Source of the DNA: a virus
Length of the DNA stretch: 49,122 nucleotides
IMG/VR virus record: IMGVR_UViG_3300030104_005222
Span: 1 to 49,122 of that record
Direction: 5' to 3' (one strand)
Below the pieces are notes generated by a model. That model was not told the DNA's origin. It searched no databases and was given only the letters and a program-made list of their open reading frames with translations. Made by a program: the position numbers and the translations under genes. Positions 1-49,122 of this stretch are shown piece by piece; positions within the stretch are counted from its first letter, which is position 1; each line of letters begins with the position of its first letter.

Positions 1-87
1 GTACATGATCAGATCCAGTGGTGTACCTTTCCAAAAGGGCCAGTCAGCTACGCGCACCTGGTTGTCGGTGTTGTGGTCATTGATCAT
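1..87 (-). CDS. Left-edge partial ORF, unknown protein
   Basis: An open frame begins at an ATG at 87-85 (first residues MINDHNTDNQ) and stays open to the left edge, giving at least 29 residues, including a W-P-F-W-K-G-T stretch. Its start overlaps the stop of the upstream gene by 11 bases, consistent with the coupled junctions elsewhere in this leftward operon. The protein is not recognised and its end lies outside the window. If the two window ends were joined, the frame would stop after only seven more residues, so I treat it as truncated. Confidence 0.45.
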   Translation of the reverse strand, partial: MINDHNTDNQVRVADWPFWKGTPLDLIMY

Positions 88-286
88 TGGCGGGCTCCGT
101 GTCGTCTACGATTCGTACGATGCGTACTGTTCTTTGGCCCCCAAGAAGTTGCTCGCGCCACGCATCGGGATAGCAAAGCTTGGCGATGTTGATGGCTTTT
201 TCGTGTGAATCGAATGTGTAATGGGAACCGCTTGTAGGTTTTAGAAAGCGCCATCCGTCGGTGGTTAGTACACTGATCTTGTACAT
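77..286 (-). CDS. Small hypothetical protein, 69 aa
   Basis: The protein begins MYKISVLTTDGWRFLKP, followed by a mixed helix/strand middle and an acidic end (VDDTEPANDQ). It looks like a small soluble alpha/beta protein: a beta start, then a helix around residues 27-45 containing IAKLCYPDAW. The gene is 7 bases downstream of the previous stop and its own stop lies inside the next ORF, so it belongs to the leftward accessory operon. The ribosome site (a GAGA-like stretch in the gap) is weak. I do not recognise a family. Membership of the operon is well supported by spacing, the function is not. Confidence 0.6.
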   Translation of the reverse strand: MYKISVLTTDGWRFLKPTSGSHYTFDSHEKAINIAKLCYPDAWREQLLGGQRTVRIVRIVDDTEPANDQ

Positions 287-293
287 GGGTATC

Positions 294-500
294 TCAAAAA
301 GGTTTGGTTAGATCGGGAGGGGCGTCCGATGAATAGTTTTCAAGGAGTCCGATCATTGCTTGCATGTGTGCTATGTCAGAGTCGTATTGGTCGATGGCTT
401 CAGGTCCGTCGCTTGCATCGGGTGCCATAAGCATTGTTTGCGCCAGGTCAGCCTGGAATCGCTTGAGTAGTTCGTAGGCCTGTTCGGGTGTGATCAACAT
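294..500 (-). CDS. Small hypothetical helical protein, 68 aa
   Basis: I start this gene at the ATG at 500-498, which has a GGAG six to seven bases upstream and overlaps the stop of the 25-residue micro-gene in a TGATG junction. The frame can be extended upstream to about position 950, but that part lies antisense-free over two better genes in other frames. The product begins MLITPEQAYELLKRFQADL and is mostly helical, with an acidic middle (ASDGPEAIDQYDSD) and a second helix (IAHMQAMIGLLENY). No family is recognised. It is probably an early accessory protein of the leftward operon. Confidence 0.65.
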   Translation of the reverse strand: MLITPEQAYELLKRFQADLAQTMLMAPDASDGPEAIDQYDSDIAHMQAMIGLLENYSSDAPPDLTKPF

Positions 501-577
501 CAGTGACTCCAGAAAAGTGTTGAGAAAGCGATGAGGTAGATGGTGAATGTGAGTGAAGCTGCGATGTCCCAGATCAT
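500..577 (-). CDS. 25-residue single-pass membrane micro-protein
   Basis: This ORF reads ATG ATC TGG GAC ATC GCA and ends TTC TGG AGT CAC TGA. Its product is one hydrophobic helix (IAASLTFTIYLIAF flanked by MIWD and STLFWSH), long enough to cross a membrane. It exactly fills the gap between two convincing genes: its ATG overlaps the upstream stop as ATGA (577-574) and its stop overlaps the downstream start as TGATG (502-498). Both coupled junctions argue that it is translated. It is too short for ordinary gene callers. The role is unknown; a membrane-acting host-takeover or lysis-modulating peptide is conjecture. Confidence 0.6.
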   Translation of the reverse strand: MIWDIAASLTFTIYLIAFSTLFWSH

Positions 578-1182
578 AGTACGTTCGCCCAGTTAGCGTG
601 GTAGGCTGTTGCGTCAGCCATTTGTTGCTCGGTGTATTGAACGCCGTTGCCACCTGCCTCGATGCCTTCGGCGTTACGCAGCAGAGTGTTTGGGTGAGGG
701 GGTACAGTAGAGCTGTGTTGTTCTGCGTTGATGGTGACGATGCCCCACTCCATGCCAGGTGCCAGGGTGATGCCTTCATCCGCGAGTTGGTCTCGGCTAT
801 ACAGGATGATGTGTAGATAGCTGGCAGGTTCTGGATCGATATCGACAGAACTGAACCACTGACTGTAGTATGGCTTCTCGCCTTCCTGTCGGACACGCCA
901 TCCGGATTGAAGCTTGTCTTTGTTTTCGGGAGTGATTTCCGCAAGACCACTCATGCAGCCGGTGAAGTTTTCTACGATGAGAAGTCGTGCGAACGGGAAG
1001 TCGGTATCGTGGCTGACAAGGTAAGGCGTTTTGGTCAGGTCACCCATGAAGCGGTCAGCTTGCGTCCCTGTGAGATCGTTCTTGGAACGACGGTACTTTG
1101 TTATCTTTGTTCCGGCGAAGTCATCGGTGAAGTGACGAAGAGCGAATCGGATGAGTTGAATGGTTTGTGTATCTATTTGCAT
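574..1182 (-). CDS. DUF3228-like conserved protein, 202 aa
   Basis: I chose the ATG at 1182-1180 (MQIDTQTIQL), which has an AGGAA five bases upstream; an in-frame extension to 1197 only adds residues overlapping the upstream gene. Landmarks visible in order are FTGCMSGLAEITPEN (about 95-109), LQSGWRVRQEGEKPYYSQW, ILYSRDQL, EWGIVTINAE, PPHPNTLLRNAEG and GGNGVQYTEQQ near the C-terminus. From memory this order of motifs matches the DUF3228 family, whose function is unknown. The gene couples to the 25-residue membrane peptide through an ATGA overlap. Family assignment is moderate; a profile search would settle it. Confidence 0.7.
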   Translation of the reverse strand: MQIDTQTIQLIRFALRHFTDDFAGTKITKYRRSKNDLTGTQADRFMGDLTKTPYLVSHDTDFPFARLLIVENFTGCMSGLAEITPENKDKLQSGWRVRQEGEKPYYSQWFSSVDIDPEPASYLHIILYSRDQLADEGITLAPGMEWGIVTINAEQHSSTVPPHPNTLLRNAEGIEAGGNGVQYTEQQMADATAYHANWANVL

Positions 1183-1190
1183 TTGGGTTC

Positions 1191-1565
1191 CTACCACCAG
1201 GAGGTGTAGTAAAGTTGGTGACCTTGTTCCAAGAGGGACGTGGCCAGGGGAATGAATTCCTCGGTTTGGTTGATGTGGTATGTGGAAGATGAGCCGAAGA
1301 AGAAACCTGTGTGGGTACGCAGTTTCTTGTGTTCCATCGCGAGGCGTGTGATGTCGACGAGTGTGAGTTCGACCTCGGTGCAGTTGAACTCAACTTCGGT
1401 GCCACCTTTTAAGCGGTAGAGACGTTCCATCCAACCCTCAAGGTCAGCGTGTTTGCGCCAGTAGAACAACTCTTTGTCGCATTCTTCGATGGGCGGTGCG
1501 ACGTCGGGTGGTCTGGATGGGTCTCGGTTGGGGTTTCGGATGAAGACATATTGATCAAGTCCCAT
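1191..1565 (-). CDS. Conserved phage protein with MGLD start, 124 aa
   Basis: The product starts MGLDQYVFIRNP and contains EL-FYWRKHADLEGWMERLY at about residues 32-50. That combination of an MGLD start and a YWRKH-x-x-L-x-GWME block recurs in a small family of phage proteins of unknown function (recalled, not searched). The C-terminal half (THTGFFFGSSSTYH, then EFIPLATSLLEQGHQLYYTSWW) looks like a compact alpha/beta domain. A strong AAGGAG lies seven bases upstream of the ATG, directly after the stop of the 27-residue Cys peptide. It is part of the leftward operon. Confidence 0.75.
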   Translation of the reverse strand: MGLDQYVFIRNPNRDPSRPPDVAPPIEECDKELFYWRKHADLEGWMERLYRLKGGTEVEFNCTEVELTLVDITRLAMEHKKLRTHTGFFFGSSSTYHINQTEEFIPLATSLLEQGHQLYYTSWW

Positions 1566-1576
1566 TGGGATTCTCC

Positions 1577-1660
1577 TTAGAATGGTCGGGGGCGGTTACA
1601 GCGGCGACAAGAGAGGCGGTTGCCACTGTTTTGGGCACCACAAAAACATTTCCAATACAT
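1577..1660 (-). CDS. 27-residue zinc-ribbon-like micro-protein
   Basis: The ORF starts at the ATG at 1660-1658, preceded by a near-perfect AAAGGAG five bases away, and its stop TAA is followed directly by the GGAG of the next gene. The peptide is MYWKCFCGAQNSGNRLSC plus RRCNRPRPF. It has two cysteine pairs (CxC and CxxC) separated by ten residues, with W-x-C-x-C-G-x-x-N-S-G-N-R resembling a minimal RanBP2-type or ribbon zinc finger. An in-frame upstream ATG would add 12 residues (MSETPAAFKGEL) but lacks a ribosome site. It could bind zinc and act as a nucleic-acid or protein adaptor; this is inference from the cysteine pattern. Confidence 0.6.
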   Translation of the reverse strand: MYWKCFCGAQNSGNRLSCRRCNRPRPF

Positions 1661-1729
1661 TAGTTCTCCTTTAAAAGCGGCGGGCGTTTCACTCATGGAT
1701 CGGCGTAAACCTTTTGGGCGATGCGTTAC

Positions 1730-1849
1730 TCAGAGATCATATATTCGGGAGTGCCCGGTCCTCCTTAGTGTCGCCAACGTTTGCAACCGTTGGTTTCCCA
1801 TGTGCACTGGGTTGGCATCGACACTTGCCTCAGTGACCAAGATGGCCAT
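1730..1849 (-). CDS. Doubtful 39-residue ORF
   Basis: This frame begins ATG GCC ATC TTG (MAILVTEASV) right after the stop of the 58-residue gene. A GGAG abuts the ATG with no spacer, which is poor for initiation; an in-frame TTG nine bases on is possible. The product (ending TGHSRIYDL) has no recognisable feature. A competing 17-codon ORF in another frame (1765-1818, MPTQCTWETNGCKRWRH) has two cysteines and a GAGG upstream. At most one of the two is probably real; I could not decide. Confidence 0.25.
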   Translation of the reverse strand: MAILVTEASVDANPVHMGNQRLQTLATLRRTGHSRIYDL

Positions 1850-1853
1850 CTCC

Positions 1854-2030
1854 TTACCCGTCGACGGTACGGGATTTGTACGGCTCCGTGGGTGCTGGCG
1901 TAGTCTTTGACTGTGTTGTCTGACTATGCAGATGGTGTTGGTGTTCGCGTTCGATCCAAGGTTGGTCTTTACGAGCTTGAATGATAGCGTCGGCTTGACG
2001 ACGCAAGACATCAAAGATGTTTGAGTTCAT
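1854..2030 (-). CDS. Small hypothetical protein, 58 aa
   Basis: The ATG at 2030-2028 overlaps the stop of the upstream gene as ATGA, typical of coupled translation. The product starts MNSNIFDVLRRQADAIIQ, continues with a charged, His-rich stretch (EREHQHHLHSQ) and ends in a Thr/Pro-rich tail (KTTPAPTEPYKSRTVDG). The N-terminal 30 residues should be helical and the tail disordered. No family is recognised. The overlap and the lack of internal stops over 58 codons are the main support. Confidence 0.5.
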   Translation of the reverse strand: MNSNIFDVLRRQADAIIQARKDQPWIEREHQHHLHSQTTQSKTTPAPTEPYKSRTVDG

Positions 2031-2686
2031 GGACGCTCCCAGGTTGCGTGTGTTTGCAAGATTGGCAGGGTTGTAAACTTGAGAGTGGGACGTTCACAAT
2101 CTTCCAAAACGAATTCGAAGTTCAGTACGATCTCGTCGCTGTATCGATTGAGTTTGTACTCATACTCAGCCAGACATGATTGCCGCACGTATTCGCGTTC
2201 GATGTATTCATTTGTGAGGCAGTGTGGTGTAGAGTCACGACGGTGAATGCCGATGGATGGAATACGTACCGAGATATTTGCAGTCATGTTGGTTTGTTTG
2301 AACAACGTTGAGTCGTCGTATGGATGATAGGTATCGAACTCGATACCCCAACAGTCGACGTCCAGTTTCTTTTGAAGATAGGTTTGATTACTTTTTTCGT
2401 CGCGGGTGTGGAAGCTGTAGTTGTTACAGTTCTCCATGATCTTTTTGAACTGGTAGTAGACTTGTTCTTCGATCAGCACGGAGAGTTGACTGTCACGGGA
2501 GGACTTCATGTCAGTGCATGCGGTGATCACTGGTTGATAGATTGCGGCGAGTTCGGCGTTGAACTTTTCGTACAGGGCTTCGACTTTGGCATCGACGCTG
2601 GAATGGTGGGTGGCCATTTTTTTGGCGTACTTGTCGAAGTGTTTTGTGATGCTGGGGTAAAGCTCTGGGATGGTTGTCTCTTCCAT
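2027..2686 (-). CDS. Hypothetical protein, 219 aa; first gene of the leftward operon
   Basis: The start at 2686-2684 (MEETTIPELYPSITKHFDKY) has a GAGG about six bases upstream; an in-frame start 30 bases earlier (MPTSFAIEAV) lacks one. The first 100 residues look helical and charged (DKYAKKMATHHSSVDAKVEA, then SVLIEEQVYYQFKKIMEN). The remainder is beta-rich and ends EFVLEDCERPTLKFTTLPIL. There are five scattered cysteines without a clear metal site. It is the first gene after the 2.7-3.2 kb control region, so it is probably transcribed from there. The product is not recognised. Confidence 0.75.
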   Translation of the reverse strand: MEETTIPELYPSITKHFDKYAKKMATHHSSVDAKVEALYEKFNAELAAIYQPVITACTDMKSSRDSQLSVLIEEQVYYQFKKIMENCNNYSFHTRDEKSNQTYLQKKLDVDCWGIEFDTYHPYDDSTLFKQTNMTANISVRIPSIGIHRRDSTPHCLTNEYIEREYVRQSCLAEYEYKLNRYSDEIVLNFEFVLEDCERPTLKFTTLPILQTHATWERP

Positions 2687-3211
2687 GACTGCCTCAATAG
2701 CAAAAGATGTTGGCACCCCCTATAGATTTCTGCAACGTCACGGGGATGCCGGTTAGATGACGTTGTCTGGCTGTGTTTAAGGTTTAGTCGGAAACAGCAA
2801 TCCGGCTTGATGGTTGCAGTTGGACATACAACGTGTGTCGCTTTGATGCTTTGACGCACGACACATTCTTAGACCATCAAGTCTTTGAGACACTACGGGT
2901 AGTGTGTGATGTTGGTGTAACCACCAAGATGCATGTGGTTACGTGATAGTGTAGGAACAAACTACGATATGAAGATGTAACCACGTTACCACATTGTGAA
3001 GGGTACGCAGGGAAGCTGGTGAGTACTGCGTAGTTTGCATGTATAGACTTTAGGATACAAGATACAAAGGGAGATCGATACAGAGTATCTATGGTATCAA
3101 TTATGTGGTTACAGTGGTTACACTATTGAATAGTATAGTTAGTAACTGCGTTTAGGTGTAACCCACATGTGGTTACGTTAGTGGTAACTGGGTAACCGGT
3201 GGAGAATATAA
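2687..3211. other. Non-coding control region
   Basis: This stretch of about 520 bases has no convincing gene on either strand. It holds a cluster of GTGGTTAC-type motifs (separate entry), a tandem GATACAA pair (3054-3067) and a small inverted repeat, GATAC-aga-GTATC, at 3077-3089. It lies upstream of the leftward operon and is where its promoter would be expected. I could not pick a convincing promoter by eye. Confidence 0.6.
2914..3197. repeat. Iteron-like cluster of GTGGTTAC motifs
   Basis: Copies of GTGGTTAC, its complement GTAACCAC, or one-base variants occur near 2917 (complement), 2935, 2977 (complement), 2985 (variant GTTACCAC), 3105, 3114, 3157 (complement, variant), 3169, 3181 (variant GTGGTAAC) and 3190. 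Two are tandem (3104-3121) and two form a near-perfect palindrome, GTAACCCACATGTGGTTAC, at about 3158-3176. Such dense short repeats in a non-coding segment are typical of replication-initiator iterons or of multi-site operators. Which of these applies cannot be told from sequence alone. Confidence 0.6.
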
Positions 3212-3325
3212 ATGGAAAGTTGGTGGAGAATAAAAATGCCGGATAGTGTACCCAGTGAGCCTACGCTGAATGGGCCCACCGAGGATGGGAGAGCCACCCA
3301 ATGGAATAAAAGCGTGCGAGCGTAG
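3212..3325 (+). CDS. Possible 37-residue ORF with duplicated ribosome sites
   Basis: Two in-frame ATGs (3212 and 3236) are each preceded by GGTGGAG, within a 17-base direct repeat (3198-3214 and 3222-3238) that differs by one base. The longer product is MESWWRIK followed by MPDSVPSEPTLNGPTEDG and RATQWNKSVRA; the shorter starts at the second Met. There is no hydrophobic segment or known motif. It could be a short leader or early peptide. The duplicated start site is the only reason to list it. Confidence 0.25.
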   Translation: MESWWRIKMPDSVPSEPTLNGPTEDGRATQWNKSVRA

Positions 3326-3355
3326 CGAGCACTCGATTATGGGGGAACGGAAGAG

Positions 3356-3387
3356 AAAAAAACCCTGAGGTGACTTGCACCCCAGGG
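3356..3387 (-). terminator. Intrinsic terminator of the 3403-4311 gene
   Basis: Read on the minus strand, CCCTGGGGTG pairs with CACCTCAGGG (10 pairs including one G-U) around a CAAGT loop, followed immediately by seven T. It lies 16 bases after the stop of the minus-strand gene and would end its transcript before the control region. Confidence 0.85.
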
Positions 3388-3402
3388 CGAGGAAGACGAC
3401 GA

Positions 3403-4311
3403 CTAACCAATGAGGTTAGTCAGAAGGCGCTTACGCTCCTTGTTCGTCTCGCGAGCCAACTGACGCTTGAGGTCACTGAGAGGCATAGCGCCGTCGAGTG
3501 CGTCATGGCTGGATTCTTCGACGAGGTCCCAGGTGCCGGTGGCCGCATTGAAGATACGACGTTCGTCTGCACCAACCTTCGACGCTTCGTTGGCTTCTTC
3601 GCTGGGGCGAACGGTGCGCGCCTCACGGATGCGCTTGGTGCCCTGCTTGGCGGCATCGAAGTTGGACGAGAAGTAACCAGCCTCCGACTTAGGGCTGATG
3701 CCATCGTTGCATGTCCAAGGCCAGAGGAAGTTCTCGCCGGTCTTGCCGTTGGTGCCCATGTCAGGGTAGAAGCTGATGGACTCGATGTCTTTCAACCAGT
3801 TCCACACCTTGACGGCGGCGTCGTATCGCTGCTCGATGGTGGCCTGACCACCTTGCCAGTGCTTACGCTGCTCGATGTTGTCGCAAGCGAGGATAAGTCC
3901 GATGGCTTCCTCGAAGCGAGCCGGAGAGAATCCGGTGTGAGCATGGTTAGGAGAACCACTACGACGAGTTACCGACGAATCACCAAGAAGGCTACCGAAG
4001 GCGTCATCGGAACCAAGCGCCGAAGCGTTCGGGTCGAAGGTCCACATGAAACGCAACAAGGTGTGACGAGAATGAACAGTCTCGCCGTCACGACCCTCGT
4101 ATGAGTAGTCACCGAAGACAACCGAGCCACCCTGGAAGTAAGACTCAACGGTCTGACGAAGGTCGCGGTGAGCATTACCCTCTGTCTGAAGCGGGATGGA
4201 CCGGAGATGCTTGACGATCATGCCGAGCAACTTGTTAGTAAGTTCGACGCGCTCTTCACGAGTGGCGACGAAACGAGCTTGAGTAGGGAACATTGTGATT
4301 GCTTTTGTCAT
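3403..4311 (-). CDS. Unknown protein, 302 aa, with codon use of a highly expressed gene
   Basis: The start at 4311-4309 (MTKAITMFPTQARF) has AAAGGAAAG four to five bases upstream; an in-frame ATG at 4335 has no ribosome site. All 14 Phe codons are TTC, all Tyr codons TAC, nearly all Ile ATC and nearly all Asn AAC, whereas most neighbouring genes use TTT, AAT and ATT freely. The capsid gene shows the same bias, so abundant synthesis is likely. The sequence is soluble, with aromatic blocks (KVWNWLKDIESISFYPDM, then FLWPWTCNDG near residues 190-200) and a charged helical C-terminus (SDLKRQLARETNKERKRLL). It stands alone, with its own terminator and a long gene-free region upstream. No family is recognised. 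Confidence 0.85.
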   Translation of the reverse strand: MTKAITMFPTQARFVATREERVELTNKLLGMIVKHLRSIPLQTEGNAHRDLRQTVESYFQGGSVVFGDYSYEGRDGETVHSRHTLLRFMWTFDPNASALGSDDAFGSLLGDSSVTRRSGSPNHAHTGFSPARFEEAIGLILACDNIEQRKHWQGGQATIEQRYDAAVKVWNWLKDIESISFYPDMGTNGKTGENFLWPWTCNDGISPKSEAGYFSSNFDAAKQGTKRIREARTVRPSEEANEASKVGADERRIFNAATGTWDLVEESSHDALDGAMPLSDLKRQLARETNKERKRLLTNLIG

Positions 4312-4322
4312 TGTACTTTCCT

Positions 4323-4352
4323 TTGTGTATGACATTTATGAATGAGTGTAAT
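4323..4352 (+). promoter_or_regulatory. Possible sigma70-like promoter for the structured RNA
   Basis: TTGTGT (4323-4328) and TGTAAT (4347-4352, five of six matches to the -10 consensus) are 18 bases apart and read towards the structured region. An interrupted inverted repeat, TGAGTGTAATACTCA (4343-4357), covers the -10 box and could be an operator. The -35 match is weak, so this is tentative. Confidence 0.3.
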
Positions 4353-4422
4353 ACTCACGTAAGTTATTAGAATAAAAGAGAAAAAGAGAAAAGAGAGAAA
4401 GAAAAAAAGAAAACTACACAGA

Positions 4423-5100
4423 CACCTCCGGGTAAGAAAAAACATACTAAACCCAGGTGCATCACCACTTCAGCATTTGGAAGCTGGCATGTCATAAAGA
4501 AACTCCTTGGTTCACCCAGAGTGACCAAGGATGTTTCTGGGATGCCCGAAAACATCTGCAGTAAATCAAAGATGAATAAAACAAAAGGTCACCGAGTCCG
4601 GTAGGACACCTTGAAATATAAATAAAAAAGGAGGTGACACCATGACCGGCAGGTCCGACCTAAACTTGGTTTAGGTCAAGTGGTCATCTTTGAACCGACA
4701 CATTCGTAGCAGCAACCGTAGACCGGATGACCAAACTTGTTTTGGTCACGAAGGGTTGACGTTCGCTGAGTGAATAATCAGGAAGGGACACCGAGCAGGT
4801 GTCCGAGGTTTCCGGATTATTTACCTTGGGCTTCTGGTTGACCAAGGGTCAAGCGGTCATGCGAGTGGCGCATATGACCGCAAGAAGTCTCAGCGGAAAG
4901 GAATGGAAGAGTTTATCCGGTCCAGAAAAAAGCTGACCGATAGGTCAATCCGCCAAATGCAATCCACCCAATCCACCAATCGACCAACGAACCAATCCGC
5001 CCACCAAAGAAGCTGGTCAAACCAATCGGCCCAAGTGTTTTGTCGTCCGGATCCGCCCAGGGCGAGAAAAAGTTAAGTCCTACATGTAGTTAGACTTCCG
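4423..5100 (+). ncRNA. Large structured RNA candidate of about 680 nt
   Basis: This gene-free stretch has consecutive and nested stems: 4423-4459 (CACCT and GGGT with their partners, A-rich loop); a three-tier rod 4486-4546 (GGCAT, AGAAAC, CCTTGG and TCAC with their partners); 4585-4612; 4642-4687 enclosing a perfect 8-bp hairpin at 4657-4677; 4713-4758 enclosing a perfect 8-bp hairpin at 4728-4748; a rod 4773-4821 with about 18 pairs; 4824-4847; an 11-bp hairpin 4853-4881; and 4893-4953 enclosing 4934-4947. Unpaired segments are A-rich on the plus strand (for example 4434-4450, 4561-4586, 4613-4630), as in folded RNAs, hence the strand choice. Size and ornate layout recall the phage-borne GOLLD/ROOL-type RNAs, but I cannot assign it to either. 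Confidence 0.6.
4642..4674 (+). CDS. Possible 10-codon leader peptide inside the structured RNA
   Basis: ATG at 4642 follows AAGGAGGTGACACC, an ideal ribosome site, and encodes MTGRSDLNLV before TAG. The ORF ends inside the perfect hairpin at 4657-4677, so a translating ribosome would open it. It may be a regulatory leader peptide. It may also be chance, with the purine-rich run serving another function in the RNA. Confidence 0.3.
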   Translation: MTGRSDLNLV

Positions 5101-5145
5101 GAGTCAACAGTGGGGGAGGGGGAGGTATACCCTATTCATCCGTAA

Positions 5146-5169
5146 CCCCTATTGTTGTGGGGGCCTTTT
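5146..5169 (+). terminator. Weak hairpin with short T-run after the structured region
   Basis: CCCC (5146-5149) pairs with GGGG (5159-5162) around TATTGTTGT, followed by GCCTTTT. The stem is short, so termination would be partial at best. It is the only terminator-like element between the structured RNA and the next gene. Confidence 0.25.
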
Positions 5170-5204
5170 CCGAACCGAGGTACTTTTCAAAACACCTTAC
5201 CGCT

Positions 5205-5217
5205 GTGGTATTACCAC
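5205..5217. promoter_or_regulatory. Perfect inverted repeat upstream of the RHH-like gene
   Basis: GTGGTA-T-TACCAC is a perfect 6+1+6 inverted repeat 57 bases before the start of the RHH-like gene. Ribbon-helix-helix proteins often bind such short palindromes near their own promoters, so an autoregulatory operator is plausible. It also resembles the GTGGTTAC motifs at 2.9-3.2 kb. Function is inferred only. Confidence 0.35.
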
Positions 5218-5273
5218 CTTGCCACGTTTAGCGTCCCGTGGTACGGTTTCATCGACTCAAACCTGGAACCACT

Positions 5274-5882
5274 ATGACAAAACAACGACCTAAGCCCATT
5301 CGTTTACACCTTGAACAAAATATGCTCGACCGATTGCAGGATTTAGTCCCAATGGTGGCCGAATCAGCCGCTGCGCGGGAGTTTGGGGTGGACGTGACGC
5401 TGAATACGGTGGCCAGGGTGGCGCTTTTGCGGGGTTTAACCTCTATGGAGGCCGCAATTTCTGGAAATGAGGCGCAATCTGCGCCCGAAACGGTGGTTGC
5501 GCCGCCTCCAGCCTTGGTTTTGCCCGCAATTCCCGCACCATCGGACTCCCCAACAGCAGATGCAGAGGATTTGCAGCCTTCTGTGGACGTAGAATTGGGC
5601 GATGACGGGTTTATTGTCGCGCCTGACGGCTGGAATCAGTGGTCTGCGTCGGAACGGGTACCTACTGAGCAGTCAAAAGTCGATGAATACTACAAATCGG
5701 GGGGTTTGCAGCGATATTGGGGTAGATCTGGGGAGGAAACCATTGTGTTTTACTGGTCACCGGACCCAACGAAGCACGATTTCCCCTCATACAAAGATTT
5801 AGACATGAATCGTAAAGAGATTAAAGTCCAAACCACACCATATGGACCTGGTCACCTGGTTCCTCACGGATGGGCACAATGA
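5274..5882 (+). CDS. Ribbon-helix-helix-like protein with C-terminal extension, 202 aa
   Basis: I start at the ATG at 5274 (MTKQRPKPIRLHLEQ); a GTG at 5238 in the same frame lies in leader-like DNA. The first 65 residues fit a ribbon-helix-helix DNA-binding fold: a beta strand (PIRLHLEQ), a helix (NMLDRLQDLVPMVAESAA) and a final helix (LNTVARVALLRGLTSMEAA). Residues 70-110 are an Ala/Pro-rich linker. The C-terminal half (GFIVAPDGWNQW, then YYKSGGLQRYWGRSG) is an unrecognised aromatic-rich domain. The gene overlaps the next one as ATGA. It is probably a phage regulator, with medium confidence because RHH folds are hard to prove by eye. Confidence 0.65.
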   Translation: MTKQRPKPIRLHLEQNMLDRLQDLVPMVAESAAAREFGVDVTLNTVARVALLRGLTSMEAAISGNEAQSAPETVVAPPPALVLPAIPAPSDSPTADAEDLQPSVDVELGDDGFIVAPDGWNQWSASERVPTEQSKVDEYYKSGGLQRYWGRSGEETIVFYWSPDPTKHDFPSYKDLDMNRKEIKVQTTPYGPGHLVPHGWAQ

Positions 5883-6385
5883 CAATTCAGATTGCGGACC
5901 CTTCTGACGTGGTTCAGACTTTAGAAGAGTTGAATCCAGAAGCAATTTTGTATGACGGTTTAGACGACGCGCTTGTGGGAATTATCGCTCGGTGCGGTAC
6001 AGATGCTTTGGCTTTGTACGACCGAGAAAAGTGCATAAAGATATTTGTCGATAGTGGTATGAGTCACAAAGATGCGGAAGAGTACTTCTGTTTTAATGTT
6101 GAGGGCTGTTACGCTGGTCCTCACACACCATATATTGCGTCATTCGACTTGCACCCGGTAGGTATCCGGTACCCCGTAGACGACTTGAAGCTCAGTGCAG
6201 GCGACAGCGCAGAGACGGAAATACTCCTTGGGTTTGACGCCGACGGGAATGCTCATGTTGATTTTGCAAATGTCGGGTCTGGTATTGTAAATGTTGCAGC
6301 CGAAGCCGGGAGTCCCGTCGGGTCTGTCGATGGAGATGAGGTGCCCGCAGGAACCGTCGCTGTTGATCGGGACGTCGAAGTCTAA
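5879..6385 (+). CDS. Conserved small phage protein with unusual C-terminal extension, 168 aa
   Basis: The start at 5879 overlaps the previous stop (ATGA). Residues about 1-95 contain LNPEAILYDGLDDALVGI, ALYDREKCIKIFVDSGM and DAEEYFCFNVEGCYAGPHTP, a motif string I recall from a short conserved phage family of unknown function that usually ends soon after the N-x-E-G-x-Y-x-G-x-x-T-P block. Here the frame continues about 75 more residues, low in complexity (NVAAEAGSPVGSVDGDEVPA), over the opposite-strand YkgJ-like gene. The extension may be an accidental read-through tail. The N-terminal part is clearly real. Confidence 0.7.
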   Translation: MTIQIADPSDVVQTLEELNPEAILYDGLDDALVGIIARCGTDALALYDREKCIKIFVDSGMSHKDAEEYFCFNVEGCYAGPHTPYIASFDLHPVGIRYPVDDLKLSAGDSAETEILLGFDADGNAHVDFANVGSGIVNVAAEAGSPVGSVDGDEVPAGTVAVDRDVEV

Positions 6386-6481
6386 ATCAATATTCTTTTC
6401 TTCGCACAAGAGCTTGAGTGTTTCGGCTTGTCTGCAACAAGCGCCACACATCGTACAGGGAAATTTTTCTTCGGAGTCCAC
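6140..6481 (-). CDS. YkgJ-like CxxCxxCC metal-binding protein, 113 aa
   Basis: The gene starts with GTG at 6481-6479, with AGAGG five bases upstream, and gives MDSEEKFPCTMCGACCRQ. The cluster CTMCGACC near the N-terminus, the later SCGHL, and GCNIYNTRPDIC are the signature of the YkgJ / CxxCxxCC family, thought to chelate zinc or iron. The C-terminal part (EYFRLCAVACTELQ) has two further cysteines. It lies alone on the minus strand among plus genes. Its 3' half overlaps the end of the plus-strand gene 5879-6385 by about 245 bases. Its role in the phage is unknown. Confidence 0.8.
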   Translation of the reverse strand: MDSEEKFPCTMCGACCRQAETLKLLCEEKNIDLDFDVPINSDGSCGHLISIDRPDGTPGFGCNIYNTRPDICKINMSIPVGVKPKEYFRLCAVACTELQVVYGVPDTYRVQVE

Positions 6482-6482
6482 T

Positions 6483-6668
6483 ATGCCTCTATATGTATAT
6501 AAATGTGAGAAGTGTGAAAAGCGAGTCGAGATTCTTCAAGCCTTTGATGATCCTCATCCTCAATGCGATGATTGCTCTGTCGAAATGAAAAAGCAAGTAG
6601 CCCTAACGAGTTTTGCTCTTAAGGGTGGGGGTTGGGCAAAAGACAACTACGGACTGAAACAAGACTGA
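6483..6668 (+). CDS. FmdB-family zinc-ribbon protein, 61 aa
   Basis: The ATG at 6483 has a GGAG upstream; the frame extends further 5' but only through the opposite-strand gene. The product MPLYVYKCEKCEKRVEILQ, then CDDCSVEMKK and FALKGGGWAKDNYG, has the FmdB zinc-ribbon layout: MPxYxYxC-x2-C, a second CxxC about 20 residues on, and the FxLKGGGW motif. FmdB-type proteins are small putative regulators found in bacteria and phages. The start is separated by only one base from the divergent start of the YkgJ-like gene. Confidence 0.85.
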   Translation: MPLYVYKCEKCEKRVEILQAFDDPHPQCDDCSVEMKKQVALTSFALKGGGWAKDNYGLKQD

Positions 6669-6750
6669 TTGTTGCCTCTTTCTGTTCTCGTGGTAGTATT
6701 TCTATGCGCAATTCCGCGCCTGGTATCCCGTTTAGGGACTGGAGAATATG

Positions 6751-7206
6751 ATGGCTCGATTTAAGCAAACTCAAATTGCCCCTGGTGTAACCAAGCATCG
6801 CTCGAATGCGTTGGTCGTTCACGTCCATGAAAACATCAAAGAAGGTGATATTCTTTGTGTAAAGGGACTTTTCGACGACAACGTATTGTCGGTACAAATT
6901 GCTGACGGTGCTACTGCGGCAGAGCGTGTTGGCCCCATGTGGGTAGCCGACTTCGACGCGTCTGCGGGAGATGTTGTTGCGGTTGCTGTACCGATGAAGA
7001 TTATGGACATCACCACTGCAACCAGCGGTACAATCACAATCAACGACCCGATCTATTTGGATGATGGTGGCGTTGCTGGTGCCACAAACGATAAAGCTGC
7101 TGGTACCGGTACGGTTATCGTCGGTCGTTTCCTTGAGTCTCGTGGAAACAACAACAACGCAATCAAGGGCATTCTGTGGCCGACAGGTCAGACTAGCCTG
7201 GGCTAA
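6751..7206 (+). CDS. Possible head decoration/stabilisation protein, 151 aa
   Basis: The ATG at 6751 is six bases after GGAGA; the adjacent ATG at 6748 is also possible. The protein is beta-rich, with short turns and few charged helices: GDILCVKGLF, GDVVAVAVPMKI, GTITINDPIYLDDGGVAG, GTGTVIVGRFLE and a C-terminal AIKGILWPTG. This pattern of G-D-x-I-Y/V-L-D and V-I-V-G-R-F-L-E resembles small capsid-binding proteins, and the protein at 15650 after the capsid gene has a similar design. It is on the plus strand, separated from the minus-strand head block by a two-way terminator. Assignment rests on fold-like pattern only. Confidence 0.55.
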   Translation: MARFKQTQIAPGVTKHRSNALVVHVHENIKEGDILCVKGLFDDNVLSVQIADGATAAERVGPMWVADFDASAGDVVAVAVPMKIMDITTATSGTITINDPIYLDDGGVAGATNDKAAGTGTVIVGRFLESRGNNNNAIKGILWPTGQTSLG

Positions 7207-7222
7207 TCAGATTAGGCAAAAT

Positions 7223-7258
7223 AAAACCCCCGGTAGCTTCGGCCATCGGGGGTTTTTT
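7223..7258. terminator. Bidirectional intrinsic terminator with UUCG loop
   Basis: CCCCCGGTAGC-TTCG-GCCATCGGGGG forms a long stem with one mismatch and one wobble capped by C(UUCG)G. It is followed by TTTTTTAT on the plus strand and by TTTTATTTT on the minus strand. It sits in the 54-base gap between convergent genes and would stop both transcripts. Confidence 0.9.
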
Positions 7259-7260
7259 AT

Positions 7261-8232
7261 TTAGTTACGTAGAAGTAATTCTTGTTCGATCATCGCAGTC
7301 TTTCTCAGACCGTCCATGATTTCGTCAAACGACCTGGGATCACCACCTTCCGTTGCTGCGGCTGTATCGGGCCCCATATTCATTAACTTCATGCCGTCAG
7401 GTACGGGCTCAGGTTCTAGTTCTGGTGCAGGCTCAGGTTCTGGTGCTGCGACTTCTTTAGGGTAGATACCGCGAAGCATTTGGATTGCACGTTCAGGTGG
7501 AATGTTTGCTCTCGCTAATTCACAGAACTCATCGAACGCTGTGTCGTTTTCGTAGATGTCGTTGTGTTCGCTGACGAGCCATTTTTCCAACGCGTCTACC
7601 TGTGACTCAGTTTGTTGGTTTTCAAACTGTTCCAGTTGCTGTTGTACTTGCGTGTACCGTTGTACTGCATCATCCCGATCTTTTGCGGCTTGCTCCATCG
7701 ATTCACCGTGCGAGCGTACAGCTTTTTCGTGGGCCGCTTCTGCTTCACGCCGTAAAGCACGCAAGGTAGCTTTATGAGCAATCTTTAATTCGTCGATCTC
7801 ACGTTGCTTCTCAACCATTGGGTTGATGTCGCCATTAAGCCAACGTTGAACACGAAGTTCTTGGTCACGAACCTCTTTAAGCATTTCATCGGCTTCACGT
7901 CGTTGTTTCGCTAACTCTTGGTATTTACCTGTGTAGCCGCGTTGCCAGTTTTGATACTTATCTTCGACACCCTTTAAGATTGCGTCTCGTTGAGTTTCAT
8001 TGAGACCATGAAGCCAATCGGCAGATCGAAGACTTTCAAACTCCCCGTTCCAGTCAAAGACTTCAGGGACGTCAACTTCTTCTTCAACTTCGACTGGAGT
8101 GACATCTTCAATTGTATCTGCGGCCACATCCACAGGCTCAGAGGCACTTGTTTCAACTTCAGCCTCGCTGCCCCCTTCGGGTGCAGCTTCGGCAGATACG
8201 GTCTCAACCGCCTCATTATCTTCGTTCCACAT
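7261..8232 (-). CDS. Probable capsid scaffolding protein, 323 aa
   Basis: The first 60 residues are strongly acidic and disordered (repeated E, A, V, D). Residues about 90-215 form a long charged coiled coil (KYQELAKQRREADEMLKEV; ALRREAEAAHEKAV; YTQVQQQLEQFENQQ). A Pro/Glu repeat (PEPEPAPELEPEPVP, about 268-285) precedes a C-terminal helix that usually contacts capsid protein. This composition and position in a head gene block are typical of scaffolding proteins. AGGAGG lies ten bases before the start, inside the end of the preceding gene. Unusually it is on the opposite strand from the major capsid gene. Confidence 0.75.
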   Translation of the reverse strand: MWNEDNEAVETVSAEAAPEGGSEAEVETSASEPVDVAADTIEDVTPVEVEEEVDVPEVFDWNGEFESLRSADWLHGLNETQRDAILKGVEDKYQNWQRGYTGKYQELAKQRREADEMLKEVRDQELRVQRWLNGDINPMVEKQREIDELKIAHKATLRALRREAEAAHEKAVRSHGESMEQAAKDRDDAVQRYTQVQQQLEQFENQQTESQVDALEKWLVSEHNDIYENDTAFDEFCELARANIPPERAIQMLRGIYPKEVAAPEPEPAPELEPEPVPDGMKLMNMGPDTAAATEGGDPRSFDEIMDGLRKTAMIEQELLLRN

Positions 8233-8235
8233 TTA

Positions 8236-8709
8236 TTACATACCTCCTGGTGGCATCATTTCGGGTGCCATTCCTTCAGCCGCCATTCCTTCAGCCGCAC
8301 CCATCATAGGTGCTTCAGGTTCTGGCTGGTTTTCCATGCTTCGCGCCGCAATGACTTCGAGTTGCATTAGAATATCGAAATCTTCTGCGATCATCTTTGC
8401 CAAGTCGGCGGGTGTTTTGTTCTTAGTTGATTCTAATTCTTGCGCAGCAGCAAAAAGCATTTCAGCGCGTTCGGCGGTGACACCCAAAGTTTCCTCAAGG
8501 GGAGACAAATCTTGCTGTATACCTTGAGCTTCTTGTTCTCCCTCAGGCTGCGCGCCTTCACCTTCATTTATATCGCCAAGCGCTGAGTCCAACTGACCAA
8601 TCAGCTCGTCAACTCTTGCTTTATCGCCCTGCATTTGAGCCATGTTTTCGTCCTGCATCATGCCAGGTTCAGCCTCGGCAGGTTTTTTCATTTGATCTTC
8701 AGCGGCCAT
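8236..8709 (-). CDS. Acidic head-block protein with Met-rich C-terminus, 157 aa
   Basis: The start has AGGAG six bases upstream. The N-terminal 60 residues are acidic and disordered with several Met (AEAEPGMMQDENMAQMQG). A helical middle follows (LEETLGVTAERAEMLFAAAQEL, then LAKMIAEDFDILMQLEVIAA). The C-terminus is a short repeat of AAEGMAAEGMAPEMMPPGGM type. It lies four bases upstream of the scaffold start and is probably co-translated with it. It could assist scaffolding or be a minor head protein; no family is recognised. Confidence 0.7.
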   Translation of the reverse strand: MAAEDQMKKPAEAEPGMMQDENMAQMQGDKARVDELIGQLDSALGDINEGEGAQPEGEQEAQGIQQDLSPLEETLGVTAERAEMLFAAAQELESTKNKTPADLAKMIAEDFDILMQLEVIAARSMENQPEPEAPMMGAAEGMAAEGMAPEMMPPGGM

Positions 8710-8742
8710 GAGTGCTCCTACGCGGCATTGTACCGCTATGGT

Positions 8743-9000
8743 TTAGTGTAATTCAAGTGATTCTGCAACATCAAGGTCGGGGTCAGCTAGTTCAAACGCG
8801 GCGTCGACTCCAATCGCCCGAATAAACTTGTTTGGGAGTGACCGACGTTCCCCTGATGTCCGATCTTCATAAACAACTGAGTCTCTTATCGTGTCTTCTT
8901 TTACACGACGAAAGCTGCGCTCAGTTTTATTTGCTTTGTGTTGGGCGTACTCAACCGCTTCAATGTCAGACAATAAATTTTTAAGTGCTGCGCGTGGCAT
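8743..9000 (-). CDS. Small hypothetical protein, 85 aa
   Basis: The ATG follows AGGAGA by six bases. The product MPRAALKNLLSDIEAVEYAQ has a helical N-terminal third, a basic middle (HKANKTERSFRRVKEDTIRD) and a short beta/helix end (LPNKFIRAIGVDAAFELADP). The gene is in the minus-strand head block between the zinc-ribbon gene (one-base gap) and the acidic protein. Function is unknown; a minor head or packaging role follows only from position. Confidence 0.65.
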   Translation of the reverse strand: MPRAALKNLLSDIEAVEYAQHKANKTERSFRRVKEDTIRDSVVYEDRTSGERRSLPNKFIRAIGVDAAFELADPDLDVAESLELH

Positions 9001-9001
9001 A

Positions 9002-9448
9002 CTATTTCTCCTGAGGTTTTGCGGGAAGACTACCTTCAGCTTTTTTCTGTTTGTATGCCGTGTTGATTTCTTTTAGCATTTGATCATCGCAACTACGAGC
9101 CTTCTTTCTCTTCCAACTGTTGTGTCGAATTGTATCAAGTCTATCAGCTTTTTGTGCGTGTGTTTCTTCTTGGATGTTTACTCGTTTACCTGGAAATCTT
9201 TTTTCTATGGTAGCGATGCAACGGTCGTAGTCTTCTTTGGTTTCTGCTTTGCCGAGTACGCCAAAGTCGACTGCGGCGAATGAACCTGGTCCTTGGCCGT
9301 GGATCGCAAAACTAAATCCGCGAAAACTCATCTTGCGTTCGCTGCCGCATTTCGGACAATCATCGGGTCCATCGGCTCGTTTGTACATGGCTTCGTGTTC
9401 AAAGTAATCGCAGCCCGTACACTCTACGTTGTTGATTATGTAACTCAT
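9002..9448 (-). CDS. Zinc-ribbon protein (FmdB-like N-terminus), 148 aa
   Basis: The N-terminus MSYIINNVECTGCDYFEHEA, then DDCPKCGSERKMSFRGFSF, supplies two CxxC knuckles 18-20 residues apart, a zinc ribbon similar in layout to FmdB proteins. The middle (GQGPGSFAAVDFGVLGKAET) and basic helical C-terminus (HNSWKRKKARSCDDQMLKEINTA is split here: HNSWKRKKARS and DDQMLKEINTA) are not recognised. The ribosome site is weak. It is a second zinc-ribbon protein in this phage, besides the one at 6483, and lies in the leftward head block. It probably binds nucleic acid or another virion protein. Confidence 0.7.
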   Translation of the reverse strand: MSYIINNVECTGCDYFEHEAMYKRADGPDDCPKCGSERKMSFRGFSFAIHGQGPGSFAAVDFGVLGKAETKEDYDRCIATIEKRFPGKRVNIQEETHAQKADRLDTIRHNSWKRKKARSCDDQMLKEINTAYKQKKAEGSLPAKPQEK

Positions 9449-9453
9449 TTACC

Positions 9454-9816
9454 CTACTTTTTGATTGTAGCTTCAACAGCCTTTTTGGCTCTTTTAGCGC
9501 GCCGCCGATTCCTAAATTTAGTAATCACTTCTCCGGTCGGGCTCACTTCTGCGCGCTTGTATTTCATGCCCCCACCAAATGTGCTGATACCCACACGACC
9601 TGACTTACCGCCATCATCATCACTAACTAACAGTACATCCTCAGACTGTTTGCCTCTACGACCACCGCCTGTTTGTTTGCGGTATGAGATGTCACGGCCA
9701 CCTGCTTCAGGTACGTTGGTTTGTGTTCCCTGTTGTGTGACTCGATTAACGGATCTTTTTTTGTTTCCCGTGCGTTGTTCGGTTGTGACTGTGTCATCTA
9801 TTTTTATTTTACTCAT
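9454..9816 (-). CDS. Basic disordered protein, 120 aa
   Basis: The start overlaps the stop of the upstream gene (ATGA). The protein is polar and low in hydrophobics: KKRSVNRVTQQGTQTNVP, then YRKQTGGGRRGKQ, an acidic patch (VLLVSDDDGGKSG) and a strongly basic end (KFRNRRRAKRAKKAVEATIKK). It may be a small DNA-binding or internal head protein. It extends the run of basic proteins between scaffold and portal. No family is recognised. Confidence 0.65.
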   Translation of the reverse strand: MSKIKIDDTVTTEQRTGNKKRSVNRVTQQGTQTNVPEAGGRDISYRKQTGGGRRGKQSEDVLLVSDDDGGKSGRVGISTFGGGMKYKRAEVSPTGEVITKFRNRRRAKRAKKAVEATIKK

Positions 9817-10067
9817 GCCGTCCCTGACCTGTTTTTATCTTTGTGGAGTTCGTGTTTGGCGAATTGTTCACCCTTCGCCGTCGCTGCTCGCTTTTTGCGG
9901 TTGGCTTTCCTAAGTTTTTTCCGACCTTCGCGAGATGCTTTAAGAGCCTTAATCGTTTTTTCCGGTGCGTATACTTCGCCCGTTTCGCTGCTTTTCTTGC
10001 CTGAGGGGGTTCGCCATTTCTGCTTACCCCATGTTTTCAACGCTTTTTGAACTTTTTTAAGAGCCAT
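9813..10067 (-). CDS. Lysine-rich protein 1, 84 aa
   Basis: I start at ATG 10067-10065 (MALKKVQKALKTWGKQKWRT), which overlaps the previous stop by one base (TGATG); the frame is open further upstream but runs through the neighbouring gene. The product is very basic (IKALKASREGRKKLRKANRK, ending KDKNRSGTA) and almost without acidic residues except around SSETGEVYAPEKT. It is the last of three consecutive very basic small genes. Capsid-internal DNA binding is plausible but unproven. Confidence 0.7.
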   Translation of the reverse strand: MALKKVQKALKTWGKQKWRTPSGKKSSETGEVYAPEKTIKALKASREGRKKLRKANRKKRAATAKGEQFAKHELHKDKNRSGTA

Positions 10068-10300
10068 CACGTATATCCCCCGCCAGCAGCCTTGTACTGT
10101 TTGGCGAGCATCTGAGCTTTTCGTGCCGACCATTGCCCTGGTCTACCGCCCTTGTTTCCAGCTTTAATTTTGTTGAACAAACGTTTACGCATCGTAGGCT
10201 TGGTGTAGTTACCTGCCTCGTTTACGCGGCTCTTTCCTTTTTTACGTGCTTTGACGGCTTTGCGTAACTTCGAACGTTTTGCTTTTCGTTTATCGGCCAT
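10067..10300 (-). CDS. Lysine-rich protein 2, 77 aa; conserved phage family
   Basis: The ATG at 10300 overlaps the upstream stop (TAATG). The product starts MADKRKAKRSKLRKAVKARK and continues GNYTKPTMRKRLFNKIKAG, then GGRPGQWSARKAQMLAKQYK and a GGGYT end. I recall the N-Y-T-K-P-x-M-R-K-R-L and G-Q-W-S-A-R-K-A-Q-x-L-A segments as a conserved small protein of marine phages found near terminase and portal genes, without known function. The high charge suggests DNA or RNA binding. Confidence 0.8.
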   Translation of the reverse strand: MADKRKAKRSKLRKAVKARKKGKSRVNEAGNYTKPTMRKRLFNKIKAGNKGGRPGQWSARKAQMLAKQYKAAGGGYT

Positions 10301-10608
10301 TACCATTTCACCTTGTCAGCCCAGTAAGCGGCACTCATTTTACCCTTGGCAATGTTTTTTGCGTGGCGAGACTTAAAGCTTTTCCGCTTTTTCTTCATCC
10401 GGTCGCCTTCACCTTTCTTTGGCTTACCCGCTGTGCTTGCGCCCTGCTCGCCAAACCGAATCAACTTGAGTCGGCTACCCTCTTGGGCCAATACGATGTG
10501 ACTTTTCTTTGGGTGATCGGGTGTGCGCTTTGTTTTATTGACGCCACTCAAACGGTGTTTTTTTAGTAGTGCCGCTTTACGCAGTTTGTCTCGTTTTGAA
10601 AGTGCCAC
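10300..10608 (-). CDS. Lysine-rich protein 3, 102 aa; conserved phage family
   Basis: The gene starts with GTG (10608-10606) after AGGAG at six bases. The C-terminal half, LKLIRFGEQGASTAGKPK then KRKSFKSRHAKNIAKGKM and SAAYWADKVKW, matches a motif string I remember from many phages (RFGxQG followed by RHAKNI-x-KGKMSAAYWA-x-KVKW); function there is unknown. The N-terminus is basic (SKRDKLRKAALLKKHRLSG). It lies 14 bases after the portal stop and is coupled to protein 2 by an overlap. Confidence 0.8.
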   Translation of the reverse strand: MALSKRDKLRKAALLKKHRLSGVNKTKRTPDHPKKSHIVLAQEGSRLKLIRFGEQGASTAGKPKKGEGDRMKKKRKSFKSRHAKNIAKGKMSAAYWADKVKW

Positions 10609-10622
10609 GCCTCACTCCTACA

Positions 10623-12407
10623 CTACTCTCTAATTGGTGCGCCACCGCCACCAGGTAGGGCGTCTTCTGTTGGAGCCTCGCCCTGTTCACCGGCTTTCTG
10701 TTGTGCAATAGCCAAGACCATTTCTTCAGCCTCTTCAGGCGGTAACTGAGCCAGCACTTGCTGAAGTTGTGCGGCTTCCTGCGCCTCCATCGCGGGCCTA
10801 CCTGCTGCAGCACCACCAAGACTGGCCTGCTGTTGAGCCATCATCATCTGCTGTTCTTGCGCTGCTGCCGCTTGTTGTTGTGCCAACAACTCTGCTTCGG
10901 GTACAAGTATGCGGCTTGGTAGTCCAAGGTTTCCGAGGATTTCTTCCGTCAGCCGCCGCACATCGACGTTCTGGTTCTGAGACAGGAATGGCAACATTTG
11001 AATCAATGTTTCGGCCATCATTCCAGGGTTACGTCTAATTGGGTTGTGTCCTACCATTCTGAAATCGACATCAATTTCAATCAGATCTTTATGACTCAAC
11101 TCTTCCCACTTACTGCTACCTGAAATGCGAATAAGACGTGAGTCTTTCATGTATTTCTTGCACAGATAGAAAACTTTCTTTGCGACATCTTCGAGGGCGT
11201 CGTTCAAGTGCCCTTCGCGAGTGGCAAGTCGGGTGCGCAGTTGAGCATCGATGATTGCCATTTCAGTTGCCGTCCGTGCTCCAGCAACCTGACCCCGAGC
11301 AGCCTCAGCCAAGGCAGAGATAAATGCGGCATCGTCTTCTTGGCGCGCAATAAATTCTTTGACTCCAGCAGGACTGCTTGGAATGGGCATTTCATAGAAC
11401 AATGTCGCAAGACTTCGAAGCGCGTCACTATTCGAAGGATTGATACCTACGTATGACCCGGCTGCAGCCTCAACAGCTTTGTTCAGGTTTTCCTCTGTGA
11501 TTCGACCTGAGTCATACATGACGCGGGGGATCTGCAGATATGTAATCTGCTTCATGTGCGTAAGTAAATCGTTGATGGTCTCTTGCTGTTTCAACACCAA
11601 TTGAACTTCGCTTAGTCCGGTGCAATCAATCCCAGATTGATTGAGTGTGAACATCGAATACGGCACGTAGTCAATCTTGTCTTCAAAGACGATTGAGTCA
11701 GCCTGTTTGATGTAGTGTTGTGTCAGACCTCGTTCACGATCGTAGTATTCGTAGACAGTGACCCAACGGAACGCATCGCGTACGTGGTTCGTTTTATCGC
11801 GTTGGTTCTCGTCCAGTAACCACTTCGGGTACCTGTCGGGCTTGACCTCTTTAGCCAACTCCGATTTATACTGACCTGACTTTACGCGAGACTTAAATTC
11901 GTCGAATGAAATAACTGTGGCTTCAATCCAGTATCTAATATCGTCTGGATCTCTAACAGTGAGATCGAAGAATATGCTTGATGGATTAATCGCACGAATG
12001 ATTGGGATGTCTTTCTTGGCGTCCCAACCCGTTTTGAAGATTCCGCGCTTACACAGAACCGCATCAATCAGTGTTGTTGCAGCTTTACGTCTGAATCGAT
12101 TGCTTTCGAAAACGTACTCAATCAATCCTGTGACTGCGGGTGCTGCGTTCTCTGATACGGGCGTTCGCGCTACAGCACCCACGGATGGGTTTGGTCCGAG
12201 CAGTGCACTGACGGCTGTGTCTGCGATAGCGTAAATTAAATTCTTTGAGCAAAGATAAGAAGAGTCACTAAGACCTTGAATATCGCTATCACTACTGGAA
12301 TAGAAGTTACCTCGATAAAAGCGCCTCGCTTTATCGAAGTCCTTCTTTTCGGCGCGCTTGTAGTAATCCAGGTGCCGATCGATCAATTTTGACAGCTTCG
12401 AGGCCAT
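10623..12407 (-). CDS. Portal protein, 594 aa
   Basis: The protein forms the dodecameric DNA channel at one head vertex. Evidence is size, place beside the terminase, and portal-like sequence: an N-terminal helical clip region (LSKLIDRHLDYYKRAEKKDF), WIEATVISFDEFKSRV and WVTVYEYYDRERGLTQHY in the wing, and a helical core with QQETINDLLTHMKQITYLQI and SALAEAARGQVAGARTATEM. The sequence AGARTATEM with following Q-x-R-T-R-L is typical of portal stem helices. The last 90 residues are Gln/Ala/Met-rich (LLAQQQAAAAQEQQMMMAQQ), as in podovirus portal barrels. The ribosome site is weak; the start was chosen as the first ATG after the upstream stop. Confidence 0.88.
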   Translation of the reverse strand: MASKLSKLIDRHLDYYKRAEKKDFDKARRFYRGNFYSSSDSDIQGLSDSSYLCSKNLIYAIADTAVSALLGPNPSVGAVARTPVSENAAPAVTGLIEYVFESNRFRRKAATTLIDAVLCKRGIFKTGWDAKKDIPIIRAINPSSIFFDLTVRDPDDIRYWIEATVISFDEFKSRVKSGQYKSELAKEVKPDRYPKWLLDENQRDKTNHVRDAFRWVTVYEYYDRERGLTQHYIKQADSIVFEDKIDYVPYSMFTLNQSGIDCTGLSEVQLVLKQQETINDLLTHMKQITYLQIPRVMYDSGRITEENLNKAVEAAAGSYVGINPSNSDALRSLATLFYEMPIPSSPAGVKEFIARQEDDAAFISALAEAARGQVAGARTATEMAIIDAQLRTRLATREGHLNDALEDVAKKVFYLCKKYMKDSRLIRISGSSKWEELSHKDLIEIDVDFRMVGHNPIRRNPGMMAETLIQMLPFLSQNQNVDVRRLTEEILGNLGLPSRILVPEAELLAQQQAAAAQEQQMMMAQQQASLGGAAAGRPAMEAQEAAQLQQVLAQLPPEEAEEMVLAIAQQKAGEQGEAPTEDALPGGGGAPIRE

Positions 12408-12422
12408 AATCAGTTCTTACTC

Positions 12423-12695
12423 TTATCCAGTTACTGGCGGCATATCGAATTTAGGCTTGGTCAATTCCTTCAATTTCTTTCGGTCTTCTGCTTCTTTTTC
12501 TTTGTCGACAGCAGACACTTCTTTTTTCTCGGTAGCAGGCACTTCTTTTTTCTCGGTCTCTTTGCCCGACTCAAGCTCTTTTTTCTGCTCTTCTGGGCTT
12601 AAAGCTTTCTTGCGCTCGGCTTCAGCCTTGTCTTTTTTTGCGGCTGCTTTTTTTGCCGTGTCCATTGCTTGCTTAAAATCTGCGGGTTCAGCCAT
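12423..12695 (-). CDS. Charged Lys/Glu-rich protein, 90 aa
   Basis: Low-complexity product: MAEPADFKQAMDTAKKAAAK, then long runs of K, E and A with a repeated TEKKEV motif (two near-identical copies around residues 46-60), ending KPKFDMPPVTG. It should be helical or disordered. It fits between terminase (one-base gap) and portal (15-base gap), so it is translated with them. It could be a terminase- or portal-associated factor; there is no recognisable small-terminase DNA-binding motif. Confidence 0.65.
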   Translation of the reverse strand: MAEPADFKQAMDTAKKAAAKKDKAEAERKKALSPEEQKKELESGKETEKKEVPATEKKEVSAVDKEKEAEDRKKLKELTKPKFDMPPVTG

Positions 12696-12696
12696 G

Positions 12697-14358
12697 TTAT
12701 TTCCATATTTGTGATGCGGGTTTGAAGGGAGTTTTAGAGGCTCTTATTTTTTGCGACTTAATTCTGTCGAGTTGTTTGATAGTAACCTGTCCCGGTAAGT
12801 ACTCGGATTCTACAACAGATCGTTGCTGTGTGAAATGTCTCTTTGCTAAAATATCTGCAGCCATAACCGCTGTTCTTGCGCGGTCAAAGTGGTGTACAGT
12901 TCCGTCCTCTCCACGAACACGCTTTTTACGTGTGCCGTCATAGTTGAGTAGTTGGTGTAACATACCACGACTTCGGATGCTTAAATCCCTTTCGCGGAGC
13001 ATTTGCACGAGTCTTGCTTCAGCTTCTTGTAGTCGTTTCTGTGTGGCGTACCATCCTGGGTGGTTGCTATCGGTCCACAAAAGGTTTCGTGTTCCTTGGT
13101 CTTTTAGTATTGCGATACATGCTGTTGCATTTGATTCCACCGCCAGGAGGGCTCCCAAGTATCGCTTTTGTACGGTCTTCAGTCGTTGCGCAAACTTATC
13201 TGGAGCTTCGCGATCCTCCCAGAATGCGATCTCTTTCCATTCTAAGGCATCCCACACAGTAAGCGCCGACTTGTCACCAGTACTTCCGAAGCCTGCCGGG
13301 TCGGCTGTGACTATGTATTTATGGCCGGGTTTTGGTGGTTCAAATTCATGGCATCCATATGAACCTAACGATGGTTCCTGGTCGGCTACGTCGAGTAGTG
13401 GTTTCAGAATCTCTGCGGGCATGACGGGGTTTGTGCTACCAAGCCAGCCATCGTATGCATCAGATGGATACTTACAGGAAAACAGACGTGTATCACCGAC
13501 AAATTCTGTGTTTAATCCTCGTCGTCTGAATGCAAGATTGTGCGCGTTCATTCCTGGATGACGACTCAGGTACTCCAATTCACTTGACGTGGGCTTAAAT
13601 GTTTCATCTTTTTCTTGGCAACTTTCATCCTCCCACCACTCCAAAAACAGTGGGTGAAATCGACTGTTGCCCTCCAAGGCTGAGCGCCACATTTGTTCGT
13701 GATGTGATCCGGCTCGACCAGGGGTAGACTCTAAAATAACTTTTGCGTTTGGTCGTTTGTTTACCGTCGGGAAAATATTGATCGCAGCCTTTCGCTGCCA
13801 TTGAGCCTCACCGAATTCCGTAATGACCAGACGGTCAATTGACCGACCAATGGCAGGGCTACGACCACCGGCAGTAAGAACTTTAATCCCTCCGCCGTGA
13901 ATGAATTGCATTTGCGTTGCTCCTGCTTTTCGGCCAGGAGCCAAAGGCATCCGCACGTCGTCAGGTAGACGCTGATAGGCAAAGAGAATCCTTTCGAAGA
14001 TGTCTTCTGCCGTGTCTTGTCTTTCCGCAATTAGCAGCCCCTTTACGCCACTGAGATACATACAATCTCTAAGAAGCAGCATAACAGAAACAGTAGTAAT
14101 CTTTGCTTGTCGGAATTTGTTTACCATCAACCAACGGTTTTCATCGTAAGCGCGCAAAAGTTTTTTCTGAGTGTGTGTCGGGTTCATATACCCTGTAGAC
14201 TCGTCTTCTCTGACGATCTGACACATCGAAACAAATGACTCAGGCGTTGAAAACAAAGCACGTACTTTGCCGTCATGTATTCCAGGTGCGGTCGCGTAAT
14301 CAGCACCAGAAGATTTAGATTTTTTGCGCTTTTTATTTCGTGCGGTATTTGTTGCCAT
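12697..14358 (-). CDS. terL: Terminase large subunit, 553 aa
   Basis: This is the ATPase-nuclease motor that packages DNA through the portal. ATPase landmarks are an atypical Walker A (KFRQAKITT, 81-89, lacking the usual Gly), Walker B (DRLVITEF with E181) and the coupling motif ESTPG (210-214). The C-terminal nuclease has the acidic triad positions D353 in VTADPAGFG, E408 in LAVESNA and a later Asp in FDRARTAVMAADI. The N-terminus is basic (NTARNKKRKKSKSSG). It is the first gene of the leftward head block, divergent from the capsid gene. No small subunit is recognised in the window. Confidence 0.92.
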   Translation of the reverse strand: MATNTARNKKRKKSKSSGADYATAPGIHDGKVRALFSTPESFVSMCQIVREDESTGYMNPTHTQKKLLRAYDENRWLMVNKFRQAKITTVSVMLLLRDCMYLSGVKGLLIAERQDTAEDIFERILFAYQRLPDDVRMPLAPGRKAGATQMQFIHGGGIKVLTAGGRSPAIGRSIDRLVITEFGEAQWQRKAAINIFPTVNKRPNAKVILESTPGRAGSHHEQMWRSALEGNSRFHPLFLEWWEDESCQEKDETFKPTSSELEYLSRHPGMNAHNLAFRRRGLNTEFVGDTRLFSCKYPSDAYDGWLGSTNPVMPAEILKPLLDVADQEPSLGSYGCHEFEPPKPGHKYIVTADPAGFGSTGDKSALTVWDALEWKEIAFWEDREAPDKFAQRLKTVQKRYLGALLAVESNATACIAILKDQGTRNLLWTDSNHPGWYATQKRLQEAEARLVQMLRERDLSIRSRGMLHQLLNYDGTRKKRVRGEDGTVHHFDRARTAVMAADILAKRHFTQQRSVVESEYLPGQVTIKQLDRIKSQKIRASKTPFKPASQIWK

Positions 14359-14573
14359 ATCGGTATTGTATCATGCACCGTCAAATCTGCCGAGGTTGCA
14401 CGGTTAGGATAAAAGTTTACAAATATAAAATCCGTACCTTGCAACACTTTATTGTGTGTTGTATACAGAAAGAGCACCCAAGTTAGATGTGTCGGGTAGC
14501 CTTTGGGTCCGACTTAAGCATCACGGGCAGGCGAAAAGTGTTTTTATTCTAATTATTTCTAAGCGAGAACAAA
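14359..14573. other. Divergent intergenic region between terminase and capsid genes
   Basis: These 215 bases separate the two late blocks and must drive transcription in both directions. A plus-strand promoter candidate is listed separately. A short GTCGG/CCGAC hairpin near 14490-14514 lies in the capsid leader. On the minus strand a TACAAT box occurs just before the terminase start, without a well-spaced -35. Confidence 0.6.
14439..14467 (+). promoter_or_regulatory. Candidate sigma70-type promoter of the capsid/tail block
   Basis: TTGCAA (14439-14444) and TATACA (14462-14467) are separated by exactly 17 bases and point to the capsid gene about 107 bases downstream. Each box matches four of six consensus bases. 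It is the best-spaced promoter I found by eye, but phage-specific promoters could be used instead. Confidence 0.45.
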
Positions 14574-15638
14574 ATGACTATCAGTACTGAATTGCTGAAT
14601 ACTACGTTCGCGGATCTCCGTGGGCCTCTGGTAAATTCGTTTGTTCGTAGCAATGAGCTGTTCGAAGCACTTAACTCGAAAGCACGTATGCCCATGGAAG
14701 GCGGAACAAAGATTGAACGTTCCTTTTCCGGTGGTGCACCTGCTCGTGGTGTTGGTGTCTACGTCGGTGACGAGCTACTGAACATGACCCGTCGTCAACA
14801 AATCCGTAAGTTCGAAGTTGAGCCCCATCGTATCGTTATGGCAATCAACATTCCCAAGCGGGAACTGAACCAAAACAGCGGAAAGTTGGCGGTTATCCGA
14901 CTCATCGAAGAGTATCCTCAAACCGCAATGGAAGCTGCTAAGGCTGACTTGAACAAATTCCTTCTCACTGGTGTGAGTCGTGGACTTGCTTTCAACACGT
15001 CTGAACTTCTGGGTATGTTGACACTCAACGGTCGTCATACCTCTGGTATTGGCGCTGGTGTAAGCGACGGTCTTCTTGACTTTATTGCACCCGCTTCTCA
15101 GACTGACACTGTTCAATCGGTGGCCAAGAGCAGCAGCTACTTCCACTTCAACCAGTACAACGACATTGGTCTTTTTAGTTCCGATGGAATGACGCAACTT
15201 CGCAAGACCTACCGTCAGTGTTCGCACTATGCCGGTGGCGTTGGTAAGGGTCCAGACATGATTATCATGGATGATGACACCTACACAAACTTCGAAGACG
15301 AGCGCAGCCAAAATGTCCGCGTGACACTTGTTGATGACAAGGTTGACAAGAGCAACACCCTGGGTCTTAACCTTGGTCTTGCTTCTGTTACTTCGTCAAT
15401 CGACTTGGATCGCACAGACACGACTGCTTTCGGTTCCCTGACTCCTGAGTCAGGTGGCGTCACCTACATGCTCAACACGGACTACATCGAGTTCCCAATG
15501 CTTGAAGCCCCGAACATCTCGGAATTCAAGGAGCGGGTTGGCGATCAAGACGTGGTAACTGCTATCTTCGCAATGCAAGGCAACATGATCTGCACTAAGC
15601 TTCCGGCTCAGGGTTGTGTGTCTGGCGGTGCGGCTTAA
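14574..15638 (+). CDS. Major capsid protein, 354 aa
   Basis: The assignment rests on position (first gene of the plus-strand late block, followed by a decoration-like gene and a strong terminator), length typical of HK97-fold capsid proteins, and sequence character. The start, MTISTELLNTTFADLRGPLV, leads into FVRSNELFEALNSKARMPME and GGTKIERSFSGG, the extended-loop-like region, and then PQTAMEAAKADLNKFLLTG, a spine-helix-like segment. The C-terminal half has domain-like beta segments (GPDMIIMDDDTYTNF; DYIEFPMLEAPNISEF). Codon use is biased to TTC, AAC and GGT, as for abundant proteins. I cannot place it in a named capsid family. Confidence 0.82.
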   Translation: MTISTELLNTTFADLRGPLVNSFVRSNELFEALNSKARMPMEGGTKIERSFSGGAPARGVGVYVGDELLNMTRRQQIRKFEVEPHRIVMAINIPKRELNQNSGKLAVIRLIEEYPQTAMEAAKADLNKFLLTGVSRGLAFNTSELLGMLTLNGRHTSGIGAGVSDGLLDFIAPASQTDTVQSVAKSSSYFHFNQYNDIGLFSSDGMTQLRKTYRQCSHYAGGVGKGPDMIIMDDDTYTNFEDERSQNVRVTLVDDKVDKSNTLGLNLGLASVTSSIDLDRTDTTAFGSLTPESGGVTYMLNTDYIEFPMLEAPNISEFKERVGDQDVVTAIFAMQGNMICTKLPAQGCVSGGAA

Positions 15639-15649
15639 GGAGGTACATT

Positions 15650-16144
15650 ATGGCATATGGAAATCAATTCAAGGCTACGCCTATCAGCAGCATTACGACT
15701 GCGGATACCGCTCAACTTTATCCACTGGGTTCAACTTATCTTGAGCCAGCGGATGAGGTAGTTGCGAACGACAGCTCTCATGAGGGTGATCGTTTGTGGG
15801 TATACGTTAAGGGTGGTTCTGGTGGCATCACCACACAATCAGTAGTTGCTCGCGCTACGGGCACTTCTCCGTTTACGGGGATTATTGGTGTCGCAGCTAA
15901 CACTGCAGTTGAGGTTATTGGCGTCTCAACGTATGCGATTGCTGCTGACTCTTATGGTTGGGTTATTCGTCGCGGCTGTGCCGAGGCTGATGGTAATTCT
16001 GTTACTCAAGGAGTAGACATTGTACCTGCGGCTGATGGCGAGGTTAACGACACTGGCGGTGCCGGTGCTGAAGACCACATTATCGGTACAGCGTTGGATG
16101 CTGCGTCTGGGGCTGTTGGGACGGTGTTTCTAACACTCGCGTAG
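15650..16144 (+). CDS. Probable head decoration protein, 164 aa
   Basis: AAGGAGG is six bases before the ATG at 15650, eleven bases after the capsid stop, and a strong terminator follows. The product is beta-rich and Gly/Ala/Val-rich: SSHEGDRLWVYVKGGSGGIT, TGIIGVAANTAVEVIGVS, DSYGWVIRRGCAEAD and HIIGTALDAASGAVGTVFLT. Small Gly/Val-rich proteins directly after the capsid gene are usually capsid-stabilising decoration proteins. The segment G-T-A-L-D-A-A-S-G-A-V-G-T-V-F-L parallels the C-terminal segment of the 6751 protein. Confidence 0.65.
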   Translation: MAYGNQFKATPISSITTADTAQLYPLGSTYLEPADEVVANDSSHEGDRLWVYVKGGSGGITTQSVVARATGTSPFTGIIGVAANTAVEVIGVSTYAIAADSYGWVIRRGCAEADGNSVTQGVDIVPAADGEVNDTGGAGAEDHIIGTALDAASGAVGTVFLTLA

Positions 16145-16166
16145 TACCTACTTCGTGATACACTTA

Positions 16167-16204
16167 GGGGGCGTGGCTTTCGGGCTCCGCCCCCTTCGTC
16201 TTTT
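16167..16204 (+). terminator. Intrinsic terminator after the capsid module
   Basis: GGGGGCG (16167-16173) pairs with CGCCCCC (16188-16194), with a small inner G-C stem, followed by TTCGTCTTTT. It should cut down read-through from the strongly expressed capsid genes into the tail genes. The next gene's ribosome site (GGAGG) lies directly downstream. Confidence 0.75.
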
Positions 16205-16213
16205 GGAGGCTCT

Positions 16214-18202
16214 GTGGACACTTCGTTAAAGTCACTACGCGAAAAACTATATGCTCTACGCGCGTGGGATTCATCCGGCAGAACACAGGATGACCGTATT
16301 CGACAAGCCTTGAATATTGCGCTTGACCGTTTAGCTGGAGAGGTTCCTGAGGCGTTGGTTCCCGACGAGGAACATGTCGTCTTGATGCCTGATATTGTCA
16401 GCACTGATGCTTCGGTCGCGGCTATTGCAAAAATGGCTGGTAGTTTAGACATTGGCGCGACTACAAGCTTTGCGCGCAGCTCGGCTGATTTCTACGACAC
16501 TCGTGTGATTGAGTTTTTTGATACTGCTGGAGTGCCGATTAAAGCGACGACAAGCGCGACGACGTGGACGCCTCACACTACAGGTGAGTTCGACGGCATG
16601 ATGCATATTGAGTTGACGAACAAATTAACGGGTTCAATTCAAAGACGTCAGTGCGTAGAGTTTTGGACTACAAATGTGGGTCACGATTATGGTGACGGTA
16701 ATCCAGTAGATGTTTTGCGGTACCGAGTAACGTTAGATCGGCCGTTAAATTTACCTATTGCGGGTAGTACACTTGAGTCGTACGACTTTCGGATTTATCA
16801 ACCTGAATTTTTTGTCCGAGATGACGTGATGGAGGTTTTAGAGCCCGCAGTGGTTTACGACGGTAGTCGTCAGCAGGTGTGGAAAATTGATACTGCTGGG
16901 GCCAGCCGTCAAGACATGATCGATTATCAAGGCAATTCTAAAGGTCGGCCCTACAGATGCTTTAGGGGTAGGCATTTTCAGCTTCAAGCGCCGACTGAGG
17001 CACCTAAAGCTACTGTGGCACGTGCGACGACTTTTGTTGATATTAATCGAGGTGACGGTGTGTACGATCCTAATACGGGTGTAGTTTCGTTTCCCGATAA
17101 GCCCGACACCGAAACTACCGTACCTAATATTGCTAAGTGGTCAGATAGGCACGCTTTGCCGAGGGGTAAGTTTGCGATCTGCTACACCTATGTTTGGGGC
17201 CGAAGAGAGTTTGAGTGGCAGAAAGCTCCTGGCGTAACGCCCGGTTCGTATGAAAATCTTATGGATTTTGGGGGTACGACATCATCTGATGGTGACGCGG
17301 ATTTAATCTGGTCTTACGCGCAAGAGTTAGATCATAAAGCTTACGACCCGACTGATTCGACTGAGCATGCACCGGATGATAACCTTCGCTATTCTGGCAT
17401 ACCTGATCCTCAGTTTGAGAGTGCACCGTCACCGATTACAATCGTAGACAATACGATCAATTCAAACGAAATAGGTGCGGGGATCTTACTGGAGGCAACA
17501 AATATTGATGCCATGTTAGGTTTTGGTGACGACAAGTATCATCGGTTTAAGCACAGCGGTATCCGCATTCGGTACTATGTGGCTCAATTAGACAACGAAA
17601 CGTCGGATGGTCTTGTTCCTGGTGGTACGAGGTACTCAAATGTTGAAACAAACAACCGATTTTATCTGTTGTGTGAAGTGGAGCCTAATTACAATTTTTG
17701 GATTGACGACCCTCGTGCTGGAGCTGGTGAGCCCGTAATAACGGAAGGTTATTTTAGTGATAGCCAGATAAAGTATTGGCAGACTACGGTGGGTGGTGCT
17801 CGGGTTATGTGGAACGGCCATCAGTTGTATGATTACTATCGCCCCCTGCGCCACAGTACGGGGTACTATGCGTGGAAAGTTTTTCCGCATCAAGACACGC
17901 GCTATGAATTAGACCTTCGAGTTTTGCGTCTACCAGAAAAATTTATCGACGATCAAGATACGGCACCTATTCAACGCGACGTAGTTTCAGCCTTGATCGA
18001 GTTAGCTCTGTACTACATTAGCTTGAACGATGGTAACGATCAGACAAGTGCTCAGGCGCATTTGAATCGTTACCAAGAGTTGGTAAAGGTATTCCGTGAA
18101 CGGTATGCTAATCCTGGCGGAATTGTCGAACCTGTTCCATTTACGGGTTACCGTGCACGTAACCGCTATGGTACATTTGGCTCGACGCCACTAGATGATT
18201 AA
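16214..18202 (+). CDS. Neck/tail structural protein with adaptor-like N-terminus, 662 aa
   Basis: The gene starts with GTG after GGAGG at five bases. The first 60 residues (REKLYALRAWDSSGRTQDDR, then IRQALNIALDRLAGEVPEAL and VPDEEHVVLMP) look like the helical start of podovirus head-tail adaptor proteins. The remaining 600 residues are beta-rich and end in a helical stretch (VVSALIELALYYISLNDG; YQELVKVFRERYANPGG) that again recalls adaptor proteins. It is far longer than a T7-type adaptor (about 200 aa), so an inserted or fused tail domain in the middle is likely. Role is inferred from position between capsid and nozzle genes. Confidence 0.6.
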   Translation: MDTSLKSLREKLYALRAWDSSGRTQDDRIRQALNIALDRLAGEVPEALVPDEEHVVLMPDIVSTDASVAAIAKMAGSLDIGATTSFARSSADFYDTRVIEFFDTAGVPIKATTSATTWTPHTTGEFDGMMHIELTNKLTGSIQRRQCVEFWTTNVGHDYGDGNPVDVLRYRVTLDRPLNLPIAGSTLESYDFRIYQPEFFVRDDVMEVLEPAVVYDGSRQQVWKIDTAGASRQDMIDYQGNSKGRPYRCFRGRHFQLQAPTEAPKATVARATTFVDINRGDGVYDPNTGVVSFPDKPDTETTVPNIAKWSDRHALPRGKFAICYTYVWGRREFEWQKAPGVTPGSYENLMDFGGTTSSDGDADLIWSYAQELDHKAYDPTDSTEHAPDDNLRYSGIPDPQFESAPSPITIVDNTINSNEIGAGILLEATNIDAMLGFGDDKYHRFKHSGIRIRYYVAQLDNETSDGLVPGGTRYSNVETNNRFYLLCEVEPNYNFWIDDPRAGAGEPVITEGYFSDSQIKYWQTTVGGARVMWNGHQLYDYYRPLRHSTGYYAWKVFPHQDTRYELDLRVLRLPEKFIDDQDTAPIQRDVVSALIELALYYISLNDGNDQTSAQAHLNRYQELVKVFRERYANPGGIVEPVPFTGYRARNRYGTFGSTPLDD

Positions 18203-18247
18203 TCAATGGCTTGGCTCCCGTAAGGGAAGAACAACAAAGAGGAAACT

Positions 18248-18754
18248 ATGTCCGAAGATAACAAATTTTATTCAACCCTTTCAGCCCTCCCACGATGTGC
18301 GGTTGGTACTCGTGTGTACCGTAAGAACCTTGTGGGTCAGTACGAAGAGGCGATGATCGTCTCGATCTTGTCGTCCTCAGCAACATCTGATGACTGGTCG
18401 GGTACGATCATGACCAAAAACGGTATTGAATTTATCAGTGGTCATGTGGAGCATCGTACAGTTTATGATTGGATGCCTGTGGGTTGGACCTACGACGAGG
18501 ATCGTGTCGGTTGGGTTCCGCCGAAATCTATTCTTCGTGACGACTCGAAAGATGCAGTTATCGAAGATCCGGCGCAAGCGGTCATTGATGCTAAGTCTAC
18601 CGTTTTTGTTATTCCTGCTCCTTGGGAGAACGAAAAATACATGTCTTGGCAATCGCGGGTTCTTAAGTCTGTCCCTGCGCTGAAAGACGTTGGTTCGATT
18701 AAGAGTAAGTTGTCGAATTCTTGGAAGAGTAAAGAATACGAAATCACTGTATAA
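18248..18754 (+). CDS. Hypothetical tail-block protein, 168 aa
   Basis: The ATG follows GAGGAAACT. The product MSEDNKFYSTLSALPRCAVG has a beta-rich first half (GTRVYRKNLVGQYEEAMIVS; TIMTKNGIEFISGHVEHRTV) with an aromatic loop (YDWMPVGWTYDEDRVGWVPP). A helical end follows (WQSRVLKSVPALKDVGSIKS). It lies between the adaptor-like and nozzle-like genes and may be a small tail accessory protein. No family is recognised. Confidence 0.65.
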   Translation: MSEDNKFYSTLSALPRCAVGTRVYRKNLVGQYEEAMIVSILSSSATSDDWSGTIMTKNGIEFISGHVEHRTVYDWMPVGWTYDEDRVGWVPPKSILRDDSKDAVIEDPAQAVIDAKSTVFVIPAPWENEKYMSWQSRVLKSVPALKDVGSIKSKLSNSWKSKEYEITV

Positions 18755-18767
18755 CTGAGAGGTCGCG

Positions 18768-21203
18768 GTGTCTGGACCCGCAGAACAAACAACAAACGCC
18801 GTGATCATCCCCCCAGGTGAGGGGCGCAGGATATTTTCTCCTGTTCCCCTTGCTTGGTCAGTCGAGAATCTTGAGACTGATAATGACGATTCCCTAAAAA
18901 GTGTCGTAGGGCCTTCGATTGTTCGAATAAAAACTACGTATGAGAACCAAGGAAGTTTTGGTGCGACTGCAGCCCCTGTAGATGGTGTCGTTGCAACAGA
19001 TCGTGAAGTTGTAAACCGCTTTTTTAAAACTTCCCGACCTCATAGTGTGTTTTACGCGAATCTACACAGTGGTTCTGTCGAGACCTTGCTGTTTCGGTTT
19101 GGTGGAAATTTGTATCGTTTTTTGGGCGAACCCCAAAAAGAAGACGAGATTATAGAGACTGGCTTGTCATCCGTATCGTCTCCGAGATTTCCGGATCAAT
19201 ATTTGGTGATGAACAACCAGATTATTTTTACTAATGGTGTAGATCGCGCACGAGTTATTTCATACGACGGTTCCGTGGATTTACTGGGTTATTCTGAGCG
19301 ACCATCGACGCCAATGGTAAACGGTCCATCTCAACCAGAAGCAAGCGATGCACCGTACTATTTCCCTAACTCAATGGGGTATTCGTTTCCCGGTCGAATT
19401 GGAACGCCCGGCGACACATTGACCGGACGTGAAGGCTCACTGTTAGCAGGTCAGTGGTATTACTATTTTCAGTTCGAGGATCGTCACGGTAACCTGTCAC
19501 CGTTTTCGTACAGTAGTGAATCAGTCTCAACGAAAGCGGCTCAAGCTCAACCATTTACAGCAACGTCTCTTGAGTCTGCGGTACCTTTTGCTCTCGGTGT
19601 CTCTGGTGACAAAGATAATCGGCGTAAGCGAATCAACAATGATGGGTCCGAATTAGACGATTTAACGCGTAGGTTTTTGGTCTCGATGAGCGGTGACGCG
19701 CCAAAAACAACCGCAGCGGTCAGGATTTATAGGACACCAGACACTCAACACGTTGACAACATGCCACGTTTTTTGGCTCGTGTACCTGGTTCAGTGCCGT
19801 TTACGTTTGATGATAACTATGCCGATAGTGAGCTAAGTTTTCCGTGGCAAGAGACCGTAGCTACGCCCGTATTTAAGACGATGTGCATTCATCAGGGTCG
19901 GCTGATTGTGGCTAACATTGTAGGTGAGCCCGGCTTAGTTCGTCGCTCTGAGCCTGGATTTGCGGGCACTTTTTTGAAAGACGATTTTATTTACCCTGAT
20001 GCTGGTGGGGCTGAAATTACTGGGTTGGCGTCACACAATGGTGTCTTATTAGCCTTCACAGAAACCAGCATTTACGCTATTGGCGACGACTTTAATACAC
20101 CGCAGCCAATTTCGATGGGTGTTGGTTGCATCGCTCCCCGTTCAATTGTTGCGCGGCGGGATGGCACGTTGATGTGGCTTAGTCGTGAAGGCTTTTACGG
20201 TATGCGGGAGATGGGCAGCATCGTACGTATGAGCGGTCCTATCGATAAAATTTTCAAAGAGTCGGTAAACGTTGGTCAGTTAAACATGGCAGTTGCCGTC
20301 TTTGACACAGAGTCTGGTGAGTATCGATGTGCATTAGCCCCTAAGGGTACGCGTAGGAATGAACTAATGTTTTGTTTTGACGGCAAATATTGGCGTCGTC
20401 AGACTTTAGGGATTCACTTAGCGGATATGTCTGTCAGCCCTAATACTTTTCGGTATACCTATGCGATTGGTAATGACTCCAGAGAATTTGATGTATCTCT
20501 TAGTATTCCTACTGGTGTGGCTTCAGGTGATTTAAATCGTTTGTTTGTTTTAAACCGGCAAACCTCAGACTGGTTTGCGGGTCCAAGGCGTATTCGGTAC
20601 CGATCGAATTGGATATATTCGTCCGACTACGGCTTGACTCCGACAAATGTGCGTACGCTATACATTGGTTTGTTAGATGCGTTTGATGGATTTGCTACGG
20701 TTCGAATCTATAAAAATGGTTCGTGGGATCCCGTACATGTAATGCGTGATTTAAGAACCGTTGGTGTAGACGACGAATCTAATTTGGTGAATGACATTGC
20801 TGAGTCCGCTATTTTCGACAAGTCTAAGTTTCACGCACCCAGGCTTCACTGGAGGCAGGTGCCAGTTGATTTGCAAAACGTAAATTCATGGGCGTTTGAG
20901 ATCGAAATGATTGGATTTCCAGCACCTTTTCGAGGTGCGGATTTACTGGGTGGCATTGATCGGGGTGGTTCATGGCCAAGCGCTCATCTAAAGAAAGACC
21001 TCACCGCGCTGCGCGAGCTTACTAATACATTTAAAGAAAGTAACTTTGTATCTGACGAGGTTACTCAATTTGGTAAGATTAACAAATCGGGTAGTCCTTG
21101 GCCTGAGTTGGGTCGAATTCGTATTGTAGCTTTTGCGTTTGATGCTAGCATTGCAACTAAGGGTAATGCTAAGGGTCGGGTACCGCGTAGGAAGGATAGA
21201 TAA
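18768..21203 (+). CDS. Probable tail nozzle (gp12/gp10-type) protein, 811 aa
   Basis: The gene starts with GTG after GAGAGG at five bases. Large and beta-rich throughout. Recurrent short blade-like segments are visible: IHQGRLIVANIVGEPGLVRR, GLASHNGVLLAFTETSIYAI, RRDGTLMWLSREGFYGMREM and ELMFCFDGKYWRRQTLGIHL. A run of x-G-x-L-x-x-F-T-x-x-S-I-Y and x-G-T-L-x-W-L-S-x-x-G-F-Y motifs is characteristic of the beta-propeller in podovirus tail nozzle proteins. Length and place after the adaptor-like gene agree. The N-terminus lists proline and glycine turns (VIIPPGEGRRIFSPVPLAW). Confidence 0.62.
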   Translation: MSGPAEQTTNAVIIPPGEGRRIFSPVPLAWSVENLETDNDDSLKSVVGPSIVRIKTTYENQGSFGATAAPVDGVVATDREVVNRFFKTSRPHSVFYANLHSGSVETLLFRFGGNLYRFLGEPQKEDEIIETGLSSVSSPRFPDQYLVMNNQIIFTNGVDRARVISYDGSVDLLGYSERPSTPMVNGPSQPEASDAPYYFPNSMGYSFPGRIGTPGDTLTGREGSLLAGQWYYYFQFEDRHGNLSPFSYSSESVSTKAAQAQPFTATSLESAVPFALGVSGDKDNRRKRINNDGSELDDLTRRFLVSMSGDAPKTTAAVRIYRTPDTQHVDNMPRFLARVPGSVPFTFDDNYADSELSFPWQETVATPVFKTMCIHQGRLIVANIVGEPGLVRRSEPGFAGTFLKDDFIYPDAGGAEITGLASHNGVLLAFTETSIYAIGDDFNTPQPISMGVGCIAPRSIVARRDGTLMWLSREGFYGMREMGSIVRMSGPIDKIFKESVNVGQLNMAVAVFDTESGEYRCALAPKGTRRNELMFCFDGKYWRRQTLGIHLADMSVSPNTFRYTYAIGNDSREFDVSLSIPTGVASGDLNRLFVLNRQTSDWFAGPRRIRYRSNWIYSSDYGLTPTNVRTLYIGLLDAFDGFATVRIYKNGSWDPVHVMRDLRTVGVDDESNLVNDIAESAIFDKSKFHAPRLHWRQVPVDLQNVNSWAFEIEMIGFPAPFRGADLLGGIDRGGSWPSAHLKKDLTALRELTNTFKESNFVSDEVTQFGKINKSGSPWPELGRIRIVAFAFDASIATKGNAKGRVPRRKDR

Positions 21204-21205
21204 TC

Positions 21206-23686
21206 GTGCCGTACATTTACCCGAAAAGATTTTTGCGTTCGAAAGATTTATTAGACCCTGATTCGTTTCAGTCTGACGTGGACGAAGCCAAAGCTCTATT
21301 GGATGAGGGGCTTGATCGGCACAATGTAAAATCTGTGGCGTTCAAAGCTTTAGAGTCTGATGCGACGGTAGGGGTGGCCGAAAATAAGGCACATGTAACA
21401 AAAGACGCGTACCATACCTTTCATCATGAACGAGTCGAATGCCGTACTCGGATGGAATATGACGCAGATGTTTTCCGTAACGCACAGACAAACGCGGGAA
21501 GAAGAACGCCAAATTTTGTGCGGCCAGATGGATTGACTTTTCGTGATGAAGGTATTGATGAGGGATCAAATCAAGGTAAACCCTACGTCGTACCTCACAC
21601 AGGTGAGTGGTCAGTCGTTCAAAATAAAGACTTGAGCGGCCCAATGCAGATTACGTTTGAGTCGAAACACAAAGCTAATCTTTGGTTATGCGCTTATCTT
21701 CAGTATGTATGGCAAGGATTCTTTGAGTATAAGCCGCCTTGGATTACTGACGATTATGAAGGTTGGCAGCATCAATATGCTTATACCACAGGTGGTGCTA
21801 CTGATCGAGGGTGGTCTAAGGAGTTTGATCCTGAGGGAGAGCTTTGTGGTGAGGAAGCTGCGGTTTTAAATCGATTTGGCCCATCCGAGGCATGGAAGCA
21901 TTACCCAAGTGCGACAGCTAGAGGCAGTAGTTTTGCGACAACTAAGCATCCTTACTCGTTTCAATTGAGTGAGATGAACGCTAACGTCGAAGCTGCTTTC
22001 CCTAATTTAGGCGGTTACCACCATATTTCGCGTGGTTTTTATCCATGTTTAGTTCAGTTTGCGTTGCGTATTGATGGCGAGATTATTGACGAGACGATTA
22101 CCGGAAAGCAATTTTCGTACGAAGAATCAGCCCATGGTTTGAAGGTCCAAGACGGCCCGATTTATAATATTGATGACGATGAAGATACTCATGACTTTAG
22201 AGGTCAGCGATCTCATTCACGCGACACCCATTACGGAAATACAATAGCTACCAGTACTGCGGGACAAAAGCTTCGGCGGTCTCGGGCAGTAGCTATGGGT
22301 CCTGAATGTTTGCCTGTGCGTTTGGGTGCTGTGGTTCCCATTGATCCTGGCAGTCACACAGTAGAGATTGTTGCTCGTCGGTTGTCCAGAAAGAAACACG
22401 ATTTCCAGACGGGTGATTTTGTCGGTGTGTTTTCTCGTAGGCTTCTGGCTGTTGAGTTACCAACATCAGGTACGGGGTCTCAAAAGACGCAAGATCAAGA
22501 AAAACTTGGAATACCGCCGTTTGAGACTGAGCAAATTTTAGACTCGTCTGGATTGAATAGCATCAAAGTCAAGCAAGATCTTTTAGGTTCTTTTTATAAC
22601 AACATAGAAGCTAGTTCGATTCGACGCAATTCACTGCCAAACACGCACTTACCCAGTAAAATTGTAGTTGCGCGAAGAAAAGCAATTACAACACACCGAG
22701 CCAGTACAACTAATCCACTTGTACGTGACAGATCGAGTGCCGTTTTAACGCCACCGTCAAATTTTCAATCTGACGCAAGATTTCCTGGCTTTCTTCGAGG
22801 TGATTCGGCCCTGAATAAACTTACTCACCGTGCTGGGGGTACGTTTCCTGATGGGTATTCTAACTCTGGTACTTGGCACGATCGCGAAAACAACACTGCT
22901 GGCTGGGATTTTGTTAGAAGTGCATCGGAAAACTTATCTATTTCGGGGTCTCGACTTGATGTGACCCGAGGCAAAAATGGACTACTAATTATGGCAGATA
23001 TTGAGTTACTTCAACTTAATGGTTCTAAAAGCTATAAAGCGACGAACGCTGAAATTTTTGCTTCTGAAAGTTTGAAGCAAATTAGAGAGTATGTTTCAAA
23101 TATTCATAATGATAAGTACTTAGATTTATTCGCGTACTTTGCAATCGGGTATCGAACCGGTGACACACCTGAGGACTGGGTAATTGCCTCTGCGCCTGGA
23201 TTTCGTCCGGCGTTAGTTAATTCTTTTAACTGGGTCAATCGATCCAAAAACTTTTGTGCCGAAGTCGGTAATAATTTATCTATTAGTAAATTTATTTCTG
23301 CTGATGAAACGTATGGAACTGGTGCAAGCGACCAAGGCTTTATAATTCATAAGGGAGACGGTGAGGTTGATCGACGGGGCGGTAACAGTAAGGCCAGCGG
23401 TTACGGAATCAATATCCCTTTGATGGCTTTTATCGACGAGACAACGACGATTAAAGAAATCGCAGTTTTTGCTTGTACGACATTTCCTACAATTTGGGAT
23501 TCGCATCATGCTAAGTATGGTGACGATACAAGTACAAGCACGAGAGAAGTTAGAATTGCAGGTTCTGCTACTTCTAAGCACACGACTGAAACATGGAAGT
23601 CTCCCGTAGGTGGTCGAGGTATTCTCGATGGTGTGAAAGTTATGTGGGGCGACTGCAGTTTATCCGTAATGAAATTTAATTTGTGA
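21206..23686 (+). CDS. Virion/tail structural protein, MPYI family, 826 aa
   Basis: The gene starts GTG CCG TAC ATT (MPYIYPKRFLRSKDLLDPDS) three bases after the nozzle-like gene. It is beta-rich and has no recognised domain. Residues about 125-300 contain WSVVQNKDLSGPMQITFESK, LVQFALRIDGEIIDETITG and later PIDPGSHTVEIVARRLSRKK, a jelly-roll-like order. The downstream gene at 23694 starts with the same codons and repeats the x-L-R-x-x-D-G-E-x-I and G-x-H-x-x-x-V-x-x segments, suggesting shared ancestry. It is probably a tail appendage or surface protein. Confidence 0.62.
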   Translation: MPYIYPKRFLRSKDLLDPDSFQSDVDEAKALLDEGLDRHNVKSVAFKALESDATVGVAENKAHVTKDAYHTFHHERVECRTRMEYDADVFRNAQTNAGRRTPNFVRPDGLTFRDEGIDEGSNQGKPYVVPHTGEWSVVQNKDLSGPMQITFESKHKANLWLCAYLQYVWQGFFEYKPPWITDDYEGWQHQYAYTTGGATDRGWSKEFDPEGELCGEEAAVLNRFGPSEAWKHYPSATARGSSFATTKHPYSFQLSEMNANVEAAFPNLGGYHHISRGFYPCLVQFALRIDGEIIDETITGKQFSYEESAHGLKVQDGPIYNIDDDEDTHDFRGQRSHSRDTHYGNTIATSTAGQKLRRSRAVAMGPECLPVRLGAVVPIDPGSHTVEIVARRLSRKKHDFQTGDFVGVFSRRLLAVELPTSGTGSQKTQDQEKLGIPPFETEQILDSSGLNSIKVKQDLLGSFYNNIEASSIRRNSLPNTHLPSKIVVARRKAITTHRASTTNPLVRDRSSAVLTPPSNFQSDARFPGFLRGDSALNKLTHRAGGTFPDGYSNSGTWHDRENNTAGWDFVRSASENLSISGSRLDVTRGKNGLLIMADIELLQLNGSKSYKATNAEIFASESLKQIREYVSNIHNDKYLDLFAYFAIGYRTGDTPEDWVIASAPGFRPALVNSFNWVNRSKNFCAEVGNNLSISKFISADETYGTGASDQGFIIHKGDGEVDRRGGNSKASGYGINIPLMAFIDETTTIKEIAVFACTTFPTIWDSHHAKYGDDTSTSTREVRIAGSATSKHTTETWKSPVGGRGILDGVKVMWGDCSLSVMKFNL

Positions 23687-23693
23687 GTCTGTT

Positions 23694-24656
23694 GTGCCGT
23701 ACATTAATATTTTTGACTACCCTGGACCTAAGTTTTTAAGTCGACCAATCAGTCATCCGAAAGAGCAATATAACAGAAACGTACATTCTCATTGGTCAGA
23801 AAGGAATGCGGGCAATGGGATCTATAGCTCAGCAAACGGTGAGTTAGACAAAACAAATTTAAGAAGCAGTTTTAAGCTGACTCAAAATGAAGTAATGCTT
23901 GAGCAGGCTGCATTGGCTCGAATGGAGCATATGCGTAAGAGCAACACTATTTATAGCCGTAATGCAGGTAATACAACGACTGTGGATCCGTATGGTCCGT
24001 CAGATGCTGGAGACTACTTTAATGTGCCTGGGCTATCTTTGCGCTGGTATCAGCCGTACGATGCTAGCTGCGGCATTGGTCAGTGGAGTTTCTTTCTCAG
24101 TTGGAATAACTGGATGGGTCGATTTAGGGACATGCTCTACAATAATTGGACTCAGGGAGTATTTACTGAGATTAGCCTTCGATGCGTTATGGACGGAGAA
24201 GTTATTGTCGGCACAAATCGAAGGTTAGGCGAAAACTTTTTTCACCCTGTCTCGCCTGGAGGGCCGTCACCTTTCACGTATTACGACGGTCCTGGTATGG
24301 TTGTGTATGATGTGACTTCTGGTGCAGACTATACCGACACGGCAAAAGATACCGCCGCAGGTAATCCTAAGTACGCGTTTCCTGAGGCTCATTCAGCCTG
24401 TCATTTTGACATGCACTACTTGATGGACTCATCTGTGTTAACTCGTGGGTATCACGAGATTTCCGTTCAGTGCGCTATTCGAGCGTGTCGTGATGAGAAC
24501 GGGGAAAAACCGGCACCTGTTTTTTTGCAGAATGTCGGGAAAGAAATAAAAATTAAAGACACAGGCAGTAAACGTTACAAGCAGCGGGGGCATTTTACTT
24601 TGATGGGTAAGGTGTCGTTTGGTGTGCGTAATGCTCGCGTAGTGTCTTTTCTTTAA
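23694..24656 (+). CDS. Virion/tail structural protein, MPYI family, 320 aa
   Basis: The start is GTG CCG TAC ATT (MPYINIFDYPGPKFLSRPIS), the same as in the preceding gene. Central beta segments are GLSLRWYQPYDASCGIGQWS, FTEISLRCVMDGEVIVGTNR and, after a loop, TRGYHEISVQCAIRACRDEN. The end is RGHFTLMGKVSFGVRNARVV. These parallel the first 400 residues of the 826-aa neighbour in order, so the two probably arose by duplication. The ribosome site is weak, and the gap is seven bases. Likely role: tail spike base or virion surface component. Confidence 0.62.
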   Translation: MPYINIFDYPGPKFLSRPISHPKEQYNRNVHSHWSERNAGNGIYSSANGELDKTNLRSSFKLTQNEVMLEQAALARMEHMRKSNTIYSRNAGNTTTVDPYGPSDAGDYFNVPGLSLRWYQPYDASCGIGQWSFFLSWNNWMGRFRDMLYNNWTQGVFTEISLRCVMDGEVIVGTNRRLGENFFHPVSPGGPSPFTYYDGPGMVVYDVTSGADYTDTAKDTAAGNPKYAFPEAHSACHFDMHYLMDSSVLTRGYHEISVQCAIRACRDENGEKPAPVFLQNVGKEIKIKDTGSKRYKQRGHFTLMGKVSFGVRNARVVSFL

Positions 24657-24686
24657 TTTCGCGCTATACTTTCACCGGAGATTTCC

Positions 24687-25478
24687 ATGCATTTGTTAAT
24701 TCCTAAATTGACACCGATGCAGTTGGTTTCGTACTTTAGTGCTTTGATCATCTGCTGGGTTTACGGTGACGGTACTACGTCTGAAGTACTCTACGCGATT
24801 GATCCAGTTACAGCGGGTATATTACTGTTTGGGTCTGCGGCTGCTAGCGCGGCCCCTAAAATTATTGAGGGCATTCAAGCTAAGCGGGCGCTGAAAAGGG
24901 CAGAAGACAGTCCGGAAGCAAAGGCGCTGCGTAGAGTAGAAAGGCAGGCACGTAGAAGACTCAAGAAGGGTCAGTATGGCTTAACCGAGGCAGAAAAACG
25001 CAGTCAGGGCCTTGAGGGTGCTTTAGAGTTTACCGGTCAGTTGGGTAAGTTAGAAGCTGATGCTAAGCGCGGTGGTGGTGGGCAATCCGCGAAGGATAAA
25101 CGTAATCTTCTGAAGACAATCGTTAGCGGCACCAAAGACTTTATGACAAAACGCCGAGGTGGCGTTGAGCAACTTTCGGCAAACATTGCTGCGGGTGAGA
25201 AGGCTAAGGACGAAGCTACAGTGGCCAGCGCCGCCGCAAACAAGTATGCACGCGAGCAGGGATTAGCCGCAGCGAACACGGCGCTTCAATCGGGTATTGC
25301 AACTGGAGTTGGTACAGGTATTTCTATGGGTTCGCAAGCCGCAGGTGCGGGGTTGTTCCAGAAACCGGATACAACGGCTCAAGTGGATGCAATCGCGCAG
25401 AATATTAACAACAGATCTCAACCGACGGCAGTAGGCACACCGCAGCCGGCAGGTCAAGCGACCAACCAACCTACATAG
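24687..25478 (+). CDS. Internal virion/ejection-type protein, 263 aa
   Basis: GGAGAT is five bases before the ATG. The N-terminus has two hydrophobic stretches (MQLVSYFSALIICWVY, about 11-26; ITAGILLFGSAAASAAP-like, about 40-58). A long basic/acidic helical region follows (IQAKRALKRAEDSPEAKALR; RRVERQARRRLKKGQYG), then an Ala-rich helix (ASAAANKYAREQGLAAANTA), a Gly-rich segment (GIATGVGTGISMGSQAAGAG) and a disordered Gln/Pro tail. A membrane-active start plus Ala/Gly-rich helices suits a small ejection protein that enters the host envelope. It opens the internal-protein block. Confidence 0.6.
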   Translation: MHLLIPKLTPMQLVSYFSALIICWVYGDGTTSEVLYAIDPVTAGILLFGSAAASAAPKIIEGIQAKRALKRAEDSPEAKALRRVERQARRRLKKGQYGLTEAEKRSQGLEGALEFTGQLGKLEADAKRGGGGQSAKDKRNLLKTIVSGTKDFMTKRRGGVEQLSANIAAGEKAKDEATVASAAANKYAREQGLAAANTALQSGIATGVGTGISMGSQAAGAGLFQKPDTTAQVDAIAQNINNRSQPTAVGTPQPAGQATNQPT

Positions 25479-25486
25479 GATTCACG

Positions 25487-28400
25487 ATGTCAAATGGACT
25501 TGCGTCAGGTACTCTGGAAGGATTGAAAGCTGCCAGGGCTCGGTATCAAACCGCTACAATGGGTGGTGGTACGAAGTCGTCGTTTAATATTGAACTTGGT
25601 GAATTAGAAAAAGAAGTCATCGAACTTATCGACAAGATCGAAAAGGGTATTGCGACTGAGGCAGATAAACGTCGGGCTGAAAGCGTAAAGAATCAGCTTG
25701 AGTATCGATCTCAAGAGTTAGATTTTACCGCTAAGATGTACGAATCTCGCAGTAAGAATGTCAGGGCACAACTTGACGCGAGAACAAAGATTTTGGTCGC
25801 ACGAGAAACTGCTGAGCGTCGATACAACGAAAAGGTTCGGACTACCGACTCGAAACTCTTGGTCCAGGTCGAAACAAAATTGGGGGGTATGAAAGGCCAG
25901 GACGCCGTTGTAGCCGTGTTCGACTCACTGATTGAGCCTGCAGTCCTGGCGGGTGAAGTTGATAAACCAAAGATTGCGCCCGATGATCCTAAGTATGGTG
26001 CTACTTTGGCGTCGATTATGTCGTCTCTAAACAGGCATAATAAAGCAAATATCTTTGTTATCGACCCCCGCACAAAACTTGTGGACATCACCAAGACAAA
26101 AAACAATCTGTCTAGCCCGAAACTAAAGATTACGAGTGACGAAGAGGTCGGTAAGATTGAGCGATGGCTTCAGTATTACAACGCAAGTCGTAGACGTCGA
26201 AACCTTCACGAAGGCGACATGGCGAGGCTCATTCAAGAATCTCAACGAAAGGTCAACGCGGCTGGAGCCTTGCTTGATGCGGGCGATGAAGACAAGGCGA
26301 AGATTCTTCTGAACGAGTTTGATGAACTGGATCAACAGCGTGCGGCACTGTACTCAGGGTTCCATTCAATCAAAGCGAAATCGGATCTTGATGAGATCGT
26401 AGCCGAGAGTCGTAAGCGTTCTGGATCTTTGCAGTCCGCGAAAGACTTATTGACTGCGATTCAAACCGAGCGCGGTGCTGGCGGTCTGGCGTCGTACAAG
26501 CGTAATATTGCGAAGGCTATTGCAAATCCCAACTTTCGTGCGTGGGCGGCTGACTATGGTTGGGATCGATTGGGCCAGGTGCAGCGTGACGCTGACGGCA
26601 ATCTTGACCTGACTACTTATGTTCAGGGCGGTGATGACTATGCAGCCTTGCTTGCGTGGGGCAAACAATCCGGTCGTCGGGCAGGTAACTACGGTACAAA
26701 GCGTATACGAACCGGGGAAGTACTTCGAGTTGAGTTGCGTGATGGTACCATCGTTACTGGTGCACGTTTGAAGCGGCACTCGGCAGATCCTTTGGGTGCT
26801 ATCCGCATTGTTCAGCCCGATGGCGCACGTTTGCTTTTGCCTGAAGAGGTAAGTCAGGCGATTTATTTGCAGCGACCGACACCGGACCCGACTCGAATTG
26901 ATCGTAGAGCGCAACGCATTTATGAGAAAGAAAAAGATCAATACATGTCGTTGGAGGTGGATGCTCTTCGTCGAGGTGATTTTGAAGACCGAGCCGATTT
27001 GTATCAGAATGAAGAGGGTCAGTTTGCGGTCAATGAAGCGGGCGAGTACTTAAATCGTACTCAGGTGTCCGAGTTGCGATCTGCGACCTACAATGCATCT
27101 GGGTATCATGTGCTTCGGGACGATGAGTCTAAAGCCATGTTTGTCGTCGCTGCGGAAGGAAACGTATTTCCGATGGCCGACGATCTTAGTTTGGGTGAGC
27201 AGCTTACTGCTGAGCAAGCCAAAGTAGTGCTCGAAAAGTTACCAACGTCAGATACGAGTAGACTTCTTGTACCGACGGATCGTGGCGGGTATCGCTCGTT
27301 TACAGCGGCAGAAATGGCCAGTGCAATCCAAGCAGGCAAAATGCCAAAAGAACTGCAGGTCTTCGGTTATATGGAGCCGGAACAAAAGACTACGGCCGCT
27401 GCGAATATGCAGTTAGAGTCTGAGGCGTTGACCGACAGTGATCTTGGCTTAGGGTTTGGTGATGGACCAACAGGCATTGATCCCACAGTCTTGGGTAAGG
27501 GTCAGGGCGAAACCGGTATCTTTTTCCGCGACCTGGTCGAGGGTGAAGACTTCCCACTTCCCGACGAGGATCCTCCTGAGACGCCTGTTGAGCAGGCTGT
27601 TCGGGAGACTGTCGAGGAAACATTAGAACTGAAGGGTTCCGATAAACGTGTGATGGATCGATTCGTTACATTCTCTGCGGCAGACCGCGCAACATTTCCT
27701 GATCTTGAGGCGGCGCTCGATGCTCAAATTGCGGCAGGTACACGGGAACCACCAGCCGACTATGTTGCTCCTAGAGAAAGGCTGCCTCCATTGCAGCCGG
27801 GTAATCGATGGCAAGTTGATTGGAGGGGTGCGCAGAGAACGGCTGTTTTGTTGCCTGATGGTAAGATTGCTATTTATTCTGCGGCTGATTACGAAGGCGA
27901 TCATGCCGCTGCCTTTGAAGATATGCAACGGTCACCTAACGAAAGAAGAGTTACTGGTGGTGAGATGGCGCTGACCTCCCCTGAGTTTCCCTCTGGTCAG
28001 GGTTTAATCGAACAAAGTGGTCGACGTTACGAAGCACCAGAGTCTACACCGAAAGATGAGCGCAAAGAGAAACGCGAGAAAAAGAAAGAAGAGGCCAAGA
28101 CCAAGCAGGCGGCTGATGTAGCGGCAGAGGTCACAGGTGATGCACCACCACCAAAAACTGATGACATCGCAGGCAGCATGTCATTCGTCACGCAGGGCTT
28201 GGACGCCTTCATACCTGGAACGACGGTAGATTCAAGTCCGAGGCGCGGACAAGACCAGAGCAAACCGGGTGATCTTGATGTCGGTGAGGTCAATGTTGAT
28301 TTAGACAAAACCATTGAGGCTGTGCAGGGTGTTGTCCGTCCGAAGACGGCTCAGCCAATGTCGGATGACGCTTTAGACGATCTCGCTGCGGATCAAGCAC

Positions 28401-28687
28401 CAGAACCTGCGGCTCAACCGGCGTCTGCTTCGAGAGGTATGAACGTCGATGCGGGTGCGATGAAAGGCCTGGATAAAGCAGGTAAAATTTTGCGTGGGTT
28501 GTTTAAGAGGCGAAAGAAAAAGAAAACTGATGAACCAGAAGAAACGCCTGACACAACGAATGATGCTGCGTCGGACTCAACTGTGTCGATGGGTCAGACA
28601 CCGACGGGCAACGCAAAAATTTATGAGGCTCCTGATACTGACCCACTGAAGGATAAAGAAGATGACGACACAACCGAAATCGCTTGA
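25487..28687 (+). CDS. Large internal virion protein, 1066 aa
   Basis: Residues about 25-110 are a charged coiled coil (ELEKEVIELIDKIEKGIATE; RAESVKNQLEYRSQELDF), and 230-310 is another (QESQRKVNAAGALLDAGDED). A mixed middle section carries GLASYKRNIAKAIANPNFRA and a beta-rich part (TGEVLRVELRDGTIVTGARL). The last 350 residues are Pro/Asp/Glu-rich and disordered, with a basic patch (LRGLFKRRKKKKTDEPEE) near the end. It lies among ejection-type genes. No catalytic motif is seen; it is likely an internal scaffold or ejection component. Its end overlaps the next gene by 26 bases. Confidence 0.65.
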   Translation: MSNGLASGTLEGLKAARARYQTATMGGGTKSSFNIELGELEKEVIELIDKIEKGIATEADKRRAESVKNQLEYRSQELDFTAKMYESRSKNVRAQLDARTKILVARETAERRYNEKVRTTDSKLLVQVETKLGGMKGQDAVVAVFDSLIEPAVLAGEVDKPKIAPDDPKYGATLASIMSSLNRHNKANIFVIDPRTKLVDITKTKNNLSSPKLKITSDEEVGKIERWLQYYNASRRRRNLHEGDMARLIQESQRKVNAAGALLDAGDEDKAKILLNEFDELDQQRAALYSGFHSIKAKSDLDEIVAESRKRSGSLQSAKDLLTAIQTERGAGGLASYKRNIAKAIANPNFRAWAADYGWDRLGQVQRDADGNLDLTTYVQGGDDYAALLAWGKQSGRRAGNYGTKRIRTGEVLRVELRDGTIVTGARLKRHSADPLGAIRIVQPDGARLLLPEEVSQAIYLQRPTPDPTRIDRRAQRIYEKEKDQYMSLEVDALRRGDFEDRADLYQNEEGQFAVNEAGEYLNRTQVSELRSATYNASGYHVLRDDESKAMFVVAAEGNVFPMADDLSLGEQLTAEQAKVVLEKLPTSDTSRLLVPTDRGGYRSFTAAEMASAIQAGKMPKELQVFGYMEPEQKTTAAANMQLESEALTDSDLGLGFGDGPTGIDPTVLGKGQGETGIFFRDLVEGEDFPLPDEDPPETPVEQAVRETVEETLELKGSDKRVMDRFVTFSAADRATFPDLEAALDAQIAAGTREPPADYVAPRERLPPLQPGNRWQVDWRGAQRTAVLLPDGKIAIYSAADYEGDHAAAFEDMQRSPNERRVTGGEMALTSPEFPSGQGLIEQSGRRYEAPESTPKDERKEKREKKKEEAKTKQAADVAAEVTGDAPPPKTDDIAGSMSFVTQGLDAFIPGTTVDSSPRRGQDQSKPGDLDVGEVNVDLDKTIEAVQGVVRPKTAQPMSDDALDDLAADQAPEPAAQPASASRGMNVDAGAMKGLDKAGKILRGLFKRRKKKKTDEPEETPDTTNDAASDSTVSMGQTPTGNAKIYEAPDTDPLKDKEDDDTTEIA

Positions 28688-29174
28688 TGTCAAAAAAGGT
28701 CTGAACGACCAAGATGATGAAGTTCGTAATATTAAACCGGCGAAAGCTAAGGTTAAGCCAGACCAAAAAGATTTTGTGCAGCCCGAAGAGGCTAAAGCTA
28801 AAAATGCCTTGTCGCCTGAGGAAGCCAAAGCTGAGGACGCGGAGGCCCGAGCGGATTTGGTTGGTGAAGATCAAAAGAAAAAACGTAGTAAGCTGTCAAA
28901 ATTGTTTCGACCTAAAACGTCTGACGCTGAGTACACCAAAAAGGTCGCGGCTCGCAAGACACGAAAAACAAATAAACAAGTAGAAAGACAGAAGAAGTTT
29001 GTGAAGAACCAGCCACGTCTGAAGTCGATGGGAAAAATCTTAGCTCCACCATCATCAGACGGCTCAACTCAAGGTACTTCAGGTACTCGCTATTCTCCAG
29101 AGGGTGGTGCGACTGATCGTGCGTTTCAAAACATTATAAACACGCTGACAATGCGTAGATCGTCGGGGGGTTAA
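28662..29174 (+). CDS. Highly charged disordered protein, 170 aa
   Basis: The start ATG lies inside the end of the previous gene, 26 bases before its stop. The product is Lys/Asp/Glu-rich (VKKGLNDQDDEVRNIKPAKA; EEAKAKNALSPEEAKAEDAE with the repeated PEEAKA unit). A strongly basic middle (KKKRSKLSKLFRPK; KVAARKTRKTNKQVERQKKF) and a polar Ser/Gly tail follow. It resembles the charged C-terminus of the preceding protein (both carry an L-F-K/R-R/P-K basic patch) and may have split from it. It is probably a packaged internal protein. Confidence 0.62.
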   Translation: MTTQPKSLDVKKGLNDQDDEVRNIKPAKAKVKPDQKDFVQPEEAKAKNALSPEEAKAEDAEARADLVGEDQKKKRSKLSKLFRPKTSDAEYTKKVAARKTRKTNKQVERQKKFVKNQPRLKSMGKILAPPSSDGSTQGTSGTRYSPEGGATDRAFQNIINTLTMRRSSGG

Positions 29175-29175
29175 A

Positions 29176-29961
29176 ATGTCAATAGGTGCTGTAGCTTCGG
29201 GGGCCAAAGCAACCGCTGAAGTTCTTACGCAAGGTTCAACCCCGGCTGCTGGTTCAACCCCGGCTGCTGGTTCAACCCCGGCTGCTGGTTCAACCCCGGC
29301 TGCTGGTTCAACCCCGGCTGCTGATTCAACCTCGGTTAAAAAAGCTGGGACTAAATCATCGGGTCGCCCTAAAAGACAACCTGCGTCGGTTAGAAAACGT
29401 GACAGTTTAAGAGAGTTACCCTCGTTCCCTAAATTTGTTGAAGGTACGAGAGAGTCAGGTGGTCCAGTTGTTTTGGGTGATAGATTAGATCAAATCTTAC
29501 GACCCGTGAAAAGTTTTGCTTCTGATGCGAATGAAATATATAAACGTGGGGTTGAGTTTAATGTCGATTTGTATACGCCACTTGATTCGGGTCAACCTGG
29601 TTTTCCTGAACCGTTTTCTGCTTTTGATGAGTCAGGTAGACGTAAGTCAGAATCCAATACGGGTGTGTTTTTTGCGCCTGGTGTTACAGGCAAAGAATTT
29701 GAGGGTCAGGGTCCGCTTACAGATCAAGGACAAATTGATAAGATTAACGACGCGTTGGCTCGTGCGTCAGAGGATAGACAAGAGGCGGAAGATCGACTTT
29801 CAAACATGGAAAGAACGGGTGCTGACGCGGATAGAATTGCTCAGGGTCGTCGAGATTTGATTCAAGCCCAACAAGTGTATACTCAGTTAGTTAATATCAG
29901 AGACAAGACGCTACCGAAGCGACAACGATTGTTGGATCTGTACGGAAAGATGTCGCAGTAA
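29176..29961 (+). CDS. Internal virion protein with GSTPAA repeat, 261 aa
   Basis: The gene begins two bases after the previous stop. Residues 20-49 are five exact GSTPAA repeats, followed by a degenerate sixth, then a basic linker ([20 protein letters not shown]). The centre ([20 protein letters not shown]) is mixed. The C-terminal 75 residues are a charged coiled coil ([37 protein letters not shown]). It leads into the giant protein gene 11 bases on, so a role in the same virion structure is likely. No known domain. Confidence 0.62.
29233..29322 (+). repeat. Five exact 18-bp tandem repeats (coding)
   Basis: The unit GGTTCAACCCCGGCTGCT is repeated five times without a single change, each encoding GSTPAA, followed by a diverged partial copy (GATTCAACCTCGGTT). 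Perfect identity at silent positions shows recent slippage or recombination rather than selection on protein alone. Confidence 0.95.
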
Positions 29962-29972
29962 CTGGAGTACCC

Positions 29973-32900
29973 GTGGCCGAAACTACCCCGCAACCTGAAT
30001 CAACTGAGCCACCTCAACCGTTTGAAGAAACGGAAGAGCAGAAAAAGAAGTTTGATAAGTTAAACACACAGTTAAACCTTACTTCTATTGGAATGATTTT
30101 TGCGGCTGAGCGTGATGCAGCATTGTCTATGGACGCTGATCAGGCTGAAGCAAAAATTAATCGCGGTGAGGCAATTGTTGATTTTGACGCGGCACTTAAG
30201 ATTGCGGAAAGAAAGACAGGTTTGACCCCGACTGAAACCGTTGAGGCTGCGACGTTTCAAAACATTCCGATTCAAGAAATGTTTGTGCGGATCACACAGG
30301 CGGGTGAGCCTGTTAGCGACGTCGTTAAGTCATATGAGGCCAAACGCGCGGAAGTTGGTCTGACACCTCAGCAACGTAGAGTAAAAAAACGTCAGTTTAG
30401 TATTGCGACACGTGGTATTCAGCGCATCGAGGCTGGCGAAAAAGAACTCGATCCGCAGATAAAAGAGCAAACCTTGACTCGTTTGCGTGGGATGTTTGAT
30501 CCTGAAAAGCAACCACCAAAAATTTATACTGGTGACGCCGCACTTGGCGAGGCTGAAGATGCTGTAATTAAAATGGGTCAGCCTGGGTACAATCGGATCG
30601 AAAAACTTGCGAATCGTATTACTGACCCCGAGATTGCAGACGACCCTGAAAGGGCTCAAATGCTGCGAGACATGTTGGCTGACCTGGGGCCACCTACTAC
30701 GGGTGCGATGGTCCGAGAAGCGGTCTCTGATAATGCGCTAAACGAAATGTTAGGCAAGCTATCCACGTATGATCTAAACAAGCAATCGACCGATAGGAAC
30801 ATCAAGCGGGGAACTAAAGAATACGAAGACCTTAAAAAGACGGTCTACAAGAACGCTTTATACGAAGCGACACTGCTGAAGACGGCGAATAAGTTTTTCC
30901 CTCCCATGTTTGTTTCGTACGACATGATTGACCCCTTGGGTAAGTTTTCTGACCCTGCGTCAGACAGGGACACATCGTGGATTAAAAAGATGGTCGATGC
31001 TGCCAGTGAGGTTCGTGTCGAGGTTGTCGGTCTTGATCGCAAGGGTAGCCCTATTTATCGGTTGACCCACCCCACGTGGCACGTTTTTGAGATGGCTGAT
31101 TCTGCGCAAGCTGCTGTTGCTGGTGTGGTTGAGCGTTTGGCTCGTGGTCCTGAAGATGAGCGCCTGGTGGATGCTTTTGCTGAGGGCGCTTTAGAGGGTG
31201 TTCGTAATCGACGGGATTTCCTCAAGGCCGCGATGTCGACTGAGATGGCCTCCAATAGCAAATTGGGTGCTGCGGCTGCTGGTTTTGGTGGATTTGCTGC
31301 GGCTATTCTTACTCCTGATCTTTTTATGGGTGCGGCAGCAGTTGCTCGGGCGACGAAAAAAGTTGCTGTTGCCGCAAAAAATGTACGTGCATTTAAGGCG
31401 ATGGCACCGGCATTGATTGATGAGCTTGGTGATGGCGCTGAGACGTTGGCAAAAGCTGAGCAGATCATTGGTGATGGTGTCGCCGACGCATTGAGTGCGG
31501 GGAACTATGACGAAGCGTTGAGACTTTTAGACGAAGCCAAAAAGTTTGCGTCTGATTCAGACAGGTTGATTAGTCAAGCACGTAATACCAGCGAAGATAT
31601 GGTTCGTGTTGTGGATCAACTAGACCAAGATATTGCTCGTAGACTAACGGACGAAATACCTGAAATGGGTATTGTTGAAGGTCGACGATTGGCGGCTAAG
31701 ATTCCAGGTGCTTTTGGGGCTACGGCGGAAAATTTGCACCCCAGTGTCCGTCGGGTTGAGTTGCGTGGATCTACGTTGGATCAACCTGTACCGTTTCCTG
31801 AGTTGTTCAACACACGGATGTCGATTGAGCACCTGCAGGATTCGATTCGATTACTGAAAAAGGGTGACATTAACGAGCAGTTTCTTATCGCCTACGTAGA
31901 TGAAGCCAATAAATTTAGCTCTTCGTTAGCGTCACTTATGTCCGACGCAAAAGTTGGTACGCAGACCGCAGGGTTGTCTGCTACTCAAAGACAAGCCTCA
32001 GTGGACTTGATTAATTACCTGACACGATACGAATCAACGCGTTTACTAAGAGACGATCCGAATGCGTGGGCGAGTAAAGTAAAACGCCTCGCTGCAAATT
32101 TACCGTTTGATCCAGATGATTTAGCGGCAAATCGTAAATTTTTATCCGGGTTAGACAAAGCGATTACGGAAACGTTAGCGTCAACGAAATCATTGAAGTC
32201 TAAGTTGAAGACTACGGTCACGATAGCTGACGCAACTGAGGCTACAGCAAAGGCGACTAAAGCCTTGCGGGGTCAGTTCGAGTCTCGTGCCGCTGCTATG
32301 GCGTTTGTACGAGAGAAAGTAGCTAAGCAGGCAAACATTGAGGTCGATCCTTTGCTTGTTCCGTTGACCGAAAAGCATAAAGCGATTGGTCGAGAGGGTT
32401 TATCTCCCGAGGGGCTTAGCTTTTTACGTCAGATTGAAATCGCCGTTCCTGGCCTTAAGGGTGATGACGCATTGCGCATCATTAAAATCGAGGATCAGAA
32501 AGCTCGTAAGTGGGCCAAGACAAATAACAGCACTGTAGGTAAGTACTATGAAGAGCAGTTTCGACTCTCAAATGTGGTCGAGGGTCCTACTACGGCTACT
32601 AAGCCACCCCCAACACCGACTACACCAACTCCTTCTCCTGCACCAACTCCAGCACCAAAACCACCACCAACGGCAGGACCGAAGCCTACCGCCCCTACGC
32701 CGACGCCTAAGCCTTCAACACCTGCGCCGAAGCCTGCTCCACCTGAACCACCAACGCAGGTACCTTTACCTACTACTTCTGTTTCTCAGGGTTCCAATAA
32801 AGCGGCGTTAGGCTTAGTTGACGACATCATAAAAACGGCGCAAAGAATTGATAGCCCCGGTGCTTCGGAACTTGCCTTTCGTTTAGGTCGTGAGAAAAAA

Positions 32901-35900
32901 CGACTGAGTAGTTTGCCGATAAATGAAATTGGTCCTGCTGTTGCTGGTTTGGTACAAAAACGACTTGTGGGTCAATATGGTAAGGGTGATTCAGTCGAAG
33001 TTGTTTTAGGCAGTCTTGACGACACAGGTGAGTTGGTAAGTAAACTTCGTCAGCTTCAGGACCTTGGAACACAACGAGCACCAACAAGTACTCGCGGCGC
33101 GTTTGAAGGTCCTGTAGGTAGTGCGCCGAAGCGCGTTGAGTTGGATGGTGTTGCTCCCAAGGATTCGATAATCGATGGGAAGACGCCTCTTGAGCGACGA
33201 CTCGAACCGAATGAAGTGCACAGATACGACATAATCAGATCACAACCACCGGAACCAGGTCTTAGCTCTGAAGTCTTATTTAACCATCTTATTGGAGTTG
33301 ATGACGGAATTGAGGTTCTTGAATTTTTGTTGCGTCATGGTGAGTTAGATTCAACACGCGCAATCGCGAAAAGAATTTTACCTGTTTTGAAGCGTGAGTT
33401 TAAAGACGAAAAACTCAACTTCAAAATTGTTCACGGGTCTAATTTTCGTCGTGGTGTACGCGGAGATTATACAGATGCTACAGGCTCAGTAAGAATTCGC
33501 GGCGAAAATATTTTTAGTCGTACAGATGATCGATTCCCTGATCTAACTGACACTGGTTTGAATGAGGGGACGATTTTACATGAACTAATTCATGCGGCGA
33601 CGGTACGTTACATTCGAGGAAATCCTAGTTCAAAAGAAGTTAAAGCACTAAAAAGTTTAAGTGGTGAAATCAAAGCTGGACTACAAAAGCTCCTGGATGA
33701 CACACCCGATTTACCTTTAGACGGTAGTGCTGAAAGAGCTTTACTTGCTGAACAACGAAAAGATCTTGTCCATCGATTAGGTAAGTGGGACAGTTACTTC
33801 GGTACGCCAGTTGAAATGGTGACCTTTACACTGACGAACCCTAAATTCCAAGAAATGTTGCGGACCATTAAGGTTACACCGAAACAAAGTTTGTGGAACA
33901 AGTTTACTCGAAAAATTGCTAACATTTTTGGTATCAAAGCAGGTGACGAAGAGTCTGCTTTTGCTCAAGCAATTGTTGCGACGGAAGACATTATTCGTGC
34001 GTCTTCTAAGCAATTTGATCGCCCCCTAAGAGAGTCTTTATTCGAACTAACAGCAACTCAAAAGCTTAGAAACACCAACATATTCCGTTATGGTGCGTCA
34101 ACCGAAGGTTTAAACAACGGTAACTTTATCGAGGTAGAGATAGTCACCCCAACACGAGGGGCGTCCTACCGGAGTAGACTTGGCCCCAGAGAAATGCGCG
34201 TCAGGAGTATTGAGCTTTCAGATGATGTTAAAAATACTGGTTTGGGTACGGAAATATATATTCGGGCTTTGCGCAAGGCTCAAAATGAGGGTGCGGCTTT
34301 TGTCAGCGATGTAGGTCCGAGCCCTGATGCTTTACGGGTTTACGGTACGCTTGAAAGGTACGGGATTAAATTCCGTCGTCGTGGCGTTCCTTCGGGAATG
34401 ACGGCTGAAATTTCAGACCAGTTGTTTATTACTGCTGACGATCTGAAACGGATTGACCTTCAAGATGTGTTGAATCAACATGTCGCACGAAAGACTCCAT
34501 CGGATGCAGTGTTTTCTATGGTGCCGAATGTGGCATCTAATCGAGTCGTAGTTGAGCGATTAGACGACGGTCGAATCTTTTTGCGGGCACTGACAGATAC
34601 TGCAACTGCTGATGACTTTATTCGTGCCCTTGGCTCCGCTTCTCGCCGTAATCTTGATGAGTCCGACATGAAAGCTCTCGTAGCTTGGTTGGGCACTAAG
34701 GGCGTTAAGGTCAGTCACAATGGTGCCGTGTTTACCGCCAAAGATCCAGCGACCATTGAGCGTGCGGAAGACGAGTTTGCAAGTGCGTATTTAACTTACG
34801 TTCGATCTGGCCGGGCGGATAAACCAGAAATTAAAGGCGCGCTGAACAAAGCCTCTGAGTGGTTGAAGGATACATATGCGGCTGCGACGGGTCGAAGTGT
34901 TGGTGGCCCACCTCCTGGTATGGATCCTACATTGACGAAAACGCTCGACAAGATGCTACGTCGTCCGTCAGATCAAGTTTCGTTACCCAACATTTTTAAA
35001 ATTACGAAAGACGCTTTGTTTTCTACCAGCGTCAAGGGTACTGAAATCGACGTCGGTCAAGAGATTCTGCGCGTGACATATCGTCTGGGCTATCCAATGG
35101 CAGAAGACGACCTTTCAAAGCAGATGACTAAAGCGGCAAAACTGTACTCTGAAGGCAAAAAAGATCAGGCAGTAATCAAACTCCCTGGCCCAGTTTCATT
35201 CGGCGGTCGGTCAGCAAAAGATGAGTATTCGTTAGACGAGATCATTAAGATTCAAAGTGAGCTTGAGTCAGCAAAACTTTTGGACATGTCAGACACTTCT
35301 TTGTTGCCGCTGGGCGGGGCTCATCGAGGTGTGGGTGAGAGGAACGCGTCGGAAATTGTGGAGCAGATCGTTCACGGTAGTCGGGCTGGTGGCGTATTCA
35401 AAAGCCTTTACTTGGGTGGCGATGCGTATGCCGACATGAGAAGTTTGCCCTTGATTGTTCGTGAAGCAATTCAGGGTGGTGCTCGAAAGGTGCAGCAGGC
35501 TGTGGGTGAGACGATCACGTTGGTTACAGAGAAAGACGTCACCAACCTCATGCACTACCTGACGGGTAAGGCAGCTATTCAGTTTGCTAAGGGTGGTCGG
35601 TCGGCTGTGAGTGCTGGTCATGACTCTATGGGTGATGTTGTCGATAGTTTACGTAAGTACTTTGAAGCGGTGGCAAGCACCCCTGAAGGTGAGCGTAAGT
35701 TAGAAATCGTTTCGGACTTTTGTCAATTGGTGCGTGAGCGGGGTAGCAGCGCCAAAGCTATTACTGAGATTAAAAACCGTGGATATGACCAAGAAGAATT
35801 AATGGCCGCGTTTAGTGAGATTGTGCGTGGCAAGAAAGCAAATCGGTTTTTGCGCGAGACATTCCAGGCCGCAGGATTCAAAGCTGACGATGAGGCCCGC

Positions 35901-38585
35901 TTGTTACCGGAGTACTTTACTCAAGCGCGGTATGGTTCGTCCGGAACACAAGATGCTGGTGGTCTGCTCGAAACGATGCTGTACTACGCAGATCGTGTAC
36001 CACGAGAATACAAAGGTAAGGGTCAACTGTTCTCTGAGCGATTGGCCGCAGAGGGTATGGATGCCCAGCGATCTGAAGCAACATTCTTGCGATTGTACGA
36101 AGATCTGAACACAGTATTTAAAGACGACTCAAACGTTTCTAACCGCGTGGCTATTTTGATCGCGGCTCATGGTCACGCAAACAAGGCTAAAATGGAATGG
36201 GTCGGCATGGGTATCGCTGCCGACGAAAAGCTCAACAAGAGTATCAACCGATATTTCTTAGGTGAGTTTGTTGCCGATGAAGACATTGCTCAGGTAAAAC
36301 GATTCTTCGAAAACATGGGTTACAACCCGAATATGGTTGAAGCTTTTGACCTTTACGGACAAAAGATGTTTATTCCTGCCCAAGCTCGTAAGCGTTTGTC
36401 GATGGCGTTGGATCAAGCAATGGACCCTGCAATTCGTAAGCAGGTGGGTGGAGACTTGTGGGACGCGTTAGCCGAGCCAGAAAACATTATACGCGCTGGT
36501 GTATCTGGTAAGAATGAGTCGGCAAAAATGACTGCGGCGTTGTTTTACCGCTACCTTAAAACACGAATGGTTCGGGGTCACTACATCCTTAAGGCCAAGT
36601 ATTTTTGGATGAACACATTCGATCACTTTAATCAAACTGCACTACGTTGCGGGTACAGCACAGCGTTGGTATCTACGACACGCATGGTTTCTCAGAACCT
36701 GTTGTCTAACAATATCGGTCAAGCGTTTGTTGCTGCCGCACGCATGATGGGCCGTGGTCAGAGTGTTGAGGATGTTCGTCGGGTACTTCAAAGCTTTGGT
36801 GACGAGGGCGCAAAATGGGCGGGCAAACTGACCCGATCGTCGAAATGGCACATTAGCGTCAACGATGTTTTGCGGGGTGGCGACACGATTATTATGGTCG
36901 GTGGTCGACCCTACAAAGCAAACGATTTGCGTCAGCAGTTTTTGGAAGCTGGTATTTTTGCCTCGTTTGATACGAGTCAATTGGGTACGAAAATTCAAAA
37001 CGTCGGCAACTTGTTCCTGGACGAGGTTGCGAAAAGCACTTCAGGTAAGACCCGCAAGATGTTTAAAGACATCAAAGATGACATTAAAGGGGCATCAGAA
37101 GATATTGCTGAGGCGTGGTCGGAGCGCGAGCGTTTGGGATTGGCGATAACCTTAATGGAGAAAGGTCTCGATCCTCGTACAGCGGCTCGGCTTACGATTG
37201 ATGCGCTTTACGATTACGCAGGTAGCATGTCTAAGGGGGATCGAAACTTCCTCTTGAACCTCTTCTTCCCTTTCTGGGCTTTCCAGAAGAACGCAAACCG
37301 CCATATTTTCGATACGATTTTTAGTCCTGAAGGAGCGTACCGTTTAGGCGTAATGCGCAGGTTCCATGACAAGGGGTCGGATGTAGCAAGTGAGTTGGCG
37401 TACTTAGCTTCGGTAGATGAAAACGGTGTCGATGTTGATGCATTGCCTCCTGATCTCAGGCAAAGCTACTTTGCACTTAAAAAGCAAGTGTACGAAAGAC
37501 TAAGTGTCGACGGTCAGGTGCCGCCATTAGTGCGCCATGAGCTTCGTATGTTTATTTCAGGTTCGCTTTATGGCTACCATGGCGGTCAATTATTGGAGTC
37601 AACAACACCATTAAGTGACGAGATTTCGGCCATAGCGGACGATCTACGGGACGAAAAGACTGGCGAGAGAATGCCGATTGATCGTCGCGCTCTTGCGTCT
37701 TACTACGTACCAAGAACAGATCGATCATCTTTGCCCGGTTACTATCGCGACCGCATATCGTTGCGGTTCCCGTACACGCCGTCAGACTACGAAGAGACTG
37801 TTCGCGATCCTGCTGTGCCAGGAGAGTTTAACGACACGATGAAAACGTGGTTGGATCTATACCGCGCGAGGAATGTCGATGCCCCATACGTGGGTCTGTT
37901 TATACCTGAGGCAACTTATGTCGCGGCGTTCAACCACATGACCTATTTGACGTCTTCGATGATTATGACAATGCAAAAAATCGAAGACATGGGTGACAGT
38001 TGGTGGTCCGATGAAGATGATGGCTCAGACGCGATCAATCCGTACACAGGTTTGTTGGCCTTGGCTACACCAGAACGAGCGCCAATTTTGTCTGACCTCC
38101 AAGCTGAATTAGGTCTCGGCGGTAATCAAGTGCCGCGAAAAATGGCGTTCGCAATGGTTTACACGGCTCAAATGTTCAACATGGATATTCTTGAGATCGA
38201 TGAAAAAGACGATCCTTTTGACGTATTGAATAAAATGCAGCGAGCCAAAGACGAGGGTGAGGAATTTGAGTTGCCGCTTTTGGGTACCGACAAGAAGATC
38301 AAACCCGGTATGCGGTATTACTTAATGCCGGGTGTGGCTCAAGCGGCTTTCGTTAACAGTCCGTTTGGTGAAATGAACGATCTTTTGTTAAAGTTAGAAA
38401 GAACTGCACCGGAAAAAGCTGCGGGCTTACAGGGTCGATTGCAGCAAGTTGCTCGTGGACTTACTGGACTTGAGATTAAGGATGTCTCAAGAAGTAAGAG
38501 TGCGGCACAAGAAATGTTCCGCGCCAGAAAGGAAACCCCACAAAAAGTAATCAAGAAAGCACAATCGAGGGAAAAACTCAAATAG
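29973..38585 (+). CDS. Giant polyvalent internal/ejection protein, 2870 aa
   Basis: Starts with GTG after GGAG at six bases. Visible parts: a helical N-terminus; an Ala/Gly hydrophobic segment (GAAAAGFGGFAAAILTP) from about residue 430; coiled helices to about 870; a Pro/Thr-rich linker, about 878-940; a zincin-like site, LHELIHAATVRY, with HELIH at 1203-1207; a GNAT-like segment, about 1403-1468 (IELSDDVKNTGLGTEIYIRA, then LRVYGTLERYGIKF); long helical regions; and FFPFW at 2431-2435 in a segment (RNFLLNLFFPFWAFQKNANR) that I associate with large phage ejection proteins. The linker, protease motif and acetyltransferase-like block fit the polyvalent-protein idea, in which such proteins are carried in the capsid and injected. 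No lysozyme motif is evident. Confidence 0.8.
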   Translation: MAETTPQPESTEPPQPFEETEEQKKKFDKLNTQLNLTSIGMIFAAERDAALSMDADQAEAKINRGEAIVDFDAALKIAERKTGLTPTETVEAATFQNIPIQEMFVRITQAGEPVSDVVKSYEAKRAEVGLTPQQRRVKKRQFSIATRGIQRIEAGEKELDPQIKEQTLTRLRGMFDPEKQPPKIYTGDAALGEAEDAVIKMGQPGYNRIEKLANRITDPEIADDPERAQMLRDMLADLGPPTTGAMVREAVSDNALNEMLGKLSTYDLNKQSTDRNIKRGTKEYEDLKKTVYKNALYEATLLKTANKFFPPMFVSYDMIDPLGKFSDPASDRDTSWIKKMVDAASEVRVEVVGLDRKGSPIYRLTHPTWHVFEMADSAQAAVAGVVERLARGPEDERLVDAFAEGALEGVRNRRDFLKAAMSTEMASNSKLGAAAAGFGGFAAAILTPDLFMGAAAVARATKKVAVAAKNVRAFKAMAPALIDELGDGAETLAKAEQIIGDGVADALSAGNYDEALRLLDEAKKFASDSDRLISQARNTSEDMVRVVDQLDQDIARRLTDEIPEMGIVEGRRLAAKIPGAFGATAENLHPSVRRVELRGSTLDQPVPFPELFNTRMSIEHLQDSIRLLKKGDINEQFLIAYVDEANKFSSSLASLMSDAKVGTQTAGLSATQRQASVDLINYLTRYESTRLLRDDPNAWASKVKRLAANLPFDPDDLAANRKFLSGLDKAITETLASTKSLKSKLKTTVTIADATEATAKATKALRGQFESRAAAMAFVREKVAKQANIEVDPLLVPLTEKHKAIGREGLSPEGLSFLRQIEIAVPGLKGDDALRIIKIEDQKARKWAKTNNSTVGKYYEEQFRLSNVVEGPTTATKPPPTPTTPTPSPAPTPAPKPPPTAGPKPTAPTPTPKPSTPAPKPAPPEPPTQVPLPTTSVSQGSNKAALGLVDDIIKTAQRIDSPGASELAFRLGREKKRLSSLPINEIGPAVAGLVQKRLVGQYGKGDSVEVVLGSLDDTGELVSKLRQLQDLGTQRAPTSTRGAFEGPVGSAPKRVELDGVAPKDSIIDGKTPLERRLEPNEVHRYDIIRSQPPEPGLSSEVLFNHLIGVDDGIEVLEFLLRHGELDSTRAIAKRILPVLKREFKDEKLNFKIVHGSNFRRGVRGDYTDATGSVRIRGENIFSRTDDRFPDLTDTGLNEGTILHELIHAATVRYIRGNPSSKEVKALKSLSGEIKAGLQKLLDDTPDLPLDGSAERALLAEQRKDLVHRLGKWDSYFGTPVEMVTFTLTNPKFQEMLRTIKVTPKQSLWNKFTRKIANIFGIKAGDEESAFAQAIVATEDIIRASSKQFDRPLRESLFELTATQKLRNTNIFRYGASTEGLNNGNFIEVEIVTPTRGASYRSRLGPREMRVRSIELSDDVKNTGLGTEIYIRALRKAQNEGAAFVSDVGPSPDALRVYGTLERYGIKFRRRGVPSGMTAEISDQLFITADDLKRIDLQDVLNQHVARKTPSDAVFSMVPNVASNRVVVERLDDGRIFLRALTDTATADDFIRALGSASRRNLDESDMKALVAWLGTKGVKVSHNGAVFTAKDPATIERAEDEFASAYLTYVRSGRADKPEIKGALNKASEWLKDTYAAATGRSVGGPPPGMDPTLTKTLDKMLRRPSDQVSLPNIFKITKDALFSTSVKGTEIDVGQEILRVTYRLGYPMAEDDLSKQMTKAAKLYSEGKKDQAVIKLPGPVSFGGRSAKDEYSLDEIIKIQSELESAKLLDMSDTSLLPLGGAHRGVGERNASEIVEQIVHGSRAGGVFKSLYLGGDAYADMRSLPLIVREAIQGGARKVQQAVGETITLVTEKDVTNLMHYLTGKAAIQFAKGGRSAVSAGHDSMGDVVDSLRKYFEAVASTPEGERKLEIVSDFCQLVRERGSSAKAITEIKNRGYDQEELMAAFSEIVRGKKANRFLRETFQAAGFKADDEARLLPEYFTQARYGSSGTQDAGGLLETMLYYADRVPREYKGKGQLFSERLAAEGMDAQRSEATFLRLYEDLNTVFKDDSNVSNRVAILIAAHGHANKAKMEWVGMGIAADEKLNKSINRYFLGEFVADEDIAQVKRFFENMGYNPNMVEAFDLYGQKMFIPAQARKRLSMALDQAMDPAIRKQVGGDLWDALAEPENIIRAGVSGKNESAKMTAALFYRYLKTRMVRGHYILKAKYFWMNTFDHFNQTALRCGYSTALVSTTRMVSQNLLSNNIGQAFVAAARMMGRGQSVEDVRRVLQSFGDEGAKWAGKLTRSSKWHISVNDVLRGGDTIIMVGGRPYKANDLRQQFLEAGIFASFDTSQLGTKIQNVGNLFLDEVAKSTSGKTRKMFKDIKDDIKGASEDIAEAWSERERLGLAITLMEKGLDPRTAARLTIDALYDYAGSMSKGDRNFLLNLFFPFWAFQKNANRHIFDTIFSPEGAYRLGVMRRFHDKGSDVASELAYLASVDENGVDVDALPPDLRQSYFALKKQVYERLSVDGQVPPLVRHELRMFISGSLYGYHGGQLLESTTPLSDEISAIADDLRDEKTGERMPIDRRALASYYVPRTDRSSLPGYYRDRISLRFPYTPSDYEETVRDPAVPGEFNDTMKTWLDLYRARNVDAPYVGLFIPEATYVAAFNHMTYLTSSMIMTMQKIEDMGDSWWSDEDDGSDAINPYTGLLALATPERAPILSDLQAELGLGGNQVPRKMAFAMVYTAQMFNMDILEIDEKDDPFDVLNKMQRAKDEGEEFELPLLGTDKKIKPGMRYYLMPGVAQAAFVNSPFGEMNDLLLKLERTAPEKAAGLQGRLQQVARGLTGLEIKDVSRSKSAAQEMFRARKETPQKVIKKAQSREKLK

Positions 38586-38663
38586 CTTTAATTCAGGTAC
38601 ATATACTATGTGTTACCGTTTTAATGTTACAATAGCCGCAGATTTTGCGTCAGGAGCTTTAGG

Positions 38664-39116
38664 ATGAGCATAAATCAATTTACTCGCTATGGTTTTGCTG
38701 CGGCAGACGACCGTTCAATTTCTGGTTCGTCGTTTACTACGCATGAATTGACCGTTGATTCGGACATACAGTTTAGCTCGAAGGTACCCTCGTCAGCGTT
38801 TTTGGGCTCAATTGAATTTCAACTTACCGGTATTTCTGACGGAGATGAGCTTACTATTTTTCTGTGTCGGGACTCAACAGGTAATGTTCCGTTGACTTCG
38901 CAGCATTTAGAGGGCGCGACACAAAGAGTCACGACAGGAATTGGTTCTGCTACTTCTGGTGGCTGTAGCTTTACGATTAACAAAGACTTTCATTTCGACG
39001 ATATTGTAACTGGTGCAACGCAGGGTAGCCTATATGTTGCTGCTAAGTGTTTATCGAGTGCTGGTTCTGCGGCACCATGTACGGCAACTGCAATTCGCCT
39101 TAACTGGAGAGGATAA
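38664..39116 (+). CDS. Small beta-rich tail/fibre-associated protein, 150 aa
   Basis: GGAG lies eight bases before the ATG. The product MSINQFTRYGFAAADDRSIS is beta-rich: THELTVDSDIQFSSKVPSSA, LGSIEFQLTGISDGDELTIF, CSFTINKDFHFDD and SLYVAAKCLSSAGSAAPC. It is similar in size and style to the four beta-rich proteins at 42837-44612. Its stop overlaps the fibre start (TAATG), so it is co-translated with the fibre and may be a fibre-base or chaperone-like partner. It has four cysteines. Confidence 0.62.
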   Translation: MSINQFTRYGFAAADDRSISGSSFTTHELTVDSDIQFSSKVPSSAFLGSIEFQLTGISDGDELTIFLCRDSTGNVPLTSQHLEGATQRVTTGIGSATSGGCSFTINKDFHFDDIVTGATQGSLYVAAKCLSSAGSAAPCTATAIRLNWRG

Positions 39117-41593
39117 TGAGTAACCTGGTCGGTAATGTATTTGACGCTTCGGTTAAAGCTGATGCATCTGGGAATGTGGAAATTAGTGGTGATTTGACGG
39201 TAAGTGGAACTACCACAACCGTTTCAACTACGAATACCGTCATATCCGACAAGCTTATTGAATTGGCGAACGGGACTTCAGGTTCACCAAGCGGTGATTC
39301 TGGCTTGGTCATTGAGCGTGGTAGCTCCAACAACGTGTTTATTGGGTGGGATGAAAGCCTGGACACAGTCACAGTCGCTACCGGCTCTTTCACAGGTGCC
39401 AGTACTGGTGATCTTTCACTAACGGATGCCGCACTAAAAACTGCGGCTATCACAGCATCCGGCGACATCTCCACAACCGGAGAGGTGAAGACCGCCAAGG
39501 TTTCATTCACCGATGGCGACGACGCAATCACAATCGCTGATGGTGGCGGCATCACAGCCAACACCAGTCTGACGCTCGCGAGCGGTGCCACGGTTTCTTC
39601 GATTAAAGACGAAGACGCAATGGGGTCAAACAGTGCAACTGCACTGGCAACTCAACAAAGCATCAAGGCGTATGTTGATTCGCAAGTTGGTGGTTCAGGG
39701 AACATGGACAACTGGATTCTGGAGGACGACGACGGCACCGAAGTCATAGTGTCCAACGGCAAGGAAGTAAAGTTCATTGGATCGGGCCTTACAACCAACT
39801 TTACAGATACCTCTGATGGTAGTAATCTTGATCCGTTTGATCTTACGTTTACTGTGAACGCAGCACAGACCGGCATCACATCGGTACTAAACAACAGTCT
39901 TGTGGTCGGCTACGGTTCATCTGATGCAAACATTAACTTTGCTACTGACAATGAGATTAACTTTGACATTGATGGTACGGCACAGATTGTTCTAAAAGAC
40001 GGTGTGCTTGAGCCTGTAACGGATGCAGATATTGATCTTGGGTCATCCAGCAAGCAGTTCAAAGACGGCTTTTTTCACGGTACGCTGGAAGCAGATGCTA
40101 TCACTGTTAACGGATCAGCACTGGCCTCATCAGCGACGACCGATACGACTAATGCATCAAACATCGGGTCTGGAACTTTGAACGCTGCTCGCATGGCGGC
40201 GGCTCAAACAGCTATCACGTCAGTCGTGAACACCAGCCTTGAGATTGGTCGGGATGAAGACAACCGCATCAAGTTTGGTACAGATAACCAGATTATTTTT
40301 GAGGTTGATGGTGGCGACAACGTCATCTTTAAAACTAGCGGTGAGATTGAAGCCACGTCACTTGATATTAGTGGTGATGCTGACATCGACGGAACGCTTG
40401 AAGCGGATGCGATTACGGTCGGCGGAACTGCTCTCAACACAGTCATCGCAGGTGTAACCGTAACAAACGCCACCACGGCTGCGGTAGCCACAACGGTAAC
40501 CATCAGTGACAACGAATCTACGAACGAAGAGAACGCCGTAATCTTTACTGCGGGCGGTGACGTTGATGGTGGCAACATCGGCCTTGAGTCTGATGGAGAC
40601 TTGACGTACAACCCGAGTACTGGAACTTTGTCGGCCACGATCTTCAAAGGAAACGTTGATGCGGTTGACGGAGACTTTGACGGCACACTCGAAGCTGATG
40701 CAATCACAGTTGGTGGAACGAACCTACTGACGGGCGGAGTTGTCACCTCTCTTGGAACCATCACCCAAGACACGGTGACGTTTACATCGGCCAACGCAAA
40801 CGACCCGTTGGTCCAAATCAAAAATACCACCAACGACGCCAACGGTCCAATCCTCGTTTTGGAAAACGATCGAGGCTCAAACAACGGCGCTGACAACGAT
40901 GTCTGCGGAATAATCGAGTTCAAAGGCACTGACGACGCCTCGGTTCAAACTACCTTTGCTATGGTATCCACAATCGTAAAGGATGCAAGCAATAACGCTG
41001 AAGGTGGGGAGTTTGGGATTGAGGTTGCGAGTCACGATGGAGGCATGCACTTTGGCCTTAAAATTACTGACGGTGACGCTGATGGTGAACTGGACGTTGA
41101 GATCGGTAGCGGCATCAACTCAGTAGTTACCGCAAACGGCTACTCAAAGGCACTAAACGGTTTTCTTGTACCAGAGCAAAAGTCTGTACACATCGAAACT
41201 CCGATGCTGGCTACAGCCGATCACACAGCAACAGGTATCACAACATTGATGACCGCCAGCGAAAACATTGCTCAAGGTGATTTAGTGTACGTGTCAGGCA
41301 ATGGAACGATTGGTAAGGCCGATGCAGATGCTGTTGCTAAGATGCCCGCGATTGGATTGGCAGTAGCGGCTATCAATCAAAACCAACCAGGTGCGATTCT
41401 CCTTCAGGGGATGTTCCGTGATGATTCATACAACTTCACCGCAGGAAATCGATTGTTTGTCCACACAGATGGGACGGTAACAGCGACTGCCCCAAGCGGA
41501 AACAATGATGTTGCCCAGGCTGTGGGTGTAGCCCTTAGTGATGACGTTATCTACTTTAGTCCTGACATGACTCTGGTGGAGATCACTGCTTAA
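39116..41593 (+). CDS. Tail fibre with repeated modules, 825 aa
   Basis: The N-terminus (VEISGDLTVSGTTTTVSTTN, then TVISDKLIELANGTSG and LVIERGSSNNVFIGWDESLD) and the string ITIADGGGITANTSLTLASG plus ALATQQSIKAYVDSQV are the layout of fibres of marine phages as I recall them. A module of about 90 residues occurs twice (about 248-336 and 362-441): x-ITSVxNxSLxxG, INFATDNEINFDIDG or IKFGTDNQIIFEVDG, then GTLEADAITVxG. GTLEADAITV occurs three times in all, each with different codons. The C-terminus (ENIAQGDLVYVSGNGTIGKA; GAILLQGMFRDDSYNFTAG) is an SH3-like beta domain. It probably binds the host surface or carries the next protein. Confidence 0.78.
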   Translation: MSNLVGNVFDASVKADASGNVEISGDLTVSGTTTTVSTTNTVISDKLIELANGTSGSPSGDSGLVIERGSSNNVFIGWDESLDTVTVATGSFTGASTGDLSLTDAALKTAAITASGDISTTGEVKTAKVSFTDGDDAITIADGGGITANTSLTLASGATVSSIKDEDAMGSNSATALATQQSIKAYVDSQVGGSGNMDNWILEDDDGTEVIVSNGKEVKFIGSGLTTNFTDTSDGSNLDPFDLTFTVNAAQTGITSVLNNSLVVGYGSSDANINFATDNEINFDIDGTAQIVLKDGVLEPVTDADIDLGSSSKQFKDGFFHGTLEADAITVNGSALASSATTDTTNASNIGSGTLNAARMAAAQTAITSVVNTSLEIGRDEDNRIKFGTDNQIIFEVDGGDNVIFKTSGEIEATSLDISGDADIDGTLEADAITVGGTALNTVIAGVTVTNATTAAVATTVTISDNESTNEENAVIFTAGGDVDGGNIGLESDGDLTYNPSTGTLSATIFKGNVDAVDGDFDGTLEADAITVGGTNLLTGGVVTSLGTITQDTVTFTSANANDPLVQIKNTTNDANGPILVLENDRGSNNGADNDVCGIIEFKGTDDASVQTTFAMVSTIVKDASNNAEGGEFGIEVASHDGGMHFGLKITDGDADGELDVEIGSGINSVVTANGYSKALNGFLVPEQKSVHIETPMLATADHTATGITTLMTASENIAQGDLVYVSGNGTIGKADADAVAKMPAIGLAVAAINQNQPGAILLQGMFRDDSYNFTAGNRLFVHTDGTVTATAPSGNNDVAQAVGVALSDDVIYFSPDMTLVEITA

Positions 41594-42798
41594 TGGGTGA
41601 CATCAACCAAATAAATGATGTCGCTGCGGCGAATATCAACCAAGTCAACGATGTCGCTAAGGCAAACATTAGCGAGATAAACGATCAGGGTGTTCCCGCT
41701 TCTGGAGCTACGGCAGCGACTCGTTGGGTTGTCGGCATGACCAGTGACAGGATTGGTTATGCGGCAAATAGTAATCGAACAGCTTGGACGTTTGTTGATT
41801 CGGTACAAAGCTCTGGTGAGCCGGACGCAATTGATCTTGGGTATGGAAAAGATAATAGCGGTAACGGCATTTATGTTATCGCTCGAATCTCAACGAATAA
41901 AGAACTTCACGTCAGCGGAACAGACATCACAAGCGATGGTGAGTGGACTGCTATTGACCTTGGTGACGACACTAGCAGTCCAGATTCTAACAACGATATT
42001 GTAAGTGTTCGTTGGCGAGCAGCATCTAATGGTGCGACCGCAGGAATCTGGATGGTGGTTGGCCGTCAAACAAACCGACGAATCTACCGAAGTACCGATG
42101 GCGGTGCAAACTGGTCAGCTATTGACATTAGCGGCTTAACTGGTCACGCAACTACCCCAAGAATCATGGGTATCGACGGTGATGGCACGGGAAAATGGAT
42201 GTTCGGTCAAGCGGGTCGCATCTATTATTCTACCGATGACGGGGCTTCTTGGGCTGTATCTACCCCGTTTAGCGGAGAATCAGGCGCAGATGAAGTAGCT
42301 ACAATTACCGGCATTAAATACACCAACAGTTCTTGGGTCATTGCATACGAAAACAACACAAATCCGTTTGATAACAATACCTATATACGCTCTTGTGCGG
42401 CTTCAGATATTACAGACTGGAGTGACGCTGTAGATACTGGTGCCCCCGCAATGGTGTCAGGTAACAACCCAAGCAGAACATCGATTGCGTCTTATCAAGG
42501 ACGCATTTGCGTTGTGCCGCACAAAACTTCTGTAATCGGTATTGCTGACATTAGCGGAAAAACAATAAGTAACGTGGCGTCGGTTAGCATGACCATGAGT
42601 AACGACGACTGCCGAGATGTAGCAACTGACGGCGTTACCTGGATGATTGTCACCGTCGATGGTGATGTGTGGGAAAGCACAGATAATGCCGCTTCATGGT
42701 CGAAGACACTCGACAATATGGGCGCTACCAATGATACCAACGGTATTTCTGGTGATGATTCAATCACAGTAACACCCAATGTTTATGGCCCACTCTAA
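41593..42798 (+). CDS. Beta-propeller (Asp-box) receptor-binding protein, 401 aa
   Basis: The ATG overlaps the fibre stop (TAATG). Residues 2-32 hold three copies of an I-N-x-[VI]-N-D-V/Q-A repeat (INQINDVAAANINQVNDVAK), a connector-like repeat seen in phage fibres. Then come Asp-box motifs S-T-D-x-x-x-x-W at about 168-176 (STDGGANW), 213-220 (STDDGASW) and 360-367 (STDNAASW), each preceded by a beta strand, as in sialidase-like propellers. No catalytic residues of sialidases can be identified. The best reading is a fibre-tip adhesin that recognises a surface glycan. Confidence 0.75.
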   Translation: MGDINQINDVAAANINQVNDVAKANISEINDQGVPASGATAATRWVVGMTSDRIGYAANSNRTAWTFVDSVQSSGEPDAIDLGYGKDNSGNGIYVIARISTNKELHVSGTDITSDGEWTAIDLGDDTSSPDSNNDIVSVRWRAASNGATAGIWMVVGRQTNRRIYRSTDGGANWSAIDISGLTGHATTPRIMGIDGDGTGKWMFGQAGRIYYSTDDGASWAVSTPFSGESGADEVATITGIKYTNSSWVIAYENNTNPFDNNTYIRSCAASDITDWSDAVDTGAPAMVSGNNPSRTSIASYQGRICVVPHKTSVIGIADISGKTISNVASVSMTMSNDDCRDVATDGVTWMIVTVDGDVWESTDNAASWSKTLDNMGATNDTNGISGDDSITVTPNVYGPL

Positions 42799-42836
42799 TA
42801 TTTATCACTTGAAACCAAATCAGTTAGGACTTTTCC

Positions 42837-43238
42837 GTGGCACTTAAACTTGCAAATCTTCCCGCCGACACGTTGCCGTACAAAATTGTATCTGAAAACG
42901 ACTTCACCGGTTTATTAACTGACATTACTGCTGGTAGTGGTACGCTTCATTACATCAAATTTAAAAGCACCGCAGTTACCGCAAACAATCAAGTAGGTCA
43001 AAGCTACTATGTGAAAATCTCATTTAGTTCTTCTGCGATTACAGTTGGCACGTCAACACCTGACATGATGTTTCAGATTACTGGGTCTACGGCAGGGGTC
43101 GACGTAGCCATACCGTTACCTGGCGGGATTCCTTTTAGTGCTTTGAGTCTTTGGGTGGTAGACTCTAATGCAGACAACGCTACGACACGGACGGCACCAA
43201 ATGCGGGTGTCGTATCTTTTACCGCAGTCACTTCTTAG
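42837..43238 (+). CDS. Beta-rich small protein A, 133 aa
   Basis: The gene starts with GTG, eight bases after AGGA. Its layout, x-G-x-L-H-Y-I-K-F (SGTLHYIKFKSTAVTANNQV), YVKISFSSS, MMFQITGSTAG, then PLPGGIPFSALSLWVVDSNA and VSFTAV, recurs in the proteins at 43248, 43823 and 44232. The pattern suggests a single beta-sandwich of about 130 residues: two strands, a D-N-x-x-Q/A turn, a P-x-x-F-x-x-P segment and a C-terminal L-S-x-W/F-V strand. It is probably a tail or head surface protein. Confidence 0.65.
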   Translation: MALKLANLPADTLPYKIVSENDFTGLLTDITAGSGTLHYIKFKSTAVTANNQVGQSYYVKISFSSSAITVGTSTPDMMFQITGSTAGVDVAIPLPGGIPFSALSLWVVDSNADNATTRTAPNAGVVSFTAVTS

Positions 43239-43247
43239 GAGTTTGAA

Positions 43248-43628
43248 ATGGCCGTCAATACAACAACCATTGCAGCACGATTAGCTGAAACACTTATCGT
43301 CGATTTAGTCGCGGACTCAAGTAACGGTGAAGAGAATATTTTTTCGGGTACAACTTTGGCTAACAAACTGTACGAAGTTGAATTAGACAACTCACAGAAT
43401 GGTTTGCCCGCGTATTTAAAGATTCAGTTTGCCACAAGTTTTAACGCAAACAACGCACCTAACTTACAGTTCTATGCACCTGCTGGTGATAAGGCTTGCT
43501 ACACTTTTCCCGATGGGCTTCCTTTTACTACGGGGATTAGCTTTGTCGGCTCAACAACCGGTGCGGCTACGGGCGCTCAAACAGATCCAATTGAACCACT
43601 CAAAGTAAAACTTCTTGGGGGTACCTGA
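43248..43628 (+). CDS. Beta-rich small protein B, 126 aa
   Basis: GGAG precedes the ATG by six bases. It begins MAVNTTTIAARLAETLIVDL and shows the family order: LYEVELDNSQNGLPAYLKIQ, NLQFYAPAGDKACYTFPDG, LPFTTGISFVGSTTGAATG and VKLLGG. It differs from A in having the motif F-x-A-P-x-G-D-K, shared with protein D as F-V-A-P-P-G-T-K. The stop overlaps the start of the holin-like gene (TGATG). Paralogy to A, C and D is judged by pattern, with low sequence identity. Confidence 0.65.
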   Translation: MAVNTTTIAARLAETLIVDLVADSSNGEENIFSGTTLANKLYEVELDNSQNGLPAYLKIQFATSFNANNAPNLQFYAPAGDKACYTFPDGLPFTTGISFVGSTTGAATGAQTDPIEPLKVKLLGGT

Positions 43629-43819
43629 TGCAAGCTTTTATCGACAAACTTTTTTGCTCTCAAAAACGAGTATCTTGGCGACGACTGGCCGTGCTTACTC
43701 TCGGAACCGGATTGTTGGCCGCTGGTCTTATTGATTCTGAACAATGGCTTTATCTTAGTCTTGCTTATATCGCTGGTGATTCTGCCGAGAAAGCAATGAG
43801 CGCAATCTCAAAGAAGTAA
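43628..43819 (+). CDS. Candidate holin, 63-aa membrane protein
   Basis: The ATG overlaps the previous stop (TGATG). A short basic N-terminus (CSQKRVSWRR) is followed by a hydrophobic helix (LAVLTLGTGLLAAGLI) and a second, weaker one (WLYLSLAYIAGDSAEKA) with a Lys C-terminus. One or two membrane passes in about 60 residues, next to the lysis genes, suits a small holin. It is inserted between members of the beta-rich family. Other small phage membrane proteins look similar, so confidence is moderate. Confidence 0.5.
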   Translation: MQAFIDKLFCSQKRVSWRRLAVLTLGTGLLAAGLIDSEQWLYLSLAYIAGDSAEKAMSAISKK

Positions 43820-43822
43820 TGG

Positions 43823-44224
43823 ATGGCAGTTACACTTACTAGTACAGGGTTTCAGGATGCTCTTGATTACAAGATCATTCAGTGCACCGGTATTGAAGAC
43901 GCTACGGTACAAACCAACGTAGCCGTATCTTCAGGATCTCTGTACAGCGTAAGTATTGATTCATCCAATACTACAGAGAATGTTTTCGTTCACATCTATG
44001 ACACGAAAAACACTGCGGCCAGCGAGATTATCTTTCGTGGCGAAACACTAAAAACTAAAACGCTTCAAATTCCTACCGGGTATGCATTTGATGAGTTGAG
44101 TTTTCGAGTTTCTGCTGGAAACACTGAGACCGATACTACAGATTTTTCTGGTACGGTTAGCGTCACTTTGGTCTGTTCTATGCGACTTAGAACGCTGACT
44201 TTGGTGAACGTCAATAACGTTTGA
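43823..44224 (+). CDS. Beta-rich small protein C, 133 aa
   Basis: It begins MAVTLTSTGFQDALDYKIIQ four bases after the preceding gene. Family order: SSGSLYSVSIDSSNTTENVF, VHIYDTKN, EIIFRGETLKTKTLQIPTGY, AFDELSFRVSAGNTETDTTD and a C-terminal strand (TVSVTLVCSM). The S-L-Y-S-V-S-I-D-S-S-N block corresponds to S-L-F-L-V-D-V-D-N-T-A in protein D and L-Y-E-V-E-L-D-N-S-Q in B. The gene has one convincing copy of the whole fold. Function is unknown. Confidence 0.65.
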   Translation: MAVTLTSTGFQDALDYKIIQCTGIEDATVQTNVAVSSGSLYSVSIDSSNTTENVFVHIYDTKNTAASEIIFRGETLKTKTLQIPTGYAFDELSFRVSAGNTETDTTDFSGTVSVTLVCSMRLRTLTLVNVNNV

Positions 44225-44231
44225 GGTTGTT

Positions 44232-44612
44232 ATGGCTGCGACAAAAACAACTGCGATTTCAAATTTAGGTGGAATTTTAGTCGTTGACTTTGACTCAGAC
44301 ATTTCTGTCGCGTCAAACGTGACGGGGAACACATCGGGTTCTTTGTTTTTGGTTGATGTTGATAATACTGCGAATGATTCGACATCTGCTTACGTCAGAA
44401 TCAAAGATGCTGCGTCAGCAAATTCAAGCTCGGCTGGAACTTTGACACCGCATTTTATGTTTGTTGCACCGCCTGGTACTAAGACATCATACGCCATGCC
44501 TGAGGGTCAGACTTACAGTGCCGGGCTTTCTATGTGGTGCACAACCTCAAACAATGCACAGAACATTACACCACCGTCAAATGCTGTGATTGTTCGGCTT
44601 GTAGCATCGTAG
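44232..44612 (+). CDS. Beta-rich small protein D, 126 aa
   Basis: GAGGT lies five bases before the ATG. It begins MAATKTTAISNLGGILVVDF, then SGSLFLVDVDNTANDSTSAY, TPHFMFVAPPGTKTSYAMPE and GLSMWCTTSNNAQNITPPSN, ending AVIVRLVAS. It is closest to B in length and in the F-x-A-P-x-G-x-K and P-E/D-G motifs. It completes the family run before the lysis genes. A fibre-tip or capsid-surface adhesin is a guess. Confidence 0.65.
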   Translation: MAATKTTAISNLGGILVVDFDSDISVASNVTGNTSGSLFLVDVDNTANDSTSAYVRIKDAASANSSSAGTLTPHFMFVAPPGTKTSYAMPEGQTYSAGLSMWCTTSNNAQNITPPSNAVIVRLVAS

Positions 44613-44628
44613 GGGAAGGATGTTTAAT

Positions 44629-45015
44629 ATGGAGCCAGTTACATTAATCTCTGTCGCGGTTTTAGCTTCGTTGGGTGTCGGGTTCGGTGCTGGATGGGGA
44701 TTGAAGCCTGACGCAAGTGTCAAAGCCTTGGAAGCACAGACCGAGGCAATCAAAGAAATGAATAACGGTAACCAGGCGCTCGTCGACAAGGTACAAGAAG
44801 TTGCTGTTGAAGAGGCTAAAAGAGAGTCTGAGATTGCGGGTAAACTGACGGACTTGCCGCCCCCCTGTATTAAAGAAGTCGGGGGAGATCCTATGTCATT
44901 GCAATGTATGTGGGCGTTGTGTATTCGAACGGGTGAAACAGACAAGCAACGATGTGAGCCGTCTAAGTTGACGGATAAGCTACTCGGGTCTTATAGTTGT
45001 ACTGAGAATAATTGA
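44629..45015 (+). CDS. Candidate spanin-like membrane protein, 128 aa
   Basis: The ATG at 44629 is eight to nine bases after AAGGA; the ATG at 44620 abuts it. A single N-terminal membrane helix (LISVAVLASLGVGFGAGWG) is followed by a helical stalk (VKALEAQTEAIKEMNNGNQA; VDKVQEVAVEEAKRESEIAG) and a Cys-containing end (PPPCIKEVGGDPMSLQCMWA, then CIRTGETDKQRCEPSKL). This layout fits an inner-membrane spanin (Rz-like). The C-terminal C-x-R-T-G-E-T-x-x-Q-R-C-E string is one I associate with phage lysis-region proteins. No lipoprotein partner is recognised. Confidence 0.5.
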   Translation: MEPVTLISVAVLASLGVGFGAGWGLKPDASVKALEAQTEAIKEMNNGNQALVDKVQEVAVEEAKRESEIAGKLTDLPPPCIKEVGGDPMSLQCMWALCIRTGETDKQRCEPSKLTDKLLGSYSCTENN

Positions 45016-45026
45016 TTGGAGTTGTC

Positions 45027-45317
45027 ATGGAACTCAAAGATATGGTGGTACCGGGGCTCACTATCGTGTTTGCTGCAGGTATTTCGTTTGCGTCTTTTGA
45101 GTCTGCGGCTCAAGATGTAGAGGATGTTGAAAAACGTGTCACTATCCTTGAATCTAAGTCAGGCAAACAAGAAGTGGTTGATGTCAAGATTGAGGGCATT
45201 GAAACCCGTCTTGACAAGATGGAAGATATTGTTCAGAAAATGCTGGAGAATCAACAAAAGCAAGCCATCAATATCGCGCAAATCTGCCAAGCCACCAACG
45301 CCGATTGTAGTTCATAA
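45027..45317 (+). CDS. Small membrane-anchored coiled-coil protein, 96 aa
   Basis: The start at 45027 has GGAG five bases upstream. Residues 7-23 are hydrophobic (MVVPGLTIVFAAGISFAS) and may be a signal anchor. The rest is a charged coiled coil (DVEKRVTILESKSGKQEVVD; IEGIETRLDKMEDIVQKMLE) ending ICQATNADCSS with two cysteines. It lies between the spanin-like gene and the lysin, with one base to the lysin start. It could be a holin/antiholin or a second envelope-spanning factor. Confidence 0.55.
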   Translation: MELKDMVVPGLTIVFAAGISFASFESAAQDVEDVEKRVTILESKSGKQEVVDVKIEGIETRLDKMEDIVQKMLENQQKQAINIAQICQATNADCSS

Positions 45318-45318
45318 A

Positions 45319-45894
45319 ATGCGTCCGATTATTTTAGACTATGTTGAATCGCTGGGTCATGCTGTATTTGAATCAGGTGAGTACAACCTGAACATTATTG
45401 GTGTTCGAAGTAAGAACCACCAAGCAAATAGTTTTGATGACCGTATTTGTGTTGTGTTTCGTGATGAGCAGGGGTGGATTACCCGTACCTGGGAATGCAC
45501 TACTGAGCCAGGTAAATACTGGTTGGAAAATCCTACGAATGTGAATGGTACAGCTATCTTGGTACCCGGCCAGTATCGAGGTGTCTGGAAGATTGACAAG
45601 CATCAGGGTAAATACGATGCTTTGTGTCAACGAAACGGTACCGTCAAGACGTATCGAGATGACAACAAAGACGACATTATTGATTTAGATTCTGCGTCAA
45701 TTACTGAAGGCTACTACGGTATTAATATCCACAAAGCTGGATCGGCATCTACTCAAGTAGACAAGTGGTCTGCTGGTTGCCAAGTATTTAGCCATAGTAA
45801 AGACTTCGAAGAATTCATGTCTATTTGCTACGCCGCACGAGAAAAGTGGGGCAACTCGTTTAGTTATACTCTGATTAACGAACCGGAGTTTTGA
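45319..45894 (+). CDS. Lysin with L,D-transpeptidase (YkuD)-like fold, 191 aa
   Basis: I start at ATG 45319 (MRPIILDYVESLGHAVFESG), one base after the previous stop; a longer frame exists but has no support. The catalytic signature is H138 in GINIHKAG followed by S151, G153 and C154 in KWSAGCQVF, the H-x(12)-S-x-G-C arrangement of L,D-transpeptidase-like enzymes. Upstream segments (CVVFRDEQGWITRTWECTTE; PGQYRGVWKIDKHQGKYDAL) build the usual beta-sandwich. Several phages use this fold as endolysin or peptidoglycan carboxypeptidase. The lysis neighbourhood supports this. Substrate specificity cannot be read here. Confidence 0.72.
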   Translation: MRPIILDYVESLGHAVFESGEYNLNIIGVRSKNHQANSFDDRICVVFRDEQGWITRTWECTTEPGKYWLENPTNVNGTAILVPGQYRGVWKIDKHQGKYDALCQRNGTVKTYRDDNKDDIIDLDSASITEGYYGINIHKAGSASTQVDKWSAGCQVFSHSKDFEEFMSICYAAREKWGNSFSYTLINEPEF

Positions 45895-46202
45895 TGGAAG
45901 CCCTGGTAGATACATTACTATCAGGGGGTCACTTAGGCGTTTTCGCGGCTTTTTTGGTTTATCAATTTATGGCGATGCAAAAACGTCTCGATAAGTTGGT
46001 CGAAGGCTTCCAGGAGCAGCTTGATGAAATTCGTAAAGAGTATGAGGGTCGGTCTGAAAAGATGCGGGAGCGGTACGATCGCGTGATCAAAGAGTACCGA
46101 GACACGGCTGACAATCAGTCTAAAGATTTCTTGATTACTCGAACTAAGGTACACAATGACATAGTTGCAAAGTTGGACCGTATATTAGACCGGAACAAGT
46201 AG
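45894..46202 (+). CDS. Small membrane protein with coiled coil (holin-like), 102 aa
   Basis: ATG at 45894 overlaps the lysin stop (TGATG). The N-terminus (MEALVDTLLSGGHLGVFAAF then LVYQFMAMQKRLDKL) gives one membrane helix, followed by a long charged helix (DEIRKEYEGRSEKMRERYDR; VIKEYRDTADNQSKDF). The G-G-x-L-G-V-F-A-A-F-L-x-Y-Q segment is reminiscent of small proteins beside phage lysins. It is likely part of lysis as a holin or lysis regulator. Confidence 0.55.
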   Translation: MEALVDTLLSGGHLGVFAAFLVYQFMAMQKRLDKLVEGFQEQLDEIRKEYEGRSEKMRERYDRVIKEYRDTADNQSKDFLITRTKVHNDIVAKLDRILDRNK

Positions 46203-46208
46203 GCTTGT

Positions 46209-46862
46209 ATGAAGTGTGTCGTAAAAGAAGGTTCTGATTGTAAACTTGAGTTAGGCTCGACGATACGAATCTACGATAAGAAACCGGCTAAAAAGGAGAC
46301 AAAGCCCGTGGCACAAGAAACAAAAGTAGAAGACGCTGCCCCTGCACCGGAGCCCGCACCTGCACCTGAACCCGCGCCAGCACCAGCACCTGCACCTGCA
46401 CCTGCACCTGTTGAGACTGTTGCAGCACCGGCTAATGTTAATGAGTTGGTAGAATCGGTGGGCGTATCACAAGACATCACAGCAGCAGCAGACGCAGCCA
46501 AGTCACTGGGCGGAGACTACGCACCTATGGTGGCTCTTGCTCTTGCGGGCATGGCTGTTGCTGGTGGTTCAAAAGCCTGGAGCTACTACCGTGATCGTGC
46601 AGAGCAAAAGCACGAACAGGAAATGCAAAAGCTTAAGATAGAAGCACAGTCACAAGGAATGGAGGGAGAACAACCACCACCTTGTAAGGCTGCAAGCACA
46701 AAGATGCAGGCTGAACTGGACGAGCTTAAGTCTAAGCTGAGTGCGGTACAGAAAAAGACTTCGATGATTTCTGCCGACTTTGACGGCGAAGACGTTGAGC
46801 GTCAGATTAAACGCATGAAAAAGCGTATTGATGAATTGTTTGAGATTACTGAGCAAAAATGA
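46209..46862 (+). CDS. Pro/Ala-rich membrane protein, 217 aa
   Basis: The N-terminal 35 residues are polar and basic (MKCVVKEGSDCKLELGST; PAKKETKPVAQ). Residues about 45-68 are a (E)PAPA repeat (APAPEPAPAPEPAPAPAPAP), an extended rod as in periplasm-spanning proteins. A hydrophobic segment (YAPMVALALAGMAVAGGSKA, about 106-125) and a charged coiled coil follow (EQEMQKLKIEAQSQG; MQAELDELKSKLSAVQK; ERQIKRMKKRIDELFE). It could bridge membrane and wall in lysis or be a virion connector. No family is recognised. Confidence 0.55.
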   Translation: MKCVVKEGSDCKLELGSTIRIYDKKPAKKETKPVAQETKVEDAAPAPEPAPAPEPAPAPAPAPAPAPVETVAAPANVNELVESVGVSQDITAAADAAKSLGGDYAPMVALALAGMAVAGGSKAWSYYRDRAEQKHEQEMQKLKIEAQSQGMEGEQPPPCKAASTKMQAELDELKSKLSAVQKKTSMISADFDGEDVERQIKRMKKRIDELFEITEQK

Positions 46863-47236
46863 TTGAACTTGCTCTGTTCTTTTTTGGTACGTTCGTTGTC
46901 TTACCGGCAGGACTTAGTTTTGTTGTAGATGGTGAAGTGAAGACGAAAAAGAAAAAACCAGAGCCAGTTGAGCAAGTGGTTGAAGAACCTATACCGGAAC
47001 CGGAACCTGTTTTAGTCGCGAGACTAAAAGCAACCAAAAAGACTGTAGTAACTATTGTGCCTGTATGTTCTGATGAAGGATCAGAAGATCGGTTACGAAC
47101 TGCCAGTATAGACTTTTTAGAAAACGTTGATGGTTTGCCGGATGAAATCGTATTCGAGGTACAAGATTGTGCTGACGAAGGTGTGGTAGACATCCAGATT
47201 GTTGAAACGATAGAGCGTAACCCACCCGAGATTTGA
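46859..47236 (+). CDS. Small membrane protein with Pro/Glu linker, 125 aa
   Basis: The ATG at 46859 overlaps the previous stop (ATGA). One N-terminal hydrophobic helix (IELALFFFGTFVVLPAGLSF) is followed by a basic patch (KTKKKKPEP), a Pro/Glu/Val linker (VEQVVEEPIPEPEPVLVARL) and a compact C-terminal domain (TIVPVCSDEGSEDRLRTASI; EIVFEVQDCADEGVVDIQIV) with two cysteines. It is the last rightward gene of the lysis region and shares the membrane-linker design with its neighbour. Function is unknown. Confidence 0.55.
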   Translation: MIELALFFFGTFVVLPAGLSFVVDGEVKTKKKKPEPVEQVVEEPIPEPEPVLVARLKATKKTVVTIVPVCSDEGSEDRLRTASIDFLENVDGLPDEIVFEVQDCADEGVVDIQIVETIERNPPEI

Positions 47237-47246
47237 TACCTGGGCG

Positions 47247-47278
47247 GTCAGATTACTCTCTGACTACTCAGTTTTTTT
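47247..47278 (+). terminator. Weak terminator at the end of the rightward block
   Basis: GTCAGA (47247-47252) pairs with TCTGAC (47259-47264); seven bases later comes a run of seven T. A short CTGA/TCAG stem directly precedes the T-run. It lies between convergent genes and overlaps the end of the minus gene, so it could end the rightward transcript only weakly. Confidence 0.35.
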
Positions 47279-49122
47279 CGGTTTAGGTCGTTCACGCGGA
47301 GTGCCCTGACGCTCTGCACGAGACGTACCCTCAGTCGATCGGCTAAACTCACCAGGAGTACCAGGAGTACGAGAACGTCGAATGTTACTGCGTGCAATCT
47401 GGCCCTTCTGCTCCGCTTCGGCTATACGGCGAAGATTTTCTTTCAGCATCTCTAACTGGTATGGGTCACCAAACTGACTCTGCGAGACCATTTGCTGAAT
47501 CTCAGACTCAGATGGTCCCTCAAAATCGTCATAGTCAACCATCTCATCAGAATCGGCCCCACGGCTGACAATCGGGTTAGTCCTATTGGGTAGTTCGTTT
47601 TTGACAAGTCGGTTACCTACAAGCTCGTATTTAGCATAATATTGATTCTGAAATACCTGCATAAATCGCTTATGATTATGACCATAACTCATGCCGTCCA
47701 TCAACAATTGTTTCGACAGGACGAGATCGTCTTTATAATCATCGAACATATCTTCTAATGCCAAATATTGTGCGCGCATGGTTACGTGGTCAGTCGACTC
47801 TTTTGACATCCGATCGAAGCCCTCTTTTATTTTCTGGACTACCGGATTCTTGTAAAAATCGGGTCTCGTTATCTCATCCATCAAAGCTCTCTCAAGCTTT
47901 AGACCAAAATTCTCAGTCTTAACATCCAAGCCCATTACCTTGTCAATCGAAGTAAAATCGACACGATTCTTTTCTGCCTCATTCGCAAACCTAATAAGTT
48001 GGTCTCCGACTATTGAGTTCCTTGACTCATCATAAAATCGCCCACCATCGCCTGTAAAGAACGGACTTTCAAGCTCAAGCCTTAGTTCGTCGGCTCTCTC
48101 AAGAGCAAATGTGTTGATTTCATTTGGATAATTGGAATACGCCGATTGCAAATAATCATCGTACTCTTTTTTAAGTGTGTTTCTTTTGGTCGTCAGATAC
48201 GAATTTAACTGATTTAAAAAATCCGTATCAAGCCCGCGACTTTCGATCATATTAACGAAACCCGGATTGTCGAACTCCTTAGGCGTACCCACCGGACGAT
48301 CTAAAAGTTCTTTACCCGACGCGCCTCGAAGGTGACGAGGAATCTTAAAACCTGATTTTTGGGCTTTGTCCAAGAGGTTTTTATGCGGGAAAAGATCCTC
48401 AACTTCACCGCCGCCTGGGGTGCCGCCGCCTGGGGTGCCGCGTGGGACATATGACCCTTCATGCCTAAGTTCCGCTTCTCGTTCTGCCTTTGCGACATAA
48501 TACTCATTGGCGAGACTCTGTCTCTCCTTCGACAACTTTTCATACTCATTAGAAATTTCTATGTCGTCAAGTTGACGGCCCCCCGCATCTTTACCTGTAG
48601 AGCGCAATAGATCTTCGCGCTTATCGATACTTTCGAGATCGTCATAAAATCTGCTTGATAACTCACCAAAGTTGGTGTCTTCTGCCATGTCTGTTCGAAG
48701 TTCGTCTATGAACCTCTCATGACCTTCAGAAAACCTCGACATTGGTTGGTTAGATCGGGACATATGCATGTAGCCCGGTGGCTCCATAGAACCCCTACGA
48801 TCGAACTCGGCTGCGGCCTCTAGATCGACGTTGGGGTCCGGCCTTGACATGCCTTGCTGCATCGGATCTTCTATGGGGCGACTCTTTGCATATTCAACCA
48901 TATGATCATCTTCGATCATCGCGATCTCACGCCGGACCTGCATGTCGTCTGTGACCTTTACTTCATCTACACGCTTCGCAAGGTCTTCCAACTTCTTAGC
49001 GGCTTCGTCAGGGATCTCTTCTCCTGCTTCAGCGGCACTCTTCAACCAACCCTTGGACATGGATTTACCCAACGTCTGTAGGACTGCAGGCGCAAGGATC
49101 AGACCGCCATACAGAGCGGCAG
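47264..49122 (-). CDS. Large unknown protein, 5' end cut by the window
   Basis: The frame is open from the right edge: 16 codons precede a TTG at 49072, with no ATG or GTG among them, and the first ATG (49060) has no ribosome site, so the gene most likely starts beyond the window. About 618 residues are visible. The start is hydrophobic (AALYGGLILAPAVLQTLG), followed by a helical, highly charged body (EEIPDEAAKKLEDLAKRVDE; KLSKERQSLANEYYVAKAER). A Gly/Pro repeat (RGTPGGGTPGGGEVED) and a disordered Arg/Pro/Glu tail (RRSRTPGTPGEFSRSTEG) are also seen. No domain is recognised. It converges on the rightward lysis block. Confidence 0.72.
   Translation of the reverse strand, partial: AALYGGLILAPAVLQTLGKSMSKGWLKSAAEAGEEIPDEAAKKLEDLAKRVDEVKVTDDMQVRREIAMIEDDHMVEYAKSRPIEDPMQQGMSRPDPNVDLEAAAEFDRRGSMEPPGYMHMSRSNQPMSRFSEGHERFIDELRTDMAEDTNFGELSSRFYDDLESIDKREDLLRSTGKDAGGRQLDDIEISNEYEKLSKERQSLANEYYVAKAEREAELRHEGSYVPRGTPGGGTPGGGEVEDLFPHKNLLDKAQKSGFKIPRHLRGASGKELLDRPVGTPKEFDNPGFVNMIESRGLDTDFLNQLNSYLTTKRNTLKKEYDDYLQSAYSNYPNEINTFALERADELRLELESPFFTGDGGRFYDESRNSIVGDQLIRFANEAEKNRVDFTSIDKVMGLDVKTENFGLKLERALMDEITRPDFYKNPVVQKIKEGFDRMSKESTDHVTMRAQYLALEDMFDDYKDDLVLSKQLLMDGMSYGHNHKRFMQVFQNQYYAKYELVGNRLVKNELPNRTNPIVSRGADSDEMVDYDDFEGPSESEIQQMVSQSQFGDPYQLEMLKENLRRIAEAEQKGQIARSNIRRSRTPGTPGEFSRSTEGTSRAERQGTPRERPKPKKTE

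Follow-up and report, generated by a model that had tools for sequence, protein, structure and literature searches.

A conserved structured RNA, probably a free-standing noncoding RNA, upstream of an undescribed phage gene family

Introduction

The DNA examined here, referred to below as the window, is a stretch of 49,122 nucleotides from IMG/VR record IMGVR_UViG_3300030104_005222, a 73-kb virus record from an uncultured bacteriophage that carries genes for a portal protein, a terminase, and a major head protein. Approximately 940 bases without a gene separate P0001, an orphan gene encoded leftward (positions 3403 to 4335, likely start at 4311), from P0002, encoded rightward on the plus strand (5274 to 5882), whose 202-aa product belongs to an undescribed phage family conserved beside the RNA described below. 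What occupies this gap is the question addressed here. An earlier note, made from the sequence alone, had proposed that some 680 gene-free bases (4423 to 5100) form a large, ornate, plus-strand RNA, reminiscent of GOLLD and ROOL but identifiable as neither and possibly of a new class. The computational checks that it suggested were a covariance search of all RNA families, the collection of homologs, and a covariation test of the stems; all three have now been carried out.

Elsewhere in the window, positions 29973 to 38585, located after the structural genes, encode a 2,870-residue protein that has no Pfam match.

Predicted fold of the gene-free region

The folding energy of 4423 to 5100 lies 5.3 standard deviations below that of dinucleotide shuffles, none of 20 shuffles folding as well, and the trimmed RNA region of the window has a folding z score of -8.6. 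Since the minus strand of 4423 to 5100 folds with an equal score, neither function nor strand can be proved from folding energy alone, and a fold seen in a single sequence, being weak evidence, might reflect chance, a decayed gene, or a hairpin-rich mobile repeat without any RNA function. Nothing in the region points to a coding remnant. The stretch from 4423 to 4948 is noncoding: there is no open reading frame longer than 62 aa within 4423 to 5100 and no protein conservation, as the small frames match the homologs weakly or only where the DNA itself is conserved, and where they do match, several frames and both strands are involved.

The stems listed in the earlier note proved real, and all features that follow are on the plus strand. 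The 5' part is predicted to form a three-tier rod hairpin (4486 to 4546) and domain II (4566 to 4693), predicted from the window alone, in which a 10-bp stem (4566-4575/4684-4693) closes off hairpins whose loops are rich in A; a perfect 9-bp hairpin stem is formed by 4657-4665 and 4669-4677. A conserved hairpin with a CUUG loop (TGACCAAACTTGTTTTGGTCA, 4728 to 4748) has a perfect 8-bp stem (4728-4735/4741-4748). The core domain is closed by stem H0 (4721 to 4922), in which GACCGGAT at 4721-4728 pairs with ATCCGGTC at 4915-4922. The conserved three-way junction includes H1 (4762-4769/4890-4897), H2 with its variable tip hairpin (4770-4779/4815-4824), and H3 (4829-4835/4883-4889), the rod at 4770 to 4824 comprising 10 + 5 + 7 = 22 pairs. 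H3 encloses H4 (4838-4842/4848-4852) and H5 (4853-4860/4874-4881) and forms with them a second three-way junction, which carries the conserved CUUCUGGUU. A terminal hairpin, TGACC-GATA-GGTCA, is predicted at 4934 to 4947. H1 to H5, but not H0, are part of the unconstrained minimum-energy fold of the trimmed region of the window; enforcing the core together with H0 costs 7.2 kcal/mol. Unpaired segments are A-rich, as had been claimed (49% A, compared with 21% among paired bases).

Positions 4630 to 4674, inside the RNA, contain a perfect Shine-Dalgarno sequence, GGAGGTGA, followed by an ATG and a 10-codon frame (MTGRSDLNLV); these overlap a predicted stem and may be structural only.

Homologs and their distribution

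Homologs were sought by a route that led from the portal protein to 80 related contigs and then to the relatives of P0002, complemented by two scans, one with the alignment of these relatives and one for the operator of P0002. Five homologs (L084, L085, L086, L136, and L137) were found in IMG/VR, each located upstream of a P0002 relative on the same strand. Their P0002 proteins are 67% (L084) or 51 to 54% (the other four) identical to that of the window. The structured gene-free stretch is found at the same place in all of them, with a length, as cut, of ∼725 to 965 nt (∼550 nt in the window), and shares only patches of sequence similarity with that of the window. The family thus far numbers six members, all from a single phage clade, and three of these are similar to each other.

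No further members were recovered from the viral contigs and genomes scanned, which did not include the large metagenome collection. In P0002 relatives at 38 to 49% identity, no RNA was detectable within the contig sequence examined. Nucleotide searches with the RNA of the window returned no match in 50,697 phage records or 72,556 plasmids, and those of the phage records with the L085 and L086 RNAs returned none either; a search via the leftward P0001 also found no homologs. Pattern scans (the H2 stem, a motif of the 3' domain, and CTTCTGGTTGAC...AAGAAG) recovered only the L084, L085, and L086 contigs again. The sole pattern match among 84,980 prokaryote species genomes, a contig of Aquirufa rosea, was rejected, as it fails the covariance model.

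In the window, a small hairpin and a ribosome site of the AAAGGAAAGTG type lie in the 5' leader of the leftward gene (4312 to 4360). L084, L136, and L137 keep both at the corresponding position, though the leftward genes seem unrelated.

Covariation in the shared core

The six members share a core, a nested three-way junction that is kept despite heavy sequence divergence. In H1, CGCUGA/UCAGCG is replaced by CGGUGA/UCACCG in L084, and an A-U pair takes the place of G-C in L085 and L136. H2, GUGNNUAAUC/GAUUANNCAC, is largely replaced in L136, H4 occurs as UUGAC/GUCAA, UUAGC/GCUAA, and UUGAU/AUCAA, and H0 exists in several distinct complementary versions, those of the window, L084, and L137 all being different.

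In the six-member alignment, 93.1% of the cells are paired, compared with 36 to 44% in register-shifted controls, and 12 of the 37 pairs show changes on both sides; the mean for shuffled alignments is 3.4, and none of 500 shuffles was as high. Compensatory changes are present in every core helix, and those in the named helices exceed shuffled and slid controls. When the 3' arms were exchanged between species, the observed pairing was never reached in 20,000 trials, irrespective of whether slippage was allowed. The four-member alignment used for model building gives the same picture of pairing and covariation. A covariance model built from four members with the window left out recovered the window at 4755 to 4901 on the plus strand with 72.2 bits (E = 1.6e-19), the next-best match in the window having an E-value of 0.89; a model of the identical alignment without base pairs scored 34.9 bits. 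Several choices bear on these values. For covariance model A4, long insertions in two sequences (L086 and L137) were trimmed by hand because MAFFT misplaced the 5' arms on the untrimmed cores; pair counts on alignment A7 lean towards the model, and the E-values come from a short calibration.

We regard it as nearly certain that 4423 to 4948 is a genuine conserved structured RNA. Chance folding, gene decay, or a mobile repeat is scarcely credible against compensatory changes across divergent phages, the recovery of the left-out window by the model, the absence of a coding remnant, and the presence of the core at just one place per genome.

Strand of the RNA

The conserved helices contain 13 G-U cells and 2 A-C cells, an imbalance that would be unexpected for a minus-strand RNA or for DNA, so the selected molecule is the plus-strand RNA. 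Tetraloop counts favor the same strand weakly (6 of 83 loops on the plus strand versus 2 of 93 on the minus strand). The earlier view that plus-strand transcription is likely thereby gains support, albeit without transcript data.

Extent of the RNA and its variable periphery

Windowed folding z scores indicate that structure stops near 4945 in the window; in the window and the homologs, structure continues until ∼330 to 400 bases before P0002, with little or none beyond. From this drop the RNA is inferred to extend from ∼4423 to 4948, that is, over ∼520 to 525 nt, an estimate that rests on the z scores, windowed folding, and homologs, the transcript ends being undetermined. The remaining 4946 to 5273, unstructured in the window and in the equivalent stretch of the homologs, is control-region DNA of P0002 and lies outside the folded RNA. 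Of the ∼680 structured bases proposed earlier, which are indeed gene-free, only the first ∼525 are therefore structured. A purine-rich leader of the RNA, starting at ∼4366, is possible. For the RNA itself, no convincing promoter precedes 4423, and no intrinsic terminator is clear on the plus strand past 4948.

Outside the core, the members differ widely. Each of the six has a long 5' rod at a common position, with mostly unrelated sequence, and in five it is followed by GUAGUAGUAG. A GGUCGC-GCAA-GCGAC hairpin is found near the 3' end in L084, L085, L086, and L137, close to the place of the terminal hairpin of the window, and L084 to L086 carry an extra 3' domain that the window lacks. Through the gain and loss of whole hairpins, RNA length varies from ∼550 to 965 nt. 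The unrelated 5' rods and the differing 3' hairpins and domains define a family with a conserved core and an exchangeable periphery.

The GGTCGC-loop-GCGAC(TCC) motif is found at 3645 in L084, at 2813, 3185, and 3563 in L086, at 3628 in L085, at 4840 in L137, and at 3653 (minus strand) in L136. A single RNA can carry up to three copies, and in these loci the motif is almost confined to the RNAs. A role of this hairpin in protein binding or docking is possible.

P0002 and its upstream control region

The TCCRCC repeats (mostly AATCCRCC) at 4946 to 5060, all on one strand, lie ∼220, 275, and 325 bp before P0002, and these distances are conserved; in L136 (3018 to 3118), the repeats are 377, 327, 277, and 223 bases upstream of P0002, i.e., with ∼50-bp spacing. 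All six members have them next to the RNA, and their occurrence is patchy among other relatives, including some without the RNA. The repeats are probably a DNA element that is not part of the folded RNA; they look like a phased DNA-binding array.

Closer to P0002, the palindrome TACCGCTGTGGTA (5198 to 5210), its likely operator, is found in most relatives irrespective of the presence of the RNA, and the hexamers of a promoter-like TTGCCA-17-TACGGT (5219 to 5247) are an identical distance apart in each of the six members. The hexamer pair and the operator together lie 27 to 76 bases before the P0002 start.

The P0002 family has homologs in L084 to L098, L136, and L137 and a conserved C-terminal TPYGPGHxIPHGW motif. 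The protein has no Pfam or PHROG match, and its predicted structure has a low pTM and no fold match in the PDB. The palindrome TACCN5GGTA is kept upstream of P0002 in most relatives, which, as far as sequence can tell, suggests that P0002 is an autoregulator; a DNA-binding role of the protein is a guess.

Nature of the RNA

In each of the six members, the RNA immediately precedes P0002 and shares its strand, with no clear terminator recognized between the two, which would be compatible with a long structured 5' leader that controls transcription or translation of P0002 in cis. This interpretation is unlikely, although it retains some weight. P0002 has its own conserved promoter-like hexamers and operator, the block that bears them is kept in P0002 relatives without detectable RNA, ∼326 unstructured bases intervene between the end of the RNA and P0002, and length variation on the scale seen here, through whole hairpins gained or lost, is unusual for a leader. 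Because of the promoter-like and operator sequences of P0002, and because the operator block persists without the RNA, a free-standing molecule is likelier than a leader.

The locus could also be part of a replication origin, either as DNA hairpins or as a folded RNA primer with its end at the TCCRCC repeats, as its location in a divergent control region and the invariable presence of these repeats after the RNA might suggest. We consider this quite improbable: the excess of G-U over A-C cells indicates that the fold was selected as a one-strand RNA and not as DNA, no extremum of the cumulative GC skew falls at 4.4 to 5.3 kb, and TCCRCC copies are also found in some relatives without the RNA. 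A primer RNA nevertheless remains possible.

On balance, the RNA is probably a free-standing, large, multidomain noncoding RNA of an uncatalogued phage family; its function is inferred, in the absence of transcript data. Transcription of such an RNA would run rightward, starting in the control region that separates P0002 from the divergent leftward genes and ending no later than the TCCRCC repeats. It may act in trans, by analogy with GOLLD and ROOL, as a folded architectural RNA during infection. Its core, H0 to H5, would be the putative functional center, and the peripheral hairpins, which are exchanged rapidly, would serve as spacers or docking surfaces, as in those two families.

Comparison with known RNA families

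The window produced no match to Rfam 15 at the gathering score, and at E ≤ 10 there were only five chance-level matches (E = 0.95 to 6.6), all far under the gathering scores. The five homologs, searched against Rfam at E ≤ 1, yielded nothing except one true tRNA outside the RNA. The GOLLD covariance model (RF02032) matched none of the six whole records at E ≤ 10, and neither did the ROOL model (RF03087), although in the latter case the controls gave no match either. No description of this RNA was found in the literature, where the extensive candidate lists published for phage RNAs were not covered. A very divergent GOLLD, ROOL, or other Rfam family might share the size, the ornate multibranched style, the variable periphery, and the phage genome; with no credible Rfam match and with direct GOLLD and ROOL searches negative, the latter with the proviso just given, we consider such a relationship very unlikely. 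For the same reasons, the RNA is not assigned to GOLLD or ROOL, in agreement with the earlier note, and most likely represents a separate, previously uncatalogued family absent from Rfam. As regards a new class, which that note had considered possible, the lack of any matching family fits, but the evidence is confined to six members of one clade. We propose only tentatively, and with real doubt, that it is a class unrelated to GOLLD, ROOL, and OLE, whose core would form an RNA-only or RNA-protein assembly in infection and whose peripheral hairpins would be freely exchanged between phages.

Large ornate RNAs known to date are very few, the nanocages formed by the two solved phage examples were unexpected (PMC12286853), and an independent family of similar style adds one. 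With its small conserved core and exchangeable periphery, it offers a compact object for testing whether oligomeric assembly is general among large phage RNAs. Reading of a single genome combined with a search of neighboring genes can expose RNA families that are too small and too divergent for the usual alignment-first discovery.

GOLLD is frequently, if not universally, found close to tRNA islands in phages or prophages and forms a 14-mer nanocage, ROOL forms an RNA-only nanocage, and OLE is known from bacteria and not from phages. In checks of the window and L084 to L086, no tRNA was found anywhere in the 49-kb window or in L085 or L086, and only L084 had one, a single tRNA-Asn ∼0.8 kb past P0002. 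GOLLD is large (many members exceed 800 nt), multibranched, and encoded by phages or prophages, with a conserved and a variable region and no known function; ROOL, with a solved example of 659 nt, is likewise ornate and phage encoded; these two, the solved phage ornate RNAs, assemble into nanocages of unknown purpose, and OLE is a large ornate structured RNA of bacteria (PMC12286853). The RNA described here resembles GOLLD in size, multibranching, phage coding, and the combination of a conserved with a variable part, but does not match its model, has its best-conserved core in an internal position, and is surrounded not by a tRNA island but by the divergent control region next to P0002. It resembles OLE in its large, ornate style but matches no Rfam family. 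With ROOL, it does not share a model match, but it has in common a similar size, an ornate fold, and a phage genome that encodes it.
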